From positions 1,674,001 to 1,738,000 of the forward strand of contig NZ_CP007139.1 in assembly GCF_000724625.1 (NCBI RefSeq): a stretch of 64,000 nucleotides of DNA, in the 5' to 3' direction. Source of the stretch: Fimbriimonas ginsengisoli Gsoil 348 (GTDB taxonomy: Bacteria; Armatimonadota; Fimbriimonadia; Fimbriimonadales; Fimbriimonadaceae). Below, one piece after another: positions 1-64,000 of this stretch. The notes below the pieces were generated by a model. That model was not told the origin of the DNA. It ran no database searches and saw only the letters and a program-made list of their open reading frames with translations. Made by a program: the position numbers and the translations under genes. Position 1 is the first letter of the stretch. Each line of letters starts with the position of its first letter.

Positions 1-229
1 GCAGCACCACCGCCGTCGCCGTCATCGGCTTGGTGATCGAAGCAAGCGAGTAGGGAGTGAAAGGAAAAGCGGCGCGAGCGGCCCCCTTGTCGGCGACGCC
101 GGCCGCGCCAAGGAGAAGCGTTTCGTCGCCACGGGCGATTCCGTAGGCGATCGAAGGCAAAGCGACGGGATCGATGGCGGCCCGTAGCCGCAACTCGAAC
201 TCGGCAAGGGACGTGGGAAGATCGCTCAC
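1..229 (-). CDS. Serine beta-lactamase-family protein, N-terminal part (cut by window start)
   Basis: Reading the minus strand from a GTG at 229 gives an open frame that runs out of the window. It begins MSDLPTSLAEFELRLRAAID and reaches PYSLASITKPMTATAVVL about 60 residues in. SITK fits the Ser-x-x-Lys nucleophile motif of class C beta-lactamase / penicillin-binding-protein-like hydrolases, in its usual place shortly after a short N-terminal strand pair (SIAYGIARGDETLLLGAAG). No signal peptide is seen, so it may be cytoplasmic, or the start may lie elsewhere. It is divergent from the gene at 264, with 34 bases between the starts. Members of this family are often esterases or peptidases rather than antibiotic-resistance enzymes, and nothing here tells which. 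Confidence 0.75.
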   Translation of the reverse strand, partial: MSDLPTSLAEFELRLRAAIDPVALPSIAYGIARGDETLLLGAAGVADKGAARAAFPFTPYSLASITKPMTATAVVL

Positions 230-263
230 GTTCGCAGTATCGCGGATCGGTCAATATTATCGC

Positions 264-1265
264 GTGACCGACTCTACGCGCATCGAGACCGGGTTTATCG
301 AATGGCTGCGAGAATCCGACTGGCAAAACGCTTACGCGGAGTTCCTTCTCGAATTCTTCAGCGAGTTCGCCGAGCTCACCGGCCAGGACGTGTTCCAGGT
401 CATCCCTAGCCTGCCTGAAGAGGTTGCCGCCGAAGCGCTCGCCTGCGCCCTCGACCAGTTCGCCACCGAGTCGTACGAAGAGTTCACTGGAAAGAAGGAG
501 ACTCCCATCGACGCATTCCTCTTCGAGTGCGGCGACCAGTACGAAACTGCGGAAGTCGACTACCTGGTCGCCCTACGATCTTCGAAGCCTGACCTTTACG
601 ATGTCGTGGAGCTTGACGAGGAAAGCGTCGTTCTCAAGTCCCTTTTGGACCCTGCGGCGGCGACTGTAAAGGTCGCCGAGCCGCTCGGGATGTCGCCGGA
701 TCCTGGCGACGCTGTGTTCGCCCGCGTGATCGAAGAGGGAGATATCCGCCGCTTTACTCAGGGGGTGGTGGTTCTGTCTTCTCAGAGCCGGACCGAAGTG
801 GTCGAAATGTTCGAAGCGGCAGTTAAGGACTACCTCAAGGAGCTACCGAAGCTGATCCGCAAGGATCCACAACAGCTTCGCGCCGCCCGGTCCGCGGTTC
901 GACAGGGACTCTCCGCGATCGTCGTCGCCCTGTGGATCGACGAGATGGATACCACGTTCGACACGTCGGGCATCCTCAAATACGCCTATCAGATCCTCGT
1001 CCCGGTGCCGGAGATTGAAGAGGCGCTCGACCGGGTGATGGAGCGGAGTCCAGAGCCGGGGGTGCAGGCCTGGGCGGCCATTAACGACACCCAGATGCTG
1101 GCCGTAGTGACGATCGAGGAGGAGATGCTCCTCTTCGCCGTCCCTGATGAGGACACCGCCACGATCATTCACGAGCGGCTCCAGAACCTTCTCGGCGACC
1201 GAATCGGCGAGCAGGTCGCGCTGGCCGACTTCGAAGACGAAGACGACGATCTTCCTGCCGAATAG
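264..1265 (+). CDS. Acidic protein of unknown function
   Basis: About 333 residues from a GTG at 264 (VTDSTRIETGF). The frame is open further upstream to 174, but that would overlap the divergent beta-lactamase gene, so I chose the GTG. The protein is rich in Glu and Asp and ends in a run of acidic residues (ADFEDEDDDLPAE). It has no signal peptide or membrane segment, and looks alpha-helical at the N-terminus with an alpha/beta C-terminal half. I do not recognise the family. It stands alone, with a palindromic repeat and then the transport operon downstream. It is likely a soluble cytoplasmic protein. Confidence 0.7.
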   Translation: MTDSTRIETGFIEWLRESDWQNAYAEFLLEFFSEFAELTGQDVFQVIPSLPEEVAAEALACALDQFATESYEEFTGKKETPIDAFLFECGDQYETAEVDYLVALRSSKPDLYDVVELDEESVVLKSLLDPAAATVKVAEPLGMSPDPGDAVFARVIEEGDIRRFTQGVVVLSSQSRTEVVEMFEAAVKDYLKELPKLIRKDPQQLRAARSAVRQGLSAIVVALWIDEMDTTFDTSGILKYAYQILVPVPEIEEALDRVMERSPEPGVQAWAAINDTQMLAVVTIEEEMLLFAVPDEDTATIIHERLQNLLGDRIGEQVALADFEDEDDDLPAE

Positions 1266-1303
1266 GTTTAACCTATCGGGGCTGTGCAGGCGCTTAAGGG
1301 ATT

Positions 1304-1356
1304 CACACGACCAGGATGGTCGTGATACACATGGGCTGGAAGCCCATGCCACCGGT
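1304..1356 (+). repeat. Two-hairpin palindromic repeat, copy A
   Basis: First hairpin: CACGACC (1306-1312), loop AGGAT, GGTCGTG (1318-1324). Second hairpin: CATGGGCT (1330-1337), loop GGA, AGCCCATG (1341-1348), followed by CCACCGG. The same layout and fixed text recur at 58022-58070, where the second stem is CACGGGCA/TGCCCGTG, with both arms changed together. It lies between the 264 gene and the NCS1 permease and could act as a terminator or as a mobile palindrome. Confidence 0.8.
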
Positions 1357-1373
1357 TGGCCGGCTTTTCTTAG

Positions 1374-2789
1374 ATGAGCGACCTTAAATTAGAGAATCTC
1401 GACCTTCGTCCAACGACGGACGAACAGCGCACCTGGACTTGGGTGCACTACGCGGCGCTCTGGGTGGGAATGGCGCACTGCGTGCCGACCTGGCTGATGG
1501 CGGGAAGCCTGATCGCGCTCGGCCTCACGTGGTGGCAAGTCATCGGGATCATGGCTCTGGGCAACCTGATCGTGCTCGTCCCGGTGGTCATGAACTCACA
1601 CGCAGGAACCCGCTACGGCATCCCGTTTCCAGTCCTCGCCCGCGCCTCCTTCGGAACTCGCGGCGCGAACATCCCGGCGCTTTTTCGCGGATTGGTGGCG
1701 GTCGGCTGGTTCGGAATCCAAGTGCATATCGGCGGAGGAGCCCTCCTTTCGCTCGTCGAGTACGTGGTACCCGGCGTCGCGAAACTGAACGACACCGAGT
1801 TCCTCAGTCAGGGGCTGGCTAACTGGATCTCCTTCGGGGTCTTTCTCTGGCTGAACCTGGTGGTGCTTCGCCGGGGCATGGAGCGGCTCAAGAAGTTCGA
1901 GCTATGGGCCGCGCCGCTCGTGCTTCTTTTTTCGTTCGCCCTCTGCATCTGGGCCGTGATGGCCGCCGGCGGCGTTGGTCCGGTCGTGAACGCCCCGCAT
2001 GTCGTCCCGCCCGATACGCACAAGCTGATCGCAAACGGCTTGATGGCGGTCATCGGCTTCTGGTCGACGCTCGCGCTGAATGCGCCCGACTTCTCACGGT
2101 TTGCGAAGACACAACGCGACCAAGCTCTCGGGCAGGCGTTGGGTTTGCCGACGACAATGGTCCTCTTCTCGGTGCTCGCCGTCTTCACAACTTCGGCGAC
2201 TGCGGTGCTGTACGGGAAGGTGCTTTGGGATCCGTTGGAGATCGTCAAACACCTCCCTTCTGCCCCACTCGCGGCGGCGTCCCTGGTGGCGATCTTGCTC
2301 GCCACGGTTTCGGTCAACGTTCCGGCAAACCTGGTCTCTCCGGCTTACGATTTCGCGAACCTCGCCCCCCGCGTCATCACCATGTGGCGTGGAGCATTGA
2401 TCACCGCGGCTCTCGCCACGATTATCATGCCGTGGCGGTTCATGGCGACGGCGGCGACGTACGTCATCGGGTGGCTTAACACGAGCGCGGACCTGCTTGG
2501 TCCGGTCGCCGGAATCCTCATCGCCGACTACTGGCTTGTGCGACGAAAGCAGTTGTCGGTGGAGGATCTGTATAATGAATCTGGTCGATACCGGTACACG
2601 AATGGATACAACCTTCGGGCGATCCTTGCTCTCGCCGTGGCGCTCTTCGCCTCCCAAATCGGGCGCGTGTTCGAGCCGCTTCGATTTCTTACCGAAATCG
2701 GCTGGGTGACGGGTTTCCTCATCGGCGGATTTGTGTATTGGCTCCTCGAACGGGGCCGTAACCAACGTGTTATCTTAGGTTCGCCTTGA
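1374..2789 (+). CDS. NCS1-family nucleobase:cation symporter
   Basis: A 471-residue integral membrane protein with about twelve hydrophobic segments. The N-terminal part (EQRTWTWVHYAALWVGMAH, then PTWLMAGSLIALGLTWWQ, NSHAGTRYGIPFPVLARASFG) is typical of the NCS1 purine/cytosine/allantoin/hydantoin permeases, which import nucleobases or related ureides with Na+ or H+ across the cytoplasmic membrane. Length is normal for the family. The substrate cannot be read from the sequence. Its stop overlaps the TTG start of the next gene (TTGA at 2786-2789), so it leads an operon with the sugar-type ABC importer, an unusual pairing. Confidence 0.88.
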   Translation: MSDLKLENLDLRPTTDEQRTWTWVHYAALWVGMAHCVPTWLMAGSLIALGLTWWQVIGIMALGNLIVLVPVVMNSHAGTRYGIPFPVLARASFGTRGANIPALFRGLVAVGWFGIQVHIGGGALLSLVEYVVPGVAKLNDTEFLSQGLANWISFGVFLWLNLVVLRRGMERLKKFELWAAPLVLLFSFALCIWAVMAAGGVGPVVNAPHVVPPDTHKLIANGLMAVIGFWSTLALNAPDFSRFAKTQRDQALGQALGLPTTMVLFSVLAVFTTSATAVLYGKVLWDPLEIVKHLPSAPLAAASLVAILLATVSVNVPANLVSPAYDFANLAPRVITMWRGALITAALATIIMPWRFMATAATYVIGWLNTSADLLGPVAGILIADYWLVRRKQLSVEDLYNESGRYRYTNGYNLRAILALAVALFASQIGRVFEPLRFLTEIGWVTGFLIGGFVYWLLERGRNQRVILGSP

Positions 2790-4360
2790 TCCAGGTTCGC
2801 CACGTCTTGCTCCTCTCGGTCCTCGTTCTCGGGGCTTGGGCGTTGCGGGCTCCCTCGGTGGAAAGCAAGGAAGAGCGAGGGGGAGCGGAAGCCGGAGTCT
2901 CCCACGCCACGGGGAACCGCCCGTACGTGGTTCGGATCGTTCCCGACTTCTACATGCCGGGGAAGCGATTCAACCCTGGCGACCCACCGTTGCGCGCGTT
3001 CCGAGACGTGGCCGACGAGTTCGAAAAGCTCCACCCCGACACTCGGATCGAGATCGTCGACGCCCCGGTCGGCCAGCGCGAATGGCTGGTCACGCAGCTC
3101 GCCGCCGGCCAGGCCCCCGAGATCCTCAACGTGAACGTGGAAGATGTTTGGCAGGATGTGCAGAAGGGTTGGTACATCCCGCTCGACTCGTTCTTAGAGG
3201 CCCCGAACCCCTACGTGAAGCCGGGCGAGCCGGGAAGCAAGCAGTGGTGGGACCTGTTCCGGTACCAGGATATCTCTCGAAGCAAGGCCGCGCCGGACGG
3301 CAAGATGTACTGCATCACGCTCGACATGATCGAGACCGGAATCTTCTACAACAAGACGCTGTTCGCAAAGCTCGGTTTGCGTCCGCCCAAGGACTGGGAG
3401 GAATTCATGCGAATCCACGAAACGATTCAAAAGGCGGGGGTCACGCCGATGCTCGTCGACGTGGGAAGCCTTGCCGATTGGGGAGTCGATCTTACGTTCG
3501 ATCAGCTCTACCGCGACATCCGCCCGACCCTCGACTTGAAGAAAGACCCAAAGCGGGACATGTTCTACAAGGGTTATCTCGACTGGGACGAGCTCGCCTT
3601 TCTTAACCGAAAAGGGTTCTTCACCGAACAGGATCCGCGCTGGCGGGAGGTGTTCCGGCTCCTGAAAGATTGGCGGCGATTCATGCCGAAAGACCTCGGA
3701 TCGACCGATTTCACCCGCGATTTCATCCAGGAGAAAGGCGCGATGTTCTGGAGCAGCAGCCTATCGGTCCAGCGGCTGCTTCGCGATCCGCGCCGCACAT
3801 TCGATTGGGGGATGTTCTACCTGCCGCCGATCACCAAGGCGACCAGCAAGTATGGAGGCGGCTACCCGCAGTGCATCATCGGCGAAGCCGCGACCCAGTT
3901 CACGGTGACGAACTCCGCGATCACCGATACCGGCAAGGCGGAGACCTCTACCAAACTGAAGCGTTGCGTCGAGTTTCTCGAATTCGCCACCGTCCCCCGG
4001 AACTGCGACAAGATCGTCAACGAGATCACCGCCCTGATGCCGAACGTTCTCGGGGTGCCTACGAAGAAGGCGCTCGACCCGTTCGTCCAGAACCTGCTCC
4101 ACCACCCATACACGACCACCAAGTGGGTCTACACCTTCGACCTCCGCTTTTCGGAAGTGATGAATCGGATGCTGCTCCTCTATCTGATGGACGGCGTCTC
4201 GGACGAGGAATTCATGGATTGGATGGTGAAGAACGTCCGCACCTCCTGCGACACGATCGTCCGCCGCAAACACCTCGACCTCGCCCCGTTCGAAAAAGCT
4301 TGGGCCGCGGCCGCACCCTTAAGAAAAGGAATGGTCGACTTGCCGAGGGACGCGCAATGA
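2786..4360 (+). CDS. ABC transporter extracellular solute-binding protein
   Basis: 524 residues from a TTG at 2786 that overlaps the preceding stop. An N-terminal hydrophobic segment (VLLLSVLVLGAWAL) acts as signal peptide. The body has the pattern of family 1 carbohydrate-binding proteins: FRDVADEFEKLHPDTRIEI near residue 80, then DLFRYQ and DGKMYCITLDMIETGIFYNKTLF, where the hinge strand follows. It is longer than the usual 400-450 residues. It would deliver a sugar or sugar derivative to the two permeases encoded next (4427 and 5311). No ATPase is encoded nearby, so a shared MsmK/UgpC-type ATPase is presumably used. Confidence 0.87.
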   Translation: MIQVRHVLLLSVLVLGAWALRAPSVESKEERGGAEAGVSHATGNRPYVVRIVPDFYMPGKRFNPGDPPLRAFRDVADEFEKLHPDTRIEIVDAPVGQREWLVTQLAAGQAPEILNVNVEDVWQDVQKGWYIPLDSFLEAPNPYVKPGEPGSKQWWDLFRYQDISRSKAAPDGKMYCITLDMIETGIFYNKTLFAKLGLRPPKDWEEFMRIHETIQKAGVTPMLVDVGSLADWGVDLTFDQLYRDIRPTLDLKKDPKRDMFYKGYLDWDELAFLNRKGFFTEQDPRWREVFRLLKDWRRFMPKDLGSTDFTRDFIQEKGAMFWSSSLSVQRLLRDPRRTFDWGMFYLPPITKATSKYGGGYPQCIIGEAATQFTVTNSAITDTGKAETSTKLKRCVEFLEFATVPRNCDKIVNEITALMPNVLGVPTKKALDPFVQNLLHHPYTTTKWVYTFDLRFSEVMNRMLLLYLMDGVSDEEFMDWMVKNVRTSCDTIVRRKHLDLAPFEKAWAAAAPLRKGMVDLPRDAQ

Positions 4361-4368
4361 CCCCCTCC

Positions 4369-4408
4369 TGTAGCGTCGGCGCCCCCGCCGATGATTCCGG
4401 CAGCTCAG
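4369..4408 (+). repeat. Palindromic repeat, TAGCGTCGGCGCC type, copy 1
   Basis: TGTAGCGTCGGCGCCCCCGC (4369-4388) followed by CGATGATTCCGGCAGCTC. An inverted copy occurs at 6158-6193 with a few differences, so the pair flanks the two ABC permease genes. The element contains the first in-frame ATG (4391) upstream of the 4427 gene. That ATG is part of the repeat and is unlikely to be the real start. Confidence 0.75.
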
Positions 4409-4426
4409 GGGTTTCCGGAGGTCGGA

Positions 4427-5314
4427 TTGAGGCGTAACCTATCGCTCTACGGCATCATTCTGCCGAGCTTTGTGCTGCTCGCGGTCTTCGCCCTGGTGCC
4501 GTTCGGGTGGGCGTTTTGGACTTCTTTGTTCGATTACGAAGTTGGCGGCGATTCGCGCTTCGTCGGCCTCGCCAACTACACCGAATATCTGAGCGATCCG
4601 ACGTTTCTGCCGAGTTTTCTCAACATGGCGTTGCTCACGATGTTCGGCGTAGCGACCGTGCTCGTGTTCCCGCTCCTTGTCGCCAGGCTTATCTATGGGC
4701 TTTCGTCGGAGCGGGCGAAATACATCTACCGGCTCCTCTTTCTAGTCCCGATTGTGGTTCCGGGGATCGCGAGCACCCTGATGTGGCGCGGAATCGTCTA
4801 TGCCGACCACGGGTTTATCAACGAGACGTTGCGCGCGATCGGCCTCGGCGGCCTCGCTCGCGGGTGGCTCTCGGACCCGAGCAGCGCGCTCGCTGCGGTC
4901 GCGTTCATTGGGTTTCCGTTTGCCGCGGGGATTAACGTTCTGATCTACTACGCGGGCCTCACCGCCATCCCGGAGAGCGTCAACGACGCAGCCGAGCTCG
5001 ACGGGTCGCGCGGGATCGGTAAGTTCTTCCGAATCGAAGTGCCGCTCTTGATGAGTCAGGTGAAGCTGCTGGTCATCCTCACCGTCATCGGTTCCGTACA
5101 AGGATTCGAGGGAATGCTGGCCTTAACCAAAGGCGGTCCCGGTTTCAAGACCATGCTTCCCGGCCTCTGGATGTATTACAACGCGTTTAGCTTCCAGCGG
5201 ATGGGCTACGCATGCGCGATCGGCGTGGTGCTCTTCGCGCTCATCTTCGTGCTAACGCTGCTCAACATGAAGTACGTCCGGAGTGCGGAAGAGATCACGG
5301 AGGCGCGAGCATGA
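4427..5314 (+). CDS. Sugar ABC transporter permease (MalF/UgpA type)
   Basis: About 295 residues from TTG 4427 (MRRNLSLYGIILPSFVLLAVF). I prefer this start because GGAGG sits five bases upstream and the ATG at 4391 lies inside a dispersed repeat. Six membrane segments are visible. The EAA loop that docks the ATPase is clear (ESVNDAAELDGSRGIGKFFRIEVPLL, about residues 182-207). It overlaps the next permease by the ATGA at 5311-5314. It forms the cytoplasmic-membrane channel for the solute bound by the 2786 protein. Confidence 0.88.
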   Translation: MRRNLSLYGIILPSFVLLAVFALVPFGWAFWTSLFDYEVGGDSRFVGLANYTEYLSDPTFLPSFLNMALLTMFGVATVLVFPLLVARLIYGLSSERAKYIYRLLFLVPIVVPGIASTLMWRGIVYADHGFINETLRAIGLGGLARGWLSDPSSALAAVAFIGFPFAAGINVLIYYAGLTAIPESVNDAAELDGSRGIGKFFRIEVPLLMSQVKLLVILTVIGSVQGFEGMLALTKGGPGFKTMLPGLWMYYNAFSFQRMGYACAIGVVLFALIFVLTLLNMKYVRSAEEITEARA

Positions 5315-6159
5315 GGCGCCGGCGACGCCTCTCCGATCTCCTTTCGCACGCGGTGCTGCTGGTGCTCTTGGGCATCACGTTGCTGCCGTTCGTGTTGCTG
5401 CTGATCAACTCGTTTCGTACAAATTTCGAGCTCGATCATGCTTTCTTCGGCATACCGGATGCGCTTGGAAAGCGGAATTGGACCGCCCTGTTCCAGAGCT
5501 ACCGCGACGCTTGGCAGGTGCTTCGTCCGTACACGTTGAACACGATCTTCGTGGCTGCGGTGACCGCGCTTGGGGTCACGGTCCTCGGGAGCTCTACCGC
5601 CTACGTCTTCTCCCGTTACCGCTTTCCTGGACACCGGGCGCTCTTCTTTGTGATCCTCAGCTTCATGATGATTCCCGGCATCCTGACGCTGGTTCCCAGC
5701 TTCTTGCTGGTTAAGCGGCTGGGCATGCTGAACTCGTACTGGGTTCTCATCCTCCCGTACATCGCCGGTGGGCAGGTCTTCGCGATCTTTCTCTTCAAGA
5801 GCTTCTTCGACGGTCTCCCCGGCGAGCTTTTCGAGTCGGCTCGTATCGATGGCGCGGGCCACCTCCGCCAGTACACGAACCTGGTCCTGCCCCTCTCGAA
5901 GCAGGTGTTCGCGGTAGTGCTGGTCACGAACGTGCTCGGCACCTGGAACAACTTCCTTTGGCCGTTCATCACGAACTCCGACGCGAAATACCACACGGTC
6001 TCTTCCGGACTGTTTCTGATGAGCTCCAGCACGCTCGCCACGAACTACTCGAACATGTTCGCCGCCTACCTCTTGTCGGCGATCCCGATGCTGATCCTCT
6101 TCCTGTACGCCACCAAGCCGTTTATGGCCGGCCTAACTAGCGGCGCGTTCAAAGCCTAG
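5311..6159 (+). CDS. Sugar ABC transporter permease (MalG/AraQ type)
   Basis: 282 residues from ATG 5311, overlapping the previous stop by four bases. Six membrane segments follow a basic N-terminus (MRRRRRLSDLLSHAVLLVLL). The EAA motif is GELFESARIDGAGHLRQY followed by LVLPLSK. The segment NNFLWPFI near the C-terminus is common in MalG-like permeases. It pairs with the 4427 permease as a heterodimer. The start is fixed by the overlap, although the frame is open back to 5212. Confidence 0.9.
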   Translation: MRRRRRLSDLLSHAVLLVLLGITLLPFVLLLINSFRTNFELDHAFFGIPDALGKRNWTALFQSYRDAWQVLRPYTLNTIFVAAVTALGVTVLGSSTAYVFSRYRFPGHRALFFVILSFMMIPGILTLVPSFLLVKRLGMLNSYWVLILPYIAGGQVFAIFLFKSFFDGLPGELFESARIDGAGHLRQYTNLVLPLSKQVFAVVLVTNVLGTWNNFLWPFITNSDAKYHTVSSGLFLMSSSTLATNYSNMFAAYLLSAIPMLILFLYATKPFMAGLTSGAFKA

Positions 6160-6193
6160 AGCTCCGGATCGTCGGCGAGGGCGCCGACGCTAC
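6158..6193 (-). repeat. Palindromic repeat, TAGCGTCGGCGCC type, copy 2 (inverted)
   Basis: On the minus strand this reads CGTAGCGTCGGCGCCCTCGC followed by CGACGATCCGGAGCTC. It matches the element at 4369-4408 with few changes, in the opposite orientation. It begins right at the stop codon of the 5311 permease. Confidence 0.75.
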
Positions 6194-6237
6194 GTGGGGC
6201 GCTCCCAACCGTTCCGCAAAGAAACGCCCCTCCCAAG

Positions 6238-8223
6238 ATGCTAAAGTCAAATCTGCGGATGGCAACGACGCTTCCTCCTGAGACCGGGCCGATAGAGGCC
6301 GAAGCGCAACGCCCCATGGGAGCCATTCGCCTTCGCGCCGTCTTGGCCGGTTTCCTGCTCTGCTTCCCGGTCGTCTATGCCGTGGCCGGACAGTCGATCT
6401 CGTCGATTTTCTCGATGATGACGCCGCCGATCTCGGCCCTTTTGGCACTGGTGATCGTCAATTGGCCGCTGCGCCGATTCGCTCCGAAGCTCGCTTTCAA
6501 TCAGTCGGACCTGATCGTCGTTTTCTCCATCCTCAGCGTGGCGGCGGCAATCGGGGGAGAGTGGAGCGGCTACCAGTTCGCGGGGGTGTACTCCTATCCG
6601 TTCAAAGCCCAGACCGACCCGCTCTACCGGGACCACTTCCTAAAGCTCCCGGAATGGTTCACGATCCGAGACCTCGACAAGGTCAAGGACATGCAAAGCG
6701 GCGGGAAGGACATGCTGTACGCCTTCCACAAGCTGCCGATCTTCCTTCCCATCTACATCTCGATGGGATTGGTGGTCGTCTCGCTCTGCTTCGCGATGAT
6801 CTGCATCAACTCCATCATGCGCGGCGCCTGGTGCGAGCGAGAGCGGCTCACGTTTCCCCTCATCCAGCTCCCCGTCGCGATGGCGGAGGACGGCGGCGGG
6901 GGCGGCATGTGGAAAAGCAAGCACATGTGGATCGCCTTTGGCGTGATGTTTGCCATCGACATGCTGAACGGGTTCCACTACCTTTATCCGAACCTACCGT
7001 CCATCCCCGTTAAAGATCTCTTCTACATTGACCGCGCCTTCAAAGACCCCCCGCTGAGCAACATCGGCGATTTCCGAATCTCGATCTACCCGTTCATGGC
7101 CGCGGTCGGTCTCTTCATGCCGAGCGACATGCTGCTCAGCTTCGTGGTGTTCTTCCTTCTGCGAAAGGTGACCCACGTCGCCCTCGCTGCCAACGGCATC
7201 CCGCAGAGCACGTTCTCGGGCACCGGCAACACCCCCGGCCCCCCTTATTTCGACGAGCAGACCTGGGGCGCGGTAATCGCGATGTTCCTGGGCGCGGTCT
7301 GGGTCTCGCGAGAGTATCTGCGGGAGGTGTGGCGCGATATCCGCACCGGCAAGCGAGCGCTGGATGGAGGCGTCAAGCACCAATGGGCCTTCGTCGGCCT
7401 GCTCGTCAGCTTCTTTACCGTAGTGGGAATGGGCGTGTTGGGCGGCCTACCGCCGCTCTACATGATCCCGTACGTGGCGTTCTTCCTGATGTTCAGCATC
7501 GTGGTCGCCCGCGTCCGCGCCCAACTCGGCCCGCCCACCCACGAATTCGCCTTCTTCGGCTCGAATTCGATCATGCACCGGTTCCTGGGCACCAAGTGGA
7601 TGAGCGACAGTCAGGCGACTTGGCTCAATCACGCCTTCCTCTCGATGAACCGGATCTATCGGAACCATCCGATGCCGTACCAGCTCGAAGCGATGAAGAT
7701 GGCGCAGATCGAGCGGCTCAACCAGAAGAAGATGTTCCTGATGATCGCGGGCGCCACCGTTCTCGGCTTCTTCCTATCCATGTTCTTCAATCAGGCGCAG
7801 GTGTATCGAACCGGGCATATCGGCGGCACCGAGGCTGCGACCTACCTGTCGAACATCATCAACGACCGTAAAGGGCCGGACATCGTCGGGATCACGATGA
7901 CGATCTTCGGATTCGCCGTCGTCATGATCCTCGACGCGATCCGGTTTCGGTTCCCCGGCTTCCCGCTTCACCCCGCCGGCTACTTCCTCTCGATGAACTT
8001 CGGGGTGGACTACTACTGGTTCGGAATGCTCATAGCCTTGTTCACGAAGAACTTTGTGCAACGGTACTATGGCCTTCGCGGGTACGACAAGCTAAGGGCG
8101 GTCGCCCTCGGCATTCTGCTCGGGGAGTACGCGGCGGAAACGATCTGGATGACGATGGCATTGATCACCAAGCAGAGCACCTACACGATCTCGTTCAACG
8201 ATCGGAGTCTGGGTACTCAGTGA
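6238..8223 (+). CDS. Large multi-pass membrane protein, DUF6785/DUF6784-like
   Basis: 661 residues with roughly a dozen hydrophobic segments and no enzyme motif that I can see. Length, the central block (GNTPGPPYFDEQTWGAVIAM, residues 330-350) and the C-terminal block (RFPGFPLHPAGYFLSMNFGV) resemble the DUF6785/DUF6784 proteins found beside ABC importers in Armatimonadota and Planctomycetota. The family name is from memory and is less certain than the membrane topology. It starts at ATG 6238, with another in-frame ATG at 6259. It overlaps the CPBP protease gene (GTGA at 8220-8223). Position after the importer suggests a transport or polymer-handling role, but no function is established. Confidence 0.65.
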   Translation: MLKSNLRMATTLPPETGPIEAEAQRPMGAIRLRAVLAGFLLCFPVVYAVAGQSISSIFSMMTPPISALLALVIVNWPLRRFAPKLAFNQSDLIVVFSILSVAAAIGGEWSGYQFAGVYSYPFKAQTDPLYRDHFLKLPEWFTIRDLDKVKDMQSGGKDMLYAFHKLPIFLPIYISMGLVVVSLCFAMICINSIMRGAWCERERLTFPLIQLPVAMAEDGGGGGMWKSKHMWIAFGVMFAIDMLNGFHYLYPNLPSIPVKDLFYIDRAFKDPPLSNIGDFRISIYPFMAAVGLFMPSDMLLSFVVFFLLRKVTHVALAANGIPQSTFSGTGNTPGPPYFDEQTWGAVIAMFLGAVWVSREYLREVWRDIRTGKRALDGGVKHQWAFVGLLVSFFTVVGMGVLGGLPPLYMIPYVAFFLMFSIVVARVRAQLGPPTHEFAFFGSNSIMHRFLGTKWMSDSQATWLNHAFLSMNRIYRNHPMPYQLEAMKMAQIERLNQKKMFLMIAGATVLGFFLSMFFNQAQVYRTGHIGGTEAATYLSNIINDRKGPDIVGITMTIFGFAVVMILDAIRFRFPGFPLHPAGYFLSMNFGVDYYWFGMLIALFTKNFVQRYYGLRGYDKLRAVALGILLGEYAAETIWMTMALITKQSTYTISFNDRSLGTQ

Positions 8224-9608
8224 GCGAGTCCGAAACGCCTCCCATCACCGAGGAACCCCGGCACACCTTCGGCTGGTGGATGCTCGGGCTTCTGTTGGCG
8301 GTGATGCTGGTGAACTCTCTGGTGACCTCCCTGAGCCCCAAGAACGCCGCCGCCAACCCGCCAATCAATGCGAACGAAGAGCTTCTCAAGCAGGTGGTTT
8401 CCCAGCTCCGGCTGATCTCCTACTCTCCCACCGGCGACGAGACGTCTACAAAAGATCTCCGGACGAAGACGCTCGAGGAGTTAAAAGAGCCGATCTCGGA
8501 CCTTGTGCCGGCGAGCAAAACCGATCCCGCGGCGGCCCGGATGTATGCGGCGATGCGGACCGAGGCGGGCGAATCGGTGCCCCAGGAAAGCCTAGCCCCG
8601 TTGCGTAACAGCAAATCTCCCAGCGACCAGGTCTTGGCGAGGATCTACGGAGTCCCCAAACTTTCACCCGCCGAGGCGAAGGCAATGGTAGCTATGCTGC
8701 CCGACGAGCCATTTGTTTATCAGCTCGCTAAGGTCCACGCCCTGGAAAAGTCCGGCGACAAAGAAGCTCGAGACCGAATTTTCACTGGCCGGCGCGCCAT
8801 TGGAATGGTGGTGGCCGGGATCTTTGCGATCATGGTCCTCATCGGGAGCGCCATTGCCTGGTCGCTCTATATGCGCGCTCGCCGCGATAATAAGATTGGC
8901 GAGAGCTCTGGCTACCCAATGGGCTCGATCACCCTCGCCGACGCCGACCGTCTAGCGTTAAGGGCGGCCCAAATCGTCGGACTCTTCCTGGTTTACTTAG
9001 TGCTCGCCGCGCTCCTTCGACTCGGCGCCGCCGGAACGATCGCCTCTGGAATCGCGATCATCGTCACGTTGCCGATCCTCGCGCAGGTGCCGGTGTACGG
9101 TAAGCGGATCACGCTTCAGACCGCCGGGATCTCCGCGCGAAACCTATTCCAACACATCCTCTGGGGAATCGGCGGCTTCCTGGTCGAGTTGCCCATCGCT
9201 CTCTTCATGGCGGCGTTAGGGGCGGCGCTTTTCAGCTTCCTTCCCGCACCGACGCACCCGGCAGCTCAGGAGCTTGCCCAGGCGAAGGATCTTTGGTCGA
9301 AGCTGCCGATTATCCTTTTCGCGACGATCACCGCGCCAATCTGGGAGGAGTTCGTGTTCCGTGGCCTGCTTTTCCCGGCGCTGGGCCGGGTATTCGGCCG
9401 GGTCGTTGCGGCCGCGGTCGCCACCGGTTTCATCTTCGCCATGATCCACCCTCAAGGCATCGCCCTCTGGTTCGGCCTCGCGACCGTCGGAACGATGGGC
9501 TGCGCCCTCACCTACCACACGCGCTCCCTCATCCCGACCATGGTCATGCATATGCTCCACAACACCGCCACGGTCGCCCTCCTCCTCCTAATGACGGCAC
9601 CCGTGTGA
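8220..9608 (+). CDS. CPBP-family intramembrane metalloprotease
   Basis: 462 residues from a GTG that overlaps the previous stop. One N-terminal membrane segment is followed by a soluble stretch of about 150 residues with helical character, then a membrane domain. The CPBP/CAAX-protease motifs are complete: WEEFVFRG (E375, E376, R380), the histidine of MIHPQG (about 410) and HMLHN (about 445-449). Family members cleave membrane-embedded or prenylated substrates. Many bacterial ones act in bacteriocin self-immunity or membrane-protein maturation. Being last in the transporter operon, it may process or regulate the DUF6785-like partner, which is inference. Confidence 0.87.
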   Translation: MSESETPPITEEPRHTFGWWMLGLLLAVMLVNSLVTSLSPKNAAANPPINANEELLKQVVSQLRLISYSPTGDETSTKDLRTKTLEELKEPISDLVPASKTDPAAARMYAAMRTEAGESVPQESLAPLRNSKSPSDQVLARIYGVPKLSPAEAKAMVAMLPDEPFVYQLAKVHALEKSGDKEARDRIFTGRRAIGMVVAGIFAIMVLIGSAIAWSLYMRARRDNKIGESSGYPMGSITLADADRLALRAAQIVGLFLVYLVLAALLRLGAAGTIASGIAIIVTLPILAQVPVYGKRITLQTAGISARNLFQHILWGIGGFLVELPIALFMAALGAALFSFLPAPTHPAAQELAQAKDLWSKLPIILFATITAPIWEEFVFRGLLFPALGRVFGRVVAAAVATGFIFAMIHPQGIALWFGLATVGTMGCALTYHTRSLIPTMVMHMLHNTATVALLLLMTAPV

Positions 9609-9615
9609 ATGGACC

Positions 9616-9633
9616 GCCGGTCTCCAGACCGGC
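9616..9633. repeat. Short perfect hairpin after the protease gene
   Basis: GCCGGTCT (9616-9623), two-base loop, AGACCGGC (9626-9633), seven bases after the CPBP stop. There is no T-tract, so it is not a classic terminator. It is similar in style to the other variable-stem palindromes in the window. Confidence 0.6.
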
Positions 9634-9657
9634 ATCCGGAACGGCGATTCGAGACAA

Positions 9658-9969
9658 ATGAAGATCGTAGTGTGTAACGACGAGCGCCATATCGTGCACC
9701 TGCTCAAGGTGAGCTTGGAGCGGCAAGGGCACGAGGTCCACCCCGTTTATGACGGCCTCGACTGTTTGAATAAAGTCCACGAGGTGTGGCCCGACCTACT
9801 GGTGCTCGATCGCCAAATGCCCGGAATGGGCGGTGAAGAAGTCCTCGCCGAACTCCGGCGCCACCCCGACACGCGAGACCTCAAGGTCGTCTTCCTCGAT
9901 GAGAATCATGATGACGACGACTCTTTCCCTGGCTCGTCCTTACGTCGTTTCTTTTCGTCGGGAGGCTAA
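9658..9969 (+). CDS. Truncated response-regulator receiver domain
   Basis: 103 residues. The first 80 fit a CheY-like receiver: acidic pocket N7/D8/E9, phospho-acceptor D51 in LLVLDRQMPGMGGEEVL, then LKVVFL. After that the conserved Thr/Ser and the Lys-Pro of the last strand are missing. The chain instead ends DENHDDDDSFPGSSLRRFFSSGG, with no final helix. A full receiver is about 120 residues. The other frames do not restore the missing part, so this is not a simple frameshift. A strong inverted repeat starts five bases after the stop. It may be a decaying gene or a single-domain protein with altered signalling. No kinase is adjacent. Confidence 0.65.
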   Translation: MKIVVCNDERHIVHLLKVSLERQGHEVHPVYDGLDCLNKVHEVWPDLLVLDRQMPGMGGEEVLAELRRHPDTRDLKVVFLDENHDDDDSFPGSSLRRFFSSGG

Positions 9970-9973
9970 GTGC

Positions 9974-10027
9974 TTGTCGACGATCATCACTGCACCTGGT
10001 CCCTATGGTGATGATGATCGTCGACAA
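9974..10027. repeat. 16-bp perfect inverted repeat (hairpin)
   Basis: TTGTCGACGATCATCA (9974-9989) is matched by TGATGATCGTCGACAA (10012-10027) with 22 bases between. No T-run follows, so a rho-independent terminator is possible but not typical. It directly follows the truncated receiver gene and may mark the event that cut it. Confidence 0.8.
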
Positions 10028-10072
10028 CCCCACCAGAGGCATTCCGACCTTGGAGAGGTCTTCCGAAATTAG

Positions 10073-10094
10073 CCGCGGGTCAGCAGACCCGCGG
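10073..10094. repeat. Perfect hairpin CCGCGGGTC / GACCCGCGG
   Basis: Nine-base arms (10073-10081 and 10086-10094) around the loop AGCA. It has the same style as the other short GC palindromes between genes and no T-tract. Confidence 0.7.
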
Positions 10095-10206
10095 TAAGGA
10101 GTCCGCCGCCCTCCCCCGACCCCGGCAGGCGGTCGAAGAACCTACTTGGTCGCTACCATTCCGCGAGCCGGACCAAGGGCTTCGTCCGGTAGAACCCTCT
10201 CCGGTC

Positions 10207-10244
10207 CGCTAACCGCTAACCGCCAACTGCTAGCCGCTAATACC
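10207..10244 (-). repeat. GCGGTTAGC-type repeat, copy 1
   Basis: On the minus strand this contains GCAGTTGGCGGTTAGCGGTT preceded by AGCGGCTA. A near-identical stretch lies at 18036-18064 on the plus strand. The unit is itself built from degenerate GCGGTTAGC steps. No function is evident. Confidence 0.7.
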
Positions 10245-10277
10245 GTTGGGATTGGGATATACGAGAGGCTCCTTACT

Positions 10278-10300
10278 CGGGCGGGCCGCCCGTGCCACGG
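10278..10300 (+). repeat. GC hairpin ending in TGCCACGG
   Basis: CGGGCGG (10278-10284) pairs with CCGCCCG (10286-10292), then TGCCACGG. The tail after the stem matches the tails at 58064-58070 and 47730-47737, while the stems differ. Confidence 0.6.
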
Positions 10301-10431
10301 TAACCGTCCCCTCGGCGGAGGTCCCGTCAGTTGGTTCTGCGGCAGGTATATTGAGCTTAGACACACCTCCTCGCCACTGACGGTTCCTACCGCCGCGCCG
10401 GGGAGGCGCGACCTAGGAGGCGGCAATACAA

Positions 10432-13224
10432 GTGAATAGTTTCGGCGCGCAGGCAACGTTCGCGAGCGGCGGCAGCGAGTACACCATCTACAGACTCGAT
10501 GCCCTCAAAGCGAAGGGACACGATATCGGGAAGCTTCCCTACTCCCTTCGCATTCTCCTTGAGAATCTCCTCAGAACCGAGGACAACCGCTCCGTCTTCG
10601 CCGCCGATATCGAGGCTCTTGCGACCTGGAATCCCAAGGCCGAGCCCACGAAAGAGATCTCTTTCACCCCGGCCCGAGTCATCCTCCAGGACTTCACCGG
10701 CGTCCCCTGCGTTGTCGATCTCGCCGCCATGCGCGACGCGATGACGAACCTCGCCGGCGACCCCAAGCGAATCAATCCGCTACAGCCGGTCGAGCTGGTC
10801 ATCGACCACTCCGTCCAAACGGACGCCTTCGGACGCGACGACGCGCTTACCATCAATCGCGACCTCGAATACGAGCGAAACCGCGAGCGATATGAGTTTT
10901 TGAAGTGGGGTCAGCTGGCGCTCGATAACTTCCGCGTGGTGCCGCCCAACACCGGAATCGTTCACCAGGTCAACCTGGAGCACCTCGCCCGCGTCGCCTT
11001 TGTCCGGCCGGACAACACCCTCTACCCCGACACCCTCGTCGGCACCGACAGCCATACGACGATGGTCAACGGCCTGGGCGTCCTCGGCTGGGGCGTCGGC
11101 GGAATCGAAGCCGAGGCAGCCATGCTCGGTCAACCGGTGAGCATGCTCATCCCCCAGGTCATCGGCTTCCGCCTCCTGGGCAAGCTTCCGGAAGGGGCCA
11201 CCGCCACCGACCTCGTGCTTACCGTCACCGAGATGCTCCGCAAAAAGGGCGTCGTCGGCAAGTTCGTCGAGTTCTTCGGCGAGGGTCTTCAGCACCTCCC
11301 ACTCGCCGACCGCGCGACGATTGGCAATATGTCGCCGGAGTTTGGCGCGACCTGCGCGATCTTCCCGGTGGACGACGAGGTGCTGCGCTACATGCGCCTC
11401 ACCGGCCGGCCCGAGAAGCAGGTCGACCTCGTTGAGGCGTACTTCAAGGAACAGGGGCTCTTCTACACCCCCGGCTCCGCCGAGGCGTCTTACTCCGACG
11501 TTCTGGAGCTCAACCTCACCTCCGTCCAACCCTCCATCGCCGGCCCCAAGCGACCGCAGGATCGCCTGCTTTTGGGGGACGCGAAGGCGAGCTTCGCCAA
11601 GGTCTTTGCGGATCAGATTCAGCCGCCGAAGGAGCCGAGCCTCATCGGCAAGCTTCTCGGCCAAAAATCTCCCGAGCCGGTGGCGGCGGGCGTGTCTGGG
11701 GTCGGCACCCCTTCCTCCGGCAGCCATTCCGGATCCATTTCGACATTGGAGAATCCATCCAACACCGTCGATCTTGGCGACCGGCCGATCCAGCACGGCG
11801 ATGTCGTTATCGCCTCGATCACGAGCTGCACCAACACCTCCAACCCGAGCGTAATGCTGGCCGCGGGGCTGTTGGCCAAAAAGGCGGTCGAGAAGGGATT
11901 GATGAGCAAGCCGTGGGTCAAGACTTCGCTCGCCCCCGGTTCTCGAGTGGTAACGGACATGTACGAGCGGTCCGGATTGATGCCCTACTTGAAACAGCTC
12001 AAGTTCCATCCGGTGGGCTACGGCTGTATGACCTGCATCGGAAACTCCGGCCCGCTCCCAGACGAGGTGAGCCGGCAAATCAACGAGAACAACCTCGTCG
12101 CCTGCTCGGTGCTCTCCGGCAACCGAAACTTCGAGGGACGTATCAATCAGGACATCAAGGCGAACTACCTGATGTCTCCCCCGCTGGTCGTGGCCTACGC
12201 GATCGCCGGCTCCATGAACGTCGACCTCGCCACCGATCCCCTCGGCAACGACCAAGAAGGTAACCCGGTTTATCTCAAGGACATCTGGCCGTCGCAAGCC
12301 GAGATCGCTGACGCGGCGCTCGCCTCGGTGAACCGTCAGGTCTTCCAGGAGAACTACGCGGACGTCTTCAAGGGGGACGAGCGATGGGCTCAAATCCAGG
12401 TCACCGGAAGCGATACATTCGTCTGGCATGGCGACTCGACCTACATCAAGAATCCCCCCTACTTCGAGGGAATGAGCCGCTCCGCGCCCACGGCGGTTAA
12501 CGAGCTCTCAGGAATGAAGGTTCTGGCCAAACTGGGCGACAGTATCACGACCGACCATATTTCCCCCGCCGGAAGCATCAAGCTAAATTCGCCGGCTGGC
12601 AGCTATCTCACCCAGCACGGGGTCTCGCCGCAGATGTTCAACAGCTACGGCTCGCGACGCGGGAACCATGAGGTGATGGTCCGCGGAACGTTCGCCAACG
12701 TCCGCCTGCGCAACCAGATCGCTCCCGGCACGGAAGGGGGCTACACCACCTACTGGCCGACGGGCGAGGTCACCACGATCTACGACGCCTCGGTCCTCTA
12801 CCAAGCGGAAGGCACGCCGCTGCTGGTGATCGCCGGCAAGGAATACGGCTCCGGCTCCAGCCGCGACTGGGCCGCGAAGGGCACCTTCATGCTCGGGATC
12901 AAGGCGGTCCTCGCCCAAAGCTTCGAGCGGATCCACCGCTCGAACCTGATCGGCATGGGCGTCGTTCCACTGGAGTTCGTGGACAGCCAGTCGGCCGATT
13001 CGCTCGGCCTGTCCGGCTCGGAGTCGTACGATTTGGTCGGATTGGCCGACGCGATCGCAACCAACTTCGCGAAAGGAAAACTGCTCGCCATGCGCGCGAC
13101 CGACGCGAACGGTAAGACGACGGAGTTCAAGGTCCGCGTTCGTATCGATACTCCGCAGGAGAATCTCTACTATCTCAACGGCGGCATCTTGCAATACGTG
13201 TTGAGGCAGTTGGTCAACGGCTAA
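10432..13224 (+). CDS. acnA: Aconitate hydratase
   Basis: 930 residues from GTG 10432. It interconverts citrate and isocitrate through cis-aconitate in the TCA cycle (cytoplasm). The [4Fe-4S] ligands are present: [11 protein letters not shown] and [12 protein letters not shown]. Other signatures are [28 protein letters not shown]-type text near residue 200 and [12 protein letters not shown] near residue 805, which carries the catalytic serine. Length fits the AcnA/IRP branch (about 890-930). A Ser/Gly-rich insert sits at about residues 412-440, before the first cluster cysteine, and makes it slightly long. The gene stands alone, with an extended structured leader upstream and a long palindrome downstream. 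Confidence 0.97.
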
Positions 13225-13237
13225 CTCGCTTGATAAT

Positions 13238-13279
13238 CCCGTATAGACTGCGGTGGCCTGCCACCGCAGTCTATACGGG
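13238..13279. terminator. 20-bp perfect palindrome downstream of aconitase
   Basis: CCCGTATAGACTGCGGTGGC (13238-13257) is followed by CT and its exact reverse complement (13260-13279). It lies 13 bases after the acnA stop and 39 before alaS. The stem is unusually long and has no T-tract. It could stop or protect transcripts, or be an inserted palindromic element. Confidence 0.6.
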
Positions 13280-13318
13280 TCCCCCAACGCCTTCTCCTGA
13301 GCGGTACCCTTTAGGGCT

Positions 13319-16057
13319 ATGACGGTCCGCGAGCTGCGCGAGAAATACCTGCGTTTCTTTGAGTCGAAAGGGCACCAGCGGTTTCCGGCCGCCTCGTTGG
13401 TCCCTTACGACGTCACGGGGCGACTGGATGAGTCGCTGCTGTTCACCGGCGCGGGCATGATCCAGTTCAAGCCGTTTTTCCGCGGGGTGGCGCGTCCCGA
13501 CCACCTCCGGCTGATTACGTGCCAGCCGTGTGTCCGCACCGGCGACATCGATGAGATCGGCGACGACACCCACCTGAGCTTCTTCGAGATGCTCGGCAAC
13601 TTCTCGTTCGGCGATTATTTCAAGGCGCAGGCGATCGCCTTCTCCTGGGAGTTCCTAACCGACAAACAGTGGCTCGGCCTCGACCCCCGGCGACTGTCGT
13701 TCTCGATCTTTGAGGACGACGAAGAGGCGTACAACGAGTGGGCGTTCTGGCTCACCCCGGCGGGGCTGGAGCCTGCGTCAAGGATCGTTCGGCTGGGGGA
13801 GGAATCGAACTATTGGCCCGCAAACGCCTTTAGCGCCGGCCCTCCGGGACCCTGTGGTCCGAACTCGGAGATGTTCTACTGGACCTCCAAAGAGGAGCCT
13901 CCAGGGAACGACTACACCCAGGAGGATTGGGTACGCGACGAAGCGGCCGGCAAGTGGGTGGAGATTTGGAATGACGTCTTCATCCAGTACGAGTGGCAAG
14001 GCCACCTCAAGGACCCGAGCAATTCGAAGCTCGGCTATGAGAAGGACGGCATGCCCGAGCTGCCGTTTAAATCGATCGACACCGGCATGGGCTTGGACCG
14101 AACCGCTATCGTGCTCGGCGGCCACAAATCGATCTACGAGATCGACGTCTTCCAGCCGATCTTCGCGAAGATCCGGGGTTTGCGTGGCGCCGGCGTCCCG
14201 CCGGCTGGTTCACGGGAAGAGCGCGCGGAACGGATTGTGGCCGACCACCTCCGAACCGCATCGTTCTGCATCGCCGACGGCATTCTCCCCGGCAACACCG
14301 GCCGCGGCTACGTGCTCCGGCGTCTGATCCGCCGCGCGACCCTTCAGGGTCAGCGGGTGCTCGGCTTCAACGAGCCGTTCTTGCACATCGTATATGAGGG
14401 GTTGGTGGAGTCGATGGGCGACTTCTACACCTCGCTCATCGACCAGCGGGAAATGATCGTGGAGACTCTCCGAAATGAGGAGACGCTATTCCGACGGACG
14501 CTTTCGAACGGGCTGCGGCTCCTCGCCGAGCAGATGGATGCCCTCATTGCGCAGCGCAAGTCGAGCTATAGCGGAACCGCTGCGTTTCAGCTCTACGACA
14601 CCTACGGATTTCCACTCGAAATCACCCAGGAAATTCTGTCTGAGAGCGGCTTCACCCTGAATGTCGAGGCGTACGAAGCTGCCCTTGCCGAAGCCCAGAT
14701 TCGCTCGCGGAAAGCCCAGGGGGACACCTCCGCTTACGGCGGCGTGACCGCCGCCGAGGAGTTGACTGCTGACGACGCGCCTGGCTTCACCACTTTCCTC
14801 GGTTACAGCGGCGTCGACGCCGAGGCTCGTGTCGTCCGAATCCGTCCGGCGGGAGAGGGGTTGCTCGTAGCCCTCGACCGAACCCCGTTCTACGCGGAGT
14901 CCGGCGGCCAGACCGGCGACCACGGAACGCTCACCTTGCCCGACGGAACCGCCTTACCGGTGGACAACACCACCAAGAGCGGCGGCACCTTCTGGCACCA
15001 CGTGTCCGCAAAAGAAATAGAACCGGAGAAGCTCCTCGGACAAACCGTTCGAGCCCAGGTCCTCGGCGCCCGCCGCGACCGGATTCGGCGCAACCACACC
15101 GCGACCCACCTTCTCCAAGCCGCATTGCGACAGACGCTGGGGACGCACGTGGCCCAGGCCGGTTCGTACGTCGGGCCGGATAACCTCCGGTTCGACTTCA
15201 CCCACAGCAAGGCGATGACGCCCGAGGAAATCGAGCGGGTGGAGCGCTCCGTCAACGAGCAGGCGCTCGCCAATACGGAGGTCACGACCTACGTCGATCT
15301 ACCCATCGACGAGGCCCGAGCCAAAGGCGCGATGGCGCTCTTCGGCGAAAAGTACGGCGACCGGGTCCGCATGGTAGAGATCGGCGACTTCAGCCGCGAG
15401 CTCTGCGGCGGAATCCACGTCCGTACCACCGGCGAGATCGGTCTGTTCAAGATCGTAAGCGAGTCGTCCGCCGCCAGCGGAGTCCGGCGAATCGAAGCGA
15501 TCACCGGCGAAGGGGCGTACGAGTGGGTTCTGGAAGAAACAAAGCGCCTGCGAGAAGCAGCCGCCCTGCTCAAGACCTCTCCGCGAGAGCTGGTCCCCGC
15601 GATCGAACGGACGGTGGAAGCCGCGAAGGAAGAGCGCCGCCGCCGCGAAAAGGCTGAGATGGCATCCATGGGTGGCGGTACCGCCACCGCCGAGCGAAGC
15701 GATGCCATCGATGTCGGACCGGTCGTGCTTTGGCGTCGCAACTTCGGCGACGTCGACCCGAAGCTGGCGGCGAACGCCGTGGACAACGCCGCCGCCGCGA
15801 AGCCGAACCAGGTGACCCTCGCCGCCGTCGTCTCGAACGGCAAGCCGCAGTTCATCTGTAAGTGCGGTACGGACGCGGTTACCGCCGGCGCCCACGCCGG
15901 CAACCTCCTCCGGGAAGTAGCGAAGATCGCCGGAGGAGGAGGCGGAGGCCGCCCCGACTTCGCCACCGCCGGCGGCCGAGACGCCGGCAAGGTTGACGAA
16001 GCGCTAGAAGCCGCGGCGAAGATCCTGGCCACAATGGTCGGAGTCAGCGCCGACTAA
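13319..16057 (+). CDS. alaS: Alanine--tRNA ligase
   Basis: 912 residues from ATG 13319. It charges tRNA-Ala and edits Ser/Gly mischarging. The class II core is at the N-terminus (LREKYLRFFESKGHQRFPAASLVP, then HLSFFEMLGNFSFGDYFK, near residues 5-105). The editing domain shows the zinc site HTATH (about 593) and CGGIH (about 695). A C-terminal Gly-rich DHHA1 part ends the protein (GGGGGRPDFATAGG). At about residues 287-298 the text GLRGAGVPPAGSREE sits in the segment before VADHLRTASF. It coincides with a GC palindrome in the DNA (14189-14205) and looks like an inserted repeat that left the frame open. Confidence 0.97.
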   Translation: MTVRELREKYLRFFESKGHQRFPAASLVPYDVTGRLDESLLFTGAGMIQFKPFFRGVARPDHLRLITCQPCVRTGDIDEIGDDTHLSFFEMLGNFSFGDYFKAQAIAFSWEFLTDKQWLGLDPRRLSFSIFEDDEEAYNEWAFWLTPAGLEPASRIVRLGEESNYWPANAFSAGPPGPCGPNSEMFYWTSKEEPPGNDYTQEDWVRDEAAGKWVEIWNDVFIQYEWQGHLKDPSNSKLGYEKDGMPELPFKSIDTGMGLDRTAIVLGGHKSIYEIDVFQPIFAKIRGLRGAGVPPAGSREERAERIVADHLRTASFCIADGILPGNTGRGYVLRRLIRRATLQGQRVLGFNEPFLHIVYEGLVESMGDFYTSLIDQREMIVETLRNEETLFRRTLSNGLRLLAEQMDALIAQRKSSYSGTAAFQLYDTYGFPLEITQEILSESGFTLNVEAYEAALAEAQIRSRKAQGDTSAYGGVTAAEELTADDAPGFTTFLGYSGVDAEARVVRIRPAGEGLLVALDRTPFYAESGGQTGDHGTLTLPDGTALPVDNTTKSGGTFWHHVSAKEIEPEKLLGQTVRAQVLGARRDRIRRNHTATHLLQAALRQTLGTHVAQAGSYVGPDNLRFDFTHSKAMTPEEIERVERSVNEQALANTEVTTYVDLPIDEARAKGAMALFGEKYGDRVRMVEIGDFSRELCGGIHVRTTGEIGLFKIVSESSAASGVRRIEAITGEGAYEWVLEETKRLREAAALLKTSPRELVPAIERTVEAAKEERRRREKAEMASMGGGTATAERSDAIDVGPVVLWRRNFGDVDPKLAANAVDNAAAAKPNQVTLAAVVSNGKPQFICKCGTDAVTAGAHAGNLLREVAKIAGGGGGGRPDFATAGGRDAGKVDEALEAAAKILATMVGVSAD
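14180..14215 (+). repeat. Palindromic element inside alaS
   Basis: GCCGGCG (14189-14195), loop TCC, CGCCGGC (14199-14205), flanked by TTGCGTG and TGGTTCACGG. It encodes RGAGVPPAGS, a peptide not expected in alanyl-tRNA synthetase. A related layout, TGGCACCGGCATCTTGCCAG, occurs between genes at 57766. Confidence 0.5.
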
Positions 16058-16283
16058 TCCCATAGCGTCGGTTACCTAACATCAAAGGTTCGGGCCACCG
16101 AGGTGGCCGTTACCGGGTTGAAATGGGCACGGGAGATTATTAAGGGGGCTCGACTCCAACGACCTGAGCTGGGTCAGCGGAAGCTCCAAGGTCGCGCAAC
16201 ATGGGGCAAATGGGTCCTGGGTCTTTCGCAACCCGTGCTACCATCGGTACGTACCTCCGACCGCTTTAAACGAGGTCTTTCCA
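16058..16283. other. Intergenic stretch before the DUF3352 gene
   Basis: No gene is supported here. A small GC hairpin, GGCCACC/GGTGGCC, lies near 16095-16111, and the start of the stretch (TAGCGTCGG) recalls the 4369/6158 repeat. I tried to fit SRP RNA, tmRNA and riboswitch signatures and none matched. Confidence 0.4.
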
Positions 16284-18026
16284 ATGAAACACTCTATGAC
16301 AACTGGCCACCGAATGCGCCGCACCGGCCTTCGCGTCGCGATGGGCGCGGGCTTGCTGGCCTCGCTTGCCGGCGTTTACGCTTTCCGCAGCCTCACCGCC
16401 CGTCCGGGCGAGGGAGCGCTTCGCTTTGTTCCCGCCGACGCGCTGGCCGTGGTCAGCATCGACCTCTCGCCGAGTGCGTCGCAAACCGTCGCTTTCAAGA
16501 AGATCGACGACGCCCTCGCCCGCAACGGGTTTGACGGCATGGTCGAGAAATCGCTTATCGACATCTTCGACGGCGGCACCCCCGGCGCCGATGCCCTGCG
16601 CCCGCTGACCACGCGGAGCGGCGCGGTCGCCCTCCTGCCCGGAGCGGATGGAACGATGAAACAAGCGAAGGGACTTGCCCTTCTCGCCGTGACCGACGGC
16701 GCGGCGGCCCAGGCTGCGCTCGACAAATTCGGCGCCGTCCAGTATTACAAGGGCGCCAAGTGTTACAAGTTTAAGAACGGAAAAAGCTCCTACATGCTCG
16801 AAGGGGACACCCTTCTTGTCGGAGAGAACCCCGCCTCCCTTTACCGGGCCCGTCAGGTCATAAGCGGCGCTGCTCCCGCAATAACCGCCGACGCGCAGTT
16901 CAACGGAGCAAGAACGCACGTTGCCGACGACGCGAATATCAAGCTGTTCGTTTCGCCGAAGCTAATGTCCTCACCCGAGATGCAGCAGGCGAGCGGAATG
17001 ATGAGGGACTGGATGGCGGTGGGAGTCGCGATCCGCGACGGCGGCATCGGCGTCAGCTACGCCAGCCTCGTCGACCTTACCAAACAGCCCGCCCTCGCTC
17101 AGATGGGTCAGATCCCCGGGATTAGAAGCGACCTATTCAAGGTACTTCCCGCGGGAGCTTACGGCGCCACCGTGCTCTCGCAACCGGCCACCTATTTCGA
17201 GTCGGTCGAAGGGAAGCTGAGAGAGGACAAAAACGTTCAAAAAGAGATGTCCGAGATGGAGGAGAGCCTCCAGAAGGAGACCGGCATGGACTTCCGCAAG
17301 GACGTCCTTCCCGCTTTCAAGGGGAACGCCGTTGTCGCCGCCTACCCGGCCTCCACGGGTGCGGCCGCGGGCGCGGACCTGCTCATCGTGCTCGACGACT
17401 CGAACGGCGCCGATCCGGCCAACGCCACGGAACGGTTCCGGAATTGGGTGGAACGGCAGATGGAGAAGGAAGGAAAGCAGCAAGGCCCGCTCTGGACCGA
17501 CCGCCAAGCCGAGGGGGCGCACTTCTTCCGGATCAGCGACAAGGTCGAGGCCGATCTTCGCAAGTCGATGGGCGAGGGAATGGACGCCAATCAGATCAAC
17601 AAGAGTGCCCTTGTCGACAGCAAGACGGTCGCTTGGGCGGTCGTCGGACGAGCCGTTCTCGCTTCCACGAATCAGCAGCTTCTAGATCGGGCGGTCCAAA
17701 GCTACCAGCACGGCGTCGGCGGCCTGGAGACCGATCCGAAGTTCGGTCCGATTGAGAAAGATCTGGTGGATGGATCCCAGCAGATCATGATGTTCTCGCT
17801 GTCTCGCATCGCCGAGGGCGTGAAGAACACAGTAAACACGAGCAAGATGGATAAGGACGGCCGCGGGATCTTCGAGAGCGTTCTCGACGCCTTCGCCAAC
17901 CTGGACCAGCCTCTGACCATTAAAGGGAAGATGCAGTCCGACGGCCGCGCCTCCGGCGGCATGTTCATCCCGCTCGACTACGACAAGTTGCTCGACTTCG
18001 CGGGCAAGATGAAGAACAAAAAGTAG
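16284..18026 (+). CDS. DUF3352 domain-containing secreted or anchored protein
   Basis: 580 residues from ATG 16284. A basic start and hydrophobic segment (GLRVAMGAGLLASLAGVYAF, residues 18-37) form a signal peptide or anchor. The mature part begins ALRFVPADALAVVSIDLSPS, the usual opening of DUF3352, a family of large extracytoplasmic proteins of unknown function with alternating low-score repeats. Length matches the family. It has no catalytic motif. It is convergent with the stalk-domain gene, and an inverted repeat separates the two. Confidence 0.75.
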   Translation: MKHSMTTGHRMRRTGLRVAMGAGLLASLAGVYAFRSLTARPGEGALRFVPADALAVVSIDLSPSASQTVAFKKIDDALARNGFDGMVEKSLIDIFDGGTPGADALRPLTTRSGAVALLPGADGTMKQAKGLALLAVTDGAAAQAALDKFGAVQYYKGAKCYKFKNGKSSYMLEGDTLLVGENPASLYRARQVISGAAPAITADAQFNGARTHVADDANIKLFVSPKLMSSPEMQQASGMMRDWMAVGVAIRDGGIGVSYASLVDLTKQPALAQMGQIPGIRSDLFKVLPAGAYGATVLSQPATYFESVEGKLREDKNVQKEMSEMEESLQKETGMDFRKDVLPAFKGNAVVAAYPASTGAAAGADLLIVLDDSNGADPANATERFRNWVERQMEKEGKQQGPLWTDRQAEGAHFFRISDKVEADLRKSMGEGMDANQINKSALVDSKTVAWAVVGRAVLASTNQQLLDRAVQSYQHGVGGLETDPKFGPIEKDLVDGSQQIMMFSLSRIAEGVKNTVNTSKMDKDGRGIFESVLDAFANLDQPLTIKGKMQSDGRASGGMFIPLDYDKLLDFAGKMKNKK

Positions 18027-18035
18027 CGGCTAAGT

Positions 18036-18064
18036 TAGCGGTTAGCAGTTGGCGGTTAGCGGTT
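18036..18064 (+). repeat. GCGGTTAGC-type repeat, copy 2
   Basis: AGCGGTTAGCAGTTGGCGG followed by TTAGCGGTT. It matches the minus strand of 10211-10238 with about one mismatch. Its 3' part forms the left arm of the hairpin at 18051-18083. Confidence 0.7.
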
Positions 18065-18083
18065 GTTCCTATCGCTAACCGCC
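18051..18083. terminator. Inverted repeat between convergent genes
   Basis: GGCGGTTAGCG (18051-18061) pairs exactly with CGCTAACCGCC (18073-18083). It lies between the DUF3352 stop (18026) and the stop of the minus-strand gene ending at 18091, so it probably serves as a two-way terminator. The T-tract is weak. Confidence 0.6.
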
Positions 18084-18090
18084 GTTGTAT

Positions 18091-19752
18091 TTAGGGTCGG
18101 TAGAAAGCGAGGTGGACCGGCAGGTGCGAGCCGCTGGCGGGGATGAAGCCGAGCTTGACGGTTTTGGCGCCGGAGCGGAGGAAGATCATCGGCTGGTTCG
18201 GTGTCGAGAGCACGCCGGAACGCGGTAAGCGCACGATCTCCTTGCGTCCAGTCTCAACCTCTTCCACGGTGACGACCCCCTTATACAGGCCGCCTCGAGG
18301 GGCGATCGCTCCGACAACGCCCTCGGCGTTCTTCAGCGTCACTTCGTAGGTCACCCCGTAATTACCGGAGAGGGAGACCTTGGCGCCGCTCAGTACATCC
18401 TGTCCTTCCTCGGCCGGGTCGTCGCCTGGGTCGCCGATGATCGCCTTGGCGGGAAGCGTCGTGGCCAGGTCGAGGGTAAACCGGCGAGCCGCGCTCGGAA
18501 AAGTGCCACGAACGTGGTTCGTGTCGGCAGGCAAGGGCGCTAGGGCGAGGAGCGAATCCGTCGATAGAGCATCTTCCCCGATCCCCATCGCCACCGTCAA
18601 TTCGATCTTTCGATCCGAGCTGAGGTCGGCCATCAGACTCGCTCCGGTTCGAGGCGCGAGCAACGGAGAAACGTAGATAAGCGCTGATTCGCCGGCACCG
18701 AGCTGAATCCGCGAATCTTGGCGGCCAGTCAGGAACGAGAGCAGCGTCACCTGCCCCAAAACCCCCTCGACCCGCGCCGGAGCGGTATCTCCGATCCGCG
18801 CCGTGCGAACCGTCGCGGGAGCATCCGATACATTTCGAGCAACGACGTACAGGCGAGCGACCACCGAGGCGTTGTTCATGTGATACGCCAGTAGCCGGGC
18901 TTCGCCGTCAAAGGTGTCCTTGTAGAGCAGCCCCACGCGCTCCGGGCTTTCAGGCGAGTCGGAGAACAAGAATTTCGGACCCGCAAACGCCACGTCCTGC
19001 CGCGGCAGGGTAGGGCGCGCCAGGGTGTTGTCGTCCAGCGTGTCTCCGACTTCGCCGTACTTCACGGCGAAGCTCAAAGGCGAATTGACGACTCGGTCGG
19101 TAATCGTAATCGTGCGCGTAAGCCGGTTTCCGCGTCCCGATCCGTTCACCGCATCTAAGGCGATCGTCACCGGACCCGGCTTGTAGTAAGCCGGCTTGAG
19201 ATTGCTCCAACGAAGCCCGAACGGCTCGCCGAGGGGGTGGAAAGAGAACTCCTCCACCTTGACCGGCTCACCGATGCCGTACGAGTCCTTGTCCGTGGTG
19301 AACCTCGGCTGGGGCAGCGCCGGATCGCCGCCGCTCTCCCGGATGAGGGTGATGTAAAACTCACCCCCTTCGCCCGCCCTAAGCTTCGCCCCGATTCCGT
19401 CGGCGAGCAGCTTGGCGCTGATGAACATCGTATCCCCGCGTTGCACAAGATTCCCGTCCAGTGGGATCGAGGAACCACCGAGAAGGATCTGGTTGAAGGT
19501 CCCCGAAAACTGAAGGGAGCCGACCGTCTGAAACCCGCCGCTGTTACCGAGCGACATTCCGAGCATCGTCAGCGTTTCGCGAAGCGGCACCATCGTCCGG
19601 CCCTGGATTTGGACGGGCGGAGTGGAGTAGTTCGCCGATGCGCCGTTTACAGAAGCCCCGGTCTGACCGGCTTTGCCGATAAGCTGCTGAGTTCCGGCCT
19701 GGCCGCCGCTGAATGCCAAGGCAAGTAAGCAAGAAACTAATGAAAGCGCCAT
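18091..19752 (-). CDS. Secreted protein with copper-amine-oxidase-like stalk domain
   Basis: 553 residues with a signal peptide (ALSLVSCLLALAFSGGQAG). At about residues 40-135 lies a stalk domain of the copper amine oxidase N-terminal type: VQIQGRTMVPLRETLTMLG, then ILLGGSSIPLDGNLVQRGDTMFISAKLLADGIGA. This fold is common in Firmicutes and Armatimonadota surface proteins and has no catalytic function of its own. The rest is beta-rich with no enzyme motif and probably lies outside the cytoplasmic membrane. It is the last gene of the minus-strand run that begins with the vWA gene, 53 bases after the MFS gene. Confidence 0.72.
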   Translation of the reverse strand: MALSLVSCLLALAFSGGQAGTQQLIGKAGQTGASVNGASANYSTPPVQIQGRTMVPLRETLTMLGMSLGNSGGFQTVGSLQFSGTFNQILLGGSSIPLDGNLVQRGDTMFISAKLLADGIGAKLRAGEGGEFYITLIRESGGDPALPQPRFTTDKDSYGIGEPVKVEEFSFHPLGEPFGLRWSNLKPAYYKPGPVTIALDAVNGSGRGNRLTRTITITDRVVNSPLSFAVKYGEVGDTLDDNTLARPTLPRQDVAFAGPKFLFSDSPESPERVGLLYKDTFDGEARLLAYHMNNASVVARLYVVARNVSDAPATVRTARIGDTAPARVEGVLGQVTLLSFLTGRQDSRIQLGAGESALIYVSPLLAPRTGASLMADLSSDRKIELTVAMGIGEDALSTDSLLALAPLPADTNHVRGTFPSAARRFTLDLATTLPAKAIIGDPGDDPAEEGQDVLSGAKVSLSGNYGVTYEVTLKNAEGVVGAIAPRGGLYKGVVTVEEVETGRKEIVRLPRSGVLSTPNQPMIFLRSGAKTVKLGFIPASGSHLPVHLAFYRP

Positions 19753-19805
19753 TAGGGAGCCCTGATGATACTGTCTCGAGGGCGGATGGCGAGTTTGCTG
19801 GCCGC

Positions 19806-21047
19806 CTAGTGGGTCGCGGGGTTCGGGCGATGGCTAAGTGCCCAACGGGCCATGAGGGCGGCGATGACCGTGAAGAGAGCCCCCAGGAAGAAGGGAGAGC
19901 CCGGGATTTTCACCGGCGAGGGGCCGGTGAAGTAGCCGAAGACGACGGTGAAGATCGGCGGACCGATGACCCCGGTCAGACTCTGAATCGCGGTCAGGGC
20001 TCCCTGAGCGGCTCCCTGCTCAGTTTCGTCGAACTGCTGCGACACCAGACTCTGAAGGCCGGGCCCGCCGACGAAGCAGGTGGTCCAAACGACCATCGAC
20101 ATGAGCATCATGTAGCCGCTGTTGGAACTGCCCATCGCAACGAAGCCGATCAGGTTGAAGAGGAGGCTGATCCAGATAAGGCCGACGTCGCCGTACTTCG
20201 CTTGAAGCACGCGGATCAGCCAAAGCTGGACGATCATGGAACAGACCCCGAGCAGCGCCAGCGATAGACCGTTATCGCGCTCGGCCCAGTGGAATCGGTA
20301 TTGCGTGTACAACACCCATACGCTGGGCGGAACCTGCTGGGCCAGCCATAGGATTCCCGCGGTCCCGGCGAGCATCATCACCCACTTCTTGCGCGCCAGA
20401 ATGCTGAGCGATTTGAAGGGGTTGACGTTCGACCAGGCGAACGCGCGGCGATGCTCCTTTCCCAGCGATTCCGGCAGGACGAAGTAGCCGTAGAGGAGAT
20501 TCACCCCCGACGCCACCGCGGCGGCCCAGAAAGGCACCCGCGGTCCGAAGGATCCAAGCAGGCCTCCCAACGCCGGACCGACGATGAAGCCGAGTCCGAA
20601 GGCGGCGCCGACCATTCCGAAGTTCTGAGACCGTTTCTCGGGCGGGCTGACGTCGGCGATGTAGGCGGTGGCGGCGGTAAAGCTGGCGCCGGTAATGCCC
20701 GCAATCACCCGGCCGAGGAAAAGCCAACCGACGGCCGGGGCCACGGCCTGGATGACGTAGTCGAATCCGGTGAAGAGGAGGCTGATGAGCAGCACCGGGC
20801 GACGGCCGAACCGGTCGCTCAAGTTGCCCAGGATCGGGGCGCAGAGGAACTGCATCAGGCCGTAAACGGAAAGCAAGACCCCGTAGGTACGAACCTGGTG
20901 CTCGTGCGGCCCACCGGCAAGCTGACCGACCAGCTTGGGCAGCACAGGGATGATCAGCCCGAACCCGATCACGTCGATCAGAAGGGTGACGAAGATGAAT
21001 GCGAGCCCCGCCGGCCGTTGGTCTCGTTTCGCCTGAAGGCTGGCCAT
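19806..21047 (-). CDS. MFS transporter, TetA-like
   Basis: 413 residues and about twelve membrane segments. The start AFIFVTLLIDVIGFGLIIPVLP and motif A (GNLSDRFGRRPVLLISLL, residues 78-95) place it with the TetA/DHA1 drug:H+ antiporters. Another family segment is GRVIAGITGASFTAATAYIADVSPPEKR. It probably exports a small molecule. The substrate is unknown, and tetracycline should not be assumed. It starts 32 bases after the kinase stop, so it may be co-transcribed with the TerY-P-like genes. Confidence 0.85.
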   Translation of the reverse strand: MASLQAKRDQRPAGLAFIFVTLLIDVIGFGLIIPVLPKLVGQLAGGPHEHQVRTYGVLLSVYGLMQFLCAPILGNLSDRFGRRPVLLISLLFTGFDYVIQAVAPAVGWLFLGRVIAGITGASFTAATAYIADVSPPEKRSQNFGMVGAAFGLGFIVGPALGGLLGSFGPRVPFWAAAVASGVNLLYGYFVLPESLGKEHRRAFAWSNVNPFKSLSILARKKWVMMLAGTAGILWLAQQVPPSVWVLYTQYRFHWAERDNGLSLALLGVCSMIVQLWLIRVLQAKYGDVGLIWISLLFNLIGFVAMGSSNSGYMMLMSMVVWTTCFVGGPGLQSLVSQQFDETEQGAAQGALTAIQSLTGVIGPPIFTVVFGYFTGPSPVKIPGSPFFLGALFTVIAALMARWALSHRPNPATH

Positions 21048-21079
21048 GAACCGGAGATGATATCCGATCTAACCGGACG

Positions 21080-23032
21080 CTACGCTTTAACGGTCGGCTC
21101 GTAGGCGACAAGAGTGGGGCCGTATTGCCGGATCTGCTCTCTGAACGGCTCGGCCTGGGCGCGAAGCTCGTTCTGTCGCTCGCGGAGCCGGACGGCCAAA
21201 TCGACGAGCTCTTCTTGGGCGGAAAGCAGCTCCCGCCGCATTGCCACATCCTCCCGGTGGATCTTTTCCAAGATCGATCGTTCTTCGTGCGGGGGGAGGG
21301 CGTAAGTGGAGGCGTGCCAGAACTGATCTTCCAGTGCGCGGCGCCACACGAGTAGGTCGTTCCATAGCTGCGATTCGAAATCGCGAACGCGCTTCAGGTT
21401 CTCCGGCACGATGTCGGCGGCGGTCTCGATTCCGCGGTCGTGCAATTGCGACAGCTTGCTACGCCCCTGGGCCGAATCGGCGGCGAGGATGGAGTACTTC
21501 CTCAAGTAGTGCTCCAGGTCGGCCCGGTGGAGCTGGCGCACCCGCTCTTCGCGAGCGGTCTCGTATCGCTTGTGGTTGTTTAGTAGTCCGTGCCTCAGGG
21601 TATTCAAGTCGCTCAGGCGCATCTCGTACACGTGCGCGTCAGCCTTGGAGGTCCACTCCTTCCAGAGCGATTCCAATCGATCGTTCGCCTTGCGGACGCG
21701 GCGGCGGACCCGCTCCACGAAGAAGCACTGAACGACGAAGATCACGATGGCGAGCGCCAGCAGAATCTGGACCGCCGGTCCGATCCGGATCAGCTCTCGC
21801 CCGAAGACGATGGACAGATAGATCACCCAAAACCCGGAATGGACGCCGCGAGCCAAGATCGGCCGGACGATCCACCTTTGCCACCCAGGGAGCTCGGCGG
21901 GGGCAAGCTGTTTGTAGTCGATGGGCGCGGGCGGATCTTCGACCTTGGGAAACGGAAGGGCGACCAGCCGTTTCCAAACTTCCTCGACGTCGAAGTCGGC
22001 GGCGGAGAGGGGATCGAGGGGAGCGGGGCGAAAGAGGGTGACGTTCCACTTCTCTTCAAGCGAGCACCAGGGGCAGCGACGCTGACCGTTCCAGTGGACG
22101 TGGCTGCCATTGACGTCGCAGGCGCCAAGCGTGCCCTCCAACTCCTTCAACGCGCCGAACCACTCGCGGGCGCTCGGCCGGACCGGCTCCGCGGGGTCGA
22201 AGGCGCGCTCGAACAGCTCCTTGATTTCGGGAGGTAGAAAATCCAGATCGAGGTGCGGGGGCGGCGCGACCGGCACTTGCCTTCGGTCGGTGAACACATA
22301 CCAGCCGCGTTGGATCGACTCTTCCAGCGGGACGTCGACGTCCCGTTCGGGCCGCCCGGCGAACGGATGCCGTCCGAAGACGAGGGTCTGAAAGATGAGG
22401 ACCGCCAGCGCGAATCGGTCCTGGTCGGCGGTTCTCTCCGTCCCTTCGAGCGATTGCCCCTGCAATTCGGGGGCGAGCAGCTCCGGCTTGCCGACCTTAC
22501 AGGGGTAAAGGGTGTTCTCGACGCGGATCTGGAACGAGTCGGCGTCGATGATCTTCACCATCGCGTCGGGCCCCACTAGGATGTTCGACTCGTTGAGGTC
22601 GCCGATCACTAGATCGTGGTCGTGGGCGTGGTGGACGCAAGTCGCGAGGTTACGAGCGATACGCACGAGGTATGCCCACGATCGGTTCGGCGCGTGTTGA
22701 AGACGCGATCGGATCTGATAGGCGGAGTGAAGCGGCTGCCAGCCCTCGAGCGACTCCATGACGAAGCCGACGGTTTTATCCTCGGCGTCGCAAAGGCGGC
22801 TCAGCGGCCAGGCGGCGACGCGCCGCAACCGCTTGTTGCTAACGTCGATTAGGCCGTGGAGCTTGGCGTCGCGGGTGTATTCCCACTCCTTGTACAGCTT
22901 GGCGACGACGTCGTCGCGTCCCTGGATCCGGTAGACGATCCCCTCGCCCCCTTCGGCGATGACCGACCCAAGGCGGTACTCGCGGGAATCTCCCGCGAGG
23001 AGCGCGCCGGGGCCGTAGTCGGAGGCAAGCAT
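21080..23032 (-). CDS. Ser/Thr kinase with zinc ribbon, TM hairpin and helix-hairpin-helix (TerY-P type)
   Basis: 650 residues. Kinase domain at about 20-300: glycine loop IAEGGEGIVY (25-34), lysine K45 in VVAKLYKE, catalytic loop GDLNESNIL (D145, N150) and metal Asp D163 in IIDADS in place of DFG. A zinc-ribbon-like cluster follows (C305, H311/H313, C320, C323). Two membrane segments lie near 395-440 (VIYLSIVFG, ILLALAIVIFVV). A charged coiled coil surrounds a helix-hairpin-helix-like stretch near 530-550 (SKLSQLHDRGIETAADI). Kinase plus zinc ribbon plus HhH is the architecture known from TerY-P triad kinases. It lies 3 bases after the PP2C gene, which supports this assignment. It is probably membrane-anchored with the kinase in the cytoplasm. 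Confidence 0.85.
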   Translation of the reverse strand: MLASDYGPGALLAGDSREYRLGSVIAEGGEGIVYRIQGRDDVVAKLYKEWEYTRDAKLHGLIDVSNKRLRRVAAWPLSRLCDAEDKTVGFVMESLEGWQPLHSAYQIRSRLQHAPNRSWAYLVRIARNLATCVHHAHDHDLVIGDLNESNILVGPDAMVKIIDADSFQIRVENTLYPCKVGKPELLAPELQGQSLEGTERTADQDRFALAVLIFQTLVFGRHPFAGRPERDVDVPLEESIQRGWYVFTDRRQVPVAPPPHLDLDFLPPEIKELFERAFDPAEPVRPSAREWFGALKELEGTLGACDVNGSHVHWNGQRRCPWCSLEEKWNVTLFRPAPLDPLSAADFDVEEVWKRLVALPFPKVEDPPAPIDYKQLAPAELPGWQRWIVRPILARGVHSGFWVIYLSIVFGRELIRIGPAVQILLALAIVIFVVQCFFVERVRRRVRKANDRLESLWKEWTSKADAHVYEMRLSDLNTLRHGLLNNHKRYETAREERVRQLHRADLEHYLRKYSILAADSAQGRSKLSQLHDRGIETAADIVPENLKRVRDFESQLWNDLLVWRRALEDQFWHASTYALPPHEERSILEKIHREDVAMRRELLSAQEELVDLAVRLRERQNELRAQAEPFREQIRQYGPTLVAYEPTVKA

Positions 23033-23035
23033 TTT

Positions 23036-23755
23036 CTAAGTCCTACGAGCGACGACGATGGAGGTGTCGTCGTCCGTTCGATTGGTCACCATTTCGGAGG
23101 CCAGCATATTCGACAACCAGGCTTCGGCGGCAGAGTCGTTTCCCTGGGGAGCCCGAATATTTCGGAACACGGTCTGGAAAAACGCCTCGTGGGGCGCATC
23201 GGTCCCCGGATGAAGAACAAGGCCCTGGATTCCATCAGTAAACAGGGCTAAATCCTGTATAGATCCTATCACTTCGCGCACCTTGAGATGCTCGTGAGCG
23301 GTGGTCATTGTGACGAAATAGGTGGTGTTGAGAAACTCGCCCTGGTCGGGGATGATTGCGGTTTCGTATCCCTCTTCGATGCGGAAGACGGCGGCGCCGT
23401 CGCCTACCTGCATGAAGATCGACTTCTCGGGTCCGACGGCGGCGGCCACGAGGGTACAGGCGAGGTCATCGATCGGAACGTTCTGATCTTTGGCGGTGAG
23501 GGCGACGACGTCCTGGATCGCGGTCAGAACCGCGGCGGGGCCATCGGACGCCAGTCTCTGCGGGGCGGCGCCGAGGAACGTGGTGACCGCGACCATGGAG
23601 CCCAAATAGGAGCATGGAGCCGAACCGGCGCCGTCCGAGACGGCGGCATACAGCGTTTCCCCGATCACGCGGCAACCGGCCCAGTCGGCGCACGTCTTGC
23701 CGGGTCCGGCGCGGCGGGCGTAGGCGTGAGCCCACTGGCCCGTCGTCACGTTCAT
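23036..23755 (-). CDS. PP2C-family protein phosphatase (TerY-P type)
   Basis: 239 residues from ATG 23755, chosen because it overlaps the vWA stop by four bases (ATGA). The frame is open further upstream inside the vWA gene. The PP2C metal motifs are in order: AAVSDGAGSA (D41, G42), DLACTLVAAAV, MQVGDGAAVF, ALFTDGIQGL and the final DDTSIVVA. It would remove phosphate from Ser/Thr set by the neighbouring kinase. Length is typical for the compact PP2C_2 group. It is cytoplasmic and has no extra domains. Confidence 0.9.
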   Translation of the reverse strand: MNVTTGQWAHAYARRAGPGKTCADWAGCRVIGETLYAAVSDGAGSAPCSYLGSMVAVTTFLGAAPQRLASDGPAAVLTAIQDVVALTAKDQNVPIDDLACTLVAAAVGPEKSIFMQVGDGAAVFRIEEGYETAIIPDQGEFLNTTYFVTMTTAHEHLKVREVIGSIQDLALFTDGIQGLVLHPGTDAPHEAFFQTVFRNIRAPQGNDSAAEAWLSNMLASEMVTNRTDDDTSIVVARRT

Positions 23756-24435
23756 AGCTGGATCTCGCCCCACGCCGACGGCGACGGCAAGTCGAGCGCG
23801 GTACCGGGAACGCCCCGGCTTACCGGCTTCAGCGACTGCGAAAGCCACACGAACATCTCGCGGTACCTCGCCTCGCGCAGCCACACGGGCGAGCGCGGCG
23901 CGCCGATCTTCTTCAGCACGTTGACGTCCGCATTGTCGGTGCCGATGGTGAACATCTCGATTCCGCCCGATTTGACTTCGGCCTGCACCTCGTCACACGC
24001 CTCCTGCCAGGCATCGGTCGGCTCGCCGTCGGTGACGAGCCAGATCCAGGGGCGATAGTAGGGGATGCCGGCCTCGCGATAGGCGCGCTTCCGGGCTTTG
24101 ACCTGCTTGATGGCGAAGCGGAGCCCTTGGCCGAGCGGGGTGTTTCCTTCCGCGTGCAGCCGAGGAGGGAGCCATCGGTCGACGGTGACGAAGTCTTGGA
24201 TAAGCTGAACCGGGCCAAAGGTGATGACCGCGATCTCGACCCGCTGGGAGGCGAGGCGGTCGCCAAGGAGGTCGCTTCGGAGGACCTGGAGGCCCTCGTT
24301 CACCTTGTGAATGTGGGGCGCCATCGAGGTCGAGGTGTCTTGGAGGAGCACCACGGGGCACCGCCGCTCGGAGTTGAGGAACATCTCCTCGCTCAGCGGT
24401 TCAAGCTCGGGAAAATCGTGCCGGGACGTGTCCAT
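23752..24435 (-). CDS. vWA-domain protein, TerY-like
   Basis: 227 residues, a single von Willebrand A domain. The MIDAS motif D33-T-S35-T-S37 (LLQDTSTSM) is intact, followed by NTPLGQGLRFA-type text near 110 and LVTDGEPTDAW near 140. Length and sequence match TerY (about 210-230 residues), the tellurite-resistance-associated vWA protein that binds metal and partner proteins in the cytoplasm. It leads the run vWA, PP2C, kinase. The other ter genes (terB, terC, terD) are not in the window. Confidence 0.88.
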   Translation of the reverse strand: MDTSRHDFPELEPLSEEMFLNSERRCPVVLLQDTSTSMAPHIHKVNEGLQVLRSDLLGDRLASQRVEIAVITFGPVQLIQDFVTVDRWLPPRLHAEGNTPLGQGLRFAIKQVKARKRAYREAGIPYYRPWIWLVTDGEPTDAWQEACDEVQAEVKSGGIEMFTIGTDNADVNVLKKIGAPRSPVWLREARYREMFVWLSQSLKPVSRGVPGTALDLPSPSAWGEIQL

Positions 24436-24516
24436 GGTTAAGGGACCAGCGTCCCTGGTTCATGTTACAACGTGAAGGGGCGATGGGTTCCAAAACGTCG
24501 CTCGGGTGTTGGGGTG

Positions 24517-24545
24517 TTGAGGTTTTGGGAAATTCGTTTTAAAAT
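24517..24545 (+). promoter_or_regulatory. Sigma-70-like promoter for the Thr/Gly-rich lipoprotein gene
   Basis: TTGAGG (24517-24522), a 17-base spacer, TAAAAT (24540-24545), in an AT-rich patch of the divergent intergenic region. It would leave a leader of about 118 bases before the GTG at 24671. Confidence 0.55.
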
Positions 24546-24670
24546 TTTACTTCTGTATCTTCGGAGCGCTGGAGTAGGTATCCGTTGGTAGCTCTTTCAG
24601 GTCGTTTGATCGATTAGGATCCGCTGGCCCGAACTTTCTTCCTTCCCTGAAGCGACAACTCGTTGTCGGG

Positions 24671-26266
24671 GTGTTTATTTTGAATTTTATTGCCATCAAA
24701 TCATTTGCGAGGCCCTATCTGGGAACGATAGCCTGCCTCGGCGCACTGTTCGTCATCGGCTGTGGAGGCGGCGGTGGGAGTCAGGGAAGTGGCTCGTCCA
24801 CGGGAACCGCTTCAGGGCTAAGCACGGGGAGTTCCACTGGGTCGTCTGGGAGCCACGGCTCGACCGCCACCGCTTCCGGTACGGGATCGACGACAGGTTC
24901 TACCACCGCTTCGACAACGGGAACGACCACTGCTTCGACCACGGGATCTTCCACCGGCACGACGAGTACGGCTACGGGGACCACGAACGGGACCGGCACT
25001 GGGTCTACAACGGGGACGACCACCGCGTCTACAACTTCCTCGACAACCGGGACAACGACGGGGACGACCACTGCGTCGACAACCGGGACCACGACGGCGA
25101 CTAGCAACGGAACAGCGACCGGCACCTCCGGTACCACTACCGGAACAGCGACTGGAACGACCGGGACTACTAACGGATCTACGACCGGCACATCCGGTAC
25201 CACTACCGGATCTACGACCGGGACCACCACTGGATCGACAACAGGGACCACGGGGACAACCACGTCATCGTCCACCACTGGAACGTCGACCGGAACTACT
25301 GGCACGACAACTGCGTCGACGACCGGCACGACGGGGACCACCACTGGGACAACTACTGGGACCACCACCGGGACATCGACGTCGGGAACTACGACGGGGA
25401 CCACCGGCTCAACGACTGGCACCACTGGCGGCGATCCGTTTCTTCCCGGATCGACCGCCCTCTACATTCCACGGACCGGTGAAGCTGATCTTGTTTTGGG
25501 CGATCTGAACGGGAACCAACTGCTCCCGCTAGCCCACCTCATAAATCTTACTGGCGCTCGTTTCAGCCCCGACCGTAGGCTTCTCTACTTTATCGGCACC
25601 TTCAGCATCGAGGACTCCGGCATCTATTCCATTCGTCGCGATGGCACCGGTCTTACCAGGGTCGTTGACTTCAGTCTTCAGGTTCAGCCCTCGTGCTTCA
25701 CCGTAAGCCCGGACGGTACCCGGCTCCTTTACGCTCAGGACACCACTATTTATGAATGGAATCTGGCAAGCAGATCTGCGCGACCGATATATTCCGGAAG
25801 GCCTTTCGGTGGCATCGATTGGGATCCCCAGGATCGCTTTATCTACCTGGCCGAGTGGAAATTCTCGCACAACGGCCAGTTCGACCTCAAGCGGATGCGA
25901 ATAGGTCAAACGGTCCCCGAGCTCTTGGGGGTGGACGGGGTTTGCCCACGCTTCAGTCCTGACGGAAATCTTCTCTGCTACGTCTCGGTCGCCCCAAATT
26001 CCTCTGGACTCGAGGGATTGGAACCGTTCACCATGCCCGTGACCGAACTCGGTGGAGATCATGGAACCCAGGTCGCGGATACGATTCCGTTCGGCACTAT
26101 CTGCTTTGCGGGTTCTGTACACAAACTGTATTTGGAGGGGGATCCTTCCATCCTCGATTTGGACACCGGCAATATCCAAAAACTGTCTGGCGTCGCGGCC
26201 GGGACCCGAATCTTCGACTGCGTGCCGTTATCGGCGCCTCGGTCTCCTCGACGGAGGCACCGGTAG
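24671..26266 (+). CDS. Lipoprotein with long Thr/Gly/Ser linker and TolB/WD40-like propeller
   Basis: 531 residues from GTG 24671. A lipobox, VIGC, ends the signal peptide and is followed by a glycine run (GGGGGS). Residues about 40-255 are almost only Thr, Gly and Ser (repeats of the TTTGTTTG kind), encoded by imperfect trinucleotide repeats. From about 260 the text changes to beta-propeller-like blades of the TolB/WD40-PD40 type (LINLTGARFSPDRRLLYFIG, CFTVSPDGTRLLYAQDTTIY, VCPRFSPDGNLLCYVS). The Thr-rich part probably works as a long, possibly glycosylated, stalk that places the propeller away from the membrane, which is inference. Confidence 0.8.
   Translation: MFILNFIAIKSFARPYLGTIACLGALFVIGCGGGGGSQGSGSSTGTASGLSTGSSTGSSGSHGSTATASGTGSTTGSTTASTTGTTTASTTGSSTGTTSTATGTTNGTGTGSTTGTTTASTTSSTTGTTTGTTTASTTGTTTATSNGTATGTSGTTTGTATGTTGTTNGSTTGTSGTTTGSTTGTTTGSTTGTTGTTTSSSTTGTSTGTTGTTTASTTGTTGTTTGTTTGTTTGTSTSGTTTGTTGSTTGTTGGDPFLPGSTALYIPRTGEADLVLGDLNGNQLLPLAHLINLTGARFSPDRRLLYFIGTFSIEDSGIYSIRRDGTGLTRVVDFSLQVQPSCFTVSPDGTRLLYAQDTTIYEWNLASRSARPIYSGRPFGGIDWDPQDRFIYLAEWKFSHNGQFDLKRMRIGQTVPELLGVDGVCPRFSPDGNLLCYVSVAPNSSGLEGLEPFTMPVTELGGDHGTQVADTIPFGTICFAGSVHKLYLEGDPSILDLDTGNIQKLSGVAAGTRIFDCVPLSAPRSPRRRHR
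24790..25425 (+). repeat. Low-complexity Thr/Gly/Ser-coding repeat
   Basis: About 640 bases of imperfect short repeats (ACCACTGGGACC, TCGACAACGGGAACG and variants) that encode the linker of the 24671 lipoprotein. The tract could change length by slippage. It also makes the antisense frame open, as a Val/Pro string that is not a gene. Confidence 0.85.
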
Positions 26267-27197
26267 ACCTCGGTCGGAAGATGAAATTCAAGACCGTGGT
26301 GGGAGCACGAACGCCTTCGTCAGGTTGTCGACGAGGCGTGAGTCTTTCCTGCCACCTTAACGGAGGGCCGTTGGCGATTTGGTAGGGGGAGAACTTATAG
26401 GCAGTCGCGCCACCCAGGGTTAGGGTGATGTGGAGGATTCCGGTTTGTTTTTCGGCGGGGGTTCTTGCGTCGAAGACGAAGTTTCCCAGGGAGTACGCGA
26501 CTAGGCAACGGCGGTGATGGGGGGCGGGGAGCCAGGCGATTTTTTGGAGGACGTGGGGGTGGTGGCCGAGGATGACGTCCGCCCCGGAAGTCGCGGCGAG
26601 GGTGGCGATGTGGATCTGGCGCTCGGTGACGCGCGAGGTCAGCTCGATTCCCCAGTGGCAGGAGATCACGACCACATCGGCAGTCGCCCGAGCCAAGGCG
26701 ATGTCGGATTTCAGGCGGAGTTCGTCGAGATAGGAGATTCCGGACGCACCGGGGAAGTCGCAGTAGGCGAGGAAGGCAATCCGCAGTCCGTTCTTGCGGA
26801 GAACGAGCGGGCGGGGATCGGAGCCGACCGGATGGATACCTACTCGCGTTAGCGCCGAGACCGTGTCATCAAGCCCAGCCTTGCCGGCATCCAGAGAATG
26901 GTTGTTCGCCACCGAGAGGATGTCGAAACCGGCGCGGGAGAGACCGGAGGCGTTGGAAGGATCGGCTCGAAGCAGGACCTGCTTAGAGAGGGCAAACGGC
27001 CGCCGGGACAGGACACATTCAAGGTTTCCAAACGCGATGTCGGCTTTCCGCAATTCGTCGCCGGAGTCGGCGAAGATGCGATCGACGCCTTCGGCCGAGA
27101 TCCGGCGACCGACGTAGCGCCCCAGCATCAGGTCGCCGACCGCGGCAAGATCGGCGGTCGGCGAACCGAGGAGGAGAGCAGCGAGGATCGGCGTCAA
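26097..27197 (-). CDS. CapA-family (PGA_cap) metallophosphatase-like protein, probable 3' frameshift
   Basis: I start it at TTG 27197, which overlaps the DUF3160 stop (TTGA) and gives a short signal-like segment (TPILAALLLGSP). CapA motifs: AAVGDLMLGRYVG, FGNLECVLS, SVANNHSLDAGKAGLDD, VISCHWGIEL, ILGHHPHVLQ and VAYSLGNFVFD. The family belongs to poly-gamma-glutamate synthesis proteins, usually extracytoplasmic, with a calcineurin-like fold. As read, the frame runs on to 26097 and overlaps the end of the convergent lipoprotein gene by 170 bases. Removing one A from the AAA run (plus-strand 26345-26347) gives QEDSRLVDNLTKAFVLPPRS and a stop at 26288, just clear of that gene. The true end is therefore probably 26288. 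Confidence 0.75.
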   Translation of the reverse strand: MTPILAALLLGSPTADLAAVGDLMLGRYVGRRISAEGVDRIFADSGDELRKADIAFGNLECVLSRRPFALSKQVLLRADPSNASGLSRAGFDILSVANNHSLDAGKAGLDDTVSALTRVGIHPVGSDPRPLVLRKNGLRIAFLAYCDFPGASGISYLDELRLKSDIALARATADVVVISCHWGIELTSRVTERQIHIATLAATSGADVILGHHPHVLQKIAWLPAPHHRRCLVAYSLGNFVFDARTPAEKQTGILHITLTLGGATAYKFSPYQIANGPPLRWQERLTPRRQPDEGVRAPTTVLNFIFRPRSTGASVEETEAPITARSRRFGSRPRRQTVFGYCRCPNRGWKDPPPNTVCVQNPQSR

Positions 27198-29215
27198 TCG
27201 GATTTGGTCTTGACGCGCAAGGGAACGTAGAACGCCTTGGTCCAATCGGGACGGGCGGGGATTTTCCCGGCGTTAAGCTGCTTCTTCCACGCCTCGTCGG
27301 TCATTCGCTGCGAGGAAGGAACCAAGAACTCGAAGTAGGACAGCGTACTTCCCCGGGCCAGGAACAACTTGCCGTCGATCGGGACGACCGCGAACAGGTG
27401 GTCGGCCCGGCCGACGGCAACCGTCAAGGCTTTCCCGTAGGCGGTGTGGACGTCGGCGACCAGCGCCATGTCGAGGTCGTCCTCGGTAAGGGTGTTATAG
27501 CCGGTGGCCGTCTTCATGATCTCAACGTTGGCAGACTCGAGCTCACCTTCGATGAACCGAATCCGGTTGTGCTCATCCTTAGTCAGCCGCTTTCCGGCCA
27601 GCTCCTTGTCGCTCACACTCGACAAGAAGGCGATGAGCTTGTTCGCCTCGATGAAGTTGTCCGCGACCTGGTTCGACAGGAACCCACGCGCTTTCAACCC
27701 GCCGGCGGTCTGGTGCATCAGAGCCAACATCCGTCGATAGAAGGCGACGTTCGGCTCGACGTACCCCTTGACCGTTACCGGCTCCTCACCGTCGCCCATT
27801 TCCGCGTTGGATTGCTTGCCGTAGAGAATCGTATCGTGCCGAAGCTCGGCCCACGAGGCGAGGGCCGTGTAGAGCGACTTCTTGCCCCAGGCGTCGCTCC
27901 TCATGAATTTCGGATAGTTCCGTGGAGGGCTCGCGATGGTGGCGCGAAGAGAATCGAGCCAGGAGGAATAGAGATCTCGACTCCAATCCGATTGGCTCCG
28001 ATTGGCGAAAGCCGCTTGCAGCCGATTTCGCTCGGATCGATACGGCCGCCAACCTTTCGGGTTGTAAACGGATGGGTGGGCGTCGAGAATCGACTTTGCC
28101 TGGGGGCTGCCGAGAACGGCCATCACGTCGAGCGGGCTCGGGAAAGGTCGCTTGTCGGGATCGCAAAGCGTCTGCAGGATCATGCTGTCGGGTATCGCCC
28201 GCTGCCCCATGAAACGGAGTTGCACCTCGCTCGGATTCGTTCCGTCCTTCAACTTCGGAACGATCGACGCCGGGCGGAGCTTGGACACGGCGGTCGCGAA
28301 CGTTTTCAGAAGCGCCGGCTTTCCGTAGTCCGAAGTTCTTTTGAAGACCCTCGACGCGGCGGCCTTCCATTCTTGCGGCGTCAGATTGTCGGATTTCCCG
28401 GCGAACAGGGCGGTGGCGCCGTAGATTCGTCGCCATCGTCCTTCGGACTTCGAAGCTTTCAGGTCGTCGGCCAGCAGGAGCGCCTGCTGAATCTGCTCGC
28501 TAAGGGGCGTGACCGTATGCCCTTTCCGCTGGGCGACCGAAAAGGGGACGAGGCCGTACCACATCATCCCCTTGAAGTACTGCTTCAGGGCGGGGGTGCG
28601 GGAGTAGTGGCCACGCACGATGAACTGCGAATAGTCCAGGTCGTAAGGAAAGATCGACGATCTCTGCCGTCCGGTGGCACCCTGGATCTTGCCGAGTTCG
28701 AGATCGACCAAACCCCGGGCAGTATCGGGCGCCCTCGCGCCGTCGTTCAAGAGACGATCGGCCACGGCGAAGTAGGCAAGGTTCTTAAGGGCCGGCTTCG
28801 CGAGCGGGGTTCCCTTCTGGGCGCGGTAGGTCTTCTCGGCTTGAAGCACCATGTCGTGCGTCAGTTTTCGAAGCTCCGGAAGAAGCGCTTTTTCCTCGAC
28901 GCCTCGGAGAGTCGACTCGAAGAAAGTGTGATAGATCTGGAGGACGTTGTCGGTGGTGACGAAGCTGGGGATTTCGCGGTAATCGTTCGATCCGTAGACC
29001 CAGTACAGCGCTTTATCGTCCGACGGGGCGGTGAAGAACATGTTCTTCCGCAGCGCGGCAAGATGAGGGGCTTTGAGAAAGACCGATTTTCTGACCTTGG
29101 CGAGGTTCGAAATCTCGTGCAGATCGGAAGAGAGTGAAGCGGCGCGCTGCGCGTGGGCGGTGGTGCTTGCGGCGAGGCAAATGGCGAAAGTAAGGACGCT
29201 ATTCGATTTGTTCAT
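27194..29215 (-). CDS. DUF3160 domain-containing secreted protein
   Basis: 673 residues with a signal peptide (NSVLTFAICLAASTTAHAQ). DUF3160 text: FVTTDNVLQIYHTFFESTLRGVEEK near residue 85, DYSQFIVRGHYSRTPALKQYFKGMMWYG near 205, and YVEPNVAFYRRMLALM near 485. Function of the family is unknown. It is widespread in Planctomycetota, Armatimonadota and some archaea, usually exported. It overlaps the upstream 189-residue gene (ATGA 29212-29215) and the downstream CapA gene (TTGA), so the three form one minus-strand operon. Confidence 0.85.
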   Translation of the reverse strand: MNKSNSVLTFAICLAASTTAHAQRAASLSSDLHEISNLAKVRKSVFLKAPHLAALRKNMFFTAPSDDKALYWVYGSNDYREIPSFVTTDNVLQIYHTFFESTLRGVEEKALLPELRKLTHDMVLQAEKTYRAQKGTPLAKPALKNLAYFAVADRLLNDGARAPDTARGLVDLELGKIQGATGRQRSSIFPYDLDYSQFIVRGHYSRTPALKQYFKGMMWYGLVPFSVAQRKGHTVTPLSEQIQQALLLADDLKASKSEGRWRRIYGATALFAGKSDNLTPQEWKAAASRVFKRTSDYGKPALLKTFATAVSKLRPASIVPKLKDGTNPSEVQLRFMGQRAIPDSMILQTLCDPDKRPFPSPLDVMAVLGSPQAKSILDAHPSVYNPKGWRPYRSERNRLQAAFANRSQSDWSRDLYSSWLDSLRATIASPPRNYPKFMRSDAWGKKSLYTALASWAELRHDTILYGKQSNAEMGDGEEPVTVKGYVEPNVAFYRRMLALMHQTAGGLKARGFLSNQVADNFIEANKLIAFLSSVSDKELAGKRLTKDEHNRIRFIEGELESANVEIMKTATGYNTLTEDDLDMALVADVHTAYGKALTVAVGRADHLFAVVPIDGKLFLARGSTLSYFEFLVPSSQRMTDEAWKKQLNAGKIPARPDWTKAFYVPLRVKTKSD

Positions 29216-29781
29216 TGCAGTCCGCCGAGGTCCATCCGAATGGGCTTGCCACTCACAACAACGGCGATCTTGCCTCTGTAACGAACAAGCTTTTCGGCCG
29301 TTTCTAAGACCTTCTCGGATCCCACGCTAGAGAACCCGAAGCCCGACCATCGCAGGCATCTTACGGCAACTTTTCCGCCGAAAGTCCTTTCGAGTGTCCA
29401 TAGGGTTTGCCCTCTGCCACGGTCTCGGGGGCCTAGACAGAAGTCGACGAGAGGCCGTCCCACGGTGGAGCCGAGCCACTTCTTGTGCAGGTGGCGGCCG
29501 TCGAACGTGTAGAAGAAAACGGAGGTGTGGGGCTCCGGGATATATCGGGTGGGCTTGAGTACGCCGACGGCAAAATCGGGCGCTCCGTCGCCGTCCACGT
29601 CGCCGACTTGAAGCTTCCAAGGATTCCATCGCCTCCGGGCGATGGAGGCCACCATTCGTTTCCCTCGATAGATTCGTAGCGGCTCCGCCTTCTGCGGATC
29701 GAGAACGGCCCGGTACGCAATGCCTTTATATTGGAACGGCTCGGTCCACGTTCGAGGGGGCGGTGGGGGTGAGGGGGCCAT
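29212..29781 (-). CDS. Small protein with an FG-GAP/VCBS-like repeat
   Basis: 189 residues from ATG 29781. The one recognisable feature is LQVGDVDGDGAPDFAVGVL near residue 60, a calcium-loop pattern seen in FG-GAP/VCBS repeats. The rest is beta-rich. It has a proline run at the start (PSPPPPP) and no clear signal peptide. First gene of the operon with DUF3160 and CapA. No function can be assigned. Confidence 0.6.
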   Translation of the reverse strand: MAPSPPPPPRTWTEPFQYKGIAYRAVLDPQKAEPLRIYRGKRMVASIARRRWNPWKLQVGDVDGDGAPDFAVGVLKPTRYIPEPHTSVFFYTFDGRHLHKKWLGSTVGRPLVDFCLGPRDRGRGQTLWTLERTFGGKVAVRCLRWSGFGFSSVGSEKVLETAEKLVRYRGKIAVVVSGKPIRMDLGGLQ

Positions 29782-29824
29782 TCTCGGATAAGTGTACTGA
29801 CTGGGCTAGTGGCGTCCGTGATTT

Positions 29825-29885
29825 GGGTCGCGGGCGGGCGTCGACTGAAGTCGAAACACGGCATGCGAGCTAAAGCTCGCGACCC
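29825..29885. repeat. Compound palindrome with two inner hairpins
   Basis: Outer pair GGGTC (29825-29829)/GACCC (29881-29885). Inner hairpins: TCGACT/AGTCGA (29841-29854) and GCGAGCT/AGCTCGC (29865-29880) with loop AA. The layout, and the text GCTAAAGC at the second loop, recall the element at 43291 and 57803, where the stems have a different sequence. Confidence 0.65.
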
Positions 29886-29898
29886 AGGGCCCCAATTC

Positions 29899-29931
29899 CT
29901 TGGACGTCGGAATGGTCCAAGTACTTATACT
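29899..29931 (+). promoter_or_regulatory. Inverted repeat next to a -10-like box
   Basis: CTTGGAC (29899-29905) and GTCCAAG (29915-29921), then TATACT (29926-29931), about 70 bases before the 30002 start. The repeat could be an operator over the -35 region. I see no good -35 at the normal distance. Confidence 0.4.
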
Positions 29932-30001
29932 AGGTTCCTCCTTCAAGACCGACTCCAGCGCCGGCTAAGTGCGATAACCAAGGGAGATTCGAGAGGGGTG
30001 T

Positions 30002-31291
30002 ATGAGGATTAAGCCGGTTGGGATTTCTACGGCGGGATTGGGGTTGCTGATTGCGGCGGGATGCGGCGGTGGCGGCGGCTCGTCGACGGCTCCGGTCGAC
30101 CGACCGGAGGGGAAGGTCGTGACCGATAATCCGCGGGGGTGGGTTAGCTGGGCGGATCTGCAGCAGATTCCGCTGGACTCGCAGCTCCAAGCAAGAATTT
30201 CCGACCACGGCACCGACGTATACGAGCGGCCCGTTTTCCTGCGCTCGACTTACGAGGAGGGGGGCGATAAGAAAGCGCTGATCGAACCCGCGGTCGGTGC
30301 GGCCGACGGCGAGGGAGATTCGGGGACCCCGGTTCTGTATAAGGGGAAGGTAGTGGGCGCCATTTACGCGGGCGCGGACATCCACCACCTCTATGTCCGC
30401 AGCATCGAGCAAATGATGGAGGCAACGAGAAGCTGGGGAGCCGCGCCGAAGATCTTCGTCTCGACGACGGAGCCGGACTTTATCAACGCCCTTCTGAAAC
30501 GGCAACCGGCCGACTTTGCCAAGCGGGTCGTGGTGCAGAGCCCGCCTAAGGTGGGAAGTGCGGCGACGCGGGCGATCGATACTCACCCGATTCCGGGGCG
30601 CAAGTTCGCGGCAACGTTCGTTAGTGGTCCGGATGTCAGCATCTACACCCTCGCGACCTTTACTCTGCAGGCCGCGGACGGGCGGTGGCTCGCATCCGGC
30701 CACTCGATCGAGGGTGCTGGCGCGGGGGCGGGCGCTCGCAAGCTGCCGGTTTCGACCGCGTTCGCGGACGGGCGGCTCGACAACGGGGATATATGGGCTC
30801 ATCCGATCGGCGTCGCGTACGGCACGCTCACGAACGACACCCAATACGGTTCCGTAGTCGACGCCACCGCCAATCGTGCCGTACTGACGCCGCTGATCAC
30901 GAAGTACGCCCTCGACGGCGTCGGCTTCACCACGACGCACCAGGTCTCGGACGACAACGACAGTGATGAGGAGCAGTTCGCGACCCAGTCCGGACTGTTG
31001 ACCGGGATCTTCCACACGATTGGCGCTTCCCGAAAGCAGGTGCACGGGAACGCCGTGCTGAAGGTGACCTACCCGGATGGCACAATTAATACGTACGACT
31101 TCACCGCCGACCCTAACAACTCCGGCGAGCTTCAAGGAACCGGCGAAGACGTGTTCTTCAGCATCGAATTCTGGGTCCAGGACAAACTCTCCGGCCTCGT
31201 GAGCCTAGAAAAGGAACCGTCGAAGGTCGAACTGACGGTCGATCTCGTCAGTGGTCCACCCACACCGCCCACCGCGAAGAAGGCGAAGTGA
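30002..31291 (+). CDS. Lipoprotein related to SpoIVB-type (S55) serine peptidases
   Basis: 429 residues from ATG 30002. A lipobox (LLIAAGC) is followed by a Gly/Ser run. At about 98-112 is EGDSGTPVLYKGKVVGAIY, which matches the serine motif of S55 peptidases (GDSGSPV). At about 219-280 is a second block, YTLATFTLQAADGRWLASGHSIEG and then AHPIGVAYGTLTNDTQYGSVVDATANR. It resembles the histidine region and the strand after it, but in S55 that region comes before the serine. The order is thus reversed, suggesting a permuted, duplicated or degenerate peptidase. It would be extracytoplasmic and membrane-tethered. Confidence 0.6.
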   Translation: MRIKPVGISTAGLGLLIAAGCGGGGGSSTAPVDRPEGKVVTDNPRGWVSWADLQQIPLDSQLQARISDHGTDVYERPVFLRSTYEEGGDKKALIEPAVGAADGEGDSGTPVLYKGKVVGAIYAGADIHHLYVRSIEQMMEATRSWGAAPKIFVSTTEPDFINALLKRQPADFAKRVVVQSPPKVGSAATRAIDTHPIPGRKFAATFVSGPDVSIYTLATFTLQAADGRWLASGHSIEGAGAGAGARKLPVSTAFADGRLDNGDIWAHPIGVAYGTLTNDTQYGSVVDATANRAVLTPLITKYALDGVGFTTTHQVSDDNDSDEEQFATQSGLLTGIFHTIGASRKQVHGNAVLKVTYPDGTINTYDFTADPNNSGELQGTGEDVFFSIEFWVQDKLSGLVSLEKEPSKVELTVDLVSGPPTPPTAKKAK

Positions 31292-31325
31292 GACAAGTCA
31301 GCCGGACCTCTACCAGGATTTACAA

Positions 31326-31838
31326 ATGGTCACGGTGATCCTTCTTGCCCACCTGACGAAGTTCCCTTTTGCCTTGGCATCGGATATTGCTCGCGAGTCG
31401 GACCTAATCGTGGTGGCGGAGCCGGGCAGAAATTCTTACATGCCGGTTATCAAGAGGGTGATCGGCTCTCGAACACCTGTAACTTTGGGAGAGATTAGCC
31501 TCACTCCAAATCCTGGACACTTGGCACATTCAGACATCTTTTATGGTGTTCGGTCGACAATGATTCTCTTTCTCAAACGCGGAAAGAACGGATCGCCGGT
31601 CTGGACGCCGGTGGACTTCCTGCATGATCACATCCCGCTGACCGGCGGTAAGGCAAGCGCCAAGTGGTGCCCCCTTCGGGATGAAAACGGAAACCCTGCC
31701 GGCTCGGGAGTTGCGGTGCCGACTTTACTCACCTTCCCGGCTTCGCTGCGGTATTCGAGGGGGAAAGTTAGATGGCAGGAGATCGCCAGGTGTCTGCAAT
31801 CCATGCCGGGGGCGCCACCCAAGGCGGCGGCTCGGTGA
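31326..31838 (+). CDS. Small protein of unknown function
   Basis: 170 residues from ATG 31326 (MVTVILLAHLTKFPFALASD). The frame is open back to 31251, but that part overlaps the previous gene and is basic and unnatural. The N-terminal 18 residues are hydrophobic and may be a signal peptide. No family is recognised. It lies 34 bases after the S55-like gene and may be co-transcribed. Confidence 0.6.
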   Translation: MVTVILLAHLTKFPFALASDIARESDLIVVAEPGRNSYMPVIKRVIGSRTPVTLGEISLTPNPGHLAHSDIFYGVRSTMILFLKRGKNGSPVWTPVDFLHDHIPLTGGKASAKWCPLRDENGNPAGSGVAVPTLLTFPASLRYSRGKVRWQEIARCLQSMPGAPPKAAAR

Positions 31839-32235
31839 GCCGCGGCACCTGAGACTCACAGGCGAGCCGGGCAAATGCCTCCCGGTTCTTAGCCAAAACC
31901 CTTTGCGACCTTTGCGAGCAATCCGTTACCAGAGTTTCCAAACACGGAGGCACCGGGCTCCACCCCTCCTCAAACATCAGAGTTCAGAAATCAGGCATTA
32001 ACTTCCGGAACCGCCACCCCCAACCCCCTCCTCCTCCCGCTCGCGATGGACGGGGTAGGCATTCGAAGCGTTGTTTGCCGCGGCGGCAAGAGGAGGGGGC
32101 TCCGGAGAGGGTCTAACGTAAAATTGAGGCAGATTCGGCGCAACGACCGGTTGCAGGTCTTGTATCTTTTTCCGGACGCGGGAACAATAGGAAACGACTC
32201 GCCCGTATGTTCGATTTCGGGAACAGGCCAGAGAA
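31839..32235. other. Non-coding stretch upstream of the sigma-factor operon
   Basis: About 400 bases with no supported gene. Near 31868-31890 the text GCCGGGCAAATGCCTCCCGG can fold weakly. A purine-rich run (GGCAAGAGGAGGGGGCTCC) lies near 32085-32103. The promoter listed at 32181 is at its 3' end. Confidence 0.45.
32181..32208 (+). promoter_or_regulatory. ECF-type promoter, probably self-regulated
   Basis: GGAACA (32181-32186), a 17-base gap, CGTAT (32204-32208), 28 bases before the sigma-factor ATG. GGAAC with a CGT-like -10 is the usual pattern of RpoE-like ECF sigma factors, which commonly read their own promoter. Confidence 0.55.
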
Positions 32236-32835
32236 ATGTTATTTGCCGCCGTACGCGAAAGGGCTAGAACCACCGTTCAGGATCGAACGGCGCTGTTCGA
32301 GCAACTTATTAGGGACACGAATAAGCAGGCTTACAGCCTCGCTTACCGGTTGACCGGCAACAGCGCCGAAGCCGAGGATTTGGTCCAAGAGTCGTTTCTC
32401 CGCGCCTACCGCTTTTTCCACCGATACGACGACTCGCTCCCGTTCACGAGCTGGCTCTACCGGATCATGACGAACGCGCACATCGACATGGTGCGCCGCC
32501 GTGGCCGAATTCGAACCACCAGCCTCGAAAGCGCAGGCAGCGACGGCACGACCACCTGGGACCTTCCGGACACCGAGGCCGCCCCCGATCGAGTGATGAT
32601 GGAGAATTCGCTAGAAGAGCCTGTCCAAAAGGCGCTTATGGCGATGACGCCGGAATTCCGAACGGCGGTGCTCCTCGCGGACGTAGAAGGAATGGCCTAC
32701 GAGGAGGTCGCTGACATTATGAGGACGTCGGTCGGAACCGTGCGAAGCCGCATTCACCGCGGTCGGAAGCAGATAAGGAATCATCTGTTGAAGCACGCAC
32801 CTCAAACCTACGGGAGTTTCTGCGATGAACTGTAA
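32236..32835 (+). CDS. ECF RNA polymerase sigma factor (RpoE-like)
   Basis: 199 residues. Region 2 at about 20-95 (AYSLAYRLTGNSAEAEDLVQESFLRAYRFFHRYD, then FTSWLYRIMTNAHIDMVRR). Region 4 at about 130-185 (LMAMTPEFRTAVLLADVEG, YEEVADIMRTSVGTVRSRIHRGRKQIR). There is no region 3, as in group 4 sigma factors. It directs polymerase to stress promoters and is held by the anti-sigma factor encoded next, whose start overlaps its stop by 11 bases. Gene order matches algT/rpoE operons. Confidence 0.93.
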   Translation: MLFAAVRERARTTVQDRTALFEQLIRDTNKQAYSLAYRLTGNSAEAEDLVQESFLRAYRFFHRYDDSLPFTSWLYRIMTNAHIDMVRRRGRIRTTSLESAGSDGTTTWDLPDTEAAPDRVMMENSLEEPVQKALMAMTPEFRTAVLLADVEGMAYEEVADIMRTSVGTVRSRIHRGRKQIRNHLLKHAPQTYGSFCDEL

Positions 32836-33322
32836 ATCGGTCCAGAACCAGCTCTCGGCCTACCTCGACCGAGAAGTGGCCGGCGACGAAATGCTCGCCA
32901 TCCGCGCCCATCTGCACGATTGCGACGAGTGCCGCGACGAAGCGGAAGCGCTGAAAATGTTGAAGCGTATGCTCACCGAGAGCCCGGTCCCCGAGCCTTC
33001 GGCCGACTTTGCCGATCGGCTCTGCGCGGCGGTGCTCTCCAGCCGTACGTCGATGGACGTCGAAAAGCGAGACAACCGAATTACGTTGCGCGCTTCGCTT
33101 ATTACCTTCAGCAGCGTTGCCGCCTTTTCGATGGCGCTCACTTTCGCGGCGTTGACAAACTCCCGGCCGGGATCGAGTCCCACGGCCGTTCCGATGTCGG
33201 TCGATACCGCGAGCTCGCACGACCTCGCGTTCCAAGTTCAAAGAGATCAGATGTGGGCTACCGGCCTTGATTCAACGAGCGGCGTGCCCGTGATCTCGAG
33301 TCCGAGCCATGCGCGGCGCTAG
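32825..33322 (+). CDS. Zinc-binding anti-sigma factor (ZAS / zf-HC2)
   Basis: 165 residues. The N-terminal zinc motif is H29-x3-C33-x2-C36 with C3 near the start (MNCKSVQNQLSAYLDREV; HLHDCDECRDEA). One membrane segment follows at about 95-112 (LITFSSVAAFSMALTFAAL) and a short extracytoplasmic tail. It would bind the 32236 sigma factor at the membrane until it is released by proteolysis. It overlaps both neighbours (11 bases with sigma, 14 with the RseB-like gene). Confidence 0.9.
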   Translation: MNCKSVQNQLSAYLDREVAGDEMLAIRAHLHDCDECRDEAEALKMLKRMLTESPVPEPSADFADRLCAAVLSSRTSMDVEKRDNRITLRASLITFSSVAAFSMALTFAALTNSRPGSSPTAVPMSVDTASSHDLAFQVQRDQMWATGLDSTSGVPVISSPSHARR

Positions 33323-34451
33323 TCATCTGCTCGCCGCCGGCTGCACGTTCGCCCTAGCGGCCGGTGTCGCCATGGGCAGCGGGGCGACGGGTAGCGGCGC
33401 AAAACATAGATCGAGGGCGTTCGACCTGCTGTCCCGGACTATGCAGCCGACGCTCAAGGTGAACGTCGTCTCCATCACCCTCCAGCGCGATCCGCGCGGA
33501 GAAGGGCAATTTCAAGAGATCAAGCTGGTTCGCTCCAAAGCCGGCAAGCAGCGCTGGGTCGTCACGAAGCCGCTTCGGTTTGCGGGGCGTGAGTGTGTGG
33601 ACGACGGCGAGCGGCAGCTCATGTACTTTCCCGACCGCCGGCAGTTGACCGACCAACAGTCCGCCGCTAAAGCCCCTTGCGACGCCCCCGAGAAGATCGC
33701 ATTGGCGAAACGGAACTATACGTTTCAGATTGCCTCGCGGGAAACGATCGCCGGGCGAAATACGGTTTGCGTGACGGCGATTCCGCGAAACCCTGATCTG
33801 TTGGTCCGCAACTATTTCATCGACGAAGAGGCGGCCTACCCCCTTCGAGTCGAGACCGTGGGGACCGACGGCCGTGCGAACGTGATGTTCGACACGAAAT
33901 TCATCGAATATCCGGCGAAGCTCCCGAACTCGGTGTTCAAGCTCTCGGCGGTGCTTGGAAACGTCCACAAGATTACGTACAACCCGCCGGAGACGATGAG
34001 CCGAATCAAGGCTCGCGCGATGGTAGGGTTCGTGCCCTTGATCCCGAACGGTTTGCCGATGGGTTTTAAAGTCCAGGAGCTGCAGTACAACCCCGGATCG
34101 GAGTGGAAGTCGGTGATGGTTCGGCTCACCGACGGACTTGCGCGGGCGACGGTCTATCAGTGGAAAGGGCAGGATATCGAGTTTCCGGACAGCACGCCGG
34201 GCGAATATAACGGAATCAAGCTTCTCATTGTCTCCGACCTCGGGCCGAAGGTACGACAGAAGCTGCTTCAGACATTTGTCTCGCAGGCTACGAGCGACGA
34301 AGCAAAAGCGCTTCGCATTTACGGCTCCCGGCATCGGAGCGAGTGGGACCTCCCGATCTATATGGAACCACGACGGATTGGCGAGGCGTTATCAGAAATA
34401 GATCGCTTCTTCGAATCGACCGCGCTTCCGAGGGCTAACACGGAAAGCTGA
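33309..34451 (+). CDS. RseB/MucB-like periplasmic sigma-E regulator
   Basis: 380 residues with a signal peptide (LLAAGCTFALAAGVAMGSG). The N-terminal domain has the LolA/RseB beta-sheet pattern (VVSITLQRDPRGEGQFQEIKLVRSKAGK, then ECVDDGERQLMYFPDRRQ). The C-terminal domain (from about 230, GFVPLIPNGLPMGFKVQEL, later RLTDGLARATVYQW) matches the small MucB/RseB C domain. It would sense envelope damage and shield the anti-sigma factor from cleavage. Its place, third after sigma and anti-sigma, is as in rpoE-rseA-rseB. Confidence 0.8.
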   Translation: MRGASHLLAAGCTFALAAGVAMGSGATGSGAKHRSRAFDLLSRTMQPTLKVNVVSITLQRDPRGEGQFQEIKLVRSKAGKQRWVVTKPLRFAGRECVDDGERQLMYFPDRRQLTDQQSAAKAPCDAPEKIALAKRNYTFQIASRETIAGRNTVCVTAIPRNPDLLVRNYFIDEEAAYPLRVETVGTDGRANVMFDTKFIEYPAKLPNSVFKLSAVLGNVHKITYNPPETMSRIKARAMVGFVPLIPNGLPMGFKVQELQYNPGSEWKSVMVRLTDGLARATVYQWKGQDIEFPDSTPGEYNGIKLLIVSDLGPKVRQKLLQTFVSQATSDEAKALRIYGSRHRSEWDLPIYMEPRRIGEALSEIDRFFESTALPRANTES

Positions 34452-34503
34452 GGTCACCTTCCCGTTCGAGGGGGCGTCCTTTATCTTGAAAAGCAGAGAA
34501 GAA

Positions 34504-36108
34504 ATGAGCAAACCTTTAAAGACCTCAACGAACGCTTATGTTCTGATCGCGGCCGGCTTCGGTCTTGGCGCCGTAAGCATGGCTGGTCTATTTCACAGTG
34601 CGAACGCCTCGCCCGACTATTCGAGCACGAGCGGCGCCCGCATGCGGGTCGCTTCGGCGCCGACGTCGGAGAGCATGGCGACCCTTCACGCGATCGACTC
34701 GTCGTACGAAAACCTCGCCGACTTCGTCTCGCCGGCGGTGGTCGACATCGAATCGGTCCGAAACGGCCGCCACATGGGCGCGAACGGAGAGCGGCTCCCG
34801 ATCGCCGGCGGCGAAGGGAGCGGGTTCATCTTCCGTCCGGACGGCTACATCATCACCAACGACCACGTGGTCGGCGGCTTCGACAAGGTGACGGTAACGC
34901 TCAAAGACGGACGCCGCTTCGTGGGCAAGGTGACCCGGGCCGAGGATAGCGATATCGCCTTGGTCAAGATCGACGCGAAAGATCTGCCGACCCTTGCGAT
35001 GGCCGACAGCAGCAAGGTTCGCACCGGCCAAACCGTGATGGCGATCGGCGCCCCGTTCGGCCTCCAGCAGTCGGTGACCTTCGGTCACGTTAGCGCCCTT
35101 GGGCGGATCAACGCGATCGAGGACAAGATGTACCCCGACCTGATCCAGACCGACGCTCCGATCAACATGGGGAACTCGGGCGGACCGCTCGTCAACATCG
35201 ATGGCCAGGTGGTCGGGGTGAACACCTCGATTCTGAGCCCGTCCGGCGTCAGCGCGGGGATCGGCTTCGCTATTCCAAGCAACCAGATCCGGTTCATCGC
35301 GGATATCCTCACCCAAAAGGGCAAGCTCACCCGGAGCATGCTGGGGCTCCGCCCACAGAACCTTAAGGAGTACCAGAAGCAGGAGATGAAGCTGACCGGC
35401 GGCGCTATCGTCGAGTCGGTGGAAAGCAACGGTCCTTCGGAAGCAGCCGGAATCAAAGCCGGGGACGTGGTGGTCCGAATCGGCACCACTCCGGTGTCGA
35501 GCCAGCTCGACCTGCGGAACGCGATGCTAGTCTACGCGCCAGGTACTACAGTACCCGTGGAGGTCGTTCGCGACGGTAAGCACCTGACGTTCAATGTGAA
35601 GCTCACGGAGTTTAAGCGCCCGGTTAGCGAGCAACTTCAAAATCTGGACGGCAAAACGTTCCAGCTACCGAAGGGTACGGATCCGTTCAAGGACATCCCC
35701 AATCTCAAGGATTTCCCCAACCTAAAGGACTTCCGCGGGTTGAAGGACTTCCCCGGGCTAGGCAATCCCGGCCAAGACGAGGAGACCGTTCCTCCGCTCC
35801 GCGAGGGGCGGCCAAGGCTCGGAATCTCGGTGGGAGATATCACGGCCGAGGAGCGCAAAGCGCGCAGCATCCCGGCCAGCGTGAACGGAGCCTACGTTGC
35901 GCTCGTCACCCCCGGCTCGGTCGCCGAGAGGGCCGGCCTTAAGGAGGGGGACGTCATCGTCGCCCTCGGCGGAAAGTCGATCTCGACGGCGAAGGGGCTC
36001 ACCGACCTTATGAGCGACGTGAAGCTCGGCGATACGAAGAGCATCAAGTTCCTCCGGTTCGGAAAGGGAGCTCAGATGTCGGAAGAGCGAACGGTCACCT
36101 TCAAGTAA
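34504..36108 (+). CDS. HtrA/DegP-family serine protease with two PDZ domains
   Basis: 534 residues from ATG 34504. A TTG at 34486 is an alternative start, six codons upstream. An N-terminal membrane segment (YVLIAAGFGLGAVSMAGLF) is followed by a trypsin-like domain with triad H121 (ITNDHVV), D150 (EDSDIALVKI) and S225 (NMGNSGGPLV). PDZ1 lies near 275-380 (GGAIVESVESNGPSEAAGI). PDZ2 lies near 430-530 (GAYVALVTPGSVAERAGLKEGDVI). Between them is a repeated linker (KDIPNLKDFPNLKDFRGLKD). It degrades or refolds damaged envelope proteins. As the fourth gene of the sigma operon it corresponds to MucD. A strong terminator follows. Confidence 0.95.
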   Translation: MSKPLKTSTNAYVLIAAGFGLGAVSMAGLFHSANASPDYSSTSGARMRVASAPTSESMATLHAIDSSYENLADFVSPAVVDIESVRNGRHMGANGERLPIAGGEGSGFIFRPDGYIITNDHVVGGFDKVTVTLKDGRRFVGKVTRAEDSDIALVKIDAKDLPTLAMADSSKVRTGQTVMAIGAPFGLQQSVTFGHVSALGRINAIEDKMYPDLIQTDAPINMGNSGGPLVNIDGQVVGVNTSILSPSGVSAGIGFAIPSNQIRFIADILTQKGKLTRSMLGLRPQNLKEYQKQEMKLTGGAIVESVESNGPSEAAGIKAGDVVVRIGTTPVSSQLDLRNAMLVYAPGTTVPVEVVRDGKHLTFNVKLTEFKRPVSEQLQNLDGKTFQLPKGTDPFKDIPNLKDFPNLKDFRGLKDFPGLGNPGQDEETVPPLREGRPRLGISVGDITAEERKARSIPASVNGAYVALVTPGSVAERAGLKEGDVIVALGGKSISTAKGLTDLMSDVKLGDTKSIKFLRFGKGAQMSEERTVTFK

Positions 36109-36127
36109 TCGCGCTGACTGACCAGCG

Positions 36128-36164
36128 AAAAAATCCCGTGCCGGGTAGCGGCACGGGATTTTTT
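36128..36164 (+). terminator. Rho-independent terminator after htrA
   Basis: AAAAAATCCCGTGCC (36128-36142), loop, GGCACGGGATTTTTT (36150-36164). A GC stem is flanked by A- and T-tracts, so it could work in both directions. Confidence 0.93.
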
Positions 36165-36183
36165 CGTTTAGTGGAGACGCAAA

Positions 36184-36213
36184 AGAGCCCGGTGGGGTTT
36201 CCCACCGGGCTCT
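36184..36213 (-). terminator. Rho-independent terminator of the Fur-family gene
   Basis: AGAGCCCGGTGGG (36184-36196), loop, CCCACCGGGCTCT (36201-36213). On the minus strand the stem is followed by TTTTGCG, and it sits 24 bases beyond the stop of the gene at 36238. Confidence 0.85.
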
Positions 36214-36237
36214 CGTGCAACGGGCGTCGTCTCGCTT

Positions 36238-36729
36238 TTAGCGGCCTTTCTTTAGGCAGCCGGTGATTTCGACCTTAATGGTCGAGGTTTCGAAACCGTT
36301 CTCTTTGGCCTGCTCTTCAATGGCGTCGACGACCGACTGAGGAAGCTTGAGCTCCATCACGTCGCCGGTCTCGTCGCAAACCATTACTTCGGAGCGCTTG
36401 CCATGGCAATTCTCTTGACGGCACGGGAAGTAGCCATCGACCACGCCAATGTGGTGGATCAGCCCGACTTCCTGCAGCGTAGAGAGGATCCGATAAACGG
36501 ACACGACGTCGATCTTGCCGCCGCCCGAGATGATCTTCTCGTGGATGGCGTAGGCGCTGAGCGCCTTCTTGGTGTCGGCCAAAGCGCGAATAACCTGAAC
36601 ACGCGGCATCGTGATGCGGTATCCGGCAGCACGCAGCTCTTTCAGCGAATGCTCTTCGTATACCTTTGCGTCGTCGATCATGGTCTGGTTAGAGGCGACC
36701 TGGGGTTCGCGGGAACGTCTTTCTCTCAT
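36238..36729 (-). CDS. Fur-family transcriptional regulator with atypical cysteines
   Basis: 163 residues from ATG 36729, with another in-frame ATG at residue 17 (MIDDAKVYEEH). The winged-helix domain is clear: LKELRAAGYRITMPRVQVIRAL, then SAYAIHEKI and DVVSVYRILSTLQEVGLIHHI. The dimer domain differs from standard Fur: VCDETGD stands where CxxCG is expected, GCLKKGR where a second CxxC is usual, and an extra CRQENCHGK precedes them. Metal binding is likely altered, so I cannot say Fur, Zur or PerR. A CATAAT box lies six bases before the ATG at 36729. This would suggest a leaderless transcript, or the internal start. It is divergent from the 36940 gene. Confidence 0.85.
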   Translation of the reverse strand: MRERRSREPQVASNQTMIDDAKVYEEHSLKELRAAGYRITMPRVQVIRALADTKKALSAYAIHEKIISGGGKIDVVSVYRILSTLQEVGLIHHIGVVDGYFPCRQENCHGKRSEVMVCDETGDVMELKLPQSVVDAIEEQAKENGFETSTIKVEITGCLKKGR

Positions 36730-36850
36730 GGTGATATTATGTGCTTACGCCTTGTTTGGACTGTTGACTCCACCTTGCCTGCTTTTTTCATCTGGTGACG
36801 ATGCTCGTTGTGTGTCCGACTCACTTGCATCGTTATTGTTCCGATCTTCG

Positions 36851-36879
36851 TATAATCTTGCCTAGGTTCCCTTGAACCT
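36851..36879 (+). promoter_or_regulatory. Promoter elements and inverted repeat before the 65-residue gene
   Basis: TATAAT (36851-36856) is a perfect -10 box on the plus strand. TTGCAT (36825-36830) is a possible -35, with a long 20-base spacer. Just downstream, AGGTTC (36864-36869), loop CCTT, GAACCT (36874-36879) forms a small perfect inverted repeat that could be an operator or an early hairpin in the leader. Confidence 0.5.
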
Positions 36880-36939
36880 GCGTTTGTGATAACATCCAAG
36901 CCGAACCGAGGGAGCACATGCTTCCAATGAGGAGGAGAA

Positions 36940-37137
36940 ATGCAGTTTTACAACCTGAAGACCCGGTCCCACGTTGAAATCCCGGAATCGGACGTCCGGA
37001 AAAAGAAAATGACCCGCAAAACCAAGACGGGTGAACAGACTCGTTATGCGCTCACCGCAACCTACGAAGGCACGCCGCTTTACAAATTTGTGAACGAGGC
37101 CACCTATACCTCGTCAAACGCAAAAGAAGTCGAATAA
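36940..37137 (+). CDS. 65-residue basic protein of unknown function, strongly expressed signals
   Basis: Begins MQFYNLKTRSHVEIPESDV and continues with a Lys-rich stretch KKKMTRKTKTGEQTRYAL, then a Tyr/Thr-rich tail. There is no Cys, signal peptide or membrane segment. It is preceded by AGGAGGAG at ideal spacing from ATG 36940 and followed by a textbook terminator (37159-37195), so it is an independent, probably abundant, mRNA. It is divergent from the Fur-family gene. I do not recognise the family. A nucleic-acid- or ribosome-associated role would fit its charge but is only a guess. Confidence 0.85.
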   Translation: MQFYNLKTRSHVEIPESDVRKKKMTRKTKTGEQTRYALTATYEGTPLYKFVNEATYTSSNAKEVE

Positions 37138-37158
37138 GTTTTTTCAAAAAAACTCACC

Positions 37159-37195
37159 GGGTCTAGGTCTTCCGACCTAGACCCGCTTCTTTTTT
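37159..37195 (+). terminator. Rho-independent terminator of the 65-residue gene
   Basis: GGGTCTAGGTC (37159-37169), loop TTCC, GACCTAGACCC (37174-37184), followed by GCTTCTTTTTT. Confidence 0.95.
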
Positions 37196-37259
37196 AACCC
37201 CTCGCCGGCAAACAAAAGCGGCGAGTGAACCGGATGGAAGCGCGGTCGTCAACGCGGGC

Positions 37260-38666
37260 ATGGCTCTCGTCACCGACCGCGACAAATGCGCGCACCTACT
37301 CCGCCGGTTCGGCCTCGGCGCCAGCGAGGCAGAGATCGATTTTTATCTCCAGGATGGGATGTCGGGCGCCATCGACCGCCTCCTCGACGACTCGATCCCC
37401 GACGGGGTCGACTTGGATCCCCAGCAGTTTTTGAACAACAACGGGATTCTCCCGACCCCGGTAGTCATCGACCTCTGGATCACCCGGATGATCATGACCC
37501 GGCGGCCGCTCCGGGAGAAGATGACTCTGTTCTGGCACGACCACTTCGCGACGAGCGCCAGCAAGGTTGCGAACACGATGATGATGCTCCAGCAGAACGA
37601 ACTGATGCGCAAGAACGCGCTGGGTTCGTTCCGGACCCTTCTCACGGAGGTCAGCAAGGACCCCGCCATGATCTACTGGCTCGACAACCAGCAGAACGTG
37701 AAGGGACACCCAAACGAGAATTTCGCCCGCGAAGTGATGGAGCTTTTCACTTTGGGGATCGGCAACTACACCGAGAAAGACGTTCAGGAGGGAGCGCGGG
37801 CGTTCACCGGCTGGTCGCTTCGCGGCCAGGGACAGAAGCTGGGCAAGCGGTTTCCCGCCGAGTTTTTGTTCCGTCCGCTCGTCCACGACGATGGGATCAA
37901 GACGTTCTTGGGGAACAGCTCAAACTTCAACGGCGACGACGTTCTGAACATCCTCTGCGACCAACCGCGAACATCGGAGTACCTCACCACCAAGATTTGG
38001 AACTGGTTTGTGTGGCCGCAACCGGATGCGGCGACGATCGCTCCGTTTGCGAAGCGATTCCGCGAGAGCGGCTTGGACATCAAGTCGCTCATCAAAGACA
38101 TCATGAAGTCGAGTGAGTTTTACTCGTCTCGCGCCGAACGGACGGTGATTAAAAATCCGGTCGACTTCTGCGTCGCCACCTTGCGTCAGCTCGGGGTGGG
38201 GGAGCAGGTTTCCCGCCGGCTGGGCGCGGTCGCAGCCGGGGAAACGGTTCCTCGCGGCGTCCTTGCTCCCGCTCACGTTGCGCAGCTATCTATGAAGGGG
38301 ATGGGGATGTGGCTCATGTATCCGCCGGACGTGGCCGGATGGAACACAGGTGAATCTTGGATTACCTCGGCCACGGTGGTGGAGCGGATCGAGTGGTCCG
38401 ACAAGATCTTTGGCCAAGGGAAAACTGCGAAGCTCGAGCTTCGGTACCCCGCCTACGGACTCCTCAAAGACGATACAACGCCGAATGCGGTTGTGGATAA
38501 GTTGCTGTCGATCTTCGACGCGCCGATAAAGGCCGACAAGCGCGCCGCGCTTATCGCGGCGGCGACGAAGGTATCCGGAGGGCAACTGACGCCGGAAAAC
38601 GCCAATCAGGTCGCGGCTTTGGTCTCCCGTCTGATCTTCGCCACCCCGGACTTCCAGTTCGGCTAA
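37260..38666 (+). CDS. DUF1800 domain-containing protein
   Basis: 468 residues covering the whole DUF1800 family: HLLRRFGLGASEAEIDFYL at the start, LREKMTLFWHDHFATS near 83, NENFAREVMELFTLGIGNYTEKDVQEGARAFTGW near 150 and MGMWLMYPPDVAGWNTGESWI near 350. It lacks the signal peptide some members have. Function is unknown. In many bacteria it is paired with a DUF1501 sulfatase-like gene, which is absent here. The stop is close to the convergent ABC exporter gene. Confidence 0.92.
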   Translation: MALVTDRDKCAHLLRRFGLGASEAEIDFYLQDGMSGAIDRLLDDSIPDGVDLDPQQFLNNNGILPTPVVIDLWITRMIMTRRPLREKMTLFWHDHFATSASKVANTMMMLQQNELMRKNALGSFRTLLTEVSKDPAMIYWLDNQQNVKGHPNENFAREVMELFTLGIGNYTEKDVQEGARAFTGWSLRGQGQKLGKRFPAEFLFRPLVHDDGIKTFLGNSSNFNGDDVLNILCDQPRTSEYLTTKIWNWFVWPQPDAATIAPFAKRFRESGLDIKSLIKDIMKSSEFYSSRAERTVIKNPVDFCVATLRQLGVGEQVSRRLGAVAAGETVPRGVLAPAHVAQLSMKGMGMWLMYPPDVAGWNTGESWITSATVVERIEWSDKIFGQGKTAKLELRYPAYGLLKDDTTPNAVVDKLLSIFDAPIKADKRAALIAAATKVSGGQLTPENANQVAALVSRLIFATPDFQFG

Positions 38667-38679
38667 CGTTGCGCCGTGG

Positions 38680-40359
38680 TCACGCCCTTACCTCCGGCCT
38701 CTTTTTCCGGCGGATCCCCACGATGGAGAAGATTCGGACCGGCTCGCCGGTGGCGACGGCGCGTTCGGACGCCTTTCCGGCGAGGGCGACGAGGAGGAAG
38801 ACGAGGCCCCCTTCAAACGCCGCCAACGTCACCGCGCCTAACCACAGCGACTTGAGGAAAATCGCCGGCAGGCAAAGAACGATTTCTCCGGCGATGAGGG
38901 GCGCGGCAAAGAGCCAATAGGCGAACTGTCCGAGCAACTGTTGGAGCTTGTCGGAAAAGTCGGGATAGCCAAGCACGAGCGTGTATTGCAGGGCCATCCG
39001 GGCCGCCGTTCGCAAGGGGAAAAGGACGAGAAGACCGAAGACCACCAGCGGCATGTAAGCCACTCGAGCGACGAGTAGGACCGCCGAGGTTCCGAAGGAA
39101 AACAATAATAGCGAGACCATCGGAACGGCAAGGTCGGCGGACACGCTCTCCCAGCCGCGGATCGGCAACGGAGCCACCAGTTCGCGCCGGCGCACCGCCG
39201 CTTCGGAAGCGGTGCGGGCGGCCCCGAGGAAAAGCATGCTGCCATAGAGGCACATGACCCCTAGAACTACGTAAGCCATCGCCGCGTCCTGCGCCTGGGT
39301 GGCCGCGGCAAAAAGCCCGATTCCGACCCCGATTAGGAGGGGAGTAATGAAGTTTGCCGTCGGGCGCTTCCCCGCTGCGCAAAGGTGAGCCCAAAATAGC
39401 GCCACTGCACCCTCGCCAAATGGCCGAATGGTGTATTCCCTTCGCGCCCGGTGCTGGTGGGTTTGCGCCTTCGCAGCCATCATCGAGGCGTAGCCCCCTT
39501 GGGCGGCCTTTCGGAACGAAGCGATCCGGTCGGTGCTGACGATCGACTGCTCGTACCAATTGGCATTGGTCGCGAACATAGGAATAAAAGAGCCTAGATA
39601 CGCGAGCAAGAGCCAGCCGATCGAGGCGCCGGTCGGCCGGTGGAAAGCGAAGCTCACCAACGCATCGGAGGCCAGGGTCACGGGGAAAAACAAGATCCGG
39701 ATAAAGGCGGAGTCGACCGCCGCGGACATCCCCGCCCAACCTTTTTGCCAACCGATCGCCGCCATGATCAGGGCGAACCCAATGATTCCGGCCGTATGAT
39801 ATTTGCGAATCACCTGCCGGCTCGGCGCCGCCATCGCCACGAAAAGCGCCAGGTTGAGATAGGTCCCAACGCAAAGGGCGAGCGCCGCCGTCGGCACCCA
39901 CCCGGGCGAAACCTCGGGCCCCATGTCGCGGGCGCTAGGGGTCACCATGTTCGTCGCCATCTTAAATGCGAAGAGCAGGAAGAAACCTTGGAAGAGCGCA
40001 CTGAACAAGAGGGACGGAAGCCGGTATGCCAGCACCACCCGTCGGGAAACCGGGGACGGGAATAGATAATCGACATCCGCTCGGCTAAGGGCCAGAAGCG
40101 CGTCGCCCAAACCGCTGTCGACGGTTGCGAGCGCCAACAGAATGATCGTCAGCGTCGCGACCACCCGCAAGGCCGTCGGGTTCAGCGTGGCGGCGTTTTG
40201 AGATGGGGGAGCGCCTCCCCCTCCGAACGAGCCGACAAAAATGCTCAGTCCGAAAAATCCGACGAGAATGATCAGGGGAATCAGCTTCCGGGGATCGGTG
40301 AAAGCCGTTCGGAGCGAGTTCCGTAATTTGAAGAAGCTCAGGAGCGCGATCGCGCGCAT
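38680..40359 (-). CDS. ABC exporter membrane subunit
   Basis: 559 residues from ATG 40359, whose A is the last base of the ATPase stop (TAATG). The frame is open upstream, but that part overlaps the ATPase and is not natural. About ten to twelve membrane segments are visible (LIPLIILVGFFGLSIFVG, VVATLTIILLALATVD, later ACLYG-type stretches). There is no ATP-binding motif. It resembles the putative ABC exporter family with ABC-2-like topology. It pairs with the ATPase encoded just upstream. The substrate is unknown. Confidence 0.82.
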   Translation of the reverse strand: MRAIALLSFFKLRNSLRTAFTDPRKLIPLIILVGFFGLSIFVGSFGGGGAPPSQNAATLNPTALRVVATLTIILLALATVDSGLGDALLALSRADVDYLFPSPVSRRVVLAYRLPSLLFSALFQGFFLLFAFKMATNMVTPSARDMGPEVSPGWVPTAALALCVGTYLNLALFVAMAAPSRQVIRKYHTAGIIGFALIMAAIGWQKGWAGMSAAVDSAFIRILFFPVTLASDALVSFAFHRPTGASIGWLLLAYLGSFIPMFATNANWYEQSIVSTDRIASFRKAAQGGYASMMAAKAQTHQHRARREYTIRPFGEGAVALFWAHLCAAGKRPTANFITPLLIGVGIGLFAAATQAQDAAMAYVVLGVMCLYGSMLFLGAARTASEAAVRRRELVAPLPIRGWESVSADLAVPMVSLLLFSFGTSAVLLVARVAYMPLVVFGLLVLFPLRTAARMALQYTLVLGYPDFSDKLQQLLGQFAYWLFAAPLIAGEIVLCLPAIFLKSLWLGAVTLAAFEGGLVFLLVALAGKASERAVATGEPVRIFSIVGIRRKKRPEVRA

Positions 40360-41087
40360 TACGCCGGCACTTCCTCGGTGAGCTGCAGGAACATGTCTTC
40401 GAGAGTCACATCCGCTCCAGAGCTCAGCTTTTGGTGAAGCTCCTCGACGGTCCCCTCGGCGATCAGACGGCCTCGGTTTAGAATAACCACCCGGTCGCAG
40501 AGCCGTTCCGCCGTGTCGAGCATATGGGTGGAGATTAGGATCGCGTTGCCTTGCGAGCGCCGCTCCATGATCATGCTCTTCAGCTCGCGCATCCCCTTGG
40601 GGTCGAGTCCGATCAGCGGCTCGTCGAACAAAAACACCTGGGCTTGGTGGATAAAAGCGCATGCGCAGGCGAGCTTCTGCCGCATCCCTTTTGAGAGCGA
40701 CGCTCCGAGCTCGTTTCGCTTCTCCCAAAGGTCAAGCCGAGTGAGAATCTCCTCCGCGTTCTTGAGCTCATCCTCCATTCGGTACGCGGCGGCGACGAAC
40801 CTAAGGTGCTCCATCACGGTGAGCATCTCGTACGGATTGGGAACCTCAGGGACGAATGCGAGGGCTCGCTTGGCGGCAACCGGGTTCTCGGCGACATCGT
40901 GGCCATTCAGCAGAATGCGTCCCGAGGTGGGTTGAAGGAGTGATGCGATACAGCGGATACTCGTCGTCTTCCCGGCCCCGTTGGGGCCGAGGAGGCCGAC
41001 GATCTCCCCAGCATTCACCGTAAACGAGAGATCCTCGACCGCGGTCGATCCTCCAAACCGCTTCGAGAGATTCTGCACCTGCAACAT
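40359..41087 (-). CDS. ABC transporter ATP-binding protein
   Basis: 242 residues. Walker A GPNGAGKTTS (about 35-44), Q-loop in the following strand, signature region LSKGMRQKLA (about 134-143), Walker B VFLFDEPLIGLDP (about 154-166) and H-loop STHML (about 191). It is similar to the ATPases of ABC-2 exporters (CcmA/NatA type). It is coupled to the 38680 membrane subunit by a one-base overlap. Confidence 0.95.
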   Translation of the reverse strand: MLQVQNLSKRFGGSTAVEDLSFTVNAGEIVGLLGPNGAGKTTSIRCIASLLQPTSGRILLNGHDVAENPVAAKRALAFVPEVPNPYEMLTVMEHLRFVAAAYRMEDELKNAEEILTRLDLWEKRNELGASLSKGMRQKLACACAFIHQAQVFLFDEPLIGLDPKGMRELKSMIMERRSQGNAILISTHMLDTAERLCDRVVILNRGRLIAEGTVEELHQKLSSGADVTLEDMFLQLTEEVPA

Positions 41088-41344
41088 GCCTGACGAGGAC
41101 GTTACCAGGAAGGGGGCCGGTTCGAACGTCGGGTGAACCTGCTATCGGCTGCAGCGCCTGGTCGATGTAAAAAGTAGACAAGAATGCACTAGTTCCATTC
41201 GATTCCAAGAAAAATCGCGCAGGTCGGGACGGTAAATTGCCCTCGCCTCCAACACGTGCGAAGGGAGTGAACTTGAGCCTTGCACTTGTCGCCAAGGCTT
41301 ACGAGTTTCGGCAGGTAATGTGGTCTCGCTTAGAACCGTCCACC

Positions 41345-42991
41345 ATGTTCACTCCTCTTCCCCTGATCCTCCTAGCTGGCCCACCGGTCCTTGCGCCGCG
41401 GCAAGCTCAGAATGCGCCCATCACGAGGCAGGAAACACTGCGCGGCAGCATCACTCCGGAGCGTGCGTAGTGGGATGTTCTGCATTACGATCTTTCGATT
41501 GCGTTCTCCCCGCGCACGCGCTCCATTCGTGGAGTGAATTTGATCACATTCAAAGTCCTCAAGCCCGGACATAAGATGCAGATCGACCTGCAGGCGCCCC
41601 TCTCCATTTCGAAGGTGCTGCAGGACGGGCGGCCGCTCACGTTTGAGCGCGAGGGGAACGTCTACTGGGTCGAGTTCGAACGAGACCTTCCGGCCGGGTC
41701 GGAAAGGAAGATCGAGGTGCACTACGGAGGTCGACCGAAAGTTGCCACAAATCCGCCTTGGGACGGCGGGATCACTTGGGGACGAGACGATCTCGGAGAC
41801 TGGTTCATCAACACAACCTGCGAAGGGCTTGGCGCCAGTGCCTGGTGGCCCAACAAGGACATCGGCTACGACGAACCGGATCGCGGGATGAACATCAACA
41901 TGACCGTGCCGGAGGACCTCGTCGATGTATCGAACGGTCGTCTCAAGGGAGTCGATCATGACCCCAAGGCAAAGACGAAGACCTACCACTGGCTTGTCAA
42001 GTCGCCGATCAACAACTACGGCGTGAACGCCAACATCGGCAAGTACGTGAGCTGGACCGACCGTTACCAGGGCCTCGGGGGCACGTTAGACCTCGGCTAC
42101 TGGGTGCTGCCGCACCAGAAGGCGGCGGCGATGAAGACCTTTAAGGAAGTGCGCCGGATGCTCAAGGCATTCGAGCACTGGTTCGGCAAGTACCCCTGGT
42201 ATGCCGACGGATACAAACTCGTCACGGTGCTGTACCCCGGTATGGAGCACCAGAGCTCGGTGACCTACGGCAATTACTTCCGCAACGGCTACCGCGAGAG
42301 CGACCCCAGCCCCGGCAGCCGCTACGGCAAGAAATTCGACTTCATCATCGTTCACGAATCCGCGCACGAGTGGTGGGGGAACAACTTCTCCATGCGAGAC
42401 GCGGCCGACATGTGGATCCACGAGAGCTTCGCCAACTACGCCGAGAGCCTGTTCGTGGAGTACTACTGGGGTAAGAAGGCCGGTCAGGATTACGTGATCG
42501 GCACCCGCAGCATGATCCTGAACGACAAGCCGATCATCGGCATCTACGGAGCCAATCGGGAAGGGTCAGGCGACATGTACCCCAAGGGTGGAAACATGCT
42601 GCACACCATCCGGCAGATCGTCGGCAACGACGAGAAGTGGCGCTCGATCCTGCAGGGTCTCCAACGCGACTTCTGGCACCAGACGGTTACGTCCCGGCAA
42701 GTCGAGAACTACATCTCCGCCCACGCGGGAGTCGACCTGAGCAAGGTCTTCGATCAATACCTGCGCACCACCAAGGTGCCGATGCTGCAGTACAAGATAG
42801 AGGGGCGCCAGCTTTCATTCCGCTGGGACCGAGTCGTGCCGGGATTCGACATGCCAGTCCGGGTCAGCATCAACGGCAAGGCGAGAGAGATAAGTCCGAG
42901 GGAAACCCTCTCAACCCTCAAGTTTGTCGAGCCGATTCGTTCGTTCACGGTCGACCGAAATTACTACGTGAAGTCAGAGATGATGAAGTAG
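41345..42991 (+). pseudogene. M1-family metallopeptidase broken by an in-frame amber codon
   Basis: The frame starts at ATG 41345 with a signal peptide (MFTPLPLILLAGPPVLAPRQ), runs to TAG at 41468-41470, then continues without a shift to 42991. Across the stop it reads TLRGSITPERA, stop, WDVLHYDLSIAFSPRTRSIRG. Related M1 peptidases have a Trp-type residue here (ERAWWDVxHYDL), so TGG changed to TAG is likely. The downstream part keeps the full zinc site HESAHEWWG...HESFANYAE with normal 18-residue spacing, and GMEHQS for the exopeptidase site. A GTG at 41534 could restart translation, but the product would lack the signal peptide. A sequencing error is the alternative. Confidence 0.8.
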
Positions 42992-43560
42992 CGCCGCGCG
43001 GTACCAGGTCGAAATTAGGTTCACCGGCGGGAAGTGGTCACAACGGCCGTGCATTCGATTAAGAAGAGCTAGCAAATTCGCTCTTTCGGTTTGGATGAGA
43101 GAGCATTCCACCGGTCGCCAGCCTCGGACGTTACGACCATTCGCTCCATAGCCACTACCCCTCCTTGTCGATCTCATCCGGCCACCTCACTTCCGTGCAC
43201 CAGGGGTGCTTCGATGTAGAGCCTCTGGGCTGGACGTCCATATCGTGACGCTATGCAAGCGCCGCGCAACTTACCCTAATCCCCGTGTTAATGGTCACCA
43301 ACAAAATAGATTGACAATCCGTATTCACCCGTAGCCCGGGGATTTATCCCCGGAGAGACCTTGAACCGCGGCTAAAGCCACGGGCCACGGTTGAAATCAC
43401 ATCAGGGAAATGAAACCTAATTTGTCAATGACCATCAACTTCCACCCCTGACCTCTTTGCGTCCTAAGGAAGGCGCCCGGGGGCGCAAATCCCTCCTTGG
43501 TGAGGGCTCGATGTCCGGGCACACGGCTACGCCGTTGGGGAGATTGCTCACTTTGACCAC
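42992..43560. other. Long intergenic stretch around the 146-bp repeat
   Basis: About 570 bases with no supported gene. The repeat at 43291-43436 is the only structured feature I can point to. The rest is low in signals and may be remnants. Confidence 0.5.
43291..43436 (+). repeat. 146-bp compound palindromic element, copy 1
   Basis: Near-identical to 57803-57950 in the same orientation. It starts ATGGTCACCAACAAAATAGA and ends ATTTGTCAATGACCATC. ATTGACAA near the left end and TTGTCAAT near the right end are inverted. Inside, an outer stem CCCGTAGCCC/GGGCCACGG encloses the hairpin CCGGGGAT-TT-ATCCCCGG and a second small hairpin around CGGCTAAAGCC. It has no coding capacity. It looks like a MITE- or REP-like mobile element. 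Confidence 0.9.
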
Positions 43561-46131
43561 CTAGCGGACTCGGGACATGTACTTCCGATACAGGTCGGTG
43601 TAGTGGCTCTCCAGCGCGACCGGCTTGCCGTCGATGAATAGGTAGCGAAGGTGGGTGGTCACCTCCAGGGGGTCGCCGTCGGTGACGATGACGTTCGCCA
43701 CTTTGCCGGGCTGCAGCGAGCCGTATCGATCGTCCACCCCGAGGATCTTGGCGGCGTCGAGAGTGAGGGCGCGCATCGCGGCGTCGTGGGAGAGTCCGAA
43801 CGCGCACATTCGGCCGACCCGGTACGGGAGGTTCATGGCGGTCTCCCAGCCTTGGGAGGCGAAGGCGAACCGCACGCCCGTATCGGCGAGGACGGACGCG
43901 AAAGCCATCGGCGTGTCGTACGGATCGAATTCATTCGACGGCTCATCCGACTCGGGGCACTCGCCCGCGGGCGGGACCGCGATTACCGGAATATCGCTAT
44001 CGCGCAGCGTCTTCGAGAGCTTCCAAGCCTCTTCTCCGCCCACGATCACCGCCTTCAGCTTGAGCGCTTTCGCGGTGGCCACGGCCCAGCGGATCGTGTC
44101 TTCGGTTCCGGCGTGGAACATCACCGGCCGCTTCCCTTGGACGAACGGGCGAAGCGCCTCCAGCTTCACGTCGGTTGCAATCGGCTCGTTTGCCGATTTC
44201 GCTTCGTCGTACCGCTTGGCGGCTTCGAAATAGCTCTTGAGCTGCTGGCGGCGCTCCTTGATTCCGGACTCTCGCTTCTCGATTTCGTCGGGTGGGAAGA
44301 AGGAGCGGAAGCGGGCGGGCAAGCCGGCGGGAACGTTCACGTCGAGCCCGACGGAGCCTTCGATCCGCATCCCCTCGACGGTCGTTCCGAGGGTGCTGAC
44401 GAGTCCGGATTGGCCGGAGACGATCCCCGCCGACGGATACACCACAGCGGACGTGATTCCGTTGTATCGGACCTTGGGGAAGTGAATGCTTTCCGGATTC
44501 ACGGCGTTTGCCCCTCGTAGGTCGGGGGCGTAGTCGCCATTCTCCCGCTCGTCGGTCGCCGACGGGACCTGGCCGATCTCGATCAGTCCGAGCTGCGAGC
44601 CTGCGTCGATCATTCCGGGATACACATGCAGGCCGCGCCCGTCGACGCGCACCGTTCCGGCAGTGACTTCGACCTTCGCGCCAACGGCGGCGATCTTGCC
44701 GTTCTCGATCAGGACGGTCGAGTTGAGCTGGACCGGTCCCGAGATCGGGTGCACGGTCGCGCCCGAGATCAGATAGCTCTTGCCGGCTGGCGGGAGCGGG
44801 GTATCGACGGAAAACGGCTTGAACTCGAGAGTTTGCGTGGAGAGGGAGCGGTGGTTGACGCCGAACGCGTCACGCCGCTCGAAGTACGGCTCGCCTTCGA
44901 TGAAGGTCATTACGCACTTCGTGTAGTTGCTCATCGGATGGCCGTCCCAGATGGCCATGTCGCCATCCTTGCCGACCTCGATCGAGCCGACCTTCCCGTC
45001 GACTCCGAGCTGAATCGCGGGATTGATGGTGATCATCCGCAGAGCCCGCTCGGGAGAAGTTCCGTAGCGAATCGCCTTGGCGGCGTCTTGGGTGAGCGGG
45101 ACGTTTCCGCCTTCCGTATCGGTGTTGATCGAGACGAGGACCCCGGCCTTGTCGAGGATGGTCGACGCGACCGGCGCGGAGTCGATGACCTCCAGCTTAT
45201 AGGCGAAGCCGTCGCCGAAGATCGAGACCGGAACGTGGGCGGCGGCAAGCTCGGGAGCGATCTTGTAACCCTCCAGGGCGTGCTGCATCGTGAGGTTGAA
45301 GTGGTATTCCTGGCTGAGCCGAACCATCATCAGCATCTCGTCCTGCCGGTACGAGTGGCACTGGACGCGGATCTTCCCCTGAAGGATCTCGGCAAGGGCC
45401 TCCAGCCGCAAGTCGCGGCGAGGAGGGGCGATGCGCGGGTCGCTGCGGTGTTGCCGATAGTTGTCCCATCGGGCGATGTAATCCTTGGCATCCGCGAAGG
45501 CGCGGCGGTAAACCGCTTCGACACCCATTCGAGTTGCCGGGAAGCGCGGGTCGGTGTCTTGCCCGCCGGACTCCTTGACGTTCTCGCCGAGCGCGAACTT
45601 GATCATTCGGGGCGCGCCGGGGAACGGGAGGTCGGCGGTCGGATGCCGCCATTTGTGTTTGATGACGATGCTTTGGCCGCCGATCGGGTTGGCGCTGCCG
45701 TGGAGAAGCATTCCAGTGGTGATGCCGCTGGCAAGCGCGAAGTAAAGGCTCGGCTGGTCCGCGTTCAGCACGTCGGCCATCCGGACTTCGGCGGAAATGG
45801 AGTCGGATTCGTTGATGTCGTCCGCGCCTCGGTGGGAGTGCGCGTCGACCAATCCGGGGGTGACGAACTTGCCGGTCGCGTCGACGACCTTTATTCCGGC
45901 GGGCGCGCTGAGGTTCTTACCGACGGCGACGATGTGGCCGTTTTGGATGAGGACATCGGCGCCATCGAGGAACCCACGCGTGATGGTGAGCACGCGGCCA
46001 TTCCTGATGAGGACGTTTCCGCCAGTGGTGAAGGTCGGCTTTCGCTGGGCCTCGAACTCGCTCGGATAGGTTTGGGCAAAGCCGATCGTCGCCAGGGACG
46101 CGAGGGCGGCGATAAGCGAGGTCCGGATCAT
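43561..46131 (-). CDS. Secreted double-domain amidohydrolase
   Basis: 856 residues with a signal peptide (IRTSLIAALASLATIGFAQ). Two amidohydrolase-like halves follow each other. Half 1 (about 35-430) has the metal motif VDAHSHRG and imidazolonepropionase-like text (VLIRNGRVLTI, GKFVTPGLVDAHSH, DGDMAIWDGHP). Half 2 (about 450-856) repeats the scheme (YLISGATVHPISGPVQ, GLHVYPGMIDAGSQLG) but lacks the His-x-His. It ends with VANVIVTDGDPLEV. Only half 1 is therefore likely catalytic. The substrate is unknown. Its start overlaps the stop of the 47543 gene by four bases, so the two are co-translated. Confidence 0.85.
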   Translation of the reverse strand: MIRTSLIAALASLATIGFAQTYPSEFEAQRKPTFTTGGNVLIRNGRVLTITRGFLDGADVLIQNGHIVAVGKNLSAPAGIKVVDATGKFVTPGLVDAHSHRGADDINESDSISAEVRMADVLNADQPSLYFALASGITTGMLLHGSANPIGGQSIVIKHKWRHPTADLPFPGAPRMIKFALGENVKESGGQDTDPRFPATRMGVEAVYRRAFADAKDYIARWDNYRQHRSDPRIAPPRRDLRLEALAEILQGKIRVQCHSYRQDEMLMMVRLSQEYHFNLTMQHALEGYKIAPELAAAHVPVSIFGDGFAYKLEVIDSAPVASTILDKAGVLVSINTDTEGGNVPLTQDAAKAIRYGTSPERALRMITINPAIQLGVDGKVGSIEVGKDGDMAIWDGHPMSNYTKCVMTFIEGEPYFERRDAFGVNHRSLSTQTLEFKPFSVDTPLPPAGKSYLISGATVHPISGPVQLNSTVLIENGKIAAVGAKVEVTAGTVRVDGRGLHVYPGMIDAGSQLGLIEIGQVPSATDERENGDYAPDLRGANAVNPESIHFPKVRYNGITSAVVYPSAGIVSGQSGLVSTLGTTVEGMRIEGSVGLDVNVPAGLPARFRSFFPPDEIEKRESGIKERRQQLKSYFEAAKRYDEAKSANEPIATDVKLEALRPFVQGKRPVMFHAGTEDTIRWAVATAKALKLKAVIVGGEEAWKLSKTLRDSDIPVIAVPPAGECPESDEPSNEFDPYDTPMAFASVLADTGVRFAFASQGWETAMNLPYRVGRMCAFGLSHDAAMRALTLDAAKILGVDDRYGSLQPGKVANVIVTDGDPLEVTTHLRYLFIDGKPVALESHYTDLYRKYMSRVR

Positions 46132-47543
46132 CGCCCCACCTCCCCACCGAAGCGGTTGCGCGGGGTCGTTCCGACCGGCTTCGCTTCCGGATCGATCTTG
46201 TGGCCGTCGATGTAAAGCATCTTCACTTTTGTCTTTTCGTCCAGGAAATCGGCGGTCATGGCGACGACGTTGGCGGTCTTGCCTACCTCCAGGGTGCCGA
46301 GCTGGCGCTCGACCCCGAAGATCTTGGCGGCGTCCAGAGTGAGCGCGCGGAGCGCGACGTCGCGCGGCAGGCCGTTCTTAACCGCGGCCCGAAGGAACCC
46401 GATGAACTCTTTGGGATCTTTGCACCCGCGGTCGGTGAGCGCGAACGGGATACCGGCTTGGCGGAGGGCGTCGGCATTCTTCACCGTCTCCTGATAGAGC
46501 CGGGACCGCTCGGCGATCCGCTCGGGGAGCTCAGGTACGGGTGCGTCGCCGGGATCGTCCGCCGTCTTCGGGGGTGTTTTTGGGTCGGGCGGCTTGGGGG
46601 CGACCGGCTCGGGGCCAAAGTTGAGGCTCAGCAGAACCGGCGCTCCGCTTGCCTTGATCTGGTCGATCCTCCGGTATGCCTGTAAGCCGCCGACGAGGAT
46701 CGGGCGGAGGTGGAGTTCGGCGGCGAAATTAAGCGCTCGGTCGATCTGAGAGGTGGTATCGGCCTCGATGCCGGTCGGCAAGCTTCGATCGAGGGCGGGA
46801 AGAAGCGCCTCCAGAGTCATATCGGACGGCGGCCGTTGAGCGCCGCCGGCCTGGAAAGCTTGCGTCGTCGCGCGATACCCCTGAGCGTCGACGAACGCCT
46901 GTCGAACGTGGGAGATCCTTCCCAGCAGGCTGGCCGGGTAGCCGCCGCCGAACCCGAACCCTCCACCGAAGGTCATGGCGAGCATCGTCCGAGGCGAGAC
47001 GACGGCGTCGCGGGCGGGGCGGCCGGAGAGATTGGCGAGAGTTCCGATACCGTTCAGATAGCCACCGCCGGGCGCGATCATCAGCGTGGTGAACCCAACG
47101 TTTCGGTAGGGCCGGGCAACGTCGTCGGTAAGGGTCAAGTATTGGCGGGCCTGCAGCTCGGGACGGACTCCCTTTCGATTCGCCTCCCGCATGAATGCGG
47201 GCGCGTAGTCGCTGGTGGGGGGTGACGCGTCCTGGTTAGGATCCGCCGCTGGAGGCTTGACCCCGCTATTCGTGAAGGAATTGATGAGTCCGGGGAAGAG
47301 CGTTAGGCCCTTTCCGTCGAGCACCTCGGCGCCCGGCGGCACGCTTGCGTCCGGCCCTACGGCGACGATCAGGCCGTCTCTGATGACCAGGTTTCCCTTC
47401 TCGATCACTCGCCCGTCTCCGATCTCGATCCGAGCGCCCACGATCGCCTGCACGCGGTTTTCGGAGGGGATAGAGCTCTGGCCAAACGCCGCGGGCGCGA
47501 CGAGGGCAAAGGCTAGAAGTCCGACACTACGTTGAAGTCTCAT
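46128..47543 (-). CDS. Amidohydrolase-like secreted protein without the His-x-His site
   Basis: 471 residues, signal peptide LLAFALVAPAAFGQ. It has the amidohydrolase composite fold at both ends (AIVGARIEIGDGRVIEKGN, later TLEVGKTANVVAMTADFL). At the position of the metal-binding His-x-His it reads LFPGLINSFTNSG, so zinc binding should be lost. It is closest to half 2 of the next gene, which has the same loss. It may be a partner or structural subunit rather than an enzyme. Confidence 0.8.
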   Translation of the reverse strand: MRLQRSVGLLAFALVAPAAFGQSSIPSENRVQAIVGARIEIGDGRVIEKGNLVIRDGLIVAVGPDASVPPGAEVLDGKGLTLFPGLINSFTNSGVKPPAADPNQDASPPTSDYAPAFMREANRKGVRPELQARQYLTLTDDVARPYRNVGFTTLMIAPGGGYLNGIGTLANLSGRPARDAVVSPRTMLAMTFGGGFGFGGGYPASLLGRISHVRQAFVDAQGYRATTQAFQAGGAQRPPSDMTLEALLPALDRSLPTGIEADTTSQIDRALNFAAELHLRPILVGGLQAYRRIDQIKASGAPVLLSLNFGPEPVAPKPPDPKTPPKTADDPGDAPVPELPERIAERSRLYQETVKNADALRQAGIPFALTDRGCKDPKEFIGFLRAAVKNGLPRDVALRALTLDAAKIFGVERQLGTLEVGKTANVVAMTADFLDEKTKVKMLYIDGHKIDPEAKPVGTTPRNRFGGEVGR

Positions 47544-47706
47544 AGGGCGGATAACACGATAGCAGGTCCCGCCCGCACAGTGAAGTTATGAGAACCGAGA
47601 GCGCCATTGAAGAAGGGGGTTCGCATCGAAGCTTCTTGCCTCCGACTAACGTCTCCTCTGCGGAACCGGTCCGACCCCTTGCCGAGTCCCATTGCTAAAG
47701 GACCAT

Positions 47707-47737
47707 GCGTCGGCAACATCGCCGACGCCTGCCACGG
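47707..47737 (+). repeat. Hairpin GCGTCGGC / GCCGACGC ending in TGCCACGG
   Basis: Arms 47707-47714 and 47721-47728, loop AACATC, followed by CTGCCACGG. The tail matches those at 10293-10300 and 58063-58070. It lies just before the ribosome-binding site of the 47747 gene and could affect its translation. Confidence 0.65.
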
Positions 47738-47746
47738 AGGCTGAAA

Positions 47747-48223
47747 ATGTTAATCAAAAGGACCGTCGTTCAAGAAGAACCGCAACCGGAAACGAATATA
47801 ACGGTCGTCCGACCGGAGCGAAATACCGGGCTCCTTGCGGGACTGGGGATCGCGACTCTGTTGGCAATCGGCGCGATCGCGTATCTGTCTTGGTATTTGC
47901 CGAATCAGAACGCGTACGAGCAACCGGTTGCGACGCAGCCGGTCGAAAGCGGCCGGGCCGAGCGTCTGCAAAACCCCGCGCCCAAGCCGAATACGGTGAT
48001 CGTTAACCCGCCCGCGGTGATCCAAACCCCGCCGCCGGTAGTGACCCCGCCGCCGGTCGTGGTGACTCCGCCCCAGCACACGGTCATCGTTCCCGGTTCC
48101 TCGTCGCCCCCACCCGAGCGACCGACGAACAATGACGACCACACCAACACCACGCCCGATACGAGCACCAATAACGGCGGCTCGAACCAGTCCGACATGA
48201 ACGGTTCCACCACCGGTGGCTAG
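47747..48223 (+). CDS. Membrane-anchored Pro-rich protein
   Basis: 158 residues from ATG 47747, with GGAGG nine bases upstream. The frame is open to 47705, but that part lies in a palindrome. A short cytoplasmic segment (MLIKRTVVQEEPQPE) precedes one membrane helix (LLAGLGIATLLAIGAIAYLSW, about 30-50). An extracytoplasmic tail follows, rich in Pro/Val (NPPAVIQTPPPVVTPPPVVV) and then Asn/Thr/Ser/Gly. No domain is recognised. A terminator follows at 48233. Confidence 0.7.
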   Translation: MLIKRTVVQEEPQPETNITVVRPERNTGLLAGLGIATLLAIGAIAYLSWYLPNQNAYEQPVATQPVESGRAERLQNPAPKPNTVIVNPPAVIQTPPPVVTPPPVVVTPPQHTVIVPGSSSPPPERPTNNDDHTNTTPDTSTNNGGSNQSDMNGSTTGG

Positions 48224-48232
48224 TCGCTCGAA

Positions 48233-48260
48233 CGGCTTGGACGCTTAGGCGTCCAAGCCG
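48233..48260 (+). terminator. Terminator-like hairpin after the Pro-rich protein gene
   Basis: CGGCTTGGACGC (48233-48244), loop TTAG, GCGTCCAAGCCG (48249-48260), then ATTTAT. Ten bases after the stop. The T-tract is short. Confidence 0.75.
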
Positions 48261-48284
48261 ATTTATGGCGGGTACCCTGCGAGG

Positions 48285-49241
48285 ATGCCCGCGATAGAAC
48301 CGGCAGCCAAGCTTGCCCTGCAGCGGCACTACGTAGCCGCTCGGGCGGATCGCCCGGTTGCCCTGTCCGGCCGATTGGACGATCCTCAATGGGGTGGCGC
48401 GGGTTGGTCGGATGAGTTCGTCGACATCCTTGGTTCGCACGCTCCGAAGCCCCGTTTTAGGACCCGCATGAAAATGATGTGGGACGACGAGCACCTCTAC
48501 ATCGGAGCCGAATTAGAGGAGCCGCACGTTTGGGCCACCCTAACCGAACACGATTCGGTGATCTTTCACGATAACGATTTCGAGGTTTTCGTGGACCCTG
48601 ACGGAGATTGCCAACTGTACGGCGAGCTGGAGATCAACGCGCTTAATACGACCTGGGACCTGCTGCTCGTGAAGCCGTACCGGGCCGGGGGGCCCGCCAT
48701 CAATGGCTGGGAGATCAAGGGGCTGCGCACGGCGGTGCACGTGGACGGCACGTTGAATGATCCAACGGATACCGACCGCGGCTGGAGCGTCGAAATCGCC
48801 ATCCCGTGGGCCAGCCTTTCCGAGATCGCCCACCGAAACCTACCGCCAAAAGCAGGGGACTTTCTGCGGATCAACTTCTCCCGGGTGCAGTGGGAGCACG
48901 AGATCGTCGACGGCAAGTACCGCAAAGTGCCGGGGCGGCCGGAAGATAATTGGGTCTGGTCACCGCAGGGGGTGGTCGACATGCACCGGCCGGAGCGGTG
49001 GGGGTGGGTTCACTTTTCCTCGTCGGCATCGGAGCCCCCACGCGAGCCGGCGACGCTGTTCGAAGTTTACGAGGCGCAACGTCTGTTTCGCGGCCACCAC
49101 GGGCACTGGTCTTCGCGTGAAGAGGAGCTTGGGCTTGCCCCCATTCCCGGTTTGCGGATCGAGACCACCGCTTCGTTTTTAGAATTGTCCCTTGGGGATT
49201 GGCGGCTCGACCACGACTCCCGGCTATGGCGGGTTTCGTAG
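48285..49241 (+). CDS. CBM9-like carbohydrate-binding protein
   Basis: 318 residues from ATG 48285. Text typical of family 9 carbohydrate-binding-like proteins: ALSGRLDDPQWGGAGWSDEFVDI near 30, TRMKMMWDDEHLYIGAELEEP near 62, FHDNDFEVFVDPDGD near 92, ELEINALNTTWDLLL near 115 and GWSVEIAIPWASLSE near 165. No signal peptide or linked enzyme domain is seen, so the protein stands alone and may be cytoplasmic. The start of the next gene lies 16 bases downstream. Confidence 0.82.
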   Translation: MPAIEPAAKLALQRHYVAARADRPVALSGRLDDPQWGGAGWSDEFVDILGSHAPKPRFRTRMKMMWDDEHLYIGAELEEPHVWATLTEHDSVIFHDNDFEVFVDPDGDCQLYGELEINALNTTWDLLLVKPYRAGGPAINGWEIKGLRTAVHVDGTLNDPTDTDRGWSVEIAIPWASLSEIAHRNLPPKAGDFLRINFSRVQWEHEIVDGKYRKVPGRPEDNWVWSPQGVVDMHRPERWGWVHFSSSASEPPREPATLFEVYEAQRLFRGHHGHWSSREEELGLAPIPGLRIETTASFLELSLGDWRLDHDSRLWRVS

Positions 49242-49257
49242 CGATATAGTGGTAGCC

Positions 49258-50652
49258 ATGCGTCGCGTGGCTGCCCTCATTGGCTTTCTTATTCCGCTCC
49301 TTGCTCAAGCTCAGCAAGCGCCGACCTACCCGGTTTTCGAAAACGACAAGCTCCCGATCTCGCTTTACAAGCAGCGGCGCGAAGCGATCGAGTCGCAGCT
49401 CGGAGCGAGCGGGGCGGCGATCCTCTTCACGAATCCGGAGCGGAATCGCACCAACGACACCGACTTTCGGTTTCGAGCTGACTCTAATTTCCTCTATCTG
49501 ACGGGGTTCGAGGAGCCGGACGCGGTTCTGGTTCTTGCGCCGGGCGGCATCGATATCGATGGCCGTCGCGTGAGGGAAGTGCTACTCGTCAACGAAAGCA
49601 ATCCGACTTCGGAGACTTGGCTGGGATACCGCATGGGATCGCAGGGGGTCATGAGCCTCCTCGGGGTCGAGCTTGCGCTCCCGAATCGCCGCTTGGGCGA
49701 CGTGCTGGAGGCGCTGGGGAAAACGCCGGGGCTGAAACTGGCCCGGCCCCTCGTTCCGCCCGATCCGTCCGGTTTGGTCGCGACGATGTCGAACAGCGTG
49801 AACGAGTGGCGCAAGGGGCTCGCAAGTAACGACCTGAACGTTAATTCCGCGCTCGCGAAGATGCGGGTCATCAAATCTCCCGAGGAAATCGTGCTGCTCC
49901 GCAAGGCGGCGGAGGCGTCGGTAATGGGGCACTTGGAGGCGATGCGAAGCGTGCAGCCGGGGATGCGCGAATACGAGATTCAGGCGTTGGTGGAGTATGT
50001 GTTCGCTCGAAACGGGTGCGAATCGGTGGCTTACAATTCGATCGTCGGCTCAGGTCCGAACTCGACGATCCTTCACTACGAAGCCGATCGGCGCCTTATG
50101 GAGAAGGGGGATATCGTTTGTATGGACGTCGCGGGCGAGTACCATGGATATGCCGCGGATGTGACAAGAAGTTTCCCGGTCAGTGGGAAATTTTCTCCCG
50201 AACAGAAGGCGATTTACGAAATCGTTCTCGCCGCTCAAGACGCGGGAATCGCAGCCTGCAAAGCGGGGGCTCCGTTCAGTTCCGCCCACGTGGCCGCCGC
50301 TAAGATTTTGGGTGACGGGCTCCTCAAGTTGGGAGTCATTACCGACCGGAACCAGCTTGGACGGTACTTCATGCATGGCACGAGCCACTATGTGGGCCTG
50401 GACGTCCACGATGCGCACGGCGACAATACGTTGCGCGAAGGAGCCGAGCTGACCGTCGAGCCGGGAATCTACATCAAAGCCGGCAGCCCGTGCGACAAGA
50501 AGTGGTGGAATATCGGCGTGCGCATCGAAGACGACATCCTGGTAACCGCCAACGGCCCCGTCAACCTCTCCGCGGGCGCTCCCAGGAAGGTTCGGGATAT
50601 CGAAGCGCTGATGCGGCAGCGGGGAATCGGGAACATCCGGCTGCGCAAGTAG
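49258..50652 (+). CDS. Secreted Xaa-Pro aminopeptidase (M24B)
   Basis: 464 residues from ATG 49258, chosen because a signal peptide follows directly (MRRVAALIGFLIPLLAQAQ). The frame is open to 49192 inside the CBM9 gene. An AMP_N domain occupies about 25-170, then the pita-bread M24 domain. The five metal ligands are present: D290 (CMDVAGEYHGYAADVTR), D301, H377 (GTSHYVGLDVHD), E401 (TVEPGIYI) and E424 (VRIEDDILVT). It removes an N-terminal residue next to proline and acts outside the cytoplasm. Confidence 0.93.
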   Translation: MRRVAALIGFLIPLLAQAQQAPTYPVFENDKLPISLYKQRREAIESQLGASGAAILFTNPERNRTNDTDFRFRADSNFLYLTGFEEPDAVLVLAPGGIDIDGRRVREVLLVNESNPTSETWLGYRMGSQGVMSLLGVELALPNRRLGDVLEALGKTPGLKLARPLVPPDPSGLVATMSNSVNEWRKGLASNDLNVNSALAKMRVIKSPEEIVLLRKAAEASVMGHLEAMRSVQPGMREYEIQALVEYVFARNGCESVAYNSIVGSGPNSTILHYEADRRLMEKGDIVCMDVAGEYHGYAADVTRSFPVSGKFSPEQKAIYEIVLAAQDAGIAACKAGAPFSSAHVAAAKILGDGLLKLGVITDRNQLGRYFMHGTSHYVGLDVHDAHGDNTLREGAELTVEPGIYIKAGSPCDKKWWNIGVRIEDDILVTANGPVNLSAGAPRKVRDIEALMRQRGIGNIRLRK

Positions 50653-50722
50653 GGTTCGGCCTTAGCCAAGCCCGCCGTGGTACCGACAAGGGCGTTAAGC
50701 TCGTAGAAACCGATAGAACAGC

Positions 50723-51520
50723 ATGAGTGAAACGATCCGACCCTTGGTCGATGTACAGAACACGAAGGATGTCCGGAATATCCCGATCGACAAGGTCGGG
50801 GTTCGCAAAGTGAAATATCCGGTGTTCATTCGCGAGCGCGATAACGGGCTCCAGCAAACGGTCGGGGAGTTCAGCCTGATGGTTGGTTTGCCTCGCCACT
50901 TCAAAGGAACGCACATGAGCCGGTTCCTGGAAGTTCTGGCCGAGCATAACCACGACGTGTCGGCGGAGACGATTCCGGACATCCTCGAAGGGCTTCGGGA
51001 CCGGTTGAACGCGGTGACCGCGCATCTGGAGGTGCGGTTTATCTACTTCCGCGAGAAGGCGGCTCCGGTTACCGGCAAGGTCGGAATGATGGGTTACGAG
51101 TGCGCTTTCCTCGCCTCGGGCGGCGAAGTAAACGATTCGGTTTTGGAAGTGATCGTGCCGGTCACGACCCTGTGCCCGTGCAGCAAGGAGATCTCTTCGT
51201 TCGGCGCCCATAACCAACGCGGTTACGTAACGGCCCGGATACGGACGAGTGGGCTGGTGTGGATCGAAGAGATCGTCGACCTTGTGGAGGCCGCCGGGTC
51301 GGCTCCGCTCTATCCGGTGCTCAAGCGTCCGGACGAAAAGTTCGTGACGGAGCAGGCGTATGAGAATCCCCGCTTCGTGGAGGACATGGTCCGTGAAGTT
51401 TCCGTAGCGTTCGACGCCCACCCGCTGATCACGAGCTATGAGATCGAGGTCGAGAACCACGAGTCGATCCACGATCACAACGCCTACGCATACGTCAAGC
51501 GAGACCGTGTGACGCCGTAG
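50723..51520 (+). CDS. folE2: GTP cyclohydrolase FolE2 (type IB)
   Basis: 265 residues. It makes 7,8-dihydroneopterin triphosphate from GTP for folate (and queuosine-type) synthesis. Family text: DVQNTKDVRNIPIDKVGVRKVKYP at the start, GTHMSRFLEVL near 60, VPVTTLCPCSKEIS near 150 with the active-site cysteine, AHNQRGYV near 165 and VENHESIHDHNAYA near the end. Length is normal. It stands 70 bases after the M24 gene. Confidence 0.96.
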   Translation: MSETIRPLVDVQNTKDVRNIPIDKVGVRKVKYPVFIRERDNGLQQTVGEFSLMVGLPRHFKGTHMSRFLEVLAEHNHDVSAETIPDILEGLRDRLNAVTAHLEVRFIYFREKAAPVTGKVGMMGYECAFLASGGEVNDSVLEVIVPVTTLCPCSKEISSFGAHNQRGYVTARIRTSGLVWIEEIVDLVEAAGSAPLYPVLKRPDEKFVTEQAYENPRFVEDMVREVSVAFDAHPLITSYEIEVENHESIHDHNAYAYVKRDRVTP

Positions 51521-51529
51521 CCACTCGAG

Positions 51530-52234
51530 TCAGGCAAAGCGAAATCGGCTCGCCCTGCCAGGTAGGTCGAGTGGGCCGCGCTCGGACCGGATTTCGATCA
51601 CCTCGGCCAAGTCGCCGGGCTTTTCACTTAGAACGATCTCGGGGCGAAGGTTCGGCGCCGTCCCGAAGAGACGGTCGATCTGCGGCCCGTCAGAGGCCGG
51701 CGCCGGAACGGCCAGCACGAGTTGCGTGACCGCCGGCACCGAAGGCAGAGCGCTCGGGGATAACCTTTCCTTAAGCTTCGGCGCGTAGTCGCAAAGAAAG
51801 AAATCGAACGGCGCCGGTCGAGAGGGATAAAGGTTCCGGCAAATCAACTGCGGTGTGCGTGCCTCGTCCTCGTCGAAGCCTCTAAGCCGCAGGAGTTCGG
51901 GGTCAGGCTCCCACTTCTCGCGAAGCGACATCGGGATCCCCATCTCCTCATACCGGCGGGTCGCGACCGCTAAATCGATCGGCTCGAAGACGAGCGTGCG
52001 AATCGTCGCGGCCGAAGGCGCGCCCTCGTCGAGCTGAAGAAATTCAAGGTTGAATCCGCCGAGGGCCACACCGGAGGTACGCCCTTGGGGCCAAAACCGG
52101 CCAATGGGCCAAGCGACCGGAAAGCCAAGGCGCTCGGTGAAGAGCTCCATCGCCTCCTCGATATCCGGCACCTCGCAGATAAGGTGATCCAGGCGGCGGA
52201 GCCATGGGCTCTCGGAGCCGCTGAGCCGATACAT
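51530..52234 (-). CDS. VOC-superfamily (glyoxalase-like) protein
   Basis: 234 residues. The start LDHLICEVPDIEEAMELFTERLGFPVAW is a typical glyoxalase-fold opening, followed by VALGGFNLEFLQL. It has a second, weaker module from about 150. This matches the Glyoxalase_3-like group more than classic metal-dependent VOC enzymes. Function is unknown. It has its own start, and a terminator lies upstream, so it is probably transcribed alone. Confidence 0.7.
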   Translation of the reverse strand: MYRLSGSESPWLRRLDHLICEVPDIEEAMELFTERLGFPVAWPIGRFWPQGRTSGVALGGFNLEFLQLDEGAPSAATIRTLVFEPIDLAVATRRYEEMGIPMSLREKWEPDPELLRLRGFDEDEARTPQLICRNLYPSRPAPFDFFLCDYAPKLKERLSPSALPSVPAVTQLVLAVPAPASDGPQIDRLFGTAPNLRPEIVLSEKPGDLAEVIEIRSERGPLDLPGRASRFRFA

Positions 52235-52244
52235 ATCAACAAAG

Positions 52245-52277
52245 ACGTGGCGCCGTCTAATAAAGACGGCGCCACGT
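52245..52277 (-). terminator. 14-bp hairpin between two minus-strand genes
   Basis: ACGTGGCGCCGTCT (52245-52258), loop AATAA, AGACGGCGCCACGT (52264-52277). On the minus strand it is followed by CTTTGTTG. It probably ends the transcript of the outer-membrane-protein gene (stop at 52291). Confidence 0.82.
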
Positions 52278-52290
52278 GGTGCGCTACGGA

Positions 52291-52815
52291 CTAGAACCGG
52301 TAGCCGAGTGAGAAGGTGATCGCGTTGGCGCGCGCGCCGCCGGCGCGGTCGCTCAGATAGCCGGCAATCTCCGCGACGATATGCTCGCCGAGCTCTTGGC
52401 CGATGCCGCCTCGGATCCCGATCGCGGTGTTGGATCGGTTGACGTCGACGAATGCGACGCCCGCGCCCAGGAAGAAGTAGCGGCGCTTCAGAACGTCGGC
52501 CCCACCCTGGTACCAGCGCTGATTCACCATCAGCGGGATAACGTTTCCGTTACCGTTAAACCCCTTCGTCCAGTAGTCGAGCGAAATGAAGGTCTCGCTC
52601 CCCTTGACTAGCGAAGTCGGGATCATGTACTCGACACCGAGGTCGAGAAGCGTATTCCCTACGTTGGTCAACGCGGAGTCGAGCGGCAAAGCGATGCCGG
52701 CGCGAACCGTGATGTTGACCGGAGTCAGGTCGGGCTGGGTCGGCGACTGTGCGGCGGCGACACCTGCAATTCCAATTGCGGCAATCGTTGCCGCTACGGT
52801 GTAAATCTTCCTCAT
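52291..52815 (-). CDS. Small outer-membrane beta-barrel-like protein
   Basis: 174 residues from ATG 52815, with GGGAGG upstream and a clear signal peptide (KIYTVAATIAAIGIAGVAAAQ). I reject the upstream ATG at 52887 for lack of these. The mature part is beta-rich with alternating hydrophobic residues and ends in a strand with terminal Phe (ITFSLGYRF), the usual outer-membrane signature. It supports a diderm envelope. No specific function is evident. Confidence 0.75.
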   Translation of the reverse strand: MRKIYTVAATIAAIGIAGVAAAQSPTQPDLTPVNITVRAGIALPLDSALTNVGNTLLDLGVEYMIPTSLVKGSETFISLDYWTKGFNGNGNVIPLMVNQRWYQGGADVLKRRYFFLGAGVAFVDVNRSNTAIGIRGGIGQELGEHIVAEIAGYLSDRAGGARANAITFSLGYRF

Positions 52816-52892
52816 GACTGCAAAACCTCCCGGAAGGGACCGAGCGGAAGCTCGTTCCTTGAGCGCCCCCATTTTAGCTCTAACCAAAGCAG

Positions 52893-53489
52893 ATGTCTAC
52901 TCACTTGTGGATGGACATAATGCAGGAAATGCCAAGAATCACGCTGAAACCGACTCAGAGTGCGCTAATCGTGATCGATGTTCAGCCGGTGCTGATGCCG
53001 TCGATCCACCAAGGGGACGTTCTGACCGAGCGAATTCGTTTCCTGGCGAGGATCGCCAGGTTGTTGGAAGTGCCGGTTTTTGCCACCGAGCAGAACCCGT
53101 CGCGGATGGGATCGACGGTGGATGCGATCTGCGAGCTAGTCGCCGATCCGGCTCCATTTTCCAAAATGGCGTTCAGCGGCGGCGGCTGCGCTCCCTTCAT
53201 GGATGCCCTCAAGGCGAGCGGGCGGGGCCAGGTTGTGTTGGTCGGGGTGGAAACTCACATTTGCGTATCTCAGACCGCGCAGGGGCTGCTCGATGCCGGC
53301 TATGAGGTGGTCGTCTGCCCGGATGGGGTCTCGGCGCGGTCGCTGGAGCGCCATAAGCTCGGCATGGAACGGATCCGCGATGCCGGCGTCGTGCCGGCCC
53401 ACACGGAAGCCGTCGCCTACGAATGGCTCGGCACTGCCGAACATCCGCGGTTCCGCGAAGCTCTGAGTATCGTGAAACAGCATCCGTGA
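52893..53489 (+). CDS. Isochorismatase-family cysteine hydrolase
   Basis: 198 residues in the longest form. ATGs at 52920 and 52929 are also in frame, and the last gives the normal family N-terminus. The triad is D29 (ALIVIDVQP), K91 (PFSKMAFS) and C124 (ETHICVSQT). The family hydrolyses isochorismate, nicotinamide or ureides. This one resembles the YcaC group, which has no firm substrate. It is a soluble enzyme 42 bases before the ankyrin gene. Confidence 0.9.
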   Translation: MSTHLWMDIMQEMPRITLKPTQSALIVIDVQPVLMPSIHQGDVLTERIRFLARIARLLEVPVFATEQNPSRMGSTVDAICELVADPAPFSKMAFSGGGCAPFMDALKASGRGQVVLVGVETHICVSQTAQGLLDAGYEVVVCPDGVSARSLERHKLGMERIRDAGVVPAHTEAVAYEWLGTAEHPRFREALSIVKQHP

Positions 53490-53531
53490 ACGAATGGTTG
53501 GCGATTCCTCACCTGCGGAGAAAACTTAGAC

Positions 53532-54185
53532 ATGCAAACTCTCTCTGAATTGATCAAAGCCGGAGATGCCGAAGGGGTGCGCCGGATGCTCGACAAGAAC
53601 CCAGAGGTTCTCGAGTCGGAGAGCGCCGAGGCTCCATCGTGGCTGTTGTTGGCGCTCTATTACGGGCAGGCCGGCGTCGCCGACGCGATTCGCCAATATC
53701 GTCCGAAGCTCACGATCTTCGAGGCATCGGCGATGGGTGACCGGCATGCCCTCGATGCAATCCTCGCCCAAGATCCCTCCGCACACGCACAAGTCAGCTC
53801 GGACGGCTTCACCCCGCTGGGATACGCAGCCTATTTCGGCCACTACGAGGTGCTCCGCGCGCTCCTCGACGCCGGAGCCGATCCCTCGGTCCCCTCGCAG
53901 AACCCGATGGGGGTACTCCCGCTCCACTCCGCCCTGTCGAGCGGTCACAAAGAGGTGGCCCGCCTTCTCATCGACCGGGGAACGGACGTGAACGCAGCCT
54001 CCGCCGAAGGGTGGACCCCTCTCCACTACGCTGCCCACAACGGCGACATCGAGACCGCTAAGTACTTGCTGGATCACCACGCTAAACGGGAGGTCTTAAC
54101 CCGCGAAGGCAAGTCCCCCGCCGACTTGGCCGAGGAGCGAGGGTTTTCCGACCTCGGAGAGTTGTTGCGTCCGGTTGGGGCGTAG
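53532..54185 (+). CDS. Ankyrin-repeat protein
   Basis: 217 residues made almost wholly of ankyrin repeats. The clearest are DGFTPLGYAAYFGHYEVLRALLDAGADPS, MGVLPLHSALSSGHKEVARLLIDRGTDVN and EGWTPLHYAAHNGDIETAKYLLDHHA. It has no signal peptide, so it is a cytoplasmic protein-binding scaffold. The partner is unknown. Confidence 0.92.
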   Translation: MQTLSELIKAGDAEGVRRMLDKNPEVLESESAEAPSWLLLALYYGQAGVADAIRQYRPKLTIFEASAMGDRHALDAILAQDPSAHAQVSSDGFTPLGYAAYFGHYEVLRALLDAGADPSVPSQNPMGVLPLHSALSSGHKEVARLLIDRGTDVNAASAEGWTPLHYAAHNGDIETAKYLLDHHAKREVLTREGKSPADLAEERGFSDLGELLRPVGA

Positions 54186-54197
54186 CCGTTCAGGAAG

Positions 54198-55490
54198 CTA
54201 CTGCCCGGTTCGATAGAGCGACGTCTTTCGGCCGAACAGGCGGAATTCGAGGGTGAACGAGGATTGCCGGGCGTAGTTATCGTTCTCGTTGGCGCCGGTG
54301 TGGAAGCCGAGGACGAGCGCTTGGCCCAGGAGTCCGCGGAACGGCCAAGTCAGCTCCGCGTCGAACCGGCTCTCGAACCGCCGCACCGCGAAACCGCCCT
54401 TCGCTTCTTCCCAGGGGAAATACCACGCCTTGGTCGAGAGCGTCAGGTACGGGTCGCGGTAGGGGCTGGGCCGGTCGCCGCCACTGAAGTAGAGGGGCGG
54501 CATGGTGAGTTGCAGCCACGGATTAGCCAGGAAAGTCGCGGTGTGGTGCGGGTTGATACCGGTATCGATCCGCTCCCGGTATTCCGCGCTAAGCAATCCG
54601 AGCTTGAGGAGGGCGGGGGATTGCGTTCGATATCGACCGCCGGTATCGATCGGACGGCCGGTGACCGGAACCTCGAAGGAGTAATACACACCCGTTTTCC
54701 GGTTCGTCAGGCTCTCGTTGCTTCGGTAGCGGACGCCCCATTCGCGGCGCATAAACGGGAGGAGGATGCTCCTGCGGTAGACGTCGGTAGTTTCCTGGCT
54801 CACGGTGCCGGTGAATCCCGCGTTGGTGTCGTTGAGCTGGGTAGAAAGCGTGGCGGCGAAAGACGCGTGGATCGGATGCAGCGGGTCGCCCCCGAACGGC
54901 CGAGGGAATCCGATGCGCACCGGCAATTCCAACACCCACTGTTTATCTGCTCCTTCGACATTCGCCAAGGCGGGCTGGATGGAGACGCTTCTCAACGTGC
55001 GAGGGGTGTGCGTGGCGGTCAACGATGCGTCGCCGAAGACGATTCGGAGGTCGTAGTCGAGCTCGGTGTCTCGTCCAAGGACGGCAAAGTAGAACTTTGT
55101 ATCCTTGGAGGAATACTCGACCGGAACGGCGGCTTGGAGCGTTACCTGGCGATACGGCCCGGGGGTTGGTTGAGCTTCCACGGCCCGAACGCCGAGCAGC
55201 CCGACGTAGCGGCCCTTGCGAATGACTAAAACGGACCACCGAGCCGGATCGTCGATCCGCGAGACTTTGAGGTGTTCCGCTAATAACTGGTTCGCCGCGA
55301 TCGGGATCTCCGCTCTTATCTCGATTCGCCCAGATGTTTCCGCTTGCTGAAGGTTTCGTACGGTGACGCCGCGAAAAATGCGGTCGTTAGGCCCTAGCCA
55401 TCCCGGCGTCCGCTGAGCCCAGGTTTGGGCCACCGCTGACAAAAACAGTAGCGTCGTCCAAAGAACGCGGCACGGCGCAACTTGTTGCAC
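54198..55490 (-). CDS. Secreted protein of unknown function, outer-membrane-like
   Basis: 430 residues from GTG 55490. Signal peptide CRVLWTTLLFLSAVAQTWAQ. The mature part is beta-rich with many aromatic residues and alternation, and ends in FRLFGRKTSLYRTGQ. This could be a surface or barrel protein, but no family is recognised. It is divergent from the 55572 peptidase gene, with an 81-base gap. Confidence 0.65.
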   Translation of the reverse strand: MQQVAPCRVLWTTLLFLSAVAQTWAQRTPGWLGPNDRIFRGVTVRNLQQAETSGRIEIRAEIPIAANQLLAEHLKVSRIDDPARWSVLVIRKGRYVGLLGVRAVEAQPTPGPYRQVTLQAAVPVEYSSKDTKFYFAVLGRDTELDYDLRIVFGDASLTATHTPRTLRSVSIQPALANVEGADKQWVLELPVRIGFPRPFGGDPLHPIHASFAATLSTQLNDTNAGFTGTVSQETTDVYRRSILLPFMRREWGVRYRSNESLTNRKTGVYYSFEVPVTGRPIDTGGRYRTQSPALLKLGLLSAEYRERIDTGINPHHTATFLANPWLQLTMPPLYFSGGDRPSPYRDPYLTLSTKAWYFPWEEAKGGFAVRRFESRFDAELTWPFRGLLGQALVLGFHTGANENDNYARQSSFTLEFRLFGRKTSLYRTGQ

Positions 55491-55571
55491 GAAGGGAGTG
55501 TAAGGGATTACCCGTCTCGCTTCAACTGCCGGGCATACTCAGGTCTGTCGCCCGACCCACCAGGACTTTCT

Positions 55572-57758
55572 ATGTTTTTCGGATTGCTGCTTCTCGGCCA
55601 AACACCACCTCCCGTTTCCATCTCGCAGATCGATGCGCTTGTCAAGCAACGCGACGTGGCCGCTCTGCAGCAGTTGCTCGTGAAGCAGACCGGAGAAAAC
55701 CCGTTCTCTCTGCTTAAGACCGGCGGCGCGTATGCGGCCGGCTCGCTCGGATGGTCTACGAAAGAAATCGTTTCGCCAAGCGGCCGAAACCGTTACGTCG
55801 TTATTTCCACACCGATCATTTCCGAGGATGCCGGCGAGCTGCTGTTCCAAGTGGCGCCCAGTGGCAAGCTCCAATACATTCCCGAGAGTGACGCCTTGGG
55901 AGTGCGTCTGGACAAACACTCCTTCTTCGTTCGCTTTAATCCGGCCAAGGGCGAGGCCGAACTTCACGACCATCTTCGAGCGCATTGGGATGGAAAGGCG
56001 AATCGTGAGTTCTTCTTTAGGTTGTCGCCGACGTTTAAGGTGCGAGCGATCACCGGCATAGGGGGTGGAGAGATCCCGTTTGCGCAAGGTGGGGGCATCG
56101 TGTTGTTGGAGCCCCGCCCAGGTGCACCGCTCGACTTCCTCATCGACTACTCGGGCACGGTCCATAAACCCGGGTTCCAGCGCGAAATTTCCCCTCGCGA
56201 AGCGACACTTTCGGCATCGGTCTGGTACCCGATGATTGGGCGCCAACCCTCGACCTACGACATCGGCCTGGAGATTCCGAAATCTTGGACGGCCTTGGCT
56301 CAAGGCGAGCAAGTGTCCGACACGCCGTCGGGAAGTAACCATGTGATGCGGTTCCGGATGAAGGTTCCGGTCGTCTGGTTCGGAGCCTCCGCGGGGCCTT
56401 ATCGCACGGTCGTCTCTAAGATCGGTGGGCGCGAATACGCGACGATGAGCCAGACGATGACCCCGGACGACATGCGCGTCCAGAACGAGCTGAATGCGGA
56501 GGTCGTGGAGTTCTACTCGAAGAGATTCGCGCCGTACCCGTTCCGACGCTGGACGGCCGACGACAGTTGGCAATTCGCGAACGGCGTCGGCGCGCTCGAG
56601 GCTTACTCCTTCGCCACCTATGGCGGCGGCCTGCCCGGCCAGGACGCTCACGAGCCGGCCCACACCTGGTGGGGCGGCCTCATTAACAACGATTACCTCA
56701 CGTCGCTTTGGAACGAGAGCTTCGCCAACTACTCGATGTCGTTCTTCGCCCGTCATCGTCCGGTCGGTAACGATGCGGAGCGAATGGCTGCGCATGTCTT
56801 TCCCGCCGTTCCGCTGCCCGGGATCGAAGATGCCCCACTTTCCCGTTCGGGGGTCGGAATCGGCCCGGCCGCGCCGTCGCTCGGGTACGGCAAGGGCGCG
56901 ATGGTGCTGCAACTCCTTGAGAACGAGATCGGCTCGGACATGATCACCCGAGCCATGCACGAATGGCTGCGCACCAATCCTCCTCGACACGTCGGCAGTT
57001 GGGAAGATTTCGAGCGGGTCGTGAATCGGGTTACGGGCAAAAATCTCTCGTGGTTCTTCGATCAATGGGTGCGCCGTAAAGGGCTGCCGAACTTCAATTT
57101 GGCCGACGTCAAGTGGGAGGCGGGTCGGCTCTCCGGTCGATTGGCCTTTACCGGAGATCGGTACCGAATCCACTCGGAGCTTCGCATCGAATTTTCTGAC
57201 GGGGTTTCGAAAACCGTCAGCGTGGAGGCGGGGGACGATGGGATCTTTTCAACCGCATGCGAGCAACGCCCGGCTGCGATCACCGTTGACCCGAACGGTT
57301 TCATTCCACGATCCAACGCCGAGTCCGACCCGCGAACGAAGCTGACGCGATTCTTGTACGGTCATCCGTATTATCTGGATCCGGCGCACCCGGACACCCT
57401 CGCTTGGGCTCGCTTTGGCAAGAAGCTTGAGAAGCTGCCCGACGATTTGAGCGGCGCAGTGATCATTGGAACTCCGGATAACGTGCCTGCGATGGCGCCT
57501 CTCTGCCAGGCGGCTGGATTCACCGTCGCCGGCGATAACCTTACATACAAGGGAACGACCATCGATCTCCGACACGCCGGCGCGCTCGCCGTGGTGGACT
57601 TGCCGAACGGAAAACATTGTGTGATCGGCCTCGGTAAAACCAGGCTAAGCCCAGACACGGGCAACTCTCGCCTCATCCTATTCGACAACTACGGCCGGCT
57701 CCTCCGCGCGGACACGGAGCAAATCCGTGAAGGCAACCTAACCTACAAGTTTCCGTAG
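55572..57758 (+). CDS. M1-family metallopeptidase
   Basis: 728 residues from ATG 55572, giving a short signal-like start (MFFGLLLLGQTPPP). The frame is open to 55482, where it would overlap the divergent gene. The zinc motif is H360-E361-P-A-H364 followed by E382 in WNESFANYS, so the spacing is 17 residues instead of the usual 18. The text before it (PYPFRRWTADD, LEAYSFATYGGG) replaces the GxMEN of standard M1. It may be a divergent M1 peptidase or one with altered activity. The C-terminal 200 residues carry an extra domain. Confidence 0.78.
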   Translation: MFFGLLLLGQTPPPVSISQIDALVKQRDVAALQQLLVKQTGENPFSLLKTGGAYAAGSLGWSTKEIVSPSGRNRYVVISTPIISEDAGELLFQVAPSGKLQYIPESDALGVRLDKHSFFVRFNPAKGEAELHDHLRAHWDGKANREFFFRLSPTFKVRAITGIGGGEIPFAQGGGIVLLEPRPGAPLDFLIDYSGTVHKPGFQREISPREATLSASVWYPMIGRQPSTYDIGLEIPKSWTALAQGEQVSDTPSGSNHVMRFRMKVPVVWFGASAGPYRTVVSKIGGREYATMSQTMTPDDMRVQNELNAEVVEFYSKRFAPYPFRRWTADDSWQFANGVGALEAYSFATYGGGLPGQDAHEPAHTWWGGLINNDYLTSLWNESFANYSMSFFARHRPVGNDAERMAAHVFPAVPLPGIEDAPLSRSGVGIGPAAPSLGYGKGAMVLQLLENEIGSDMITRAMHEWLRTNPPRHVGSWEDFERVVNRVTGKNLSWFFDQWVRRKGLPNFNLADVKWEAGRLSGRLAFTGDRYRIHSELRIEFSDGVSKTVSVEAGDDGIFSTACEQRPAAITVDPNGFIPRSNAESDPRTKLTRFLYGHPYYLDPAHPDTLAWARFGKKLEKLPDDLSGAVIIGTPDNVPAMAPLCQAAGFTVAGDNLTYKGTTIDLRHAGALAVVDLPNGKHCVIGLGKTRLSPDTGNSRLILFDNYGRLLRADTEQIREGNLTYKFP

Positions 57759-57763
57759 CCACC

Positions 57764-57791
57764 CATGGCACCGGCATCTTGCCAGTGGGTC
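57764..57791. repeat. Imperfect hairpin ACCCATGGCA / TGCCAGTGGGT
   Basis: Arms lie near 57761-57770 and 57780-57790 with one mismatch or bulge. The loop text CCGGCATCT resembles the alaS insert (14187-14205). Confidence 0.5.
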
Positions 57792-57802
57792 CCAAGGCCA
57801 TC

Positions 57803-57950
57803 ATGGTTATCAACCAAATAGATTGACAATACAGGTTCAACCCGTAGCCCGGGGATTTATCCCCGGAGAGACCTTGAACCGCGGCTAAATCCACGGGCTA
57901 CGGGTGAAATCAGACATGGGAAATGTAAGCCTAATTTGTCAATGAGCATC
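57803..57950 (+). repeat. 148-bp compound palindromic element, copy 2
   Basis: The same element as 43291-43436, in the same orientation. It starts ATGGTTATCAACCAAATAGA and ends TAATTTGTCAATGAGCATC. Here the outer stem is perfect (CCCGTAGCCC/GGGCTACGGG). The two copies differ at scattered single bases and one small indel, mostly outside the stems. Confidence 0.9.
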
Positions 57951-57966
57951 CAGCCCTTGGCTTTCT

Positions 57967-57989
57967 CACATGACCGGCACGGTCATGTG
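57967..57989. repeat. Hairpin CACATGACC / GGTCATGTG
   Basis: Nine-base perfect arms (57967-57975 and 57981-57989) around GGCAC. It sits between the 148-bp element and the two-hairpin repeat at 58022. Confidence 0.7.
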
Positions 57990-58021
57990 GGTTCATCTGC
58001 TGAGAGCCGATGCTACGGTTA

Positions 58022-58070
58022 CACGACCAGGATGGTCGTGAGACACACGGGCAAGCTGCCCGTGCCACGG
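58022..58070 (+). repeat. Two-hairpin palindromic repeat, copy B
   Basis: CACGACC/GGTCGTG (58022-58040), then CACGGGCA/TGCCCGTG (58046-58064), then CCACGG. The text outside the second stem equals that at 1305-1356. The second stem differs and both arms changed together. It ends at the stop of the glycosyltransferase gene (58071). Confidence 0.85.
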
Positions 58071-59147
58071 CTAGGAGTGCAGGACATCCTTTAGGAGCCA
58101 GCGTTCTAAGTCGTCGACGTAGCGATCGAAGGTGAAGCGGGAGCGGACCATCCGGATTCCCTCAGTGGCGAGGGCTTCTCGTAGGTCGTCGTCTTCGATC
58201 AACCGGGTTATGGCGGCGGAAAGCGCTTCGAGGTCGCCCTGGGGAACGACGAGGGCGTTGCGGTGGTGGGAGAGGACCTCGCTTAAGGGGGCGTCTTCGG
58301 CTCCGATCACGGGCGTACCGCACGCCATCGCTTCCAAGATTGGCGGGCCTCCCGAGAGGATGAGCGCATCTGCTTCGTGGTATTCGGCGAGGAGATCTTT
58401 CGCCCAGGGTCCCACCACGGTTCGCAGCGCCACCCGACGGCCAAGGGCTTCCGCCACCTGGGCCGCTATTTCGAAGGACGAGCGGTCGACGCATAAGAGG
58501 CGGAACGGATCGTGGGCTTCCCCGGGGCAGAGCTTTGGCGTCCATTCTGCAATCGGTACGCCGGGATGGATGAGAAGGGGATCGAACTCGTCGGTAAAGG
58601 TGCGTCGCAGCTCGTCCACGATCGCCTCGGTGAGCGAGGTCGCCGGGCTTACGCGCAGCTCCGAGAGGGTCGCGCGCCGATGGAGGAGGTGATCGGGCAG
58701 GGCGCGCCAAGGCCGAGACCAGGGGGCCGGCGCGTAGGACGCGAGACTGTCGTCGCACAGGACGAAGGCATAGGGATATCCGGCCTCGTCCGCAGCGCGG
58801 ATGGGGCCGACGGTAAGTCGAGCCATTCCCCAAAAGCAGACGATATCGGGACGAAATTCGGTCAGCCACGCCGCGGTTCGGTGCTCGTTGGCCTCGGTAA
58901 TCCTCGCTCTTTCCCTGTAACTAAACTTCGGCGGCGGGGCGGAGAGACTAAGGACCCGGTCAACGCAAATCCCATCGACCTTGGTCGCGGGTGGATCGCC
59001 GTCTTCCAACCGGTCATTGCTAGAGAGAGCCCGGACCGTCCACCCTCGGTCGGCCAAGCACCGCGCGGCTTGGTGGCACAATGCCTCGGCGGCGCTGGCG
59101 CCAATCGGAGGGTATGTCGCACCGACCATCGCGACACGCGGCTTCAC
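58071..59147 (-). CDS. Glycosyltransferase, family 4 type
   Basis: 358 residues. The GT-B fold starts VAMVGATYPPIGASAAEALCHQAARCLADRGWTVRAL. The donor-binding end is clear: ADALILSGGPPILEAMACGTPVIGAE (about 260-285), with the Glu of the EAMACG motif, then LVVPQGDLEALSAAITRLIED. It would transfer a sugar from a nucleotide donor in the cytoplasm. The acceptor is unknown. It has no membrane segment and stands alone. Confidence 0.85.
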   Translation of the reverse strand: MKPRVAMVGATYPPIGASAAEALCHQAARCLADRGWTVRALSSNDRLEDGDPPATKVDGICVDRVLSLSAPPPKFSYRERARITEANEHRTAAWLTEFRPDIVCFWGMARLTVGPIRAADEAGYPYAFVLCDDSLASYAPAPWSRPWRALPDHLLHRRATLSELRVSPATSLTEAIVDELRRTFTDEFDPLLIHPGVPIAEWTPKLCPGEAHDPFRLLCVDRSSFEIAAQVAEALGRRVALRTVVGPWAKDLLAEYHEADALILSGGPPILEAMACGTPVIGAEDAPLSEVLSHHRNALVVPQGDLEALSAAITRLIEDDDLREALATEGIRMVRSRFTFDRYVDDLERWLLKDVLHS

Positions 59148-59307
59148 TGATACCTCCCGTCTCGCTCGCCAATCTCCATGCCACCCACGCCTATATAGAG
59201 ATCATCGGCAGGTTAGTGCAAGTTTTTGCGTCTGCCTCGGAGATTTCCTTTATGCCGGTGAACGCCAGGGCTGATTTGCGATATCTAACCCTTGAGCCCG
59301 AAGGTGA

Positions 59308-59688
59308 CTAGTCGCGCATATAGTAAGCAATTCCAAATTCCCGCGCCATTTGGTCAAATCGAGGATCGGCAGTCCAGAGCAGCAATCCATCTACCTTCGC
59401 AGAAGCGAGGAGATGAATGTCTATCCAACCCACTCCTCTACCGTGTAGCTTCCGTTCGCGAACAAATCGCACGATGGCGTCGTGAGAGACCATCGAAGCT
59501 CGGCCAATCTTCTCGTAATCGTCTAACAGCTTGAGCCGGCCACCGACATCACCAATGAGCAGTTCACCAAAGACGAAGTCGTGACCGACGACAAGTCCCT
59601 CCGCCAAGAGATGGTCCAATTCGTCGGCGTAGGGAGGCTTGTTTGACAAGAACCTAATCCAAACGCTGGTGTCAACTAATACGGTCAT
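59308..59688 (-). CDS. vapC: VapC-family toxin (PIN-domain ribonuclease)
   Basis: 126 residues. The PIN acidic residues are D6 (VLVDTSVWI), E42 (FGELLIGD), D90 (VGWIDIHLLAS) and D108 (WTADPRFD). PIN toxins cut tRNA or rRNA when free. It overlaps the antitoxin gene by four bases (59685-59688), the usual arrangement. Confidence 0.92.
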   Translation of the reverse strand: MTVLVDTSVWIRFLSNKPPYADELDHLLAEGLVVGHDFVFGELLIGDVGGRLKLLDDYEKIGRASMVSHDAIVRFVRERKLHGRGVGWIDIHLLASAKVDGLLLWTADPRFDQMAREFGIAYYMRD

Positions 59689-59888
59689 TCGCCGGCAGGA
59701 GCCTCACGCCGGCGTGGCACGTCTTTCGCCTGAGGTTCCGAGCCACGAAGAGATCTCAGTCGTTGGTACGCCTCGTGACGCACCAACGCTTCAAGGCCAA
59801 GCCGCACCGCCTCTGTATCGCTTGCCGCTCGCGAAGCTCGGCGAGCCTCAGAAAGGAGGATCGGGTCGATGTTCAGAGTCTTCTTCAT
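59685..59888 (-). CDS. vapB: VapB-family antitoxin
   Basis: 67 residues. MKKTLNIDPILLSEARRASR and DTEAVRLGLEALVRHEAY fit a ribbon-helix-helix DNA-binding domain. The rest is the toxin-binding tail. It should repress the operon at the palindrome 59900-59917 and neutralise the toxin encoded next. Confidence 0.88.
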   Translation of the reverse strand: MKKTLNIDPILLSEARRASRAASDTEAVRLGLEALVRHEAYQRLRSLRGSEPQAKDVPRRREAPAGE

Positions 59889-59899
59889 ACATATCGTTC

Positions 59900-59917
59900 T
59901 ACCATACGTGTATGGTA
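59900..59917. promoter_or_regulatory. VapBC operator palindrome
   Basis: TACCATAC (59900-59907), two bases, GTATGGTA (59910-59917), 12 bases before the antitoxin start and AT-rich. Placement and symmetry fit autorepression by VapB. Confidence 0.75.
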
Positions 59918-59936
59918 ATAACGGCCGTACATTAAG

Positions 59937-60689
59937 TTACACGAGGGGAAACCGCTGATGATCCAGCAACGCCCCTGCAGCAAAACACAAGGGGTCGGTC
60001 ACGACGTGGGAGGCTCCGGTAAAGGTCGTATCGGCATCCATGAAAATGGCGACGTGAGCCACTCGCGGTTCCGAACTCAAATTCGGAGTAGCCATGTGAG
60101 GGCATCGGCCGTGGTGAAAAGTGACGTCGCCCGCCCGCAGCGGCAGGGTCACGCGGGGTTCCCAGCGCATCTCCGGGGCGACTTCGAAGAGACTTCGGGC
60201 GTCGGCCAAGTTCTGGGCTTGAAGGTCGGTCCGGCGTTGCTGTCCGGGGATAAACGTCATGCATCCCGCCTCCACCGGCACGTCACCCAAGGCGATCCAG
60301 CAGGAGATCGGATTTGGGCTGTTCGCGTGCGGCCAGTAGGGTTGGTCCTGGTGAAACTCCGTCGCTTTGCTGGTACCCGGCGCCTTGATCAGGATCTGGT
60401 CGTGCCAGAGGCGCAAGGGGACGCCGGCCAATTCCTTCGCCGCGGCTCCGATGTTCGGATGGAGCGTCAGGCGAGCCATCTCTTCGTCCTGAGTCCACAC
60501 GTTCACGAACTGGGCGAAGATCGGGCTACCCGCGCTGAGGTCTCGAATCCGTTCGGCCGCGCTTAACGCCGCCTCCCGGAAGTGAAACGCTTCGTCGCGG
60601 GAGATCAGCCCTTTCACTCGAACAAATCCGTCTCGCCGGTACGCCTCGATGTGCGAGGAATCCACCATCGTTCCCATCGTAACTCGCAT
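59937..60689 (-). CDS. Phytanoyl-CoA dioxygenase (PhyH) family protein
   Basis: 250 residues. The Fe(II) ligands are H113 and D115 (TEFHQDQPYWPH) and a distal histidine, most likely H198 (GDVTFHHGRCPHMATPN). An Arg that binds 2-oxoglutarate follows near 209. The family hydroxylates diverse small molecules with 2-oxoglutarate, and phytanoyl-CoA is only one substrate. The start could also be the ATG five or eight codons in (MGTMVDSSH). It is divergent from galT. Confidence 0.9.
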   Translation of the reverse strand: MRVTMGTMVDSSHIEAYRRDGFVRVKGLISRDEAFHFREAALSAAERIRDLSAGSPIFAQFVNVWTQDEEMARLTLHPNIGAAAKELAGVPLRLWHDQILIKAPGTSKATEFHQDQPYWPHANSPNPISCWIALGDVPVEAGCMTFIPGQQRRTDLQAQNLADARSLFEVAPEMRWEPRVTLPLRAGDVTFHHGRCPHMATPNLSSEPRVAHVAIFMDADTTFTGASHVVTDPLCFAAGALLDHQRFPLV

Positions 60690-60768
60690 CCTATCCCGTT
60701 TGCGCGAAGCGGTTTGGTACCCGGAAGGAAGCGACCCTCAAGCATCGTAGTCAATACCAGTGGGGTAA

Positions 60769-61806
<1,038 letters not shown>

Positions 61807-61834
61807 GGCAATGCCAACCGGCTATATTTGATCC

Positions 61835-62704
61835 ATGCTCCGCCGATTCTTGCTCGTCTCCGCCTTTGCCCTCGCGGCCCTTGCCAACGCCCAGGAACGG
61901 GTTCGGGACGTGATCTACCTCAAGTCGAACGGTGCCGCGTTCACGATGGACGTTTTCAAGCCGAAGACGCCGAACGGGGCCGCGATCATCTGGCTCGTCA
62001 GCGGCGGTTGGTATTCGAACCACGAGGGGATCAACTCGCAGCTGGCGGATGCGATGACAGCGTCGGGCTTCACCGTTTTCGAGGTGGTTCACGGAGCCCA
62101 GCCGAAGTACACGATCCCCGAAATCGCGGTGCAGATCAAGCGCGCGGTTCGGTTCGTCCATGTCAATTCCGCCACCTATGGCGTCGACACGAACCGCATC
62201 GGCCTCTCCGGGATGAGCGCCGGCGGGCACCTCTCGCTGTTAACCGCCGGCACCGGAGACGCCGGTAACCCCGACGCGAAAGACCCGGTGGAGCAAGCCC
62301 CCAGCACGGTCGCCGCCGTCGTGGCGTTCATGCCTCCCACCGACTTCCTCCACTACGGCACCCTGAGCACCAAGGAGCTGATGAGCGGCATCACGTTTGC
62401 GCCGTTCCGTCCCGCCTTCGGTTTCAAGCCGAACGCCACCGACGAGGATATCGCTGAGATCGCGAAAACGGTTTCGCCGATCACTTACGTGACCGCCAAA
62501 TTCCCGCCGACCCTTCTGATCCACGGCGACGCCGACCCCCTCGTCCCGATCCAGCAGTCCGAATCGTTCCGCGACGCCCTTAAGAAGCAGGGCGTGGAAA
62601 CCGACCTCGTCCCCGTCAAAGGCGGCAAGCACGACATGGTAACCTTCGCCGGCGGCTTCCCTCGCCTCATCGCCTGGTTCCAAGACAAGCTAAAGAAGAA
62701 GTAG
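61835..62704 (+). CDS. Secreted alpha/beta hydrolase (esterase/lipase type)
   Basis: 289 residues with a signal peptide (RRFLLVSAFALAALANAQ). Nucleophile elbow GMSAGGH (about 128-134) with the serine, acid in HGDADPLVPI (about 231), and histidine in KGGKHDMVT (about 268). N-terminal VYLKSNGAAFTMDVFKP-type text fits carboxylesterases of the BD-FAE / xylan-esterase-like group. It acts outside the cytoplasm. The substrate is unknown. Confidence 0.87.
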   Translation: MLRRFLLVSAFALAALANAQERVRDVIYLKSNGAAFTMDVFKPKTPNGAAIIWLVSGGWYSNHEGINSQLADAMTASGFTVFEVVHGAQPKYTIPEIAVQIKRAVRFVHVNSATYGVDTNRIGLSGMSAGGHLSLLTAGTGDAGNPDAKDPVEQAPSTVAAVVAFMPPTDFLHYGTLSTKELMSGITFAPFRPAFGFKPNATDEDIAEIAKTVSPITYVTAKFPPTLLIHGDADPLVPIQQSESFRDALKKQGVETDLVPVKGGKHDMVTFAGGFPRLIAWFQDKLKKK

Positions 62705-62718
62705 CTGAGGCGGCCGAT

Positions 62719-64000
62719 TCATCTTCGCAGACGGGACGCCTGCTCCACGTCCAGCACGATCCATCCAGTTAACGGCTCTACGTTGATTCCCCCCTCCGCC
62801 GCCGGCGACCAAGTCGCCCGGCGGGTTCGCTCGCCGGTCTTCGCGTCGCAGACATAAACCCGCAGACCGGTGGACGGCCGCACCGAAAGGTGTACCGGCA
62901 ATCGCTCCCCTTCGATCGGGTCTACGTTCACCCTCAGCACTCCTCCAGTGGTGGACTCCGCCTGAGCAACCGCGCGGCCGTGCCACGTCGACCGATCCGT
63001 AAACCGGTAACCACCTTTGACGATCGTGGTCACCACTCGTTTGGCGTCGTCGTCCCACACCTTCTCGGCTTGTCCCCACGGCCCCTTTGCGATCCAGCCG
63101 AAGCGGGGGATCGTGTAGCTTCCCTCTAAGAACTTCGTCGATCCGAAGTTGACCACCACCCGAGTCCCATCGGACCACCGGGTCTCCTGTACGTCGCGGT
63201 CCGGGGTTAGAAAGCGGTGGGAAACCATTTCCTTATCCGCCAATGCCTCATGGATCTTCGCCGTATTGCGATAGCTCGTCATGAATTTGCCGCGGTCTTT
63301 GAACCACGATCCGGTCCCTGGGTCGCTTACCATGAAGCCCGCCGCGACTCCGTAAAGCACGCTCGCCGCGTCTTTTTTCTCCTGGATCCAGTCATTGGGA
63401 ATCCCGACCGTCACGTCGTTCACGTCCCACGGGTACCACATGGTGATCGCGCTATCGTGGTAGACGAGCTGCCATAGCGGAACCCGGTAGGTGTGCCCGA
63501 CGCTTCCCCAGGTGCGGTAGTACCGCCACTGCTCGTTATCCCCTTCCGAGGTTGGAAAGGTGACGTCCGGCCAGGGCCATTGCGCACTGACGATCCCGTA
63601 GAAGATGCTCGTATACGGGACCTCCCACCACTTCCCGTGCTCCGCGGCGGGAATCACCTCCAGATCGGTCACGTACTTCAGAAAGTCGCGGACCGCCCCG
63701 CTCCACTCCCTCCGCCCGAGCGGGTGCTTCGGATCGTAGCATTCCTCCAGCGAGCCGCCGCCGAGCGGTCCGTCGTCCACTCCCAGGTAGTCGGCGGTGA
63801 TCTGGTCGAAGTAGATCGCCGTCGTCGGCGTCTTCGCCAGCCTCTTGGGAATGATCTCTTTCCCCACGGTTTTGTAGAAGCTTGGGCACTGAATCCACCA
63901 ATCTCCCTCGCCGCGCGGCTTGCCGTCGGCCGCTACCGCCACGTGTTCGAGCGTGTCGTAATACCCGCGCCCGCTCGTCCCTGAGAGGTACGGATGATCG
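62719..64000 (-). CDS. Glycoside-hydrolase-like protein, C-terminal part (cut by window end)
   Basis: The frame is open through the window edge; the first residues here are DHPYLSGTSGRGYYDTLEHV. About 427 residues are visible. The text TAIYFDQITADYLGVDD and EWSGAVRDFLKYV fits the C-terminal strands of a (beta/alpha)8 barrel, and YFDQ may hold a catalytic Asp. It then shows a beta-sandwich end (VVVNFGSTKFLEGSYTIPRFGWIA). I cannot name the family; DUF5696- or GH101-like are possible. It probably acts on a polysaccharide. Confidence 0.6.
   Translation of the reverse strand, partial: DHPYLSGTSGRGYYDTLEHVAVAADGKPRGEGDWWIQCPSFYKTVGKEIIPKRLAKTPTTAIYFDQITADYLGVDDGPLGGGSLEECYDPKHPLGRREWSGAVRDFLKYVTDLEVIPAAEHGKWWEVPYTSIFYGIVSAQWPWPDVTFPTSEGDNEQWRYYRTWGSVGHTYRVPLWQLVYHDSAITMWYPWDVNDVTVGIPNDWIQEKKDAASVLYGVAAGFMVSDPGTGSWFKDRGKFMTSYRNTAKIHEALADKEMVSHRFLTPDRDVQETRWSDGTRVVVNFGSTKFLEGSYTIPRFGWIAKGPWGQAEKVWDDDAKRVVTTIVKGGYRFTDRSTWHGRAVAQAESTTGGVLRVNVDPIEGERLPVHLSVRPSTGLRVYVCDAKTGERTRRATWSPAAEGGINVEPLTGWIVLDVEQASRLRR

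Follow-up and report, generated by a model that had tools for sequence, protein, structure and literature searches.

A TerY-P signalling triad with a zinc-ribbon, membrane-segment kinase in Fimbriimonas ginsengisoli Gsoil 348

The window analysed here, a stretch of 64,000 nucleotides (1,674,001-1,738,000 of the single 5,231,762-base contig), contains genes for a vWA protein, a PP2C-type phosphatase and a Ser/Thr protein kinase that together probably constitute a self-contained TerY-P switch of the common subtype in which the kinase carries a zinc ribbon, a membrane segment and a helix-hairpin-helix (HhH) region. The likeliest trigger of this switch would be phage infection or nucleic-acid damage, and the MFS transporter and stalk-domain genes that follow it are probably unrelated to it. 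One well-supported member is thereby added to a very widespread signalling triad. The genes of the locus are as follows.

24435-23752, minus strand: vWA (TerY-like) protein, 227 amino acids, MIDAS motif DTSTS...T...D (Pfam VWA, 1.5e-11)
23755-23036, minus strand: PP2C-type phosphatase, 239 amino acids when started at the ATG overlapping the vWA stop codon (Pfam PP2C_2, 1.5e-35)
23032-21080, minus strand: Ser/Thr protein kinase, 650 amino acids (Pfam Pkinase, 4.7e-11)
21047-19806, minus strand: MFS transporter of the TetA-like drug:H+ group (Pfam MFS_1, 1.4e-51), a neighbour only
19752-18091, minus strand: secreted-type protein with a stalk domain (Pfam Cu_amine_oxidN1, 1.5e-11), a neighbour only

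The coordinates of the open reading frames bear out the initial annotation of three touching genes: the vWA and PP2C genes share an ATGA overlap (23755-23752), and three bases (23035-23033) separate the PP2C gene from the kinase gene. Coordinates and Pfam matches also agree with the description of an MFS gene and a stalk-domain gene downstream in the same direction, the kinase and MFS genes being 32 bp apart and the MFS and stalk genes 53 bp apart. On the other side of the vWA gene, a low-complexity stretch (24781-25425) encodes a long Thr/Ser/Gly-rich linker within a divergently transcribed PD40-repeat gene (24671-26266), and beyond the stalk gene, a stem-loop of 14 pairs (18050-18084) between that gene and a convergent DUF3352 gene is likely a shared terminator.

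The three proteins were compared by hhalign with those of a ter-plasmid triad, giving probabilities of 99.2% for the vWA protein, 98.4% for PP2C and 99.0% for the kinase, the match of which extends through the zinc ribbon. TerY-P has been defined as a vWA protein, a PP2C phosphatase and a kinase with a zinc ribbon (PMC11090510); since each protein of the window triad is homologous to its ter-plasmid counterpart, the kinase through its zinc ribbon, the triad conforms to this definition and its earlier identification as TerY-P stands. The attributes of TerY-P membership that sequence can show are present, namely a vWA protein with a MIDAS, a PP2C with catalytic aspartates, a kinase with a C-terminal zinc ribbon, and conserved operon-like adjacency of the genes. 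The MIDAS residues D33, S35, S37, T99 and D136 are invariant among eight aligned vWA sequences, as are D24, DGAG 41-44, GDGA 118-121, DG 174-175 and DDD 228-230 among seven PP2C sequences, and K45, GDxN 144-147, D163/D165 and C305/H311/C320/C323 among 32 kinase sequences. These invariant motifs and the Pfam matches confirm the domains that had been considered diagnostic (vWA with DTSTS, PP2C, and kinase with zinc ribbon). A sequence search of the PDB with the vWA and PP2C proteins returned zero matches.

The kinase can be divided into four parts.

Residues about 10-300: kinase domain (Pfam Pkinase; Foldseek match to kinases, 1.5e-9)
Residues 305-323: CHCC zinc ribbon, C305-H311-C320-PW-C323 (C-x5-H-x8-C-PW-C)
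Residues about 392-440: membrane segment or segments (hydrophobicity)
Residues about 513-575: coiled coil with a degenerate HhH (alignment with homologues)

In a confident AlphaFold2 model (mean pLDDT 88.8), the kinase fold leads into the zinc ribbon, which is followed by either a single membrane segment or a membrane hairpin and then by a long coiled coil that an HhH-like region breaks up. The models show the C-terminal half as helical, and a fold search with the C-terminal coiled coil and HhH gave no significant match. Of the two membrane segments proposed initially, one is clear (the best 19-residue window starts at residue 421, with a Kyte-Doolittle value of 2.81), but the other, at residues 392-410, is weak, with a value of only 1.52. 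Of 35 full-length non-cyanobacterial homologues, 31 have a strong segment at this place as well, which makes the membrane part characteristic of the family and not of this genome alone. The HhH of the homologues consists of two hairpins of the form GIG...GIETAAD...VPGFG...LLxWR, and the Pfam model HHH_5 scores in eight of 31 homologues. The HhH attributed to the window kinase is recognizable by alignment with these homologues, but no Pfam HhH model scores in it and its hairpin glycines are degenerate, the glycine loops reading DSAQGR and VRDFES. Therefore, the DNA-contacting hairpins are eroded in the window kinase, and from its sequence DNA binding should not be assumed. The architecture as a whole (kinase, zinc ribbon, membrane segment, and coiled coil with HhH) is a common one that does not distinguish this genome.

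A scan with the vWA alignment confirmed at least 541 stretches in bacteria and archaea. The best 80 of these at least 541 are distributed among Armatimonadota, Cyanobacteria, Proteobacteria, Firmicutes, Acidobacteriota, Planctomycetota, Chloroflexota, Myxococcota, Gemmatimonadota and methanogenic archaea, and at most of the 80 loci the genes occur in the order vWA-PP2C-kinase on one strand. When pairwise protein distances were computed for 50 loci, they were correlated with r values of 0.94, 0.89 and 0.93, versus a maximum of 0.37 in 2000 permutations, and without cyanobacteria r was 0.78-0.91, still well above the permutations. The three proteins thus co-diverge and form one unit. Neither neighbour clustering nor Pfam analysis of operon-linked neighbours revealed a fourth partner recurring across phyla; two clusters (7 and 16) with apparent recurrence next to or overlapping the triad looked, by their coordinates, like antisense open reading frames and were discarded. 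Distribution is patchy at closer range, with relatives of the kinase in seven of 80 related genomes and relatives of the vWA protein in 40 of 291 Armatimonadota genomes. One triad of Fimbriimonadaceae includes two full-length tandem kinase genes (L017:7739-13234, the same as L043:8980-14475).

As the conserved catalytic motifs suggest, the kinase would phosphorylate targets from which PP2C would remove the phosphates, while the vWA protein, through its metal-dependent MIDAS, may serve as an adaptor by which the kinase/PP2C pair is assembled or gated. A membrane tether is predicted for the kinase, whose catalytic, zinc-ribbon and coiled-coil/HhH parts would all be cytoplasmic. The C-terminal end of the kinase varies, whereas the kinase domain, zinc ribbon, phosphatase and vWA protein are fixed, which points to the C-terminal part as the sensor; the likely sensor would be the zinc ribbon together with the coiled-coil end.

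The biological role of TerY-P had been called unclear, which is partly true, but the role is no longer wholly open because protection against phages is reported for related TerY-P systems. Variants of TerY-P are reported to protect P. aeruginosa from phages such that most infected cells survive (PMC10889362), and activity against T7-like phages has been reported (PMC7699616); TerY-P has also been found with CoCoNuT restriction systems (PMC11090510) and in an island of H. pylori (PMC4978471). The window triad has the marks of neither the ter-plasmid subtype nor the OB-fold subtype, and a phage role is therefore extrapolated to it. This role is favoured by the patchy distribution, by a Sphingomonas plasmid triad that lies beside HerA-, SMC- and nuclease-type genes, and by contigs of the IMG/VR viral collection, which are candidate phages only, with complete vWA-PP2C-kinase triads on three of them (L169, L170 and L171) and partial triads on two (L172 and L173). 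Against it, the stand-alone anti-phage TerY-P has been described with an OB fold (PMC11090510), PADLOC does not call the window triad, and in several Fimbriimonadaceae the triad stays close to a conserved locus of the chromosome, as a mobile defence island would not. A nucleic-acid-binding role is weakened by the loss of the HhH hairpin glycines from the window kinase.

Operon-linked neighbours elsewhere, according to Pfam, are assorted housekeeping genes and not mainly defence genes, which also counts against a phage role. If such ordinary neighbours across phyla are given more weight, along with the widespread occurrence of the triad in cyanobacteria with diverse kinase C-termini, the triad could instead switch some everyday process of the cytoplasm, such as DNA repair or translation, by phosphorylation and have nothing specifically to do with phages. 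This alternative is the less probable one, though it deserves consideration; the patchiness of the triad among close relatives and its presence on a conjugative plasmid and on some of the viral-collection contigs are atypical of housekeeping genes.

At a distance of about 8 kb from the triad, the window carries a locus with genes for a sigma-E-like factor, an anti-sigma factor, an RseB-like protein, HtrA, Fur and a DUF1800 protein (32236-38666). In three genomes and on one contig (G025, G017, G034 and the G144 contig; loci L011, L012, L014 and L176), the triad is within a few kb of genes of this locus (sigma/RseB/HtrA, Fur, DUF1800). This proximity, together with the membrane anchoring of the kinase that the model and hydrophobicity predict, could mean that the triad acts with the sigma-E/anti-sigma/RseB/HtrA locus (32236-36105) to regulate envelope or cell-surface stress and not phage defence. 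Such a function is improbable: the linkage is missing from the stretches examined in six other genomes (G035, G020, G048, G010, G146 and G149), genomes without the triad still carry HtrA and a sigma-E-type factor, and a few related genomes may simply have inherited the shared placement. In an empty-site comparison, the gene order around the alanyl-tRNA synthetase side and the HtrA side was scrambled among congeners. Even more doubtful is the narrower proposal that a TerY-P clade of Fimbriimonadaceae lost its HhH hairpins and was recruited beside sigma-E/RseB/HtrA as a membrane envelope-stress phospho-switch instead of a sensor of nucleic acid or phage.

The initial annotation had joined the triad to the MFS and stalk genes as a possible stress- or toxin-sensing system tied to export. 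The MFS protein matches the Tet(A)/(B)/(C) family model at 4.8e-103, below the cut-off of that model. The triad is flanked by no MFS or stalk homologue at eight relative loci, each viewed with about 10 kb to either side, nor at another eleven from the phylum, some of which lie on short contigs, nor at the best 80 of the at least 541 loci in the wider genome collection. Orthologues of the MFS protein occur in two congeners (73% identity in G019 and 71% in G005), beside a triad in neither: the gene is surrounded by carbohydrate-active enzymes in G005, which has no relative of the vWA protein at the threshold used, and adjoins a PQQ/beta-propeller protein in G019, in which a triad of another clade is located on a different contig. 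For the stalk protein, a search of 50 related genomes yielded only two marginal matches and no close relative. Since no terminator was predicted in the 32 bp between the kinase and MFS genes, read-through transcription of the MFS gene from the triad may occur in this genome, but judging from the gene orders compared it is not a conserved functional link. That triad, exporter and stalk protein form one sensing unit coupled to export is hardly credible, for although the genes share a strand, lie 32 and 53 bp apart and may be joined by read-through, they are unlinked at every relative locus examined, the MFS orthologues are away from triads and, with 50 relatives compared, the stalk protein is almost confined to this genome. 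The attachment of these genes to the triad is accordingly rejected, their lack of linkage being the outcome that the initial annotation had itself named as refuting it, and on this comparative evidence they are chance neighbours, an accident of one genome.

The preferred reading, a TerY-P switch independent of its neighbours, can be set against four kinds of known system. The enterobacterial ter-plasmid triad (for example NZ_MW598242.1) combines these three families in an identical order, with homology over the vWA protein, the PP2C and the kinase as far as its zinc ribbon. At the ter-plasmid locus of Klebsiella and E. coli, a vWA protein with TerY_C, a PP2C and an 'InaA-type' kinase are encoded beside TerD. 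The ter-plasmid TerY has a C-terminal metal-binding TerY_C domain (2.3e-52), which Pfam does not detect in the window vWA protein; the plasmid PP2C has 577 amino acids, in contrast to 239 in the window; and membrane, coiled-coil and HhH parts distinguish the window kinase from that of the plasmid. Thus the window triad has neither TerY_C nor adjacent TerD-family genes, the two features of the ter-plasmid subtype. The initial remark that ter genes are lacking is correct for TerD, which is absent from the genome, but two TerC genes exist, though far from the triad; linkage to TerD is rejected.

The stand-alone anti-phage TerY-P (Gao et al. 2020; the P. aeruginosa variant, PMC10889362) is likewise a three-gene set of vWA protein, phosphatase and kinase that suffices as a unit. 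In the Gao type, an OB fold is reported to replace the zinc ribbon of the kinase (PMC11090510), whereas the C-terminal half of the window kinase is helical. In this comparison, for which the anti-phage sequences were represented by PADLOC models only, the best match to the TerY models was 0.013 for the vWA protein, with none for PP2C. The TerY-P of CoCoNuT types II and III-A and of the Helicobacter pylori island (PMC11090510, PMC4978471) has the same vWA protein, PP2C and zinc-ribbon kinase, but accompanies McrBC-type, HEPN or ATPase genes, none of which are among the Pfam-checked neighbours in the window.

The zinc-ribbon/TM/HhH TerY-P of a Sphingomonas panacis plasmid (NZ_CP014169.1), Saccharibacillus, Paenibacillus and Competibacter has the same gene order and zinc ribbon, and the window kinase aligns with the kinase of this subtype over nearly its full length, including the HhH region (E 8e-89). 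The triad of the Sphingomonas plasmid adjoins the HerA-, SMC- and nuclease-type genes, and almost the whole of its kinase can be aligned; on this conjugative plasmid (L120:108-9582), it is directly downstream of the HerA-like ATPase and SMC-like genes, with an annotated DNA repair exonuclease upstream, and its kinase ends in a topoisomerase-type zinc ribbon. Some members of the subtype have such an extra C-terminal zinc ribbon or intact GIG/GFG hairpins, both of which the window kinase lacks.
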